Positions 1 through 40,213 of a DNA stretch of 40,213 nt are shown here, one piece after another (within the stretch, counting starts at the first letter, position 1; every line of letters starts with the position of its first letter). This DNA is from a virus. Under the pieces are notes generated by a model, which made no database searches, had not been told where the DNA came from, and saw only the letters and a program-made list of their open reading frames with translations. Both the position numbers and the translations under genes were made by a program. The DNA lies in IMG/VR virus record IMGVR_UViG_3300036770_007858, positions 1 to 40,213 of that record; one strand, 5' to 3'.

Positions 1-1098
1 GCAAGTAAGGAAATCATAGTTGTTAATAGTTCCTCAAGTAAACTGAATGTTATTGATACAGTTAATAATACGAACGTAAATAACTATGATATTCCAGACG
101 CATATACAATCGCTGCTGGGGATTGGACTGGATTCAAGTGGATTGCTAAATACTCTCCAAGACAATTTACAATAAACACTACTCTAACTGGTAGAAGTGA
201 TACATTTAGTGTATATGAATCAGCGGACCGATATCAAATAGGTAAAATCGGAGAAGATTTTGACGCTACTCAGCTATACAAAGATTTAAGATATCAAGAA
301 TCCCTTATTTACTACGAAAATATGTTCGATGGATTCATCGGAACCATTGTTGGCAATATTAGTTCTTCCCCAAATACACTCGGTAAGAGAGTATATGAAA
401 AGGCACAAAACTTTGTAGGTAATAATGTAGACCCAGATACTTGCGGGATTGATGCTTTATACTCTTTATGTAAACAATATGGTATAAATGTACAACAATT
501 TGATAGTTTCAAGTTTGCTACGCCTGCTAATATCAGAAGAGTTGTCGACCTCTTATCTATTAAGCAGTCTAAACTATGGGGCGCGAGAAATAAATACGCT
601 AAAGATTTTGATATAAATGGCTATAATCCAGGTTATAACGATTATTTCGGTAAAAACTTAGGGCCAGAGTTAAATGTTCAATATACTATTCTTACCGCTG
701 GCAGCGCTTCGACGCCGATTGTTGCTCAGAGCAAATTTAGCAACGACTACTTTTATATTAATACAGATATTTTAAGTTCTCAATATATACAATATATAGC
801 CGGTACTGAGACATATAATATGTCTGCGTTCAATAATGACTGGGGATGGCCGCTGGTATTGCCAGCGAATGCAACCTGGGAAGACTTAAAGCAGAGTTAT
901 AGATTTTTCTCATATGTTCCAATATTTGAAAACACCCAGTACGAAGGAATAATAAACTGGGGCGATATTATTACTAATCTAAATGAATCTACCAGTGGTA
1001 GAAATACATGGGTAGGTAAAGACCAAATAATGGAGGAGATTATTAGGTTTGCATTGATGGATGGTTTAAGCGTTTTCAATAGTTCTATAACTATTTAG
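1..1098 (+). CDS. Virion structural protein, 3' part (baseplate/tail region)
   Basis: The frame is open from the first base of the window, so this is the C-terminal 365 residues of a longer protein; the internal ATG at 322 is in the same frame and is not a likely start. I do not recognise a family. The product is rich in Asn, Tyr, Ser and Ile, with no signal peptide or membrane segment, and contains an aromatic stretch near its end (NDWGWPL, QSYRFFSY). It lies directly upstream of a run of large tail genes and in the same direction, separated from the next gene only by a late promoter, so a baseplate or tail role is inferred from context. Confidence 0.6.
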   Translation, partial: ASKEIIVVNSSSSKLNVIDTVNNTNVNNYDIPDAYTIAAGDWTGFKWIAKYSPRQFTINTTLTGRSDTFSVYESADRYQIGKIGEDFDATQLYKDLRYQESLIYYENMFDGFIGTIVGNISSSPNTLGKRVYEKAQNFVGNNVDPDTCGIDALYSLCKQYGINVQQFDSFKFATPANIRRVVDLLSIKQSKLWGARNKYAKDFDINGYNPGYNDYFGKNLGPELNVQYTILTAGSASTPIVAQSKFSNDYFYINTDILSSQYIQYIAGTETYNMSAFNNDWGWPLVLPANATWEDLKQSYRFFSYVPIFENTQYEGIINWGDIITNLNESTSGRNTWVGKDQIMEEIIRFALMDGLSVFNSSITI

Positions 1099-1102
1099 CG
1101 AT

Positions 1103-1108
1103 TAAATA
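1103..1108 (+). promoter_or_regulatory. T4-type late promoter core
   Basis: TTAAATA with the TAAATA core ending 5 nt before the ATG at 1114. T4 late cores span about -13 to -6, which would place the transcript start on the A of the ATG. Confidence 0.6.
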
Positions 1109-1113
1109 CATGT

Positions 1114-4098
1114 ATGGCTGGTATCAATCAAGGGTCTATTATTATAGAAAACTCTATAACTAATCCTAACTCTAATCCAAAATTTTGGATAGATAACTCC
1201 GCGCCTTTATCGTTTTTCGACTACCTAAAACATACAAAGCAAGTAGCATCTCCTGTAGAGTTTAATGACGCTTATAACCAGTACGTACATGCCTGGTATG
1301 AGCAAAAAGGCGAGACGTCGCAGAATATATCCATTAGAGTGAGAGATAGGTATGTCGAGTTGCTTCGCGATATTTCCTTAAATTTTACTACCGCGGAAGA
1401 GAAGAGATTTTTATCTAATATTGACTTTAACGACCCGCAAGACCTTACTATTGCTATTCCCTTTTATAGCGCAAAACTGGCTGAGATATGCCAGTTCTTT
1501 ACCAGGAAGCGCGATCAGGTAAAATATAAAATCGATGAAAATAAAGCGAAGGGTACTATTAAAGGTATTGAAAGAAGTATCTTCAATACTATAATAGATT
1601 ATATTTTTATAGATAGTAGCGACGATACCTATAATACCGCTAATACCGCTCTATCCGCAATTATAAGGAGTCTTAACATTGAGGTTGAGGAACTCTTCGA
1701 TACGTATTCAGATTATTTCAATATAGATAGTGATTTATCTCCTGAAAATTATGACGATGGAGGCGCGTTAAGAAATACATTTTTTACTGCGAATAATATA
1801 GAATCTACTGAAAAGGTTGGAGATTTGTTTGTTAACTTTGATTTATCATTAAAGAGAGATATTTTTAGCAAGCCGCTTGTATTGAGTGGCTTCGGGAATC
1901 TATTCTCTCTCAATATTGATCCCTCATTCACTGATCTTATTTCTAACGAAAATGTTAGAAATATTATAGAAGAGGATTTACCTGATGCTGACCTTAAACT
2001 TAACTTAAAGAAAAAATTATTAGAGAAATATATAGGAACAGATATTTACTATCTATCTACTAACAGCACATCAACTGAATATGTTTCGGGTATATTGTTT
2101 AAATCTCAAGAACCATCTAAGAACCTTATTAACAGTCGCTTCGCCACAATAGCAGCGACCCCCAGCAATATAAATAAATCCATTAGAGATATAGGATTAT
2201 TCTTTATTCCCGATAAACTCGGTTTACTACATTTTAAAACAAGAAAGAGCGAATATAGAGTAAAAACAGAAGGGCTTCTTCCCGATAAGATATATGTCTT
2301 TCCGAATCCTGATATTTACGGTAATATAAGCAATATAACTGATACTGTTTATGATTATCCTCTTTATTACGTTATCGATAACTCGGATTTAGTAAAGCCG
2401 AGCAGTTTTGGTTTCGCTGTCAATGACGTATTTAATACATCTTATGACCAACTTTTATATGCGTATTCTAGTTCTCAAGAAAGATATAATGCTGCTACTA
2501 AAAGTATATCAAGTTTAGATTCATTTAACTTTATCGTCAATAAAGGCATAATAACGGACTGGCGTCAAGATATATACGGTAACCAGTATGGTCTTGTTAA
2601 GGGAGTAACTAAAAAGAATATATCTTATACAGACCCTGAGCCGGCAGCAAAATCAAATGACCCTAACTGTATCGTTTTAGATGGCTATCTTTTCAAGGAT
2701 GGTATAGAGGGGTTCAACTTTAACTACTCTGTAAGTTCTGGCGAAACCTATAATGGTAGTTTGCGAACTGGTGTTACAGCAAGAACAATAGATGAAGTAG
2801 GCTCAGGTACTTTTAATACAGGATATACATTTGCGAGCGGAGACATGTTCGCTCTTACAGGGTCTCCTGTCAGGTCATTATATTTTAGGGAATTTTTTCC
2901 ATACGTAGACGCGCTTTATCCCGGCTCTTATAGTAAATCTGTAGTTGATGGGGAACTATTAGACGGTGTTGGATTTATGTATGGGGATAATACTTTACTC
3001 GAAGACCCTATATTAGCAGATGACGAGGCGTATAACGAGTCTGGCGTATATTACTATAATACCTTACTCGAATGTGGCTTTAATAGTGAAGGGGTTTTAG
3101 GCCCAGTTGTTAGTGGCGATGCTTCGTTTTTAATAGATTTTCCTCTATCGGCAGTGATAGCAGAAATAAATGATGGAGGAAGTTTCTTAACCGAAATCTC
3201 TATAGAAAATGATTATCCGTTCGTTAACAACAAGTTAAAATATTATAATATTGATAATACATTCTCGTCAACAATAATAGATACTTCATCTGGAACTGGT
3301 ATAGAGCCGACTCTAAACGATATAGAAGCACTTGAGGGCATTTCGTTTGTATACATACCGGAACTAAATACAGTTTTCCCACTCAGCGCAGCGATGAGCA
3401 GCACTTTTTCGAGTCTTCCATCGAGTATACGAGAAGAGGTCTATAGTTCGAATAAATGGCTTGATGTTCACTATGATAGTATTTTTATTCAAACCACCAA
3501 CTACTATGTTATAGAAAGGATTGTGTTTGAGAATACTCTATTTAAAGTAAACTCCAAGCCAAATCTATACTTTGCTTCTAACAATACTTTTGAAAAGTTT
3601 AGTAAGCCCTTTCATATAGAGGAAACCAATAAGTCTTATTTCTGTAAAATGACTGTTGTTTCTTCTACGTCCGCTCTAAACGAGAAGGCTATATATCCTG
3701 AAATATACGAATATGATTTATATAATCATACAGCAAAAAAAATATACCCAACAAATGAAACCCAAAGCCAGTTGAATAGTCTATACTCGCTTTCTGGCCT
3801 CGGTAATATTGGCATTATTGACATAAAACATCCAGATATTGTATTCAATTCGCGAAATAATATATACTCTATTACTACTACTGGGGTTGATGGCAATAAT
3901 CTAGGATATATTATATCGTATAAATATAGAGATATAGATAGTGCGCTTACAAATATCGAATGTAAAATATACCGCCTCAATACAAGCGGCACTACCCATA
4001 ACTTTTATAATACTACTTTATCGGAATTTACATCAGCGACATCACTTAGCGGTAGCATTAGAAAAGATACTACAACAGGGACTTTATTTTTCAACTAA
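1114..4098 (+). CDS. Large virion structural protein (994 aa)
   Basis: Unrecognised large protein. The first 170 residues look mostly helical and charged (for example the HTKQVASP and YNQYVHAWYEQKG region and a basic stretch around residues 135-150). The remainder is Ser/Thr/Asn/Tyr-rich and looks like a long beta-structured shaft or wedge protein. There is no signal peptide or TM segment. The ATG follows a late promoter core at 1103, and the stop codon overlaps the next start as TAATG, so the next gene is translationally coupled. Size and place, before the fibre genes, fit a baseplate wedge or baseplate-to-fibre connector. That is inference; no T4 baseplate homologue can be named from sequence alone. 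Confidence 0.65.
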   Translation: MAGINQGSIIIENSITNPNSNPKFWIDNSAPLSFFDYLKHTKQVASPVEFNDAYNQYVHAWYEQKGETSQNISIRVRDRYVELLRDISLNFTTAEEKRFLSNIDFNDPQDLTIAIPFYSAKLAEICQFFTRKRDQVKYKIDENKAKGTIKGIERSIFNTIIDYIFIDSSDDTYNTANTALSAIIRSLNIEVEELFDTYSDYFNIDSDLSPENYDDGGALRNTFFTANNIESTEKVGDLFVNFDLSLKRDIFSKPLVLSGFGNLFSLNIDPSFTDLISNENVRNIIEEDLPDADLKLNLKKKLLEKYIGTDIYYLSTNSTSTEYVSGILFKSQEPSKNLINSRFATIAATPSNINKSIRDIGLFFIPDKLGLLHFKTRKSEYRVKTEGLLPDKIYVFPNPDIYGNISNITDTVYDYPLYYVIDNSDLVKPSSFGFAVNDVFNTSYDQLLYAYSSSQERYNAATKSISSLDSFNFIVNKGIITDWRQDIYGNQYGLVKGVTKKNISYTDPEPAAKSNDPNCIVLDGYLFKDGIEGFNFNYSVSSGETYNGSLRTGVTARTIDEVGSGTFNTGYTFASGDMFALTGSPVRSLYFREFFPYVDALYPGSYSKSVVDGELLDGVGFMYGDNTLLEDPILADDEAYNESGVYYYNTLLECGFNSEGVLGPVVSGDASFLIDFPLSAVIAEINDGGSFLTEISIENDYPFVNNKLKYYNIDNTFSSTIIDTSSGTGIEPTLNDIEALEGISFVYIPELNTVFPLSAAMSSTFSSLPSSIREEVYSSNKWLDVHYDSIFIQTTNYYVIERIVFENTLFKVNSKPNLYFASNNTFEKFSKPFHIEETNKSYFCKMTVVSSTSALNEKAIYPEIYEYDLYNHTAKKIYPTNETQSQLNSLYSLSGLGNIGIIDIKHPDIVFNSRNNIYSITTTGVDGNNLGYIISYKYRDIDSALTNIECKIYRLNTSGTTHNFYNTTLSEFTSATSLSGSIRKDTTTGTLFFN

Positions 4099-4619
4099 TG
4101 AATACTACAACCTTTACTATAACAGGAAATACTCAAACGCTATCCGGTAATATCTATTACGACGAGGTTACTGTTAAGGGGCGTAGCGATATTAGCTATG
4201 ATTTTACCCAACTAAATACCGTGAATAATACTATATTGCGCGCGAGGTTTGATTATGGGGATGGGGGCGAGGTTGAAAATATAAACTATGGTATAAGTTT
4301 AGACCATATTAATCAACCAATAACTTATTATTTTGCTCTATATGGAGCGTATAGTCCGCTGTTAATAAAAACACATATATATGATCCCCCAGTTGGAGAT
4401 TCTTATTTTAAATCCTTAACCGCTAGTTGCTATATAGAACTAGCGGACACAAGATTACTGAATTTGTATTTTCCTATTAAAATATCTCAACCCTCTTATT
4501 ATGAAGAAATAGGAGATATTAATATTGGAGCAACCCAACTTATAAATGTATCCAGTAATGATGTATTCTGCTCTATATACGATAAAACTGGGGATGTATT
4601 CAATATTGTTTTATCGTAA
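4098..4619 (+). CDS. Small structural protein, possibly PKD-like fold (173 aa)
   Basis: The start ATG shares a base with the TAA of the preceding gene (TAATG), so it is probably translated by re-initiation. Residues 50-56 read FDYGDGG and residues near 92 read KTHIYDP. Their spacing resembles PKD-type immunoglobulin-like domains (DFGDG ... THTY), which are common in extracellular and tail proteins. The rest is beta-rich with no TM segment. The next gene has its own late promoter 15 bp downstream. A tail or baseplate decoration role is inferred from context, and the PKD assignment is a motif resemblance only. Confidence 0.6.
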   Translation: MNTTTFTITGNTQTLSGNIYYDEVTVKGRSDISYDFTQLNTVNNTILRARFDYGDGGEVENINYGISLDHINQPITYYFALYGAYSPLLIKTHIYDPPVGDSYFKSLTASCYIELADTRLLNLYFPIKISQPSYYEEIGDINIGATQLINVSSNDVFCSIYDKTGDVFNIVLS

Positions 4620-4633
4620 CTACAGAGTTAGGA

Positions 4634-4639
4634 TAAATA
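4634..4639 (+). promoter_or_regulatory. T4-type late promoter core
   Basis: ATAAATA with the TAAATA core ending 6 nt before the ATG at 4646. The predicted leader is 0-1 nt. Confidence 0.6.
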
Positions 4640-4645
4640 TATATA

Positions 4646-7600
4646 ATGGAGGTAGTAAGTTTCTCTAATAACTCAAAATGCTTGAGCGCTAAATATATCG
4701 ATAGTAAAAATATCGATATCAAAAATTTTAGCGCAAAACTAGAGCAAGATTTTACTGTATTCAATACAGAGGCCCTTAATACCGCTAATGATGTTAAAAT
4801 AGGCGGGTATAGCGCTCTCTATTTAACAGGTCAAAAATATGGAGAAGATATCTTTAAGTATAAAGATATAGAAATCAAAAATAATGGAACCGTTGTTACT
4901 GATCTCGTAATAGAAACACCTACCGATTCATATTTTTTATACATAAATACCCCCAAAGTTATCGATAGTGAAACTAAAACAACTTGCGAACTAGTTCCTG
5001 AGGATTTGGTTAACGTCACTAATAATACCTATTTTGAAATCCAACTACTCGATACAAGATATTGTAGAGTTCTTCATAGAGTAAATAATGATACTCTATA
5101 TATGACAGCAAATAGTGGTTTAGATGTATTTTTTGCTATAGCGAATACTGGAAGTATTAGTGCTGTAGATGAATATGTCTTTACATATATTTTAGATAAA
5201 GAACAAGATAAAATATCTTTTTATAAACCAATAGATGAGTTCAATTATAGTGTTTCTATTGCTTCAAATAATCGATTAACTTTAGTTAAAAATACGTCTG
5301 CTTCTTTTGCTCCATTTAATTCTACTAATACATTCAAAATTAAATATAATAGTCGAATATCGGACTTATCTCCAAAATTAAATACCTCCTGGGTAAGTTA
5401 TAGTGATGTAAATAGTCTCAAAATAAATACTAATAAGAGTTCCTTTAAAAATAAAAATAACTATTTATTTTCTACCCAATATAGTAATACTACAGGAAAG
5501 GATATATTGGTTAATTTTCTACCCCTTAAAAACCAATTAACAAAAGAGGGAGTTTCGCAAAGAGGGGATTATCTTTTAGATATACCTAATAAACTTTATC
5601 CTCAGACCTCTCTAAGAGACTATAATAGAATACAAATTGGTGGTAATAGTGAAAAAGGGGTAGATGATATTTCCTTAACATATAATTTTTATAATACTGA
5701 ATTTATCTTTAAGCCTGATGAATATACGGTATTTACAACGCCGGATTCTCTTTATCCCTACGTTCAACTTAATATAAACGATACCCTGTTCGCTATTAAC
5801 GGAGCACTCGGGGGTGATTCGCCTCATAGCGCTGATAAAATTTATACAAAGAATATACAAGGCAGTTATCCAAATATTGGTAATTATTTGTGTACCTGGC
5901 TCTCGGGGGGAAATGAAACAACCCCAGGTATTTGGGTAGATAGATATTTTAATACATCTAAAATAACCCCAGTCGGGGCTCTTACTGCTACCTCTTTCAA
6001 GCTTTACGATTTTACCTCAACTATAGAAGAAAATATAGAGGAGGGCGTTATAGCGAATGATGCTTATTTTGATGTCAAGAGTGATTTAACTATCGAGCCG
6101 AGTAGAGAGTACATATATCAAAGATTAGGCAACAAATATATTAATACTTTTATAAAACATCTCGACGATAATATCGTCTTTGATAGTCTCACGGCGAGAA
6201 CCTCTAGAGGTAGTGTAGACGTGCCAACATCTAAAACAGAGGTCTATAACTTCAACAATAAGTACCACTATAACTTTATCGATAAGGATGTAAGCAGTTT
6301 TACTTTTTCATTCTGGTTGAATACTGATTGGAATAAGCCATTTGGGTATCAATTAGCAGGCAATTTTAATAATAAAGGATTCGGAATATTTAATGACGAG
6401 GCAATAACCCCTTTCATTTTTATACCTTATTTGAATTCCATTTATGTTTATAATACGGATTTTAATATTATAAACACTATTAATTTTGAAGGCAAAGTTG
6501 AAAACATAATTAGAATCGGGGTGCTTGACGATATATATGTAGTAGTAAATAAATTTCCTAATACTATATCTACAGATACAGAATCTAACCCAAGCAATAT
6601 TATTTATAAAATAAAATCAAACGGAACTGTTTTCGATGCGGATGTAATATCGGAAGTACCGTCCTTTATAAATTATATAAACACTGAAAATGAAATTTAT
6701 TTTCTTATAGACGGTAACGGCAATGTTGCCGTGTATAATATACTCAACGAATCAATTACATTTACCAAAATAACAATACCGCGGGAGTATGGTGTAGATT
6801 TTGATATTAAATCTCTCGGATTTGATAAATTTGGAAACCTTATTGGATTTAGAGGGGAAAAATGCTTAAAGTTTAACGAAGATAGTCATGTATTTTTAAT
6901 AAGAAACGGGGTAGTTGTTCAGGAGGCAGATGACCATTCTACAAGAACAATACTAATGTCTAGTTCTTCAATAATATATGATTTTGCTATAGACTCGGAT
7001 GAAAATCTATACGTTCTTCATAACAAGTTTTTATCGAAATATAACGCTCAAAGAGATATAATATACAAAACAGCAATAAACTCTAATTTAACAAATGTGT
7101 CGATCGATATAGTCAGAGAATATACTGATAGTGGTCTTTCGCAATATCCTATTGTAATGTCGGTGGGTATAGATGAAAGTGTATATCTATCTAAAATAAG
7201 TGAGCAAACTGGCACGTCAAATACTACCTTAATAGATGATATAAAGGGTAAGTTTTATAATGTTTGCGATCCTGATACTATATTTAATTATTATAATTTA
7301 ACAAATTATTCCTTTTTCCTTAAAAACAACCAACCAGACAATAATAATTTAAAATTTAGATTAGAAATTCCAAATAAATACAACAATCGCGATAATCTAA
7401 ATAAAATAATTAACGTCGATATATCTAAATTATCAATCGGCAATCACCATTTCGTGTATAGACTTGATACTATATCAGGCAATATTACCCTGTTCATCGA
7501 TGGTAAGAAAATTACAAATATTACTTTTGATCCCGCAGAATATGCGCTTGAAAATACTCTATACAATGTGTTCAACGTCGGGGCTGCTACTTATTTTAAC

Positions 7601-7975
7601 GGAACTATTCTTAATAACTATACTAAGCAGAACGGCTACTACTTCTGTCGCAATATAATCATAGAGCAGCCGAGACTTTTTAATATAGGGGTAGATGATG
7701 TAGATATTAAATTTTTAAACCTCTTAAACTTAAAGGTCGGTGAATTAATTGCGTCTCTACCGTGCGGTCAACGTAATCAGGTCGAGCAAATACAAAGGTT
7801 CTTCAAGTGGCAGATACCTGGTAATAAATCTAATAATATTAATATACGTGTTAAAAGTAATATACTTACAAACGATAAAATTAATCAGGTATTAAAAGAA
7901 ATAATCCGAAGAGATATATCGAATAGTCTCCCAGCATCTGTAAATATAAACGATATAATATTTGAAATACACTAA
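4646..7975 (+). CDS. Tail/fibre protein: LamG-like jelly roll with a propeller-like insert (1109 aa)
   Basis: Large structural protein. Around residue 540 a stretch reads SFTFSFWLNTDW, typical of the opening strands of LamG/concanavalin-like jelly rolls. The family's signature closing strands (HHFVYRLDTISGN, LFIDGKKI) appear only near residues 933-955. Between them, about residues 600-880, lie repeating strands with NHL/propeller character (FDKFGNLIGF, FAIDSDENLYVLH). The C-terminal 110 residues, after a conserved-looking CGQRNQ segment, seem to be a separate domain. The start follows a late promoter, and the stop overlaps the next ATG (TAATG). Glycan binding at the tail tip or baseplate is inferred from the LamG resemblance and position. 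Confidence 0.65.
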   Translation: MEVVSFSNNSKCLSAKYIDSKNIDIKNFSAKLEQDFTVFNTEALNTANDVKIGGYSALYLTGQKYGEDIFKYKDIEIKNNGTVVTDLVIETPTDSYFLYINTPKVIDSETKTTCELVPEDLVNVTNNTYFEIQLLDTRYCRVLHRVNNDTLYMTANSGLDVFFAIANTGSISAVDEYVFTYILDKEQDKISFYKPIDEFNYSVSIASNNRLTLVKNTSASFAPFNSTNTFKIKYNSRISDLSPKLNTSWVSYSDVNSLKINTNKSSFKNKNNYLFSTQYSNTTGKDILVNFLPLKNQLTKEGVSQRGDYLLDIPNKLYPQTSLRDYNRIQIGGNSEKGVDDISLTYNFYNTEFIFKPDEYTVFTTPDSLYPYVQLNINDTLFAINGALGGDSPHSADKIYTKNIQGSYPNIGNYLCTWLSGGNETTPGIWVDRYFNTSKITPVGALTATSFKLYDFTSTIEENIEEGVIANDAYFDVKSDLTIEPSREYIYQRLGNKYINTFIKHLDDNIVFDSLTARTSRGSVDVPTSKTEVYNFNNKYHYNFIDKDVSSFTFSFWLNTDWNKPFGYQLAGNFNNKGFGIFNDEAITPFIFIPYLNSIYVYNTDFNIINTINFEGKVENIIRIGVLDDIYVVVNKFPNTISTDTESNPSNIIYKIKSNGTVFDADVISEVPSFINYINTENEIYFLIDGNGNVAVYNILNESITFTKITIPREYGVDFDIKSLGFDKFGNLIGFRGEKCLKFNEDSHVFLIRNGVVVQEADDHSTRTILMSSSSIIYDFAIDSDENLYVLHNKFLSKYNAQRDIIYKTAINSNLTNVSIDIVREYTDSGLSQYPIVMSVGIDESVYLSKISEQTGTSNTTLIDDIKGKFYNVCDPDTIFNYYNLTNYSFFLKNNQPDNNNLKFRLEIPNKYNNRDNLNKIINVDISKLSIGNHHFVYRLDTISGNITLFIDGKKITNITFDPAEYALENTLYNVFNVGAATYFNGTILNNYTKQNGYYFCRNIIIEQPRLFNIGVDDVDIKFLNLLNLKVGELIASLPCGQRNQVEQIQRFFKWQIPGNKSNNINIRVKSNILTNDKINQVLKEIIRRDISNSLPASVNINDIIFEIH

Positions 7976-9948
7976 TGGCATTTAATCCAAAAACAAAAAG
8001 ATATAACTACACTACGGGCGGCGTCTATACCCTCTCAGGGGAACCGTATGTGGGGTATTTTAATGTTGAAAACAAAACACCTACTACCGGCAGAACGCGA
8101 ACTTCTAATTCGCAAAATTTGCTACCTACCTCGAATATTGCTGTTGATTTATATCAATATGAGATAGGTAATAATCTTGTATTCCCGGATAGACTAATTG
8201 TAGATACGGTCAGTCTGCCTAATAATTTAGATGAGATAATATTACCTCCAAACGAGTCTGTAACTAATAGAATATTTACAGCGCATCTAAAAAGACTATA
8301 CGAGAATACGTTGTATCTCTACTCTCAATTAAACATAGCATCTAACGATATACCCAACGGTTATTTGTATTGGATTGGGGTTTCTGCCGCAGAATCTTTA
8401 TCGGCAAATGAGCAGAAATGGAACCCAGGTAGCTTAATTACTACTAATTATCCATACAGAGACTTTGGATATCCAGAAATAGATGATAGCCATAAATGTA
8501 TAACAGTTAAAAAGAACAATAATGAAGATTATATTTCTTTTACTGTTTCTGATACTACATTTGCTGTAATATCGAGCAAAGCAGATAAGAGCGCGACGAT
8601 GGCGGTTTTTTCGACGAGCGCTATTGATTTGAATTCTGATATGATATACTCAAAAATTGAAGATATAGCAATATCAGATAGCAAATATATTTATATTGCT
8701 GATAGCGGCAATAACGCTATATACAAGTACGATATATCAGGATATACTAGCGATGATATTACTATCGCTGATAAGAAATTTCTTATAGATGTTTTCGGTC
8801 AAAAAGGAGATATAAAAAATAGAACAGGGTTTGATGAACCCACTGTAATAGAAGCTAACTCTAATAGAATATATATTTTTGATAGTAAAAATAAATGTAT
8901 AAAAATATATACAACCGACTTTGCTTGGGTTAATACTTTTATTTTAAACACAAATATAACAATAAGAGATATACAATATAATAAATTTCATAACGCTGTA
9001 TTTGCTATAGCGGAAAAAGAGAATTTTGATTATACCTTGCTGGTATTTGATTATGATGTTAAGAATTTATTAGCAGAATATGACCTTGATGAAAAATATG
9101 AAGAGATTATTGATGGGGTAGAAAATAAAATATCCGCCAGTAGGGAGGGCCGTATAAAATACGTACTAGACCCGAGAGAGCAAATAAGAGGTATAAGATT
9201 CTCTTCCCAAGATTCGAATATTTTTTATATTTTTTCAAACTATAATATTTACAAGAAGTTTTTAACAAAGCCTCAAGCGACTATTGGTAAATGGTCTATA
9301 TCTCGCGCAGGTATAAGTTGGGGGTATATTTGGAATAATATAGATGTTGATTGGAATACTCTGTTTGTTACATGGAATACCATAAGCGGGTCAGGCAGAG
9401 AGAATATAGATATTACCGACATGAGCATAATACCTCGTGATGACAATTTCGATGATATTTTTGTTTCAACTAAAGCCGGTACCCCAGAAGCATTTAAGAT
9501 ACTTTATTGTAATGAGTATACCTTATATGATACCGCGTTATTAACATCTGATGTAAATGTATATAATACTACCCGATTTGGAACGCTCGAGGATGAATAT
9601 GTAAACGCATTTACGATTAATAAAGAAATATACAAACAGTCTTTTAATGTGCTCGCTCTACGCAATCTAATGAAGGGCAGATTTACTGGATCTTATAATA
9701 TAGCGGGTAATCTAGTATATGAGCAGTATGATTATATAGCCGATAAAGAACTCGAGAGTATTGCTATTGAGAGTGTAGAGAATTTATATGTTCATGAAAA
9801 TGAACATGTCTCCAGCGAGGTTTTAAATAGATGCTTGAGAAAACTATACAGCATACAAGAGACAATGCTACAGCTTGTTAAAGCAAAGATTAAAAATATT
9901 ACCCCAACCCTTGCTTTAACCGGCTCGAATATTTTACGAATAGAATAA
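7975..9948 (+). CDS. Tail structural protein with NHL-like beta-propeller (657 aa)
   Basis: The start overlaps the upstream stop (TAATG). Residues 1-215 form a beta/helical domain that I do not recognise. Residues about 220-430 contain NHL-type blade sequences such as YIYIADSGNNAIYKYD, followed by RIYIFDSKNKCIKIY and NAVFAIAEKENF. Residues 435-480 are Trp-rich (GKW, ISWGYIW, DWNTLFVTW). The last 110 residues are charged and helical. There is no TM segment or signal peptide. The propeller is shared in kind with the proteins at 4646 and 20209, suggesting a set of surface-exposed tail proteins. The TAA stop is part of the late promoter of the next gene. Confidence 0.65.
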   Translation: MAFNPKTKRYNYTTGGVYTLSGEPYVGYFNVENKTPTTGRTRTSNSQNLLPTSNIAVDLYQYEIGNNLVFPDRLIVDTVSLPNNLDEIILPPNESVTNRIFTAHLKRLYENTLYLYSQLNIASNDIPNGYLYWIGVSAAESLSANEQKWNPGSLITTNYPYRDFGYPEIDDSHKCITVKKNNNEDYISFTVSDTTFAVISSKADKSATMAVFSTSAIDLNSDMIYSKIEDIAISDSKYIYIADSGNNAIYKYDISGYTSDDITIADKKFLIDVFGQKGDIKNRTGFDEPTVIEANSNRIYIFDSKNKCIKIYTTDFAWVNTFILNTNITIRDIQYNKFHNAVFAIAEKENFDYTLLVFDYDVKNLLAEYDLDEKYEEIIDGVENKISASREGRIKYVLDPREQIRGIRFSSQDSNIFYIFSNYNIYKKFLTKPQATIGKWSISRAGISWGYIWNNIDVDWNTLFVTWNTISGSGRENIDITDMSIIPRDDNFDDIFVSTKAGTPEAFKILYCNEYTLYDTALLTSDVNVYNTTRFGTLEDEYVNAFTINKEIYKQSFNVLALRNLMKGRFTGSYNIAGNLVYEQYDYIADKELESIAIESVENLYVHENEHVSSEVLNRCLRKLYSIQETMLQLVKAKIKNITPTLALTGSNILRIE

Positions 9949-9951
9949 ATA
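9946..9951 (+). promoter_or_regulatory. T4-type late promoter core overlapping a stop codon
   Basis: ATAAATA; the TAA of the core is the stop codon of the preceding gene. The core ends 5 nt before the ATG at 9957. Confidence 0.6.
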
Positions 9952-9956
9952 GTTAT

Positions 9957-11312
9957 ATGCCGGCTAATCTTACCGATAATTATGTTGCTAATACATATAA
10001 GGGGGTTCTTCACGTAAATGGAGAAGAACTCCCCGCAGATGATAAGGTTCAAGTTTACGATGGAGCGGGAAATGAGACTGCTTTAAAACTCGGAATTAAT
10101 AGTGTTGATTGCCTATCGCTCTCCGCATATGGGTTAACCGCAAATGACTTTAAGTACCCGGATGTGCCTGGTAATAAGTTTAGCGTTTTATGCCAAACAT
10201 CGGATAGTGCTGATGGTGAAATAAACATACTCGAATTAAAAAATATAAAGGATGTCTTCTGCGAATCCGATACAGGCTTAGCATCTTATTCGAGAGCGAT
10301 AGAATCTGTTGTACCAATAGTAAGCATTGAATGCGGTATTGTACAAGGGGTAGATGATGTTGAAGTTACGGATATTACAACGGCAGCGGGAGGTATTACT
10401 AACAATCAAACAGGCAATTTTATAATAAGCAATGCCAATATTTTAGGAGGCATTATAAAGAATCTCGCCTTAACGCCTATAGAGCTACCATCTCAGCCCA
10501 ATCTACTAATTAACGCTCAAGGCATAGTAAATCAGCGGCAGGCTCGATCAGGGGTTAGTTTTAATTATGGTTGGAATCCGCGCAATTATTTTCTTGATAG
10601 ATGGAAATCTATTGCAAATAACTCTATAACCTGGTCATATAATAATAGCGGGAATATAGCAACTATAACCGCTCCAGCGAACGGGGTGTCTCAGACAATA
10701 GAGAGAGTAAATATTATACCGGGCAGCTATATATTATCCTGGCGCGGGACTGCGGCAGCTGCTATATTAGAAAACGGTGTAAGTAAGGCTTCTGGCAATG
10801 GGGGAACCGGGGATGTAAAAACTATCACTGCTAATATCGCCGGCGACGGCAATGTAGAGATTAGATTTACAAACGGTACCTTCTCTCTTCCCAAATTTGA
10901 GAGAGGAAGTACTCGAACTGAATTTGATTATAGAGATATTGGTAGTGAATTGATATTATGTCAGAGGTATTTTTGCAAAACTTACGGATATGAAGATATG
11001 CCTGGGAAAAACACATCGGAAGGCGCTATACAGTCTCATTCGACCGAACCAGTTAATGCCACCCTTCATAGTAACGGATGGAGATTCCCGGTAAATCTTA
11101 GAGCTAAGCAGAACGCGTGGGTGTTTAACACCAGCGGTACTGTAAATAGTTTTAATTTTTCTACAGGCAGAAATCAGGATAGTCGGTCCGCGGTAATAGA
11201 GCGATGGGCAGATAGCGGTATTGCTACTGTAAGGATTACATCAAAAAATTACCTACCAGGCGACGTTTCAAGAATATATTATACCCACTACGTTGCTGAC
11301 GCAGAATTTTAA
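9957..11312 (+). CDS. Tail fibre protein with C-terminal lectin-like domain (451 aa)
   Basis: The N-terminal 180 residues are an attachment/shaft-like region. From about residue 180 the protein carries a pattern seen in many phage tail-fibre C-termini: NLLINAQG, YFLDRW near 211, an alternating beta sandwich, then an ERGS...TEFDYRDIGSEL...CQRYF block near 315-340. Family members with this ending bind carbohydrate at the host surface, so this is probably a receptor-binding or side fibre. It has its own late promoter, and the next gene follows 14 nt later with another. No chaperone gene is next to it. Confidence 0.75.
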   Translation: MPANLTDNYVANTYKGVLHVNGEELPADDKVQVYDGAGNETALKLGINSVDCLSLSAYGLTANDFKYPDVPGNKFSVLCQTSDSADGEINILELKNIKDVFCESDTGLASYSRAIESVVPIVSIECGIVQGVDDVEVTDITTAAGGITNNQTGNFIISNANILGGIIKNLALTPIELPSQPNLLINAQGIVNQRQARSGVSFNYGWNPRNYFLDRWKSIANNSITWSYNNSGNIATITAPANGVSQTIERVNIIPGSYILSWRGTAAAAILENGVSKASGNGGTGDVKTITANIAGDGNVEIRFTNGTFSLPKFERGSTRTEFDYRDIGSELILCQRYFCKTYGYEDMPGKNTSEGAIQSHSTEPVNATLHSNGWRFPVNLRAKQNAWVFNTSGTVNSFNFSTGRNQDSRSAVIERWADSGIATVRITSKNYLPGDVSRIYYTHYVADAEF

Positions 11313-11314
11313 AA

Positions 11315-11320
11315 TAAATA
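11315..11320 (+). promoter_or_regulatory. T4-type late promoter core
   Basis: ATAAATA with the TAAATA core ending 6 nt before the ATG at 11327. Confidence 0.6.
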
Positions 11321-11326
11321 CAACAA

Positions 11327-12820
11327 ATGCCAAATATTCGAATAGTAAAACTCAAAATAAGACGCGGCTCTGAAGCCGAGCGGCGACAGATTGTTTTAGA
11401 GCAGGCAGAACTCGGCTATACTACCGATACGAGACGTCTCTTTATTGGAAACGGCTCTCTATCGGGAGGTGAAGTAGTTGGTAGTAAAGTTCATAGTGTC
11501 TTAGATACTTTAGATACAAGGAATCTCGTTAGTGACGCGTACCAAGGAGACTTGGTTTACGAGAATAACTTCCTTTACCAACTCACGGGAACCGATTATT
11601 CCGAATTAACGTCTTGGGGATTTGTAGGCTCGAGAGTTGATGATAGTTCTATAGAATATGATGTTAGTAGGCAGATAAGTGTCAAGGATAGCGGTATATC
11701 GACCGCGATGATACAAAATTCCGCTGTTACTTTAGATAAACTCGATACCGCTATACTTTATAGTTCAGGAGGTCTCGGCTTCAATAGAACCCAGGGTATT
11801 AGTGCGAATATTGATAATAATATTTTTAGAGTTACGAACTCTAATGTTATAACTATAAAAGATGGTGGTATTACAAGTTCTGCTATAGCGTCGAGCGCTG
11901 TTACGGAGAGTGAAATAAGCAGCACCGCTCTCAGTAGAGGGCTTACCGGGGGTAGTGGGGCGGCTCTATCAGCACTCGTAGATGGAACTACTATAGACTT
12001 TAACAGTAACAGCGAGATATCGGTAGGGACAATAAATGCTACCAATATAAATCTCGGAACAGGTATGGAGGCGGGTCCGGGAAATGCTCTTACCCACTTT
12101 ATACAGAGGGTTAACGATGAAAATTTAAATGTAGTAGACTATCGGTTAGACTTAACCGAGAAGTTAACTTATAACAATAGACAGTATAATTCCCCTAATA
12201 TAGTTGTAGATAAAGCCGGTCTTATAAGAAGCATTTCCAACAATATTTGCTTACCTCTCTCATCTAACAATGCTTCTTACGGCGGGTTTGCTTCTCAACT
12301 ATCAGGAAGTGAAGCTAGAACGATTGTTACAGCCTCTACGGGCGTCGGAGCCGCCACAGTAAGTCTTTCATCGGCCGGGTTTATGGTAGTTAGAATAGGA
12401 ACTCCTAATATAACTACGGGAGACACTAGAGATTTTCTGAATTCTCAGTATGTAGCGATACCTATATTTACTATACCTCAATCCATTATAAATCTCGCTC
12501 AGGAGGTTGAAACATTGGTTTATCCGTATACGTTCTTCGGATTTAGAGCGTATGACGCAACTGGCGCTTATACTGGAGAGCTCGCAACAAACATCTTAAC
12601 CGGGGCAGTGTGCTCAGGATATGACGATTTTACAGGATATTCTGAACAATATGACATTTATACTAATAATGTATCCCTCTCGGTAGGATCGATAATAGCC
12701 GCAACCGTTAACTCACTCTCTACTGATGAGATACCAACACTATCGGGCTGGTGGGCGATTAACAATACGCTATATTTTGTAAATAGCACAAATACGATTA
12801 CAATAACTGGAACTTGCTGA
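11327..12820 (+). CDS. Tail fibre protein with Mtd_N-type N-terminal domain (497 aa)
   Basis: Residues 8-45 show the major-tropism-determinant N-terminal pattern: a basic IRRGS, then a Glu-rich turn, ELGYTTDTRRLFIGNG and a GG. This domain attaches many phage fibres to the tail. The middle (residues 110-250) is Ser/Ala/Asn-rich with repeated short beta segments of the SSAVT type, like a trimeric fibre shaft. The C-terminal 200 residues are beta-rich and end in a Cys. The downstream protein at 12823 has the same N-terminal domain, so the two are paralogous at that end. The stop lies 2 nt before the next ATG, so the pair is likely co-translated. Confidence 0.75.
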   Translation: MPNIRIVKLKIRRGSEAERRQIVLEQAELGYTTDTRRLFIGNGSLSGGEVVGSKVHSVLDTLDTRNLVSDAYQGDLVYENNFLYQLTGTDYSELTSWGFVGSRVDDSSIEYDVSRQISVKDSGISTAMIQNSAVTLDKLDTAILYSSGGLGFNRTQGISANIDNNIFRVTNSNVITIKDGGITSSAIASSAVTESEISSTALSRGLTGGSGAALSALVDGTTIDFNSNSEISVGTINATNINLGTGMEAGPGNALTHFIQRVNDENLNVVDYRLDLTEKLTYNNRQYNSPNIVVDKAGLIRSISNNICLPLSSNNASYGGFASQLSGSEARTIVTASTGVGAATVSLSSAGFMVVRIGTPNITTGDTRDFLNSQYVAIPIFTIPQSIINLAQEVETLVYPYTFFGFRAYDATGAYTGELATNILTGAVCSGYDDFTGYSEQYDIYTNNVSLSVGSIIAATVNSLSTDEIPTLSGWWAINNTLYFVNSTNTITITGTC

Positions 12821-12822
12821 TT

Positions 12823-14739
12823 ATGGCCTCTATAGAAATAGATAGTAATACGATTATTAAACTACTCGCTCGTCGCGGAAGTGACCTCGAAAGAAAAAGC
12901 ATTATAATGTCCGAGGGCGAGTTTGGATATGTAGTCGATACAAAGAGATTATATATAGGAGACGGCTTTACCCCCGGGGGCATACCTACTAGTGTAAGAT
13001 TTCATAATACGACTACTAATATTACTGGTATTGTGGAAACCGTTCAAATAAACGACCTCGTTTATAAATCCGATACTAACGAAATATATAAACTTGTATC
13101 TGGTACTGGGTCATCCTTGAGTGATTGGGAACTTATATCAAGCCCTAAATATGTAAACACTGATAACGATACCCTATCCGCTACTCCTGCGGGAGTATTG
13201 TTCGTAAGAGAAATAAGCGGTCAGCACATTTCGAATAATGCTCTCGGTGAAGGCATTGAAAAGGTATCTAATAAAGTTTCTCTATCTGGCTCGATAGCGA
13301 TAGATAGCGTTAAACTAAAGAGCGCTAATACTCTTACGTTGCCAAACTCTATTACTTTTGCTAATAACGTTACAACTCAGCTTTACAACTTTCCGGTAAA
13401 CTCTGGCAACAACAAATACCATCTCGTGACTGATGGTAGTGGTAATCTATCATGGGAAGCAGCCGCTCAAGTAGAGGTCGGTACAGTCTTTATGGCTGAT
13501 GCTGCTGCTCCGGTTGGATCGGTTATATTTTATGCGGCGAGTTCCTTTACAGAGCCAGTAGGCTGGCTTATATGTGATGGCCGAGCGGTTTCAGGGGTGG
13601 ATTATCCAGACCTGTCTGCTGCTATTGGAACTGTATATGGGGATGGGGATGGAACTGGTAATGAGTTTAACTTACCCAACTATATGGATGGGGGGATGCT
13701 CTATGGTGTAAGGCGGTATGTTGAAAGCATTGGCTCTAACTACCCCGTTCTTACCGGAGCTACTTCAAGTGTATATCTCACCGGAACCGCTCTCACAGGT
13801 CTCTCCGCTACTCTTTCAGCGGCTCAAGATTTTTATACTAATGCGGCCCTTAGCGCTTATGCGGGTATATGGCTTATTAAATACAAAATAGATAATCCAA
13901 TAACTACCCAAATCAATGTTTTAACATCTGGCGGATTATCTGCTTATAATATAACCACTTCCCAATCTACAACTGCTATAACCCTTAGCGGTACATATAA
14001 TCTAAATATACCGACAGGGGATATTGGATCGGGTAATCCTACCGTAGTTAGTGCTTATAGAAAGGCTAGAGCGCCGCAAATGTTTACCTATACTGCGTCT
14101 GGGGAAAGTACTTACACGGTATCGGAAAATGTTTATAGAATAAAGGTTACTGCTACCGGCCCCGGCGGGGTAGGCTATACAAGATACGATGCTACCCGAT
14201 GGAGATCAAACGGCACCCAAGGTGGCGCTGGATCTTCTATTGTTGCTTATATAAATGTTGAACCAGGTGAAGTGTATAGAGTATATGTAGGAGGTAAGGG
14301 GACTGCTGTAAGATCCCCTGACCCCGTTACTGATGCCTATGGTTTAACTGCTGGGTGGGGAGATGATACATCGTTTAGTCTTAGTGCTGGAGTGGTCATT
14401 ACTGATATTCTTTCGGCAGGAGGCGCCTATGATGCTGTATATGTAGACGCTGCCACGCCTTATAACGCAGACTGGTCTGGAGGAGGAGCTGCTAGAGGGG
14501 GCTATAAAGGCGGTAAGGTATATATACCGGTTCATTCTAAAGTAGTAAGTTATTATACTATCAAGGGTGGTGATGGCGGGCAATATTTAGAAAATGGCGC
14601 GGATGGCCCTGGAGCCGCGAGCATGTGGGGATCGGGACCCGCACCCGGTGGTGGGGGATCTGGCCATGCCAGAAAAGATTTTATTGGAGATGAAGTAGCC
14701 CAGGCCGGGGACGGTATTGTTATAGTTGAAGAACTGTAA
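12823..14739 (+). CDS. Tail collar-domain fibre with Mtd_N N-terminus and glycine-rich tip (638 aa)
   Basis: The start is taken at the ATG at 12823; an in-frame TTG three codons earlier overlaps the upstream stop and is less likely. Domains in order: Mtd_N-type (residues 15-55, with RRGSDLER and DTKRLYIGDG); a shaft; a phage tail collar domain at about 230-290 (PVGSVIFYAASSFTEPVGW, LICDGRAVSG, a YGDGDGTG turn, FNLPNY); then from about 450 a domain full of Gly clusters (GGAGSS, GGKG, GGGAARGG, PGGGGSG). Similar Gly-rich tips are found in adhesins of T-even-like phages, where loops between the glycine strands set host range. This is therefore a good candidate for the receptor-binding protein. 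Confidence 0.8.
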   Translation: MASIEIDSNTIIKLLARRGSDLERKSIIMSEGEFGYVVDTKRLYIGDGFTPGGIPTSVRFHNTTTNITGIVETVQINDLVYKSDTNEIYKLVSGTGSSLSDWELISSPKYVNTDNDTLSATPAGVLFVREISGQHISNNALGEGIEKVSNKVSLSGSIAIDSVKLKSANTLTLPNSITFANNVTTQLYNFPVNSGNNKYHLVTDGSGNLSWEAAAQVEVGTVFMADAAAPVGSVIFYAASSFTEPVGWLICDGRAVSGVDYPDLSAAIGTVYGDGDGTGNEFNLPNYMDGGMLYGVRRYVESIGSNYPVLTGATSSVYLTGTALTGLSATLSAAQDFYTNAALSAYAGIWLIKYKIDNPITTQINVLTSGGLSAYNITTSQSTTAITLSGTYNLNIPTGDIGSGNPTVVSAYRKARAPQMFTYTASGESTYTVSENVYRIKVTATGPGGVGYTRYDATRWRSNGTQGGAGSSIVAYINVEPGEVYRVYVGGKGTAVRSPDPVTDAYGLTAGWGDDTSFSLSAGVVITDILSAGGAYDAVYVDAATPYNADWSGGGAARGGYKGGKVYIPVHSKVVSYYTIKGGDGGQYLENGADGPGAASMWGSGPAPGGGGSGHARKDFIGDEVAQAGDGIVIVEEL

Positions 14740-14747
14740 TACCTTAT

Positions 14748-14753
14748 TAAATC
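14748..14753 (+). promoter_or_regulatory. Late promoter-like core (TAAATC variant)
   Basis: TTAAATC ending 5 nt before the ATG at 14759. It has the same spacing as the other late cores, with C in place of the last A, so it may be a weaker version. Confidence 0.4.
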
Positions 14754-14758
14754 ATCTT

Positions 14759-14926
14759 ATGGATGAAGTTTTAGAAATAACCGTAGACGATTTAGATATT
14801 ATTAAACAACTTATTGAGATATCCGCTAAAAACGGGCTTCTTCATCCAGAAGGATTAACTTCAATAGGCAAACTATATGATAAGATTACCGGTATATTAA
14901 ATACTGAATCTATTGATAACGATTAA
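14759..14926 (+). CDS. Small conserved-looking phage protein (55 aa)
   Basis: The start is placed at ATG 14759 because a late-promoter-like core sits at the standard distance; an in-frame TTG farther upstream lies inside the fibre gene. The product is acidic and helical, beginning MDEVLEITVDDLDII and containing GLTSIGKLYDKI. Small proteins of this kind with a GxLYDKI-like motif occur among structural genes of T4-like marine phages (from memory, not checked here). The function is unknown. The TAA stop forms part of the next promoter. Confidence 0.7.
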   Translation: MDEVLEITVDDLDIIKQLIEISAKNGLLHPEGLTSIGKLYDKITGILNTESIDND

Positions 14927-14929
14927 ATA
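14924..14929 (+). promoter_or_regulatory. T4-type late promoter core overlapping a stop codon
   Basis: TTAAATA; its TAA is the stop of the 55-residue gene. The core ends 5 nt before the ATG at 14935. Confidence 0.6.
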
Positions 14930-14934
14930 GATGT

Positions 14935-16776
14935 ATGGCTATTACCCTGCCTACAAATACAATATGTAATACGATTGCTCATAATGTAGCATATAATGCT
15001 AACTATGATATAATATGGTCTTTCGATTATTCATTAAGCGGTAATAACACATCGCAGGGGTCCTTTACTACATTCTTATTTGATGGACTGTCTTCTTTCG
15101 GAGGAGGCGCGCCGGGCGCAGGAGGGGCATATTATAGCGCTGGTCAATATTTATCCGGCAGTAATACATTGATTATACCGTCTGTTTCAGGGGCTATATT
15201 AGGTATTAACTTTGATACCACCGGTCTATTTGCGATAAGCGGCTCTGCCGCGAACGGTCTATTAACCCCTATACCTAAAAGTTTGTCTATTAGGTATGGT
15301 CAAACAGATTTTCAATATCTAACAAGCGTTTCGCTTACATCGCTATATACAGATTTTGATTTACTTTTAAGTGCGCAGGAATATAATAGATTACGGTTTA
15401 GACTGACCGATATAGGCCAAACCCTTAAGATAGATTATAAAGTATCGGATGGTTATACTGAGATATTAACTTTACCTGTAAATCTCAATATAACTGATAA
15501 TACTACATATAAAGTCGGTATCGGCTATACATCGCCGGTAAGTGGCGCGTCTTCTACTCAAGCAATATTCTCGATAAGGGATTTTCACGTTGAAGGTAAA
15601 ACAGAAGTCCCTGAATATGATATTATACAGCCAATAGATAATAGTTTCGCTGTATATCCTGTTTGCGCTTTACCTGGTATTGAGACCCCGGATACCCCTA
15701 CAAACATTAGAACTATTACCCGAATACCTGACGTTCCTTGCCCCATCATAGACGATTCTGAGACAGCTCAAAATATTTGTTTAGCGGATTTTGTTGTTTT
15801 GTCAGGGAGTGATAGCTTTTCAGTGTCTGGAGTGTCTGTCGCTGGATCCTATACCTTCACCCTATCATCTCCGCCGCCGCCCGCCCCGGTATTTGAAAGT
15901 AAGCCGATAATAGAAGCGTGCTCTACAAGTTTTTCAGATATAATATCGTTCGATGGTAATACGAGAGATATTATTGATTTTCCCGTATCATATACAACTA
16001 TTATAGGAGCAAATACCGGTAGAGTCGGGTTTGATTATGCAGTGTATGATCAATCTGTAAGATTTGAAGTAATATACAACGGAAGCCAGGTTATTGATAC
16101 TGGATATACTAATATTAATAGTAGCGCGACATATAATCTTAGAAGCGAACTTGCTCTTAGAGGGCTTACAACATCAAGCGTGACCGCTCTATCAAGTAAT
16201 ATAGTTTATTTTAATAAAACCGCAAGCACCCCGCAGTCTGCTGAGGTTAGAGTATATGGCCCGGTTGATAGCGCGAGATACACCTTTGCGTTGCTATGCC
16301 CTACCCCCGTTCCAGTGATATATAGCTGCGGAAGTCTTATTACGGGAAGAAATTATACTTCCCCGCTTTCAAGTGATTATACATATACCCCTCTAACTAT
16401 AAATATAGGATCAAACATTGGAACTGTAACGGTATTTTATAGTGCCTTTAGTTTGCCTGAGAGATTCCAAGTTATATATAATAATCAAACAGTTCTTGAT
16501 ACCGGGTGGGTAGGCTTATCCACTCAGCAAAATATAAATTGGCTCAACTCCTACCTATTAAGAGTTGGAGAACCTACAGTAGATACGTTGTATCGCGGTA
16601 GTAGCGCAGTAAATATACCTAAGCCTGACGCTAGTATAACAACAATGGAAATCCGCGTCTTCGCGCCACTATATAATAGCACCTGGTCTGTTAGTGCGGG
16701 CTGCCCAGGAGTTCCTTACTCTCCAGCATATATACCCGCATCATTCATTATGGATCATATCGAGACTTTCCCATGA
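14935..16776 (+). CDS. Lectin-like tail protein with two tandem C-terminal repeats (613 aa)
   Basis: The N-terminal 225 residues look like an L-type lectin/jelly roll: TTFLFDG, a Gly-rich loop (GGGAPGAGGA), LGINFDTTG and a closing strand IRDFHVEG. This is followed by a Pro-rich linker around residues 318-326 and two related beta domains at about 347-455 and 483-591. Both read I-G-x-N-x-G-x-V, then RF-x-VIYN, DTG, a Ser-rich turn and EVRV(Y/F)xP, ending in a Cys-Pro. The repeat unit is about 136 residues apart. A host- or glycan-binding virion protein is inferred. The final ATGA overlaps the next start, coupling this gene to the glycosyltransferase-sulfotransferase. Confidence 0.65.
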   Translation: MAITLPTNTICNTIAHNVAYNANYDIIWSFDYSLSGNNTSQGSFTTFLFDGLSSFGGGAPGAGGAYYSAGQYLSGSNTLIIPSVSGAILGINFDTTGLFAISGSAANGLLTPIPKSLSIRYGQTDFQYLTSVSLTSLYTDFDLLLSAQEYNRLRFRLTDIGQTLKIDYKVSDGYTEILTLPVNLNITDNTTYKVGIGYTSPVSGASSTQAIFSIRDFHVEGKTEVPEYDIIQPIDNSFAVYPVCALPGIETPDTPTNIRTITRIPDVPCPIIDDSETAQNICLADFVVLSGSDSFSVSGVSVAGSYTFTLSSPPPPAPVFESKPIIEACSTSFSDIISFDGNTRDIIDFPVSYTTIIGANTGRVGFDYAVYDQSVRFEVIYNGSQVIDTGYTNINSSATYNLRSELALRGLTTSSVTALSSNIVYFNKTASTPQSAEVRVYGPVDSARYTFALLCPTPVPVIYSCGSLITGRNYTSPLSSDYTYTPLTINIGSNIGTVTVFYSAFSLPERFQVIYNNQTVLDTGWVGLSTQQNINWLNSYLLRVGEPTVDTLYRGSSAVNIPKPDASITTMEIRVFAPLYNSTWSVSAGCPGVPYSPAYIPASFIMDHIETFP

Positions 16777-18275
16777 CATATCAAGACAAGCTTGACAAAT
16801 TTACTTTTTTAATACCTATTTTTAATCTTAAAGATGAAAGATTGGAAAATTTTAAATTTGTTCTTTCTAAAATTAAAGAGGTTACAGATAATATACTTGT
16901 CGTTGAGCAGGTAATTAATAAAAAAGAGTGTTCTGAGGCATATGAGTTTACAAAATCTATCGGGGTAGAATACTTATCGGTTAAGATAGATGACAAACAT
17001 ATTCATAAGTCTAAAATTATAAATGTTGGTACGGAAAAAATTAAAACCGAATTTGTGTGGGTAAATGATTCTGATTGCTACTTAAAATTTAAAAAAGTAA
17101 TAGAGCAGCTTGATTTAAGACATAACTTTATACAGCCATACAATGTCGCCAAATATATAGAGAAAGAAGATACTGATAAAATTATAAATAATGAGCCAGT
17201 TAATATAGAATTTAATTATAGTAAGTTACATGAGACGGGGCAACATATAGTACCCGGCACGCTTTATTATGTCGCGATGTATGGCGCTTTATCATTTATA
17301 TGTAGAAAATATGCGTTTAAGAAAATAGGCGCAATGAATGAAAAATATACAGGGTGGGGCTTAGAGGATAATAGCCTATGTATGAGAATGTTTATGTCAG
17401 GGCCGAAATTCGATATTATAAATCAGGCAGGAATTCATCTATATCACCCAAGAGGAAATTACAAAGAAAAATTAGAATGTAGTAGAACTCTTAATAATAT
17501 TAAAGTATATGAGGAAGAATTTGGGGGCATATATACCGATTTGCACCAACACTTAAGAGATTACTACACATCGGCATTTAACGAAAAATTGCTCATCTTA
17601 GGTATAGAGCGAAGCGGTACTAATCTTCTTCTCCATTCTATATGTAAAATAAATATGTTAATCCCCTATGGCGAGCCATTCCATACCAACGGTATTCGCG
17701 ATCGTACATATTTAAACTTTGAGAACTTTAATTTAGATAAATATTTAAAATTTTTTACCGATAAGCATAATTGTTGCATCAAGCATTTAGATACTCAAAG
17801 CGAATGCGCGAGCGTATTTAACATATCTCAAGAAGAGTATAGACTTAAAATAAAAAAAGAATTAATTAAACACTCTGCTAGAGTAATAATTACAACAAGA
17901 TTTAATTTTATTGATTGGTTTATAAGTTTTGTTTTATCATGGACGGAAAATAATTGGCAAAATAAAGAATACCAAACCACATTAAAAGTAAAAATAGAAG
18001 AATTTAATCATTTTTACCAAATATGGTATACATATCATTATATCCACTTACCCGAATCTATTAACATGCTTAAAATGTATAATAAAAAATATAAAACTGT
18101 AGATTATGATAATTTGTGCGATAAAAACGGCAATTTTTTTGATATAGATTTAAATATTACATATAAAGACATTTTTAATAATGCAATTAATCGTAAACAA
18201 AAAATAAAAAACAACTCCCAATATATTAGTAATTATGATGAATTACTGAGTTGGTATAATGAAAAAAATATTTAA
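16773..18275 (+). CDS. Glycosyltransferase fused to a sulfotransferase-like domain (500 aa)
   Basis: N-terminal half: GT-A (GT2/galactosyltransferase-like) with TFLIPIFN at residues 11-18, a DxD metal motif DSD at 99-101 and the acceptor-side motif GWGLEDN at 194-200. C-terminal half, from about 270: a PAPS-dependent sulfotransferase pattern with the 5'-phosphosulfate loop LGIERSGTNLLL at 276-287, GEPF at 300-303 and a 3'-phosphate-type strand VIITTRFN at 371-378 with Ser385 downstream. It would add a sugar and a sulfate to a glycan; the acceptor is unknown. The start overlaps the stop of the lectin-like tail gene (ATGA). The gene looks more AT-rich than the fibre genes before it, which hints at acquisition. 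Domain calls are from motifs; the fusion order is directly visible. Confidence 0.75.
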   Translation: MTYQDKLDKFTFLIPIFNLKDERLENFKFVLSKIKEVTDNILVVEQVINKKECSEAYEFTKSIGVEYLSVKIDDKHIHKSKIINVGTEKIKTEFVWVNDSDCYLKFKKVIEQLDLRHNFIQPYNVAKYIEKEDTDKIINNEPVNIEFNYSKLHETGQHIVPGTLYYVAMYGALSFICRKYAFKKIGAMNEKYTGWGLEDNSLCMRMFMSGPKFDIINQAGIHLYHPRGNYKEKLECSRTLNNIKVYEEEFGGIYTDLHQHLRDYYTSAFNEKLLILGIERSGTNLLLHSICKINMLIPYGEPFHTNGIRDRTYLNFENFNLDKYLKFFTDKHNCCIKHLDTQSECASVFNISQEEYRLKIKKELIKHSARVIITTRFNFIDWFISFVLSWTENNWQNKEYQTTLKVKIEEFNHFYQIWYTYHYIHLPESINMLKMYNKKYKTVDYDNLCDKNGNFFDIDLNITYKDIFNNAINRKQKIKNNSQYISNYDELLSWYNEKNI

Positions 18276-18276
18276 A

Positions 18277-19143
18277 TTAAAGCGAACGACTGCTCTTTAT
18301 TATATTGTAAAATTTTCCTAAAAATATCGGTAATAGAGTATCTATATAATGCTGATCTATATAAAAATTGGTTGCTTTTATCTTTAAATTTTCTGAAGTA
18401 TACAGCTGTATACTTTTAGATAAACAATAATCATATAAAAAATAATGAATACAATGATGAGGTATCCCCTTTTTATTATTAATATGGGTTGATAATTGAA
18501 AATATAGTTTCATCATATCAGGAGGTCCTATAGCGACACCATCCCCGGCCCAATTTAATGATAAATCTTTATTATATTTGTCGCCTCCATATGAAAGATA
18601 ATCTACACATACCCCTTCCTTATTCGTGTATGAATTTAATTGAAATTTAGGGATAGTATATATATAATCTGGGCGTATTCTTAAAACTAAGTCGTAATTA
18701 TCTGGTATTTCTACTAACGAAAATTTATTTATCATCGATAATAAATTAGATTTATTTTGATCGTTTACTATGTTAATATTTATATTTTTAAAATTTAAAT
18801 GAGAAGCCTCAATAGTATTATAGATATATTCCCGATCGATTAATATATTTATCGATTTTTTCATACAATTTGGTATAAAAATTTTATTGGTCGCGATAAA
18901 ATTATTAATTTGTTTGCATTTTTCTCTTATATCTGGGGAAAATGTTCTATTAAATCTGTAGTCATCGGGAGATATATTCCACCCCGGGGCTAATACCCAG
19001 GGAGGATAAATTTCTGCTTGATCATTTACAATTATTTGTATATCAACCTCGTCAAAAGAATCTACTATAGTTCTTAATGATTCCAGCGCAGTTGTCCAGT
19101 TAGGTCTAATTGACCCTACTGTACAAATTAACAATCTACTCAT
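18277..19143 (-). CDS. Probable glycosyltransferase (WavE-like, 288 aa)
   Basis: The start is set at the ATG at 19143, where a late promoter core sits 5 nt upstream; the frame extends 14 codons further but would cross the divergent gene. The N-terminus MSRLLICTVGSIRP and the motif YDLVLRIRPDYIY, followed later by GDGVAIGPPDMM, resemble glycosyltransferases of LPS/capsule synthesis in which R-x-RPD and GD-x-xxIG recur. No TM segment is visible. It converges on the preceding gene with a 1-nt gap and diverges from the cytidylyltransferase, sharing a palindromic promoter with it. The family call is tentative; membership in a sugar cassette is well supported by its neighbours. Confidence 0.55.
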   Translation of the reverse strand: MSRLLICTVGSIRPNWTTALESLRTIVDSFDEVDIQIIVNDQAEIYPPWVLAPGWNISPDDYRFNRTFSPDIREKCKQINNFIATNKIFIPNCMKKSINILIDREYIYNTIEASHLNFKNININIVNDQNKSNLLSMINKFSLVEIPDNYDLVLRIRPDYIYTIPKFQLNSYTNKEGVCVDYLSYGGDKYNKDLSLNWAGDGVAIGPPDMMKLYFQLSTHINNKKGIPHHCIHYFLYDYCLSKSIQLYTSENLKIKATNFYIDQHYIDTLLPIFLGKFYNIIKSSRSL

Positions 19144-19156
19144 AAATATATTTATG
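19141..19156. promoter_or_regulatory. Palindromic bidirectional late promoter
   Basis: CATAAATATATTTATG is a perfect 16-bp palindrome that contains both start codons of the divergent genes. Each strand carries ATAAATA followed by 5 nt and then ATG. Only 10 bp separate the two ATGs, so the two late promoters overlap. Confidence 0.65.
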
Positions 19157-19585
19157 AGTAATATAGTTTTATACACAGGGGGCACATTTGATCTCTTCCA
19201 CTATGGCCATGCTAAATTTCTTAAACAATGTTATGATATTACCCCTAATGTAATAGTATCCTTAAATACAGATGAATTTGTGTTGAAATATAAGTCTTCT
19301 CCTATTTTAAGCTTTGATGAGAGATGGCAATCTCTTGAACAATGTAGGTATGTTTCGCAGATAATTACAAACACAGGCAATGAAGATTCTAAAATAGCTA
19401 TTGAAAGCGTTGCCCCAAATATTATAGCAATAGGGGATGATTGGCTCTGTAAAGATTATTATTCGCAGATGGGATTTAGCAAGACATGGCTCGAAGAAAA
19501 AAACATCGAATTAGTTTATCTACCATATACTAAACATATATCTACAACAAATATAAAACAGAGAATTCTACAAAAATACAAATAA
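19154..19585 (+). CDS. TagD-like cytidylyltransferase (143 aa)
   Basis: Nucleotidyltransferase of the glycerol-3-phosphate cytidylyltransferase family. GTFDLFHYGH at residues 10-19 carries the HxGH active site, GDDW is at 94-97 and ISTTNIKQRI at 129-138 is the family's C-terminal signature. The length is close to that of TagD (about 130 aa), so it is probably a complete single-domain enzyme. It would use CTP and a polyol or alcohol phosphate to form a CDP-activated donor such as CDP-glycerol; the substrate cannot be fixed from the sequence. It is divergent from a glycosyltransferase-like gene and followed by a methyltransferase, so its product probably feeds a glycan modification. Its stop codon TAA is embedded in the next late promoter core. 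Confidence 0.85.
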   Translation: MSNIVLYTGGTFDLFHYGHAKFLKQCYDITPNVIVSLNTDEFVLKYKSSPILSFDERWQSLEQCRYVSQIITNTGNEDSKIAIESVAPNIIAIGDDWLCKDYYSQMGFSKTWLEEKNIELVYLPYTKHISTTNIKQRILQKYK

Positions 19586-19588
19586 ATA
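19583..19588 (+). promoter_or_regulatory. T4-type late promoter core with a longer leader
   Basis: ATAAATA overlapping the stop of the cytidylyltransferase. The predicted start is near 19594, giving a leader of about 55 nt before the ATG at 19649, unlike the other late genes. I see no clear hairpin or Shine-Dalgarno in the leader. Confidence 0.45.
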
Positions 19589-19648
19589 TATACATTGCAT
19601 TAAAACCATATAAAGCGGATTACTCTATCTAATAAACCTTCAAACACA

Positions 19649-20188
19649 ATGAATACAGTAAGATTCAACCCAAAATGGGCCACACATAATTGGGCCCCTG
19701 TGTGTGGTATTCTAAATTTATGTAATAGATTTATTAGAGATAGATTCCCTAATGGTAATCTAAAGATGGTTGAGATTGGATCTTATATAGGAGAAAGCAC
19801 TTGTCTATTTGCTGGTTCTAAATTATTTAATACTATATGGGCTGTAGATAAATGGTCGAATAAAGAAATATATGACATTTTTATAAGTAATACTTCTAGT
19901 ATATATCCGAATATTATTGTGCCTGTAAGAAAAACGTCTTCAGACGCGGTTATTGGTTGGGATAATGGATTGGTGGATATAATTTACATTGATGCATGCC
20001 ATGAATATGATTATGTTATAGATGATATTAACAAATGGTCTAAAATAGTAAAACCGGGTGGTATAATATCGGGACATGACTATAGTGAAAAAGCATGGCC
20101 TGGGGTCTATAAAGCCGTTAATGAGGTTTTCGGGAATCGATCAATTACTGTCTTCTGCGATAGTAGCTGGGCTATTGTATTGGACTAG
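19649..20188 (+). CDS. Class I SAM-dependent methyltransferase (179 aa)
   Basis: Rossmann methyltransferase of the Methyltransf_24/TylF-like type. The SAM-binding glycine loop VEIGSYIGES is at residues 41-50, an acidic end of strand 2 at AVDKW (65-69), motif IV-like IDACHEYDYV at 114-123 and KPGGIISGHDY at 135-145. Relatives act on small molecules and sugars, commonly as O-methyltransferases, rather than on DNA, and no DNA-target domain is present. Its position after the cytidylyltransferase suggests it methylates the same glycan. A non-DNA substrate is inference. The start is the first ATG after a 63-bp gap that holds a late promoter. Confidence 0.8.
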   Translation: MNTVRFNPKWATHNWAPVCGILNLCNRFIRDRFPNGNLKMVEIGSYIGESTCLFAGSKLFNTIWAVDKWSNKEIYDIFISNTSSIYPNIIVPVRKTSSDAVIGWDNGLVDIIYIDACHEYDYVIDDINKWSKIVKPGGIISGHDYSEKAWPGVYKAVNEVFGNRSITVFCDSSWAIVLD

Positions 20189-20193
20189 AAGCA

Positions 20194-20199
20194 TAAATA
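20194..20199 (+). promoter_or_regulatory. T4-type late promoter core
   Basis: ATAAATA, with the core ending 9 nt before the ATG at 20209. This is slightly farther than usual, giving a predicted 3-4 nt leader. Confidence 0.5.
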
Positions 20200-20208
20200 T
20201 ACTATATA

Positions 20209-22962
20209 ATGGACATTACCTTAAGAACAGATATAGCGGGATATTTTAGTTATAAAATATATAGAGAAAATCCTGACAATATCATATATGAATCCCCTAT
20301 CAAGAAAAATCTCATCGTAGATTCTGGTCTCAAGCATCTATATACTTTTTCAGTTCCCGAGGTAATGAGAATTCTGGATATAGGTAACTCAAATATCCCA
20401 GCAGCTCCAGAAGATACAAAACTTAAAGGAGCATCATTTAATAATTCCAGTATATTTAACGACCTATCTGCTCTCTATCTCACTGGGGGGTTTGTATCTG
20501 AAGATTCTACTTCTAGCTATACTGCGTTCTTTAGGACCAAAACTACATCGTCTCCTACTATTCTAAAAGAATTTGTTATTAAGCCGGGACCTAATACGGA
20601 TGCCTTTGCAAGACAGGTTTTTTCTCCCATAACCCTCCAGGCAGGGGACGGTATTGAATTTACATATAATGTTCAAGTACAGCATACCTGCGCATCTTAC
20701 GATACTACTTTGAAATTATTTTATGCCAGAAAAGTTTTAGGGGAATCAGATAATTTTGAAAATGAGCAGTTACCATTAGTATGGACTTCTGTTTCCTCTA
20801 CTATAGACGATAAGTATTGGACTAATATAGAGTCAAACAATACTACAGTAGTTGCTGTAGCGTCAGCGAGTAATGCTCCTAATTCCGCTTTATCAAATAT
20901 AGTTTATTCTACCGATTCTGGTCAAAGTTGGTTATCTGCTACTGCTCCCGCAGACGCGACGTATTCATTAAATAAACCTTTAAATGATGTAGCGTACGGT
21001 AGCATAGTAGATGGGTCGGGAATATCTGTAGATAAATATGTAGCGGTTGGATTAAGTGCTCTTTACACAAGTGACACAGGCACTGTATGGCTTACAGGTA
21101 CTCCCGCTGATAATATAAACTGGACCGGTATTAGTTTTGGCAAGCCCTCAAATTCCCCGTTATTTGTAGCAGTAGCAAACACAGGAACATATAGAGTAAT
21201 GAAATCTTCAGATACTACTAACTGGTCTGTGGTTAGTAGTAGTATAACCAATTCTATTAACTGGTCTGCTATTGAATATGGAGGAAATTATTATGTTGCA
21301 GTTGCTGATTCCGGTACATATAGAATAGCATATTCAACTAATGGAACTACTTGGCTATCCGCTGCAGCTCCCGCTCTAAACGAGTGGTGTGATATAGCAT
21401 ATAGCTTCGAAAAGGACTTGTATGTCGCAGTAAGTAGGAATGCTACATATTCCCCCATTATGTACGCCTCTGGCGGGGACATTACCAAATGGTATCCCGC
21501 TCGCTCGCCATATACCGCATCTTGGCACGGCGTTACATACGGCAATGGGGTATTTGTAGCGGTAGGGGAGAGCGAAATTCAGCCAAGAGCAATATATTCA
21601 AGCGATGGTATAAACTGGTTCCCTTCAACATCTATATCCTTTAATAATGTATGGAAAGCAGCTACTTTTTCAAATAATACCTTTATTTCCGTAGTCTCCA
21701 GCTTGAGCACTGTCGAATACCCATTTGCTCGTGTCGAAGTAGTACCTCGTGAAGGTATTTCATTCGATATAGATGCTCAAATCGCTCTTTTATCAGTTAA
21801 AGATAAGATTTACAATCAAGAAACCTATATGTATACATTAAGGAATTTTGATATGCCCACGACGTGCTCTGTATCTCCTGCTACCGCGGAAGAACTTCTC
21901 TATAGCACAACACTGCCATATAACTCATATGTAAAATCGACTACTAATCTCATATCACCTAATACCGCTGTTAGTATATACAAATTTAATAGCGCTACCG
22001 GCCATGGGTCAATCAAAAACCTACTTATAACTGATACCATATTGCTTTCTGGCTATAATACCCCCGGCTTGTGGGCTATTGAACTAAACGCTGATTCCCA
22101 GTTAGCCGAGCCTATAGTATATACAGGCACCCTTAACGATATAGTACCTCTGTCTCCAACTAATGGCTCTATCACAAGAAGCATTTCTTCTACGATAGGG
22201 GATATTACCGAAAGCGAACTACAATTCAATGTTTATCATACCTGGGGACCAAATAGGCCTATATTGACGAACACTACGTCTAATATAACTATTACAAATA
22301 CAACATCCTCCACTGCTGGCATTGAAACGAGGCCTCATATTGATGCTATTATACCTTCCTGGACAGTTATTGATACAAATAACTATCTAAGTGGATACTA
22401 TAGTAATTATGTTAGTTCGAACGTTGGAATATTTCCTAATTCTTTTGAAGAATTAGGCACTAGTTGTACTGGCTCTCCCTTTACTGTTGAAAATGCTCTT
22501 ATTTTTGAATTAAGGTCGAACAATATACTGGCTGGAATCGGGAAAGATTCAATTGCCGGGGTATATTATTCGCCAAACAGATCAAACTATACATATAGCG
22601 CGGATGCTATTATTAGTGAACTACAAACAGTAAGTAATACAACATCCGCTCAAACAGTTGATATATTTAATACTAACCAAATATCTACAACTCAGTTAAT
22701 TAACGATATTATTGGATCTGCTAGGTCCTATGGGATTCAGGATAATTTTATAGATGATATAGTATTAGCTCAAGTTAACGGCAAAGCAATAATACGGCTT
22801 ATCTTTAACAAGAACTCGAGTATTATTCCTGATTACGTTAACGTCAATACTCAAACTATAGACAATGTTGACAGTTCATGCTTAGATAGTAGCAGTAACT
22901 CCTATTTTGGGCCCGGTCAGTCCGTAGCCACGGCAAGATTTGACGTCATTATACCCGCTTAA
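20209..22962 (+). CDS. Fibre/tail protein with six-blade Asp-box propeller (917 aa)
   Basis: Residues 1-190 form an N-terminal beta domain, presumably for virion attachment. Residues about 200-500 hold six repeats with Asp-box (BNR) turns: YSTDSGQSW near 235, YTSDTGTVW near 287, KSSDTTNW near 333, YSTNGTTW near 374, a degenerate YASGGDITKW near 420 and YSSDGINW near 464. Most are followed or preceded by strands of the type GxxYVAVx. Such propellers occur in sialidases and in non-enzymatic binding proteins; no sialidase catalytic set is recognisable, so binding is more likely. The C-terminal 420 residues are unrecognised and beta-rich. It has its own late promoter and sits just after the sugar cassette. 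The last 4 nt overlap the convergent gene. Confidence 0.7.
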   Translation: MDITLRTDIAGYFSYKIYRENPDNIIYESPIKKNLIVDSGLKHLYTFSVPEVMRILDIGNSNIPAAPEDTKLKGASFNNSSIFNDLSALYLTGGFVSEDSTSSYTAFFRTKTTSSPTILKEFVIKPGPNTDAFARQVFSPITLQAGDGIEFTYNVQVQHTCASYDTTLKLFYARKVLGESDNFENEQLPLVWTSVSSTIDDKYWTNIESNNTTVVAVASASNAPNSALSNIVYSTDSGQSWLSATAPADATYSLNKPLNDVAYGSIVDGSGISVDKYVAVGLSALYTSDTGTVWLTGTPADNINWTGISFGKPSNSPLFVAVANTGTYRVMKSSDTTNWSVVSSSITNSINWSAIEYGGNYYVAVADSGTYRIAYSTNGTTWLSAAAPALNEWCDIAYSFEKDLYVAVSRNATYSPIMYASGGDITKWYPARSPYTASWHGVTYGNGVFVAVGESEIQPRAIYSSDGINWFPSTSISFNNVWKAATFSNNTFISVVSSLSTVEYPFARVEVVPREGISFDIDAQIALLSVKDKIYNQETYMYTLRNFDMPTTCSVSPATAEELLYSTTLPYNSYVKSTTNLISPNTAVSIYKFNSATGHGSIKNLLITDTILLSGYNTPGLWAIELNADSQLAEPIVYTGTLNDIVPLSPTNGSITRSISSTIGDITESELQFNVYHTWGPNRPILTNTTSNITITNTTSSTAGIETRPHIDAIIPSWTVIDTNNYLSGYYSNYVSSNVGIFPNSFEELGTSCTGSPFTVENALIFELRSNNILAGIGKDSIAGVYYSPNRSNYTYSADAIISELQTVSNTTSAQTVDIFNTNQISTTQLINDIIGSARSYGIQDNFIDDIVLAQVNGKAIIRLIFNKNSSIIPDYVNVNTQTIDNVDSSCLDSSSNSYFGPGQSVATARFDVIIPA

Positions 22963-23204
22963 TCATTAAACACTGCGCCGTCTCGCTCTTGCTGAATCCG
23001 TAGCCTCATTGACGGCAGCATTTCGTTAATATAGGAAGAATATGCGCAGGGCTTTATCCATTCATATGATTTATCAGTATTGATACCTCGCTTCTCTGCG
23101 AAATCAGCAGATACATTGACTGCTTGAAGCAAACACAACCAACGCGCTTGCTCATCAACTGACATGTCTTCCCACTTCTTTCCTGTTTTTTTGTTTTTTA
23201 TCAT
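22959..23204 (-). CDS. Small phage protein of unknown function (81 aa)
   Basis: Compact charged helical protein with Trp and Cys residues (KKWEDMSVDEQARWL, NVSADFAEKRGI, SYEWIKPCAYSSYI). No known domain is recognised. The pattern resembles small uncharacterised proteins of marine T4-like phages (recollection, not verified). It begins 2 nt after the stop of the upstream gene, so it is coupled to it, and its 3' end overlaps the convergent propeller gene by 4 nt without a terminator. Confidence 0.65.
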   Translation of the reverse strand: MIKNKKTGKKWEDMSVDEQARWLCLLQAVNVSADFAEKRGINTDKSYEWIKPCAYSSYINEMLPSMRLRIQQERDGAVFND

Positions 23205-23206
23205 AA

Positions 23207-23614
23207 TTAAATACTAAAGGCTCTTAAAAGAGTCTTAAATCGCTCACCATCGCACTCATATCCTAATCTTTCAAGAATTTCAAGAGTATTGTTTATGGTT
23301 AGCATGCTCTTTTTTAATATATCGGTTTTCTCTATACTATTATTATATCCGAGTTCCTTATGTAGTAATTGATAATAACAATCAAAAAAATGTAGCAGTA
23401 TATGGGTTGATTTAACATTCTTGCCCATACTATTTCTATACATTTTACCAAGCGAGTGTATAGAATAGTGGGCAGAATCTTTGTCTATTGTATCGTCGAG
23501 ACTATTTGATATTTCCTGAAGGGTCTGCTTTACTCTTTCAGGGGAGGATAGACTTGTTGGCGATACGTCTGTTGCTTCCTTATATAAAGTCGATTTAGTG
23601 ATATCAGTTTCCAT
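23207..23614 (-). CDS. Helical protein of unknown function (135 aa)
   Basis: Unrecognised. The first 30 residues are Ser/Thr-rich and likely flexible; the remainder is predicted helical, with a hydrophobic aromatic middle (ILLHFFDCYYQLLHKELGY) and a C-terminal ILERLGYECDGERF. No TM segment is long enough to be certain. Its start lies inside the end of the upstream membrane-protein gene (11-nt overlap), so the three genes 24023 to 22959 read as one coupled unit. Confidence 0.6.
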   Translation of the reverse strand: METDITKSTLYKEATDVSPTSLSSPERVKQTLQEISNSLDDTIDKDSAHYSIHSLGKMYRNSMGKNVKSTHILLHFFDCYYQLLHKELGYNNSIEKTDILKKSMLTINNTLEILERLGYECDGERFKTLLRAFSI

Positions 23615-24023
23615 TTGTTATTTTATTATAAATTTGAGAGATTTTTTCTTGAGAATTTTCTATATCCACAGGAACCGTTGCTGCGAGAGTGGTAGTTTCA
23701 ATACTAACTGCGACCGGTTTATTACATACTTCGCAGTTATAGTTATTGTTTTCGTTTAGAACAATAGGCACGAATTCCTCATTCTGCTTATAACATGGAC
23801 ACTTCAGTAGCAGACCTTGCTTGCTATATTCCGCTATGCGTTGATTCTCTAATTTTTGAATAGAGACATCTCGTATGGTATTTATAATATAGAATATTAT
23901 TACTTGTAGCGCGGCTGATATAGCAAACGCTTGCCAGAAATGGCTTAAAAACACTAAGGCGATAATAGTACTTATAGCGGCGGTAATAAGGATAGATTTA
24001 ATTATATAAAAAATGGGAGCCAT
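23604..24023 (-). CDS. Two-TM membrane protein with possible zinc ribbon (139 aa)
   Basis: Two hydrophobic helices at about residues 5-26 and 30-50, followed by a soluble part with Cys pairs CPC (75, 77) and CEVC (97, 100). This four-Cys spacing could bind zinc. The final 40 residues are Thr/Val-rich then charged. It would sit in the inner membrane with the ribbon on one face. No lysis function (holin or spanin motif) can be assigned. The ATG directly follows a near-perfect inverted repeat at 24024-24042. Confidence 0.6.
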   Translation of the reverse strand: MAPIFYIIKSILITAAISTIIALVFLSHFWQAFAISAALQVIIFYIINTIRDVSIQKLENQRIAEYSKQGLLLKCPCYKQNEEFVPIVLNENNNYNCEVCNKPVAVSIETTTLAATVPVDIENSQEKISQIYNKITNGN

Positions 24024-24042
24024 AGATTATATAATATAATCT
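24024..24042. repeat. Inverted repeat at the start of the membrane-protein gene
   Basis: AGATTATAT-A-ATATAATCT: 9-bp arms with a 1-bp centre, ending immediately before the minus-strand ATG at 24023. It could be an operator or overlap a -10 element. A weak TTGAAA lies upstream on the minus strand, inside the preceding gene's end. Confidence 0.4.
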
Positions 24043-24048
24043 ACTTTT

Positions 24049-24417
24049 TCAATCTTTCAACGCCAAATCATCTAATTTTGCAGAAACATCCGCAACCGTC
24101 ATATTAATAGTATCAAGACTTTCTAATATCTCTTCAATAATCTTATATTGCGAACTCTTAACAGCGGGATTGTTCTTTACATTTTGAAACATCATTTTAA
24201 TTTCCAATATGCTGCTAAAAATATCGCCCAACCGCGGTATAATACTATTTATTTCATGAGGCAATGTCGGGGGTGATTGGAAATTTTTATTTTGTTTTTG
24301 CTTATTCCTATCAATTTCGCTGCCTGAAGGAAGTCTAAACTTCATCTCATCACTGACTGAACCACCTTTACCCACGCCGGTAGTATTTCTATTTTGATTG
24401 GAAATAGTATTATCCAT
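24049..24417 (-). CDS. Protein of unknown function (122 aa)
   Basis: The start is taken at ATG 24417, the third codon of the open frame, because the late promoter core ends 6 nt before it; the first ATG at 24423 directly abuts the core and would lie upstream of the expected transcript start. The N-terminal 60 residues are polar, with Asn/Gln/Gly-rich and Lys/Gln stretches, likely disordered. The C-terminal 60 residues form a probable coiled coil (IFSSILEIKMMFQNV, IIEEILESLDTINMTVADVSAKL). A small structural or assembly protein is possible. Confidence 0.6.
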   Translation of the reverse strand: MDNTISNQNRNTTGVGKGGSVSDEMKFRLPSGSEIDRNKQKQNKNFQSPPTLPHEINSIIPRLGDIFSSILEIKMMFQNVKNNPAVKSSQYKIIEEILESLDTINMTVADVSAKLDDLALKD

Positions 24418-24423
24418 ATACAT

Positions 24424-24429
24424 TATTTA
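24424..24429 (-). promoter_or_regulatory. T4-type late promoter core
   Basis: ATAAATA on the minus strand, 6 nt before the ATG at 24417. It diverges from the late promoter at 24461. Confidence 0.55.
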
Positions 24430-24460
24430 TGGGAAAAAGCGAGTAAATAAATAAAAAAGA

Positions 24461-24468
24461 TATAAATA
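24461..24468 (+). promoter_or_regulatory. Consensus T4-type late promoter
   Basis: Exact TATAAATA ending 5 nt before the ATG at 24474. Confidence 0.65.
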
Positions 24469-24473
24469 ATGGT

Positions 24474-24905
24474 ATGAGTAATATTTACAAGAATGTTTTT
24501 AGACTTAATCTTGAACAAGACCTTGGAGGCGAAATAGACCCAGAAGCAGAAGCCGCGGCAATGCAATCGACCCTTGAGCCTGGAACGGACGCGAGTCAGT
24601 TAGGTGCTGCTCCCGGGGCGAGCGCTGAAGTAGCCGCTGCGGTTGCAAAGAATAATCAAGCAATGAAACAGGCCCTTACGACCTGGATTACCACATTAGA
24701 AGAATTTGTTGAGTTTCTTAACGGCACTGAAGGAGCGTCCGTTCAATCTCAACTTAAAAACGCAGTCCCTGATACCATTCTCGATAAGATTCGCTCCTCT
24801 GAGATGAAGAAGATATCGCGGGTATCGATGGAAGTAGCAGGCTTGAAAGAGATTCTTAGAGGCTACCTTGCTTCCTCCGATGATGCTAAGTATAAGTTCG
24901 TATAG
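24474..24905 (+). CDS. Acidic, Ala-rich late protein, probably virion-associated (143 aa)
   Basis: Has its own consensus late promoter and a short N-terminal MSNIYKNVFRLNLEQDLGG. Residues 20-60 are acidic and Ala-rich (EAEAAAM, AAPGASAEVAAAVA); the rest is helical (LTTWITTLEEFVEFL, MKKISRVSMEVAGLKEILRGYL). No family is recognised. Expression from a late promoter suggests a head or assembly component. The last codons and the stop lie within a 12-bp hairpin at 24894-24920. Confidence 0.6.
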   Translation: MSNIYKNVFRLNLEQDLGGEIDPEAEAAAMQSTLEPGTDASQLGAAPGASAEVAAAVAKNNQAMKQALTTWITTLEEFVEFLNGTEGASVQSQLKNAVPDTILDKIRSSEMKKISRVSMEVAGLKEILRGYLASSDDAKYKFV

Positions 24906-24941
24906 CTGCTATGCGAACTTGTTGATATTAAAGAAGTTCGC
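24894..24941 (+). repeat. Two mutually exclusive hairpins at the gene end
   Basis: AAGTTCG at 24894, CGAACTT at 24914 and AAGTTCG at 24934. The first and second form a 12-bp stem (one G-U) around a 3-nt CTG loop that includes the stop codon. The second and third form an 8-bp stem (GCGAACTT/AAGTTCGC) with a 13-nt loop. There is no T-run, so this is not a standard terminator; it may pause transcription or protect the mRNA 3' end. Confidence 0.5.
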
Positions 24942-24999
24942 AATCATATAAAAATACTTAGCCGTGTGATGTTTGGTGGAGCTTCTACTAAATATCTGT

Positions 25000-25863
25000 A
25001 TGGATATAATTTTCTTTACCAAATCTAAGCGACTAAAAGATATTCCTAATATAGAAAGAACCATTATACAGGAGTATAATGATGGGGCAGGGGTATTAAC
25101 ATTAGCCAAGAAATACAATGCTGGGCAAGAGGGAGCTATTAAAAATATACTAAAGAGAAATAATATAGCGCTTAGAAATCCCAAAGAAGCTAGAAACTCA
25201 AAAATATGTGGAGAAAATTATTCAAAGTCGCGAACAAAAATTAAAGATCCAGAATCAATAGCTAATATAATCTCTCTATACAATGAAGGAATATCACCAA
25301 CCAAAATTGGAGCAATGTATAATATATCGCATGTTACTGTAAAGAATGTGTTAGTTAAAAATGGTGCAAAAATACGAGATCAAAAAGAAGCCGCTAACTT
25401 AGAAACGACCAAACTCTCAAAAGAAAAAAGTAACATTGAAAAATATGGCGTGCGGAACCCTATGCAAAATCAGTCATTTTTCGATAAAGCGATGAAATCG
25501 GGGTTTCGATATAGAAGTTATACTATACGCGATACGACATTTGACAATATCCAAGGATACGAACCGCAATGTATAGAATATCTCGTAGAGAAAAACGGAA
25601 TTAATCCAAAGGATATATGCGCGGGCAGTCGGCAGCCAACTAAAATACCTACCATAAAATATACAATAGACGAAAAATCTCATTGCTATTTCCCAGACAT
25701 TTTTATACCAAAATTAAATTTGCTCATTGAGGTAAAAAGCGAATATACTTTAGGTAGACGCCGAAAAATAAATTTTTTAAAGCAACAAGAAGCCCGAAAA
25801 GCTGGGTATAATCATCAAATTATACTTTTTAATAATAGAGGCAAATATATAAAAACAATTTAA
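25000..25863 (+). CDS. Free-standing homing endonuclease, two HTH repeats plus PD-(D/E)xK-like nuclease (287 aa)
   Basis: The start is taken at the ATG at 25000; upstream TTG and GTG codons are in frame but less likely. Residues about 15-65 and 80-135 are two related helix-turn-helix repeats, each reading I-x-x-Y-N-x-G ... A/G-x-x-Y-N ... IKNIL or VKNVL, then a basic tail and K-E-A. After a KYGVRNPMQN segment common in phage homing nucleases comes a nuclease domain with YEPQCIEYL and YFPDIFIPKLNLLIEVKS, matching the D-x(n)-ExK core of the EDxHD/PD-(D/E)xK group. It would cut a specific phage locus and spread its own gene. It sits alone between a late gene and the primase, as free-standing homing nucleases often do. 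Confidence 0.75.
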   Translation: MDIIFFTKSKRLKDIPNIERTIIQEYNDGAGVLTLAKKYNAGQEGAIKNILKRNNIALRNPKEARNSKICGENYSKSRTKIKDPESIANIISLYNEGISPTKIGAMYNISHVTVKNVLVKNGAKIRDQKEAANLETTKLSKEKSNIEKYGVRNPMQNQSFFDKAMKSGFRYRSYTIRDTTFDNIQGYEPQCIEYLVEKNGINPKDICAGSRQPTKIPTIKYTIDEKSHCYFPDIFIPKLNLLIEVKSEYTLGRRRKINFLKQQEARKAGYNHQIILFNNRGKYIKTI

Positions 25864-25865
25864 AA

Positions 25866-25893
25866 TTGATTTTTTAAAATTCGGTACTATACT
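25866..25893 (+). promoter_or_regulatory. Sigma70-like promoter for the primase gene
   Basis: TTGATT, 16-bp spacer, TATACT at 25888-25893, then 5 nt to the ATG at 25899. The transcript is expected to begin at or within a base or two of the start codon. Confidence 0.5.
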
Positions 25894-25898
25894 ATATT

Positions 25899-26924
25899 AT
25901 GATTGATATACCGAGAGAGTATACCGTATATAAGTTTTTTCAATACGGTATAGAGTCGAAGTATAATAAGTTTAACGACTCTTATCAATGTGGATGCCCT
26001 ATCTGTAGAGAAGGCAAGTCTGCTGGTAGAAAGCAAAGATGCTACTTCATACCATCTAAAAATAACGTATATTGCCACAACTGCGGTTGGTCATCTACGC
26101 CTATAAACTGGATTAAAGAAGTTAGCGGGTCTAACTTCACTACCATTATCGATGAACTTAAAAACTTCGATATTGATATTGAAAACTATATTGAAAGGGA
26201 TGTAGTAAAGCAAGATACTATTATTACTCCCGACCTACCTAAGGATTGTATCAATCTATTTGATAGTACCCAACTTGATTTCTTTAAAGATCACAAAGTA
26301 GTTCAAAAGGCAGTTGAGTTAATCAAGAAGAGAAAACTCGATACCGCTATCAATAGACCTAAAGCACTATTTATATCATTGAACGACCCTATCCATAAGA
26401 ATAGATTGGTAATACCGTTCTATGAAAATGGCGAAGTAGTCTTTTATCAATCTCGCACTATTCTTTATAACGATAATAAGTCGAAATATATATCAAAGAT
26501 TAACAGCACTAAGAGTCTGTACGGGTTTGACAATATAGACCCTTCTCTTGATAATGTATTTATATTTGAAGGACCTATAAATAGTTTCTTTGTGAAGAAT
26601 GGGGTAGCGGTTGCGGGTATTCAAGAGAAATCCCAGCAATCTTTTACTCTCAAGCAATTGGAGCAACTTGCCTCTCTTACGTTATACAAGAAAATATGGG
26701 TTTTAGACTCTCAATGGATTGATAATGCGAGTAGGTCTAAGTCTAAGATTCTTGCTGACCAGAATGAAACTGTCTTTATATGGCCAGAGAAGATAGGTCG
26801 AAAATATAAGGATTTTAATGACCTTATAATGAAGTTTGATATAAATGAAATATCCGCGAAATTCATCACGGACAATTCATATAAGGGTATAGGGGCTAAA
26901 ATTGCTTTAGAAGCAATCAAGTGA
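25899..26924 (+). CDS. 61: DNA primase, T4 gp61 family (341 aa)
   Basis: Makes RNA primers on the lagging strand together with the gp41-type helicase. The N-terminal zinc finger has CPIC at residues 33-36 and CHNC at 59-62, spaced as in T4 gp61, with the basic KSAGRKQR between them. The central toprim-like catalytic part shows VIPFY, YGFD and the acidic strand FIFEGPINSFFV (Glu224). A later WVLDSQWID would carry a second metal-ligand Asp. The length matches T4 gp61 (342 aa). Unlike most replication genes in the window it lies on the plus strand, behind the homing endonuclease and with its own promoter. It ends one base before the convergent coiled-coil gene. Confidence 0.85.
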   Translation: MIDIPREYTVYKFFQYGIESKYNKFNDSYQCGCPICREGKSAGRKQRCYFIPSKNNVYCHNCGWSSTPINWIKEVSGSNFTTIIDELKNFDIDIENYIERDVVKQDTIITPDLPKDCINLFDSTQLDFFKDHKVVQKAVELIKKRKLDTAINRPKALFISLNDPIHKNRLVIPFYENGEVVFYQSRTILYNDNKSKYISKINSTKSLYGFDNIDPSLDNVFIFEGPINSFFVKNGVAVAGIQEKSQQSFTLKQLEQLASLTLYKKIWVLDSQWIDNASRSKSKILADQNETVFIWPEKIGRKYKDFNDLIMKFDINEISAKFITDNSYKGIGAKIALEAIK

Positions 26925-28139
26925 TTATCTGTATTTTCTTAGCAGATTTTCTACAATCACATCATAACGGAATGTATAGCCTTCTCTTATAGTATAAAGA
27001 GCAGCAACAACATCTCGCTCTGTAGCATCTCCCGTCTTGAGGTCGTCTATAAGACCTATAATCTTGGATACCTTTCCCGGGTCAGCATCGCCAGCGTATC
27101 CTCTAATTTCATCCTTTAGGAACTGAAGTTTAGAGTCAACCCTTTCCCGGTCTCTATCATCTAAATCTTCATAGTCGTAAAGTTTGCTCATTAACGGCTG
27201 TAAATCCTTTTTAATCTTATCTACAACACCAGATAGACCGGCGCCAATAGCAGACTTAGCAGCCTTTCTCATTACATGAGGATTTACAGTAGGTTTTTTA
27301 GGCGCTCTAAGAGATTTATCAAGAGCGGTCTTAAACATAGTCCCTATCATAAACATAGGGTTTATGAAGTAATATCCAGTCCCTCTATCTTTAGCATCTT
27401 TTCTTTGACCCAATACTAACTCATAGAGTTTCTCGAGAGGGTCAAATGATTCAGGATTTAAGATTATCTCCTTTAAGAATAATCTCAGCTCTGGGTCATC
27501 ATCAACAATATTCAAGTTGAGATCAGCAAGACTTTTTAACGTATTATTAGCCAGTTGCTGCTTTGTTTTATCACTCATCGAGTCTCCCAACGATTCGGCA
27601 GCACCTTTAATAATATTGGTCATCTCCTCAAGAGAAGACCGGTCATTTATATTCTGCTCTATTTCCTCATCAAGACGCTTGATTTCTATTTCATGCTCTT
27701 GGGCGATCTCTGTCAACTTATCTATTTGTTCATCAACCTTCTCTATTTTATCTAAGTCAGGGGTCTTCTCTCGTTCAAGCCTCGCTTTAGTTTTTTCTAA
27801 ACGACCAAGTTGCTCTAATATTCCTTCGAGTCTTTTAAGTTCGACTCTCAAATCACTCGCTAACTGGAAATGAGGAGCAATAACCCCATTAAACCTATCT
27901 CTAAAATTAGGGTCTTTCGCTACAATATCAAGAGCGAAAGATAAAGTTTTTTTAGTCCCAGATACCCCAGCGCTGCGAACATCCTTCGGTCCATCAGTGC
28001 GAGGCTTATATACCTCAGGATTAAAATAATCCTTACCTATCGGGGAACTTGACATTCCCTCCGGAGCTCCCATTTCTCGAGTACGCTTATAACGCATTCC
28101 CGGTCTTTCATCCTTTGCTTCAGAAAATAACCTCTTCAT
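26925..28139 (-). CDS. Coiled-coil phage protein, possible head-associated protein (404 aa)
   Basis: The start is taken at the ATG at 28139; a TTG three codons upstream (28148) is also possible. Residues about 85-175 form a long charged coiled coil (LKRLEGILEQLGRLEKTKARL onward). The middle contains ESFDPLEKLYELVLG and GTGYYFINPMFMIGTMF; the C-terminal part is helical and charged. No enzyme motif is seen. The N-terminus MKRLFSEA resembles T4 capsid-targeting leaders cleaved after Glu, a feature shared with the genes at 37375 and 38726. A TAAATA core lies 18 nt upstream of the ATG (9 nt before the TTG). A scaffold or internal head protein is a guess. Confidence 0.6.
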   Translation of the reverse strand: MKRLFSEAKDERPGMRYKRTREMGAPEGMSSSPIGKDYFNPEVYKPRTDGPKDVRSAGVSGTKKTLSFALDIVAKDPNFRDRFNGVIAPHFQLASDLRVELKRLEGILEQLGRLEKTKARLEREKTPDLDKIEKVDEQIDKLTEIAQEHEIEIKRLDEEIEQNINDRSSLEEMTNIIKGAAESLGDSMSDKTKQQLANNTLKSLADLNLNIVDDDPELRLFLKEIILNPESFDPLEKLYELVLGQRKDAKDRGTGYYFINPMFMIGTMFKTALDKSLRAPKKPTVNPHVMRKAAKSAIGAGLSGVVDKIKKDLQPLMSKLYDYEDLDDRDRERVDSKLQFLKDEIRGYAGDADPGKVSKIIGLIDDLKTGDATERDVVAALYTIREGYTFRYDVIVENLLRKYR

Positions 28140-28173
28140 TTTACGCAAAATAAATTTTATTTAGAATCTTCCT

Positions 28174-28347
28174 TTATTTTTCGCGGATTTCGACAATACC
28201 TTTGCGAATAAACGCTCCAGAAGCAGGGTCTATCCAGTGCGCTTCAACAACTATCCTGTCCCCGTGATCTCTCTCGATTAAACGAGGGGCTACTGGTTGC
28301 CCGCTGATAGGCGAGGGTATATTTATCGGTCTAACGAATTGTTCCAT
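28174..28347 (-). CDS. Very small phage protein (57 aa)
   Basis: A complete short frame, 57 codons plus TAA, filling the gap between the coiled-coil gene and RNase H. The product MEQFVRPINIPSP ... DRIVVEAHWIDPASGAFIRKGIVEIREK is compact, with no membrane segment. A late promoter core ends exactly 5 nt before its ATG, and its codons look like those of its neighbours. Similar short proteins occur in T4-like marine phages (recollection, not checked). The function is unknown; late expression suggests a virion or assembly role. Confidence 0.7.
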   Translation of the reverse strand: MEQFVRPINIPSPISGQPVAPRLIERDHGDRIVVEAHWIDPASGAFIRKGIVEIREK

Positions 28348-28352
28348 GATAT

Positions 28353-28358
28353 TATTTA
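28353..28358 (-). promoter_or_regulatory. T4-type late promoter core
   Basis: CTAAATA on the minus strand, 5 nt before the ATG at 28347 and just past the RNase H stop. Confidence 0.55.
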
Positions 28359-28360
28359 GT

Positions 28361-29227
28361 CTAACTGCTAAATAATTCTGAAATAATATTCGCCATCACA
28401 CTTTTAATACAAAATGCCTTGTGCCAGATAGTTTGCTGGTTGATAATAGTTCTAAACCCACGCTCTTCGCATATCTTTAGAAATCCATCAAAGTCAATCG
28501 GCAAAGTATTTGATGATTGACGCTTATAGGTCTCATATTCTTGATCCCACTCCGGGCTCCCTACATTATTCAAGTCGATAAGTTTCATATTTTCAGAAAT
28601 TTGCTTACTTTGCTCCTCTGTAAGCATAGTATTTCCTTTAATAATCTGTAATGCTCTTTTTGGGCCCATTTTGTCCAAGCCGATAATATTATCAGCCTTA
28701 TCCCCAGTTATAGACTTATAGAGCGGGTAATTTTCGGGAGCAAACCCAAACGTCTCTGTGAATACCTGCCTATCATATAGAATCTTCTTAGTAGGGCTAT
28801 AAACGCTTGTGTCATCGCTTATCAATTGATAAAAATCAGTATCCGCTGAAACAATCGTCTTCTTACCCTCTTTTTCCTTGGTAAGCCAAAAAATAATATC
28901 ATCTGCTTCACCTTTCGTCGGGAATATATTTTTAACCCCGAGTTTGCCGAAGCATTCTACAATCAAATCCGTCTCAGTATGGACTTGTTGATTGTATTCA
29001 GTATCTCTTGTCTGCTTATAGCTCTCATCAAGTTTCTTTCTTAGTGCTGGCTCTTTGGATAGTCTCATATCCCAAGCGCACCAGATTTCATCAGGTTTAA
29101 ACTGCTCTACATAAGATTTTAAGGAGCGTAGCGTAATAAATACATGGTCAGCGGCGTCATTATTATTGGAAATCCAATATGCTCGATGGACTAAATTATT
29201 CCCATCAATTATTAGGTGTTTTTTCAT
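28361..29227 (-). CDS. rnh: RNase H / 5'-3' exonuclease, FEN-1 family (288 aa)
   Basis: Removes RNA primers and 5' flaps during lagging-strand synthesis. Acidic metal-binding residues are at Asp8 (IIDGNNL), Asp53 (CAWDM), the cluster GEADD at 106-110 and SADTDFYQL at 128-136; the helix-3-turn-helix GDKADNIIGLDKMGPKRA begins at residue 175. The length is slightly under T4 RNase H (305 aa). Its start overlaps the upstream 85-residue gene by 23 nt, so it is the last gene of the overlapping replication operon that begins at 34016. Confidence 0.9.
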   Translation of the reverse strand: MKKHLIIDGNNLVHRAYWISNNNDAADHVFITLRSLKSYVEQFKPDEIWCAWDMRLSKEPALRKKLDESYKQTRDTEYNQQVHTETDLIVECFGKLGVKNIFPTKGEADDIIFWLTKEKEGKKTIVSADTDFYQLISDDTSVYSPTKKILYDRQVFTETFGFAPENYPLYKSITGDKADNIIGLDKMGPKRALQIIKGNTMLTEEQSKQISENMKLIDLNNVGSPEWDQEYETYKRQSSNTLPIDFDGFLKICEERGFRTIINQQTIWHKAFCIKSVMANIISELFSS

Positions 29228-29462
29228 TTTGCTTGAATTGTTTTACCGCAATATTATAAACATATCTTGGTATTTTCTCTACGAACTTTAGAGCTCCGCC
29301 TTCTAAACCATTATAAAACAGTTCCTTTTTGATACATCTATTCTCCATTATAGGAATAGATAAAAATTGATATTCATCGCCTGCCTTTTTACAGAATATC
29401 CACATTTCACCGGCATATGCCCCGGTCTGGACAGCAAATATCTTACGTTTCTTAAAAATCAT
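29205..29462 (-). CDS. Small protein of unknown function in the replication operon (85 aa)
   Basis: Short soluble protein beginning MIFKKRKIFAVQTGAYAGEMW, with a middle LSIPIMENRCI and a basic end. No known domain. It overlaps the upstream gene by 11 nt and RNase H by 23 nt, so it is translated with them. Position suggests an accessory replication role, without direct evidence. Confidence 0.65.
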   Translation of the reverse strand: MIFKKRKIFAVQTGAYAGEMWIFCKKAGDEYQFLSIPIMENRCIKKELFYNGLEGGALKFVEKIPRYVYNIAVKQFKQNEKTPNN

Positions 29463-29787
29463 CTTCGCTGGACTTAAACTGTTTACTAAAATAAGCGGGG
29501 GCGAATTTTTGTAATCTCATTCCTAGCGATTCCTTCTCTTGATCGGTTTTACCCTTAACTATTTCAATTGCTTCCCCGTTGTAATCAAATCCTAAAATAA
29601 TAAAACACGGTAAGAATTCACCTACCGTGTCTACTATAGCAGATTTACATTCGTTTGAATACTTCTTAGTTGTAGAGTGCTCCTTTAGAGCCTTAGTGAG
29701 TAATCTTTCAAAGAAAGTATCGCTAAAATCTGAACCAATAAACTCAGACTCCTCGTCAAACCCAGAAAGCGATTCAATATCGGTCAT
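29452..29787 (-). CDS. Small protein of unknown function in the replication operon (111 aa)
   Basis: Acidic N-terminus (about residues 1-20, with EESEF and SDFSD), a central FLPCFIILGFDYNGEAIEIVKGK strand pair and a C-terminus ending EDDF. I do not recognise it. The ATG overlaps the stop of the preceding gene (ATGA). An acidic hydrophobic C-terminal end is sometimes a docking peptide for replication partners, but that is speculation here. Confidence 0.6.
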   Translation of the reverse strand: MTDIESLSGFDEESEFIGSDFSDTFFERLLTKALKEHSTTKKYSNECKSAIVDTVGEFLPCFIILGFDYNGEAIEIVKGKTDQEKESLGMRLQKFAPAYFSKQFKSSEDDF

Positions 29788-30131
29788 GCGGCTTCTTTCT
29801 TATATTCACTGCCCTCAAGCGCTTGCGATACTCCTTGTGTAATTAACTTTTCGACTATAATTTCTATAGAGTTTGTCTTCATATAGAAGTTTTTAGGAAA
29901 TAATTTACCCCCATCATCTAAATGAAACATAAATTCCTTTGTGTCGTTGCTAAACAGACAGGTTATATAAACGCTCGTATCTCCTGGGTCAACAAGTATA
30001 GTCCATTTACGAATATCTCCTTGTTTATACCCATTAAAAACTTTAAGAGTAATAAAATTACAATCTCTCAGCCTTTTCAGGAAATATCCGAGAGTATATA
30101 AATTGTTTTTTCGCTTTTTTTCTTCGTTCAT
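29784..30131 (-). CDS. Small conserved-looking phage protein downstream of the clamp gene (115 aa)
   Basis: Basic N-terminus (residues 3-9), then YTLGYFLKRLRDCNF, RKWTILVDPGDTSVYITC and DDGGKLFPKNFYMKTNSIEIIVEKLI. It looks like a small alpha/beta domain. It starts inside the stop of the sliding-clamp gene (ATGA). Similar proteins near gp45 are known to me in marine T4-like phages, without an assigned function (recollection). An accessory role in replication or late transcription is possible. Confidence 0.65.
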   Translation of the reverse strand: MNEEKKRKNNLYTLGYFLKRLRDCNFITLKVFNGYKQGDIRKWTILVDPGDTSVYITCLFSNDTKEFMFHLDDGGKLFPKNFYMKTNSIEIIVEKLITQGVSQALEGSEYKKEAA

Positions 30132-30859
30132 GATACTAAAGATGTAATAATATAGTGTAAAATCGACTGATTTGTATGAATCTTAAATTGAGCAATACCA
30201 TACTCATTGTTAATACCAACACTCGCACTGGCATTTAAAGAACTCAGCGCTCTGATAGGGTCTAACATAAGAGGTATGGGTTGAGCCAGAGAAGGTCCAT
30301 CATAATCTTCTACAAGACAAAATGAAAACATATCGCTATTACTAACAGTTCTGTCGGTTAGTTCTGCGTGTATCTTATTATCTTCAGAATAAAGATAGAC
30401 CTTATTAATCTCCGGAGTAATTAACGAACTCTTAATCAATCTATTCAATACACTACTCTCAATATTAAAATTGACATCATTCTTAAAGGAATTTACTTTG
30501 TCAATATTGATCTTCGGCGAAGACAAAATTCCATCCTCATAAAGATGGAATTTAAACTTAAGAGTCGAAGTTTTATATTGAATATTATTTGAGTTTAGTA
30601 TCAAGTCAATATTGTTGTCATCAATTACTTTTAGGGAATTAATAAACTTATCGATATTAGGTATATTGAGAGTCTTGGGCTCATCATATTGTTTGTCAAG
30701 AAGGTATTGAGCATATAAAATAGTAGTATTGTCCGCAGAGGATACTAGAGATGTAATTTTATTACCTGCTATGTTTAAGATAGCAGTCTCAGAAAACCTG
30801 TTGATAGGTTTTAAGAAGTTAGTAATAAACCCTATCTTATCATTGAGTAATAAATTCAT
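30128..30859 (-). CDS. 45: DNA polymerase sliding clamp, T4 gp45 family (243 aa)
   Basis: Ring-forming processivity factor; in T4 it also activates late promoters through gp33/gp55. The call rests on length (T4 gp45 is 228 aa), the repeated beta-alpha-beta pattern of two PCNA-like domains and position in the gp59-gp32-gp45 cluster. Examples are NLLLNDKIGFITNFLKPINRF at the N-terminus, the FKFHLYEDGILSSP strand-loop and the final strands IAQFKIHTNQSILHYIITSL. It is coupled on both sides by ATGA overlaps. The sequence is well diverged from T4. The clamp loader and polymerase are not in this window. Confidence 0.75.
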   Translation of the reverse strand: MNLLLNDKIGFITNFLKPINRFSETAILNIAGNKITSLVSSADNTTILYAQYLLDKQYDEPKTLNIPNIDKFINSLKVIDDNNIDLILNSNNIQYKTSTLKFKFHLYEDGILSSPKINIDKVNSFKNDVNFNIESSVLNRLIKSSLITPEINKVYLYSEDNKIHAELTDRTVSNSDMFSFCLVEDYDGPSLAQPIPLMLDPIRALSSLNASASVGINNEYGIAQFKIHTNQSILHYIITSLVS

Positions 30860-31338
30860 TGATTCTTTGCGGTCTTTCTATTAGAAGGCTTTTTCGCAGG
30901 AACTTGTTTATCCTCTAAAAGCCTGATAATACTATTGACCCTACTATTAAGTAGTTTAATCTCATCGAGTATCAACTTCGTCTGGCTATTTGGCTCAATA
31001 AAGTTAAACTCGAGTTGACCATCATCGACCGGAACAGGCGCTTGAACCACAGGCGCTTGAATTACAGGCATTTGAGCCATCGGCATATCGCTTGGCATAG
31101 GAATGAGAGTCGAAGCAATATCAAAAGGCTCGGCTCTCGCAGTCGGTGTATGCTGAGGCTGATTGCCAAACTTCTGCTCGACCTCTGTAGCGGCTTTCGA
31201 AATCAAATAGTCAATATTAGTACCATTTTTAGAAACCGCGCTGCCCGGCACAATCGCGCTATCCAACTCCTTGGATTTACTCATCGCAAATCCAAGGAAG
31301 TTAGCAAGAACGTTTTTAATTTCAGGTGAATTTTCCAT
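30856..31338 (-). CDS. Proline-rich protein between gp32 and the clamp, candidate clamp partner (160 aa)
   Basis: The start is taken at the ATG at 31338, 1 nt after the gp32 stop; the open frame extends upstream only inside gp32. Helical residues 1-58 (EIKNVLANFLGFAMSKSKELD, IDYLISKAATEVEQKFG) are followed by a Pro/Met/Gln/Val-rich linker (80-105, containing QAPVVQAPVPV). Then comes the peptide GQLEFNF at 107-113, a short coiled coil (120-143) and a basic Lys/Arg tail. QLEFNF resembles clamp-binding peptides, including the LDFLL end of T4 gp33. It lies directly upstream of the clamp gene and overlaps it by ATGA. The function is otherwise unknown. Confidence 0.6.
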   Translation of the reverse strand: MENSPEIKNVLANFLGFAMSKSKELDSAIVPGSAVSKNGTNIDYLISKAATEVEQKFGNQPQHTPTARAEPFDIASTLIPMPSDMPMAQMPVIQAPVVQAPVPVDDGQLEFNFIEPNSQTKLILDEIKLLNSRVNSIIRLLEDKQVPAKKPSNRKTAKNQ

Positions 31339-31339
31339 A

Positions 31340-32194
31340 TTAGTCTTCTCCGATACCAGCAAGAAGTTCTGCCACAATCGGATCATCGTCATCATCATAG
31401 GTAGACGAAACAGTCTCTTCAACCTTTGCTACAGGCCTCGATTCCTGTCTTGCTTCCGGTCTCGACTCTACAGTCTTTGTAGAAGAGACGGTATTCGCAA
31501 CAAAATGCTCATCAAACATCGCCTGAAGTTCATCGTAAGATTTAATCTGGAAAACACTTTCAAGGTCAAACACTTTAGAATAGATATCAGATACTTGATT
31601 CTCCGAAAGACCAAGGTCAGACTTATGAGTAGTAAATCTCGAGGAAACATAAGTCGGATACTCTCCTTGCGATTCAACTTCAATTTTAAGATTTACCCCA
31701 TTCGACCCAAGGTCGAAGATTCTTGCACCGAACTCTTCACTATCTTCGCCATCAATCGCTCGACGAATAATCTTTTCGAGTTGCTTGCCATAACGAATAA
31801 TCTTTACCTGACCATTATTTTCAGGATTCTTACTATCATCAACAATATAGGCATTAACAAGCCACTTCTCATTCTTCTTAACAGCCTTGATACGCTCTTT
31901 CTCGAAGTCCGAGCCGTGCTTATAAATGCGATATCGCGCTTCAATGATGGGATCGCGCTCGCCAAACGTTTGCGGAGATACCGCTTGAACATACTGACCA
32001 GTAGCAAACGATTCCCACCCTACAATAAAGTAGTGAAAGAAAGTTTTATCAGGCTTCTCCATATCGGGAAGGAGCCTCACTGTATAAGTATTACCTGGCT
32101 CCATCGAAAGGATGTTGCTCAGACTTGTTCTTTGCTCTTGGTTAGAAAGAGCACCTTTAATACTATCAAACATGGATGGATTGAATTTCTTCAT
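31340..32194 (-). CDS. 32: Single-stranded DNA-binding protein, T4 gp32 family, no zinc site (284 aa)
   Basis: Coats ssDNA and organises the replisome. The start is taken at ATG 32194; an in-frame GTG lies 3 codons upstream. The N-terminal basic segment is followed by the OB-type core: YTVRLLPD, FFHYFIVGWES, then WLVNAYIVDDSKNPENNGQVKIIRYGKQ, very close to the gp32 signature. The C-terminus has a Ser/Glu/Arg linker and the acidic tip YDDDDDPIVAELLAGIGED, which in T4 docks partner proteins. The protein contains no cysteine at all, so the Cys residues of the T4 zinc finger are missing. A sigma70-like promoter sits just upstream. Confidence 0.85.
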   Translation of the reverse strand: MKKFNPSMFDSIKGALSNQEQRTSLSNILSMEPGNTYTVRLLPDMEKPDKTFFHYFIVGWESFATGQYVQAVSPQTFGERDPIIEARYRIYKHGSDFEKERIKAVKKNEKWLVNAYIVDDSKNPENNGQVKIIRYGKQLEKIIRRAIDGEDSEEFGARIFDLGSNGVNLKIEVESQGEYPTYVSSRFTTHKSDLGLSENQVSDIYSKVFDLESVFQIKSYDELQAMFDEHFVANTVSSTKTVESRPEARQESRPVAKVEETVSSTYDDDDDPIVAELLAGIGED

Positions 32195-32201
32195 ATATAA
32201 C

Positions 32202-32230
32202 ACTATAATTTATTTCTCTATTATTTTCAA
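32202..32230 (-). promoter_or_regulatory. Sigma70-like promoter for gp32
   Basis: On the minus strand TTGAAA (32230-32225), 17-bp spacer, TATAGT (32207-32202), then 7 nt to the ATG at 32194. The leader is near zero. It lies across the end of the gp59 gene. Confidence 0.6.
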
Positions 32231-32872
32231 CTTATTTTTTATTTTTTGGACTAATAGTTTACATTTGGATGACCTAATATACCTATTTCGCGCAAAATCT
32301 ATTTTATCAAAGAAATTGTCCCCATTCATGAGCCGGACAATATCTTTATCGCATAAAAGTATCGCTCTATCAAACCCTCTAAAATCTAAAAGCGGGTAGA
32401 GCCAAGTTTTTCTATCTTTAAGATGAAGTATACAAATATATTGCGATTCTTGCTTTTCGCAAAAATAATCATCTATTGATATTTTGTTTTTGTCGCAATA
32501 TCTTTTTATAAACAGCAGACTATCTTTTGCCCTTGTGAGAGACTCTATGTCATCCGGATCGAGCGACTCAATGTGCTTCATATATCTGGTATATGAAGAT
32601 ATTGCTTTCGGTGAAGCGTAGAATTTTAAGTCAATTCTCGCCGCCTTGTCTTCAAAATATGGCGAGTTAAAAAAATCCTTTATGTTTATATTAGGATATG
32701 CCTGAAGTTTATAGGCAATTTTTTTACAGATAGCGATATTCTCTTGCGAGAAACTATCAAAATTTTTCCTTATCTTAAAAGGTTTGTCTTGCGATGTTCT
32801 TAGTGCTATAAGATACTGATTATAGATTTGCTTCTCAAAATCAGTTATTTTAAGATTTTCGACTGCGGACAT
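32210..32872 (-). CDS. 59: Helicase loader, T4 gp59 family (220 aa)
   Basis: Loads the gp41 helicase on gp32-coated DNA. Length (T4 217 aa), all-helical character and place immediately upstream of gp32 match T4. The N-terminal FEKQIYNQYLIALRTSQDKPFKIRKNFDSF resembles gp59 N-termini; later segments include AYPNINIKDFF and LYPLLDFRGFDRAILL. The C-terminus is strongly basic. The start overlaps the upstream 99-residue gene by 28 nt, and no other ATG is available near it. Confidence 0.75.
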   Translation of the reverse strand: MSAVENLKITDFEKQIYNQYLIALRTSQDKPFKIRKNFDSFSQENIAICKKIAYKLQAYPNINIKDFFNSPYFEDKAARIDLKFYASPKAISSYTRYMKHIESLDPDDIESLTRAKDSLLFIKRYCDKNKISIDDYFCEKQESQYICILHLKDRKTWLYPLLDFRGFDRAILLCDKDIVRLMNGDNFFDKIDFARNRYIRSSKCKLLVQKIKNKLKIIEK

Positions 32873-33144
32873 TTATTTAAATACTTCGAAATATACTTAC
32901 TCTTGCTTAGAGTCGGGTCATACTGTATAAATCTCAAAAATATTTCGTAATCGCTATCGATTCCTGTCATATTCTTAAAAAGATTTCTATAGTTTTTGTT
33001 ATCCAATAACAATAAGAAAATATTTGGAAGATTCAACTTTTTATTCTGTATTAAACAAATAAGACTACAAAAGCAAAGCAACAAATGGTCGCTCTCAATA
33101 AAATTGATATTCTCGATGGGGTTAAATTCATTTCTGCTAATCAT
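32845..33144 (-). CDS. Small protein at the gp33 position (99 aa)
   Basis: In T4 the order is 33-59-32, and this gene is directly upstream of gp59. The product has an N-terminal ENINFIESDHLLLCFCSLICLI, a basic LLLLDNKNYRNLFKNMTGIDSDYEIFLRFI part and a Lys-rich end. It lacks the C-terminal clamp-binding LDFLL-type end of T4 gp33 and shows no clear similarity to gp33. The start overlaps the stop of the DHH gene (ATGA). It may be a replacement, a highly diverged co-activator or unrelated. Confidence 0.6.
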   Translation of the reverse strand: MISRNEFNPIENINFIESDHLLLCFCSLICLIQNKKLNLPNIFLLLLDNKNYRNLFKNMTGIDSDYEIFLRFIQYDPTLSKSKYISKYLNKCPQSKILK

Positions 33145-34016
33145 AATTTATTGAGCGATTTGGTAAAGTTTAAAAATGTATCTGTTATAGTCCCTCCCGC
33201 AGCGGCGCTATGACCGCCTCCGTTAGCAATCTTTTTTGCTAACTCAGACATTGAAAGACTACATTTAGAAGAACGTCTAAATGACACAGACCCGGAATTT
33301 ACATTTACAACAATGCCTATATCCGCATCATACATATCAATGATAGTCTTTGCTACATCATTGATAGCGAAATCAGCAATAGTAGATACAATCTTTCTCT
33401 TTTGACCGGATATACTTATTTCCCCTATATGTATATCTAAATCCGCGACTGTTTGCTGTAGTTTTCTGTTGTAAATGTTTATAATACTTTTTTGCTGAGC
33501 ATTAAAGCCTTTAAACCCGTTATAGAACGAGTCATACATTTTTTGAATCCTATCTCCAGTAAGACCCCAGAACAGTCTATTCAAATCCAGCGTGAATGGA
33601 TATTTTAAAGTATATGAATCATAATCATCAATCAGATTGACCAGCAACTGCTGCTCTTTTATTAGTTTTGCCTTATCCTTATAAGTATCTATTATAAGTT
33701 TGGTGCAAGACGTATGAGGCTTTACTAATACTTTAGCAAACTGGTATTTACTTTTATTGAGTAAATGACTTTCATGATGATCAATAATAACTATATTTTT
33801 CTTATCAACTATATCTAAATGTTGACTAACATCAATGTCGCAGATAAAAATAGTTTTATAGTTATTCTGGTTTTGAATATACCAACTGCTAAAGTCGTTT
33901 CTAAATTTCTTAGGCGTAGTAGCGCGCACAGGTATCTGCCTACCAAACACCCAGGAAAGAGCGAGATTCGATCCCGCTCCATCCAGGTCAGCATCAACCC
34001 AAGAAAATAAACTCAT
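33141..34016 (-). CDS. DHH-DHHA1 phosphoesterase (291 aa)
   Basis: DHH-superfamily enzyme acting on phosphodiesters or oligonucleotides (nanoRNase/pAp phosphatase, GdpP-type and RecJ-related). Motif I VDADLDGAG begins at residue 7, motif II CDID at 59-62, motif III IDHHES at 78-83, a later LIDDYDSY supplies the fourth Asp, and GGGHSAAAGG near the C-terminus is the DHHA1 substrate-binding motif. All metal ligands appear intact. The start is taken at the ATG at 34016, after a promoter; a TTG at 34055 in the same frame is less likely. It lies between helicase and gp59 in the replication block. Candidate substrates are short oligonucleotides left by nucleases, or cyclic and linear dinucleotide signals. 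Confidence 0.8.
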   Translation of the reverse strand: MSLFSWVDADLDGAGSNLALSWVFGRQIPVRATTPKKFRNDFSSWYIQNQNNYKTIFICDIDVSQHLDIVDKKNIVIIDHHESHLLNKSKYQFAKVLVKPHTSCTKLIIDTYKDKAKLIKEQQLLVNLIDDYDSYTLKYPFTLDLNRLFWGLTGDRIQKMYDSFYNGFKGFNAQQKSIINIYNRKLQQTVADLDIHIGEISISGQKRKIVSTIADFAINDVAKTIIDMYDADIGIVVNVNSGSVSFRRSSKCSLSMSELAKKIANGGGHSAAAGGTITDTFLNFTKSLNKL

Positions 34017-34023
34017 AATACTA

Positions 34024-34055
34024 TATTTATATAGTATTCTTATAATATATGTCAA
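34024..34055 (-). promoter_or_regulatory. Combined sigma70-like and late-type promoter for the DHH operon
   Basis: On the minus strand TTGACA (34055-34050), then TATATA at 16 bp or TATAAA at 18 bp spacing. The same bases form the T4 late core TATAAATA (34031-34024), which ends 7 nt before the ATG at 34016. It overlaps the helicase 3' end. The operon could thus be read both early and late. Confidence 0.6.
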
Positions 34056-35380
34056 CTATCGGTTAACATTCTGAGAGTATTATAAACCTCATTTGCTTCG
34101 TCAGTATTGGAGATAGTCTCTTCATCAAACTCACTAAGAGTAAGAGTTGTATAATCAATACCAAACCGCTTCGTCCCGACCGCTCTACCAAATCGGTTCT
34201 TCATTATACCAGCATGGATAGTTTGAAACTCGATGTCTTCATCATCCTGCCAGAGACCCATAATAAAGTCAGCAGTAGCCGCAACCCCTACAGATTCTGA
34301 CAAGCCATCAAGCCCAGGGCTCGCTTCATTAAAGCTACCACGATTCAACTGCGTTGCTGTAATAATAGGGCAGTTAAATATATACGTCATAGCGCGAAGT
34401 TGCTCTGTAATATATTTTACCCGCTCATATAGGTTAGCTCCCGCAGGTGAGTTCAGCAAGTTTAAGTAATCAATAACAATAGCATCAAACTTGATACCAC
34501 TATTATGGAGTTTTTTGATAAACCCTGATATCTGCTTAGGGGTAATCGTAGAAGGAGGAAACTCTTTAATGTATATTCTACGCTTAGGATTGTTTGCCTT
34601 GATTTTTAGCATATCCCTCCTCAAAGTCTCGCTCGAGAATTGAAGTTCAGATAGAGGGATTGCTGTAGCATTAGAACACAAGCGTCGAGCATACACCATC
34701 TCAGACATTTCAAGAGATATAACCAAAACATTATGACCTGAAGCGGATATATTATTTGCTATATTACCCAAAAAGATACTCTTACCAACATTCGGTCTAC
34801 CAGCATAGATATAAATGGCTCTACCATCTCTTTTAAACCCTCCTCCGAGAATTTTGTCCATCCATTCCCAACCAGATGAAATAACCGGGTCAGTTTTATT
34901 TAAATCATCGACAATACGGTCAATATCGCTATATAACTCAATACCATGGTCGGTAGTTAGGTTAATATTACATGCTTTCTCAAATTTATTGAGAATAAGT
35001 TCTGTATCAGCGCCGCCCTCGCTAACCATTTTAGCAGTTTCAAGAAGGGTATTATAGACTCCCTTCTCTTTTATAAACTGCTCGGTATTTCTTTCTAACT
35101 CTTCCGCATTATATTTTTTATCAAGATGAGTAAACTCCTCTACCACCTTTTTAAAGGAACTTTTTAACTCATCTGTAGTTAAAAGCGCTTTTACTTCTGT
35201 AATATTCGGGCAAGTTTTATTTCTATCATGGAAGTTAGAAATAATATCAATAATATCGCGATTATTTTTATTGTCAAAGAGGTCAGGGGTTAAAAAGTCA
35301 ATAACAGAGGTTAAATATGCCTCATTAGTAAGACAATGGAAAAGAATAATCTTCTCCATAAAGGAATGGTCGAGTTTCAT
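34052..35380 (-). CDS. 41: Replicative DNA helicase, DnaB/T4 gp41 family (442 aa)
   Basis: Hexameric 5'-3' helicase that drives the fork and works with the primase at 25899. The N-terminal helical domain covers residues 1-140. The RecA-like motor has Walker A GRPNVGKS at 194-201, ISLEMS at 221-226, Walker B IVIDYLNLL near 301-309, the QLNR motif (TATQLNRGS) and the arginine-finger region KNRFGR near the end. The length is close to T4 gp41 (475 aa). The 24-nt leader contains a 12-bp GC-rich palindrome at 35389-35400. Confidence 0.92.
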   Translation of the reverse strand: MKLDHSFMEKIILFHCLTNEAYLTSVIDFLTPDLFDNKNNRDIIDIISNFHDRNKTCPNITEVKALLTTDELKSSFKKVVEEFTHLDKKYNAEELERNTEQFIKEKGVYNTLLETAKMVSEGGADTELILNKFEKACNINLTTDHGIELYSDIDRIVDDLNKTDPVISSGWEWMDKILGGGFKRDGRAIYIYAGRPNVGKSIFLGNIANNISASGHNVLVISLEMSEMVYARRLCSNATAIPLSELQFSSETLRRDMLKIKANNPKRRIYIKEFPPSTITPKQISGFIKKLHNSGIKFDAIVIDYLNLLNSPAGANLYERVKYITEQLRAMTYIFNCPIITATQLNRGSFNEASPGLDGLSESVGVAATADFIMGLWQDDEDIEFQTIHAGIMKNRFGRAVGTKRFGIDYTTLTLSEFDEETISNTDEANEVYNTLRMLTDS

Positions 35381-35388
35381 ATAAAGTG

Positions 35389-35400
35389 CACCGTACGGTG
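35389..35400. repeat. GC-rich palindrome upstream of the helicase gene
   Basis: CACCGTACGGTG, a perfect 12-bp palindrome in an otherwise AT-rich stretch, 8 bp before the helicase ATG. It could be an operator or a translational hairpin. Confidence 0.5.
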
Positions 35401-35404
35401 AAGG

Positions 35405-35920
35405 TTAATCCGTAGGGTAACTCCACACAGCAAACAGCTTATCTAACTTATAGTATAGTTTATACTTTTCAATAGTAGAAAGGCTTTCAAACCCTTTTAC
35501 TTTTCTACAGTTCATAGTATCTGATATAGCAACAGCGAACGATGTAAGTTCGCCATCTGGTATATGAGATATATTAATATTATCATCGCACCACTCGATA
35601 AAAGATTTAGTAAAATGCTCTTTACCAGGCCATCTTCTCAATCTCTCCTCGCACATTCCCAGAGCATGGTCAATAAGCCATTTCATATTTGATTTAGATT
35701 TTACTACCCATTTAGAGCAAGGGTGATTTCTATGCCTTTTTGCTTGTTTGCGTGGCTGCCCAGTAGCAGTGCGCGGGCAATCTGGTTGTTCGAGTTGTTC
35801 CTGCGTAAAACAATAAGCGAGCATTTGACCAGACTCGATAATCATCTTTGACCTAATATGCTTATCGCACATTAGATGCGCAGCCTTTTTAGGGTCATCA
35901 TCCAAAACAAATATATTCAT
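35405..35920 (-). CDS. Conserved-looking phage protein with CDKH motif (171 aa)
   Basis: Begins MNIFVLDDDPKKAAHLMCDKH, followed by RSKMIIESGQML, a basic RKQAKRHRNHPCSKWV and NMKWLIDHALGMCEE. The pattern D-x-x-P-x(n)-A-x-x-x-C-DKH-x-x-K-M-I-E occurs in uncharacterised proteins of many marine and T4-like phages (recollection). Several Cys and His residues could bind metal. No enzyme can be named. It is transcribed from a sigma70-like promoter that ends 5 nt before its ATG and is followed after 24 nt by the helicase, so it probably heads the helicase transcript. Confidence 0.7.
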   Translation of the reverse strand: MNIFVLDDDPKKAAHLMCDKHIRSKMIIESGQMLAYCFTQEQLEQPDCPRTATGQPRKQAKRHRNHPCSKWVVKSKSNMKWLIDHALGMCEERLRRWPGKEHFTKSFIEWCDDNINISHIPDGELTSFAVAISDTMNCRKVKGFESLSTIEKYKLYYKLDKLFAVWSYPTD

Positions 35921-35925
35921 ATATA

Positions 35926-35954
35926 ACTATAATATATTTGTTCCTACAAATCAA
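35926..35954 (-). promoter_or_regulatory. Sigma70-like promoter for the helicase operon
   Basis: On the minus strand TTGATT (35954-35949), 17-bp spacer, TATAGT (35931-35926), then 5 nt to the ATG at 35920. It has the same -10 and spacer as the gp32 promoter. Confidence 0.6.
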
Positions 35955-35959
35955 TAGAT

Positions 35960-36640
35960 TTATCCCCATTTATTCATAAACCAATCCTGACCTTTCCGCC
36001 ACTCTTCGTCTGGATTTGTTAAACCTGGCGACATATGAATAATAGGTATATCCCAAACCCCAATTTTATACTGGTTTTTATTACATTCTAAAGAAAAATC
36101 CAAATCATAATAATGGAATCTGGCTGGATTAGTTTCATCAAACCGGATATTCTTTAATACCTTCGACTTTACAGCCATAAACACCCCATCTATTAGTAGC
36201 GCTCTGCTCGGCATAGGACCGAAAGAGGTAATATAATAAGGCTCAAGGGAACCCGGTTCCCTACTAACCGGATGCGCCGCTGCTCCTCGATGGTCTTGCT
36301 TATTTCCCATGATATGCCACAAGCAAGGCTCTTTAATCTGAGCATTTAGCGTTCCCGCTACACCTATTACATCATAAGTCTTGAACCCTTCTTCTAACTT
36401 AGAGTGTAAATCCTTACAATTTATATAAACATCATCATGAACAAACACTATAGCAGTGTCATCTTGAAAATAGTCTATATTTTTATCAATAAAATCATTA
36501 TATACAGTACATATAGACTTTTTATTAGACTTAAACTCATATATTTCTGTATGATTAGTTAGTTTTTCCACACTCTTACTTAGAAGGGTAGTTTCGTCCC
36601 CTTTACTACAGGAGACAATAGCAATATTATTAACTTTCAT
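35960..36640 (-). CDS. Glycosyltransferase, GT-A fold (226 aa)
   Basis: Glyco_tranf_2_5-like protein. The N-terminus MKVNNIAIVSCSKGDE, a strand-end DxD-like motif VHDDVYI at residues 67-73, IDGVFMAVKS near 150, the acidic HYYDLDFSLEC near 171-181 and the final IPIIHMSPG are typical. It transfers a sugar from a nucleotide-sugar; the acceptor (DNA base, host glycan or virion protein) is unknown. Its start overlaps the amidotransferase stop (ATGA), so the two proteins are made together and may act in one pathway. No membrane anchor is seen. Confidence 0.8.
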   Translation of the reverse strand: MKVNNIAIVSCSKGDETTLLSKSVEKLTNHTEIYEFKSNKKSICTVYNDFIDKNIDYFQDDTAIVFVHDDVYINCKDLHSKLEEGFKTYDVIGVAGTLNAQIKEPCLWHIMGNKQDHRGAAAHPVSREPGSLEPYYITSFGPMPSRALLIDGVFMAVKSKVLKNIRFDETNPARFHYYDLDFSLECNKNQYKIGVWDIPIIHMSPGLTNPDEEWRKGQDWFMNKWG

Positions 36641-37302
36641 AAAACAAAAAACGGGGAACTACACTTGAACTGACCAGTGAGAGTAAGACCATTGGCAGTC
36701 AACTCAAAAATCTTTCCTTCCGGAACCTCTTCCCACTTATTGGAACTATTGATAGATGAAAAATTTCCCTTCTTATCAGCAAATAAAGTTGAGCCCTGTC
36801 TTGCTATATAAACTTTCTTAGTCATATCATTATAAATCCAAACCGAGAAAGTGCCCTCTATCAAAGATAGTGCTCGCGATATAGAGTTTATACACTTTGA
36901 TTCATCACTGCCAAATCTGTTTGTCAATATAGGTATAAGTTTAGAATCAACCGAAACTTTAACCCCATCATTATACTCAAAGACTAACTTGTCCTGATTC
37001 GTAATAACCCCATTATGCGCAATAACCCAGTCTCCTATAATAAACGGGTGAGTAGTATTTTCTGCCCAGACTCTATTTGCTCCAGTCGGAGCCTGTAAAT
37101 GACCGAGATATATAGAATGTTTTGTTTTTTGAGTTTTTTCTTCTATTTTAGCGCTCCCAGGCCACCTGTTTACAACATATGGTACCTTATTATTAGGCTC
37201 ATTTATGCCAGTCATAGACCCACTCCAAGACCCTCTTTGAACATTTGCGTTATGCAAGATTTCAAACATCTCCCTATTAAATGATCCAAATATAGCGCAC
37301 AT
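36637..37302 (-). CDS. Class II glutamine amidotransferase, stand-alone (221 aa)
   Basis: N-terminal-nucleophile glutaminase. Cys2 follows the initiator Met (MCAIFG). GHLQAPTG at 67-74, THPF at 84-87, HNGVITN at 96-102 and DSK at 119-121 are the glutamine-binding motifs, and a partly conserved RWPG is at 46-49. It liberates ammonia from glutamine for a partner, but no synthetase domain is fused. Possible partners are the coupled glycosyltransferase (amino-sugar chemistry) or the QueC-like enzyme at 39414 (amidine formation as in Gat-QueC). The promoter is an exact late consensus 6 nt upstream of the ATG. Confidence 0.85.
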   Translation of the reverse strand: MCAIFGSFNREMFEILHNANVQRGSWSGSMTGINEPNNKVPYVVNRWPGSAKIEEKTQKTKHSIYLGHLQAPTGANRVWAENTTHPFIIGDWVIAHNGVITNQDKLVFEYNDGVKVSVDSKLIPILTNRFGSDESKCINSISRALSLIEGTFSVWIYNDMTKKVYIARQGSTLFADKKGNFSSINSSNKWEEVPEGKIFELTANGLTLTGQFKCSSPFFVL

Positions 37303-37308
37303 CGTGTA

Positions 37309-37316
37309 TATTTATA
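37309..37316 (-). promoter_or_regulatory. Consensus T4-type late promoter
   Basis: TATAAATA on the minus strand, ending 6 nt before the ATG at 37302. A GGAG lies upstream of the core, too far away to act as a ribosome-binding site. Confidence 0.65.
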
Positions 37317-37363
37317 TCTCCTATTAAAGGTATATTTGTTCCTAAAAAAATCAACTTTTTACA

Positions 37364-37369
37364 TAAATA
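37364..37369 (+). promoter_or_regulatory. T4-type late promoter core
   Basis: ATAAATA with the TAAATA core ending 5 nt before the ATG at 37375. Confidence 0.6.
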
Positions 37370-37374
37370 TAAAC

Positions 37375-38700
37375 ATGAAAGATTGGCAAGAGCACGAAGC
37401 AATTTACAAAGTCTATACAGAAGCAAAACAATTTGAAGCAGGCAAATACCATCCTCGGTTCGGTAAAACTGCTCAAGAATTTAGGTCTCAAGGAGCATCC
37501 GTTCCATCGAGAGACGCGATGATTTTTATTAGTAATCTACTCGAATATGTAGGCATTTTTACTGAAGATGAAACAGACTCTGTTGTAAAGAATTTTAATG
37601 CTGCTGAAAGACGTTTAAGATTTCTCGAGCTTTTAGAGATTCACTCTGAGGAGATTAAATCGTCTGCTGCTGATATTGATGAGCAATATGCTATGCAGTT
37701 TGAAAAATTCTTTAAAGTCGAATCTTCAAATAGAGGTCAGCGTGGTAGAGGAGAAAAATATTCCGCAAATGCTGCTGCTATAGAGATGGCGAAGCGGCAA
37801 AAAGAAGAACTACAACGACTTAAATCAATGGCGTCAGGGGGAGCAGCAGATGCTCTCAACGTTCTCTCTGCTGGACTTGACGAAGCAGAGAATGAAATGT
37901 TTGGCTCGCTTAAAGCAAGTTTTGAAGACCCTACCACGATGTTTGAAATTAAGCTCGCTAATGCTGGCTTTGCTGATAAGGTTGTTAACTTTCTTAAACC
38001 GTTCGCTGGCGATTCTGAGGTCGAGGTGTATGGAGATACAGTTGAGTTTTCTGCAGACCCAGATTCCCAAATCGCTAAGTTAGTAGCGAAGGTCGGGCGA
38101 GATAAAGTCGAAGAAACTATAAACGACTGGCTGGAAGGCAATACTACTGGAGGAGTAACTATTATTACCCCTCCTGACGAGCCCGGCGCTGCTGAAGGTC
38201 TTGTCGCGCCGAAAGCGAGAAGAGCGCCAATGAGCGAGCCCGAAGATACTGATGAAGATCCGGAATACGGTAGCGCATTACCAGACGCACCTGAAATGGG
38301 AGATGAAGAGAGATATTCTCCTAGATCTTCTTCAAGACCTTCGTTTACGGGAGATGATGAAGACTATGGCGGAGATAGCGACTATACTCCAAGATGGGCC
38401 CGTGAAGAAGAGGAACACGAAGGAGCGAGAAGGTCTCCGGAAGAAGGTGAATATGATCGCTCGGAGGATTATGATGAAGACGCTTATGATGATGAAGCTG
38501 ATCTCGATGATGATGGAGAACTCAGTGAATATGAAAAGAAGCGAGGCAGCGCTATTAAAAAAGCGATGAAGAGGGAAAAAGAAGAAAATAACGAAGATAT
38601 TAAAATGTCTCCGCAGCAAATGAATCAATGGATGTATAATCAGCGTGCTTCGAGAATGCAAAATAATCTTAGACAAAATGAGCGCTGGGGTAACTATTAA
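37375..38700 (+). CDS. Acidic scaffold-like or internal head protein (441 aa)
   Basis: The start is taken at ATG 37375, set by the late promoter; the frame runs 13 codons further upstream to a TTG. The N-terminal 120 residues are helical (EHEAIYKVYTEAKQF, LEYVGIFTEDETD). A basic RGQRGRGEKY and a coiled-coil region follow. Residues about 270-400 are extremely acidic and low in complexity (Asp/Glu/Arg/Ser/Tyr, for example YDEDAYDDEADLDDDGE), and the end is basic and Gln/Asn/Met-rich. Such composition suits a scaffold or an internal head protein. The YTE-A at residues 14-17 could be a prohead protease site. No homologue is recognised. Confidence 0.6.
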   Translation: MKDWQEHEAIYKVYTEAKQFEAGKYHPRFGKTAQEFRSQGASVPSRDAMIFISNLLEYVGIFTEDETDSVVKNFNAAERRLRFLELLEIHSEEIKSSAADIDEQYAMQFEKFFKVESSNRGQRGRGEKYSANAAAIEMAKRQKEELQRLKSMASGGAADALNVLSAGLDEAENEMFGSLKASFEDPTTMFEIKLANAGFADKVVNFLKPFAGDSEVEVYGDTVEFSADPDSQIAKLVAKVGRDKVEETINDWLEGNTTGGVTIITPPDEPGAAEGLVAPKARRAPMSEPEDTDEDPEYGSALPDAPEMGDEERYSPRSSSRPSFTGDDEDYGGDSDYTPRWAREEEEHEGARRSPEEGEYDRSEDYDEDAYDDEADLDDDGELSEYEKKRGSAIKKAMKREKEENNEDIKMSPQQMNQWMYNQRASRMQNNLRQNERWGNY

Positions 38701-38713
38701 GAATCTTTTTAAC

Positions 38714-38719
38714 TAAATA
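38714..38719 (+). promoter_or_regulatory. T4-type late promoter core
   Basis: CTAAATA with the TAAATA core ending 6 nt before the ATG at 38726. Confidence 0.55.
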
Positions 38720-38725
38720 TACTAT

Positions 38726-39382
38726 ATGAAATATATCTCATACAACGATCAGGAACTCTTATCCGAGAGTTATAACTCTATTAACGTTAAGCAAATAATG
38801 CTCGAATCCTCAGTCGATTCATTCATTAAAAATGCCCCTAATGTAGATACTCTCGCAGAGGCATATGCTATATTAGATATATATAATGATCTAGTTGAAG
38901 AGGGTCTATTTGGAGGCTTGGCGAATGTCGCAAAAGGAGTCGGGGGCACTATTGCTCGTGGTGCTCAAAACGTCGCGTCAGGCGCGCAGGCAGCCGGTAA
39001 AGCTGTAGTTCAAGGAGCAAAGACGGCTGGTCAAATGGCGGGAGCTGCAGCTAACACGGTTGGTAGTAATATCGCCGGTATGTATGCCTCCGGATCAAAT
39101 GCTGCTGAGGCAAAAAAAATTATAGCTCAAGCAGCGGAGGCGGCTCAGCAAATCATAGATCTAGTAAACAGAGCGAAAGAGCTTGATAAATCAGTATTTG
39201 CTGGCAAAAAGCAACCCGAGCAGGTAGCTCTCGGAACGTTGAAGACCTACTTACAGCAAGTCGGAACAAATACTGATCAAGCTGCTACTGCCGCGAGAGA
39301 TAAAGGAGTTTTTGGCGGAGTCGGTGGAGCAATGAGACAGGCCTATCAAGGCGGTGCTGCTCCAGCACCAGCAAACCCGTAA
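38726..39382 (+). CDS. Gly/Ala-rich late protein, possible internal or ejected virion protein (218 aa)
   Basis: N-terminal 60 residues: MKYISYNDQELLSES, then acidic helices with several L-x-E sites (LLSE-S, IMLE-S, TLAE-A) resembling T4 prohead protease cleavage points. Residues 60-125 are a Gly/Ala-rich, regularly basic segment (GLFGGLANVAKGVGG, GAQNVASGAQAAGKAV) of amphipathic, membrane-active character. The C-terminal 90 residues are helical and Ala/Gln-rich. Packing in the head and entry with DNA is a reasonable inference. It has its own late promoter and ends at a strong bidirectional terminator. Confidence 0.6.
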   Translation: MKYISYNDQELLSESYNSINVKQIMLESSVDSFIKNAPNVDTLAEAYAILDIYNDLVEEGLFGGLANVAKGVGGTIARGAQNVASGAQAAGKAVVQGAKTAGQMAGAAANTVGSNIAGMYASGSNAAEAKKIIAQAAEAAQQIIDLVNRAKELDKSVFAGKKQPEQVALGTLKTYLQQVGTNTDQAATAARDKGVFGGVGGAMRQAYQGGAAPAPANP

Positions 39383-39395
39383 TATTATTAAATCC

Positions 39396-39443
39396 AAAAA
39401 AAGGCATAGGGGGTTAGAAAATTCTCCCTATGCCTTTTTCTTT
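39396..39443. terminator. Bidirectional rho-independent terminator
   Basis: Stem GGCATAGGG (39403-39411) with CCCTATGCC (39426-39434), 14-nt loop, flanked by seven A on the left and TTTTTCTTT on the right, so it works on both strands. It ends the plus-strand head-protein gene and lies partly within the last codons of the QueC-like gene. Confidence 0.85.
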
Positions 39444-40145
39444 GTAAATAGCATCTAATCTATCTTGCTCCTCGTATTTAACCGGGTCCTGATAGCCTGC
39501 CTCAATAAACCCTTGTAGTCTTAAGGAACTACTCGCGGTAGAAGCGCTGGGTAGTTCCCCTCCTTCATAACAGGTCCAGGTATTGCTAAAATCTACCTTA
39601 TATTTGATACCTTCCCTTACAATATCTGCTTTAGACATATCAATAAGAGGAGCTTCAATTCTAACTGGTGAATTTCTATTGAGATTCAAAATGTTATTTA
39701 TAGAATCAAGGAATTCAGGAGAGCCATCCCAGTAGCCAGCCAGGCTATCGGCTTGGGCCGCTCCATGCCATACGACATTGGCACCTACTGCCTCTGCTCG
39801 AGCACTACATATAGACAGAAATATCATATTTCTATTAGGCACATATGTTTTAGGTTGCGCTTCACCTCTAATATCTTTTACATTAGGGGTCTCAATATTA
39901 TCATTAGTAAGAGATGATGTTGGCGCCAACTCTCTAATAAAAGATACATCCAATATCTGATGCGATATATTAGGATTTTTTTGCTTTGCTAATTCTATTT
40001 GAATCTTAGCATATTCAATCTCTTTTGAATGTCTCTGATTATAATCAAACGTCAAGCAATGAACTTCATCAAACTCCGCTGCCGCTCTATGGAGTAGAAC
40101 AGTTGAATCCATTCCCCCGCTTATCGGTAATACTACTTTACTCAT
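39414..40145 (-). CDS. queC: QueC-like PP-loop enzyme (7-cyano-7-deazaguanine synthase family), zinc cysteines lost (243 aa)
   Basis: ATP-dependent PP-loop enzyme; QueC converts 7-carboxy-7-deazaguanine to preQ0. SGGMDS at residues 9-14 is the PP-loop, YVPNRNMIFLSIC at 101-113 matches the family's VPxRNxIFLS, and TWTCYEGGE at 190-198 precedes the usual zinc site. There the expected cysteines are Ser200, Thr203 and Ser206, with LRLQGF kept after them; only Cys192 remains. The usual SGYPDCRPEF segment reads AGYWDGSPEF. It is either a diverged preQ0 synthase or a related base- or nucleotide-modifying enzyme. The ATG overlaps an upstream stop (ATGA), and the 3' end contains the terminator stem. 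Confidence 0.75.
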   Translation of the reverse strand: MSKVVLPISGGMDSTVLLHRAAAEFDEVHCLTFDYNQRHSKEIEYAKIQIELAKQKNPNISHQILDVSFIRELAPTSSLTNDNIETPNVKDIRGEAQPKTYVPNRNMIFLSICSARAEAVGANVVWHGAAQADSLAGYWDGSPEFLDSINNILNLNRNSPVRIEAPLIDMSKADIVREGIKYKVDFSNTWTCYEGGELPSASTASSSLRLQGFIEAGYQDPVKYEEQDRLDAIYKEKGIGRIF

Positions 40146-40213
40146 TTTAAACTCTTTATTATCTTTTCTAACTTTAAATATTCTTTCTGATTGGCTACAG
40201 CATTACTATGCCA
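40142..40213 (-). CDS. C-terminal fragment of an unidentified gene
   Basis: The minus-strand frame is open from the window edge to a TGA that overlaps the QueC-like ATG (ATGA). The visible 23 residues, ending YLKLEKIIKSLK, are basic and helical. The other two frames on this strand have stops at once, which supports this one. The gene is translationally coupled to the QueC-like gene, so it may belong to the same pathway; its identity cannot be read from this piece. Confidence 0.55.
   Translation of the reverse strand, partial: WHSNAVANQKEYLKLEKIIKSLK

Follow-up and report, generated by a model that had tools for sequence, protein, structure and literature searches.

The gene at positions 16773..18275 (+) of the window, the whole 40,213-nucleotide stretch of DNA analysed here, encodes a phage protein in which a GT-A glycosyltransferase half (residues 1-262) is followed by a half that very probably has a sulfotransferase fold (residues 263-500). 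On balance we favour a two-domain enzyme that would add a sugar and then sulfate it, encoded in an exchangeable cassette and with a tail or fibre protein as its likeliest acceptor. The single open frame, the glycosyltransferase domain, the overlap with the preceding gene and the exchange of the cassette can be read from the sequence itself. The DNA belongs to an uncultured T4-like phage, of which the window represents a 40-kb fragment; the DnaB-like helicase encoded on it shares 30% identity with proteins of cyanophages and of a Methylophilales phage group.

A glycosyltransferase half in an intact open frame

The fusion gene is a single open frame of 500 aa that runs from ATG to TAA. The first-pass annotation had proposed that one protein fuses both halves, and this is borne out by the intact frame, which has no internal stop; the opposite strand beneath the gene carries no long ORF. 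Positions 4-264 of PHROG 15655 (a 276-position model) align to residues 7-267 of the fusion protein, and the sulfotransferase-like profile alignment begins at residue 266, in a frame identical to that of the glycosyltransferase half. Because the two alignments share a frame, the junction between the halves is free of a frameshift. An assembly error uniting two adjacent genes of the metagenome contig would fit the single copy of the gene, which no second contig spans, but such an error is highly unlikely: the two alignments meet in one frame almost without a gap (residues 267 and 266), the junction lacks an ATG with a ribosome-binding site and has only TTG codons (257 and 273), and a base error would need to have erased a stop.

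The ATG of the fusion gene shares the bases ATGA (16773-16776) with the TGA stop of the preceding gene, which encodes a 613-aa tail protein (14935..16776, +). Such a start/stop overlap is the usual arrangement in translational coupling. The coupling to the tail gene that had been suggested is supported by this overlap and by conserved synteny. The tail protein had also been described as lectin-like, a character that none of the libraries searched confirmed and that we treat as putative.

Residues 1-262 (16773..17558, +) can be assigned as a GT-A glycosyltransferase closest to the inverting GT7/chondroitin-synthase type. This half scores above the cut-offs of the Pfam families Glyco_tranf_2_2 (PF10111; 35.1 bits, cut-off 27.3) and Glyco_transf_7C (PF02709; 33.0 bits, cut-off 23), matches PHROG 15655 over almost its full length (E 6e-11) and has beta-1,4-galactosyltransferase 7 (beta-4-GalT7) as its nearest solved relative in the PDB (E 5e-5). 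The GT-A call had been made from two motifs, the DxD-like DSD (residues 99-101; 17067..17075, +), whose role is assigned by analogy with GT-A enzymes, and the GT7-type GWGLEDN (residues 194-200; 17352..17372, +), which aligns to GWGLEDD of beta-4-GalT7; the Pfam scores and the PDB similarity uphold it. Weak relatives of this half, annotated as galactosyltransferase-related, were found by tblastn in bacterial plasmids and phages.

Evidence for a sulfotransferase in the second half

For the NodH-like domain at residues 263-500 (17559..18272, +), the first-pass annotation had claimed a PAPS sulfotransferase. Co-linear motifs and a profile of NodH and phage sulfotransferase sequences back this claim, and neither a curated family nor a confident structure could be added to them. 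The PAPS-loop and 3'-phosphate-site (RxxxDxxxS) motifs of sulfotransferases are defined in a review that also describes NodH as a GlcNAc-6-O-sulfotransferase recognised via its RXG loop (PMC11625862).

In the fusion protein, LGIERSGTN lies at residues 276-284 and VIITTRFN at 371-378. The 5' PAPS loop RSGTN (280-284), in which R280 provides the conserved Lys/Arg, is followed after 15 residues by GEPF (300-303; the pair spans 17610..17681, +). This spacing is identical in the five NodH proteins and also occurs in several Bacillota Sulfotransfer_3 proteins, and the pattern of RSGxN, 15 residues and GEPF has a single occurrence in the window and none in 100 shuffles. Within GEPF, E301 would be the candidate catalytic base. 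The 3'-phosphate-binding segment VIITTRFNFIDWFIS (17883..17927, +) contains R376, D381 and S385, and a DYDNL motif is co-linear with the other NodH-like marks. The C-terminal mark RKQ...NYDEL is likewise retained, with NYDEL (residues 487-491; 18231..18245, +) matching the NF.EL/NFDEL of the NodH C-terminus.

The 3'-phosphate site reads RxxxxDxxxS and is thus one residue longer than the RxxxDxxxS consensus (R-x8-S for R-x7-S); in an ungapped alignment with L032, a phage sulfotransferase, Phe377 takes the usual Arg position and Arg376 lies nine residues before Ser385. This spacing and the Phe in the place of Arg, together with the strong divergence of the C-terminal half, the lack of a Pfam match or of any relative found, and the GC content of 25.8% in this part of the gene, would suit a degenerate sulfotransferase that has lost PAPS binding and serves the glycosyltransferase as an acceptor-binding module. 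We consider such a loss improbable, as the domain still has its RSGTN loop, GE, Arg376, Ser385 and C-terminal motif, and as the NodH homolog L031 also has an Arg nine residues before the Ser, albeit with a Lys at eight. Overall, the C-terminal half probably retains sulfotransferase activity.

Residues 263-500 have no match in Pfam, NCBIfam, PHROG or the PDB. The sulfotransferase families of Pfam gave none at E values up to 10, a search with Sulfotransfer_3 (PF13469) over the window was empty, and neither the whole protein nor the C-terminal half retrieved a homologue of this half from viral contigs, phages or plasmids. Searches with motif patterns led to two proteins above the Sulfotransfer_3 cut-off. 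The loop DNA pattern found a phage protein, L006, with an identical GIERSGTNLL, and the loop, 15 residues and GEPF found one further protein in viral contigs, L032 (221 aa), in which 14 of 36 residues across the loop and GEPF are identical to the fusion protein (BLASTP). Other candidates were rejected: a genome-contig match (L008) proved to be an antisense chance match, and three DNA-pattern matches (L007, L009, L010) were chance occurrences in unrelated proteins.

A profile was built from five NodH proteins (pSymA NodH and four homologs, all from plasmids) and L032. It recovered the fusion ORF among 417 frames (E 2.2e-6) with an alignment that spans residues 266-492 and reaches NYDEL; besides its member L032, the sole other match under the inclusion threshold was the L006 sulfotransferase frame (E 4e-4). 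The C-terminal half scores 25.1 bits with this profile, against 11.0 in the best of 1,817 shuffles, a joint score that is inflated since L032 was retrieved using the fusion protein's own motif. When the first 48 residues, the stretch that had found L032, are removed, the score is 12.7 against 11.0 for the best shuffle. With a NodH-only profile, independent of L032, it drops to 5.9 bits, below the 10.4 of the best shuffle, and is not significant. Broader profiles scored below their best shuffles: NodH with the sulfotransferase of Synechococcus phage S-SCSM1, which diluted the signal, gave 4.0 bits, and NodH with 11 Bacillota Sulfotransfer_3 proteins and L032, a set that was too diverse, gave 6.6 bits against 8.5. 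The comparison of the C-terminal half with the 11 Bacillota proteins by hhalign scored 31.6, and with NodH added to that set 30.7, against 20.6 in the best of 100 shuffles. As the NodH-only score is weak, the sulfotransferase call relies on the joint profile, the order of the motifs and the hhalign score.

Structure prediction gave no usable evidence on the fold. The AlphaFold model of the full protein without homologs had a pLDDT of 33 and was discarded, and that of residues 263-500 in a three-sequence alignment with two distant phage sulfotransferases reached 38.6, too low to trust; its order of strands and helices is compatible with a P-loop alpha/beta protein. A Foldseek search with the latter model returned a mixture of P-loop/nucleoside kinases and sulfotransferases, and UMP-CMP kinase and deoxyadenosine kinase at the top of the list would point to another P-loop enzyme, of a nucleoside- or nucleotide-kinase-like type. 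We regard a kinase as very unlikely in view of the low pLDDT of the source model, the several sulfotransferases among the viral-library Foldseek matches, the lack of a match to any kinase family of Pfam and the loop itself, which reads GIERSGTN without the lysine of a Walker-A motif (GxxxxGK[ST]).

The tail-locus cassette and the proposed function

The fusion gene lies in a variable cassette (16711..20208) between two conserved tail genes. Two related contigs were located via a 1109-aa structural protein: L002 (88% identity) terminates within the gene for the 613-aa tail protein, and L003/G002 (71%) extends across the cassette site. The upstream tail protein is 69% identical to its G002 ortholog over 590 aa, with homology that stops at residue 592, and the 917-aa product of the conserved downstream tail/fibre gene (20209..22962, +) is 53% identical to its G002 ortholog over its length. 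Between these genes the gene content of G002 is different and comprises a family-2 glycosyltransferase, a sub-threshold capsule-synthesis/polysialyltransferase-like protein and a methyltransferase-like protein. Because the flanks are orthologous and the glycan genes between them differ, we read the interval as a swappable cassette of glycan-modifying genes. The GC content is 28-34% in the cassette genes and 38-40% in the flanking tail genes.

In the window, the cassette further encodes a nucleotidyltransferase (glycerol-3-phosphate cytidylyltransferase/HldE-like; 19154..19585, +) that scores 75 bits with PF01467 and 86 bits with TIGR01518, short of the equivalog cut-off of the latter, and a SAM methyltransferase (19649..20188, +) that scores 57.7 bits with PF13578, over the cut-off. 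Another ORF (18277..19185, -) runs towards the fusion gene and overlaps the beginning of the plus-strand ORF that follows. It has no family match and possibly encodes a glycosyltransferase, as judged by eye from LRIRPD, which resembles a motif (RIRPD) of some glycosyltransferases.

The flanking genes of G002 have features of their own. Its upstream tail protein (L003:20293-22632; L005:1538-3877) extends past residue 592 in a Thr/Ser/Pro-rich, mucin-like stretch that directly precedes the glycosyltransferase genes, is lacking in the tail protein of the window and could plausibly be O-glycosylated. In the downstream fibre gene of G002 (L005:6447-9314), a long poly-Gly insertion is found where the protein of the window is Thr-rich.

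In the mechanism that we favour, the product of the fusion gene would be a cytoplasmic enzyme. Its GT-A domain would use a nucleotide sugar as donor and attach hexose or HexNAc to the acceptor, and its NodH-like P-loop domain would transfer sulfate from host-made PAPS to the newly added or an adjacent sugar, so that the fusion would hold both steps on one acceptor. A gene for PAPS synthesis was not identified among the ORFs of the window, many of which have no assigned function. The sulfotransferase domain is supported by the comparisons above, and we infer the activity, the order of the steps and the substrate. A phage tail or fibre protein would be the likeliest acceptor, because the glycan cassette sits between tail genes; mycobacteriophages are reported to O-glycosylate their virions with enzymes that they encode themselves (PMC11652166). 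Tentatively, this reading can be taken further: the phage would decorate its tail or fibre proteins with sulfated sugars by means of a single-chain glycosyltransferase-sulfotransferase, and the cassette would be one among several surface-glycan cassettes that are exchanged between the conserved tail genes.

The main alternative acceptor is a host surface glycan, and the same enzyme might modify the lipopolysaccharide or capsule of the host during infection, for example in receptor masking against superinfection. Host O-antigen is often altered by phage glycosyltransferases, and the neighbouring nucleotidyltransferase and methyltransferase would also suit envelope-glycan chemistry. NodH, for its part, acts on a glycolipid as its sulfate acceptor (PMC11625862). 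However, the position of the cassette between late tail genes, with its first gene overlapping one of them, suggests late expression together with virion parts, and polyprenol or membrane enzymes were not identified in the cassette; we hold a host target to be less likely, but an alternative to be taken seriously.

If active, the fusion protein would combine the attachment and the sulfation of a sugar in one compact enzyme chain, and might point to sulfated phage virions or to a sulfation of the bacterial surface that is driven by the phage. The swapping of glycan cassettes tied to tail-gene loci would then offer a route to a change in adsorption or to receptor masking.

Comparison with known systems

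The first half shares GWGLEDN with its flanks and the DxD-like DSD with beta-1,4-galactosyltransferase/GT7 and the bacterial galactosyltransferase-related proteins (PF02709, PF10111). Unlike these, the fusion protein is phage-encoded, has low identity to them and carries an extra C-terminal domain. The second half shares with NodH of Sinorhizobium meliloti, a PAPS-dependent enzyme of the Pfam family Sulfotransfer_3, the R-[ST]-G loop, the equally spaced GE, R.N....S, Y..L and the C-terminal N[FY].EL, in a full-length profile alignment. NodH is a single-domain protein that exceeds the Pfam cut-off (46.8 bits), whereas the C-terminal half of the fusion protein goes undetected by Pfam and lies behind a glycosyltransferase.

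Sulfotransferases of phages are represented by gene 53 of Synechococcus phage S-SCSM1, annotated as a cyanophage sulfotransferase, and by L032, but these are stand-alone proteins. L032 has RxGTNLL and GEPF in common with the fusion protein; the S-SCSM1 protein is too distant from it to strengthen a profile. In an unrelated 202-kb viral contig, a 431-aa ORF (L006:3851-5146, -) has a C-terminal part over the Sulfotransfer_3 cut-off and an N-terminal part that looks SAM methyltransferase-like by eye (VGLEWGSGEST), and is possibly another sulfotransferase fusion in a phage.

Searches of 50,697 phage and 72,556 plasmid records retrieved no comparable fusion, and our search of the open-access literature found no report of a phage sulfotransferase or of such a fusion. 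Viral contigs, searched at a sensitivity suited to close relatives and hence giving weak evidence of absence, held no relative that covers both halves. In the glycosylation of mycobacteriophage virions, sugar-transferring enzymes of the phage O-glycosylate capsid or tail proteins (Freeman 2023, cited in PMC11652166); the consulted part of that account mentions neither sulfation nor a glycosyltransferase-sulfotransferase fusion. Phage glycosyltransferases and stand-alone phage sulfotransferases are already known, and what is new here is their fusion.
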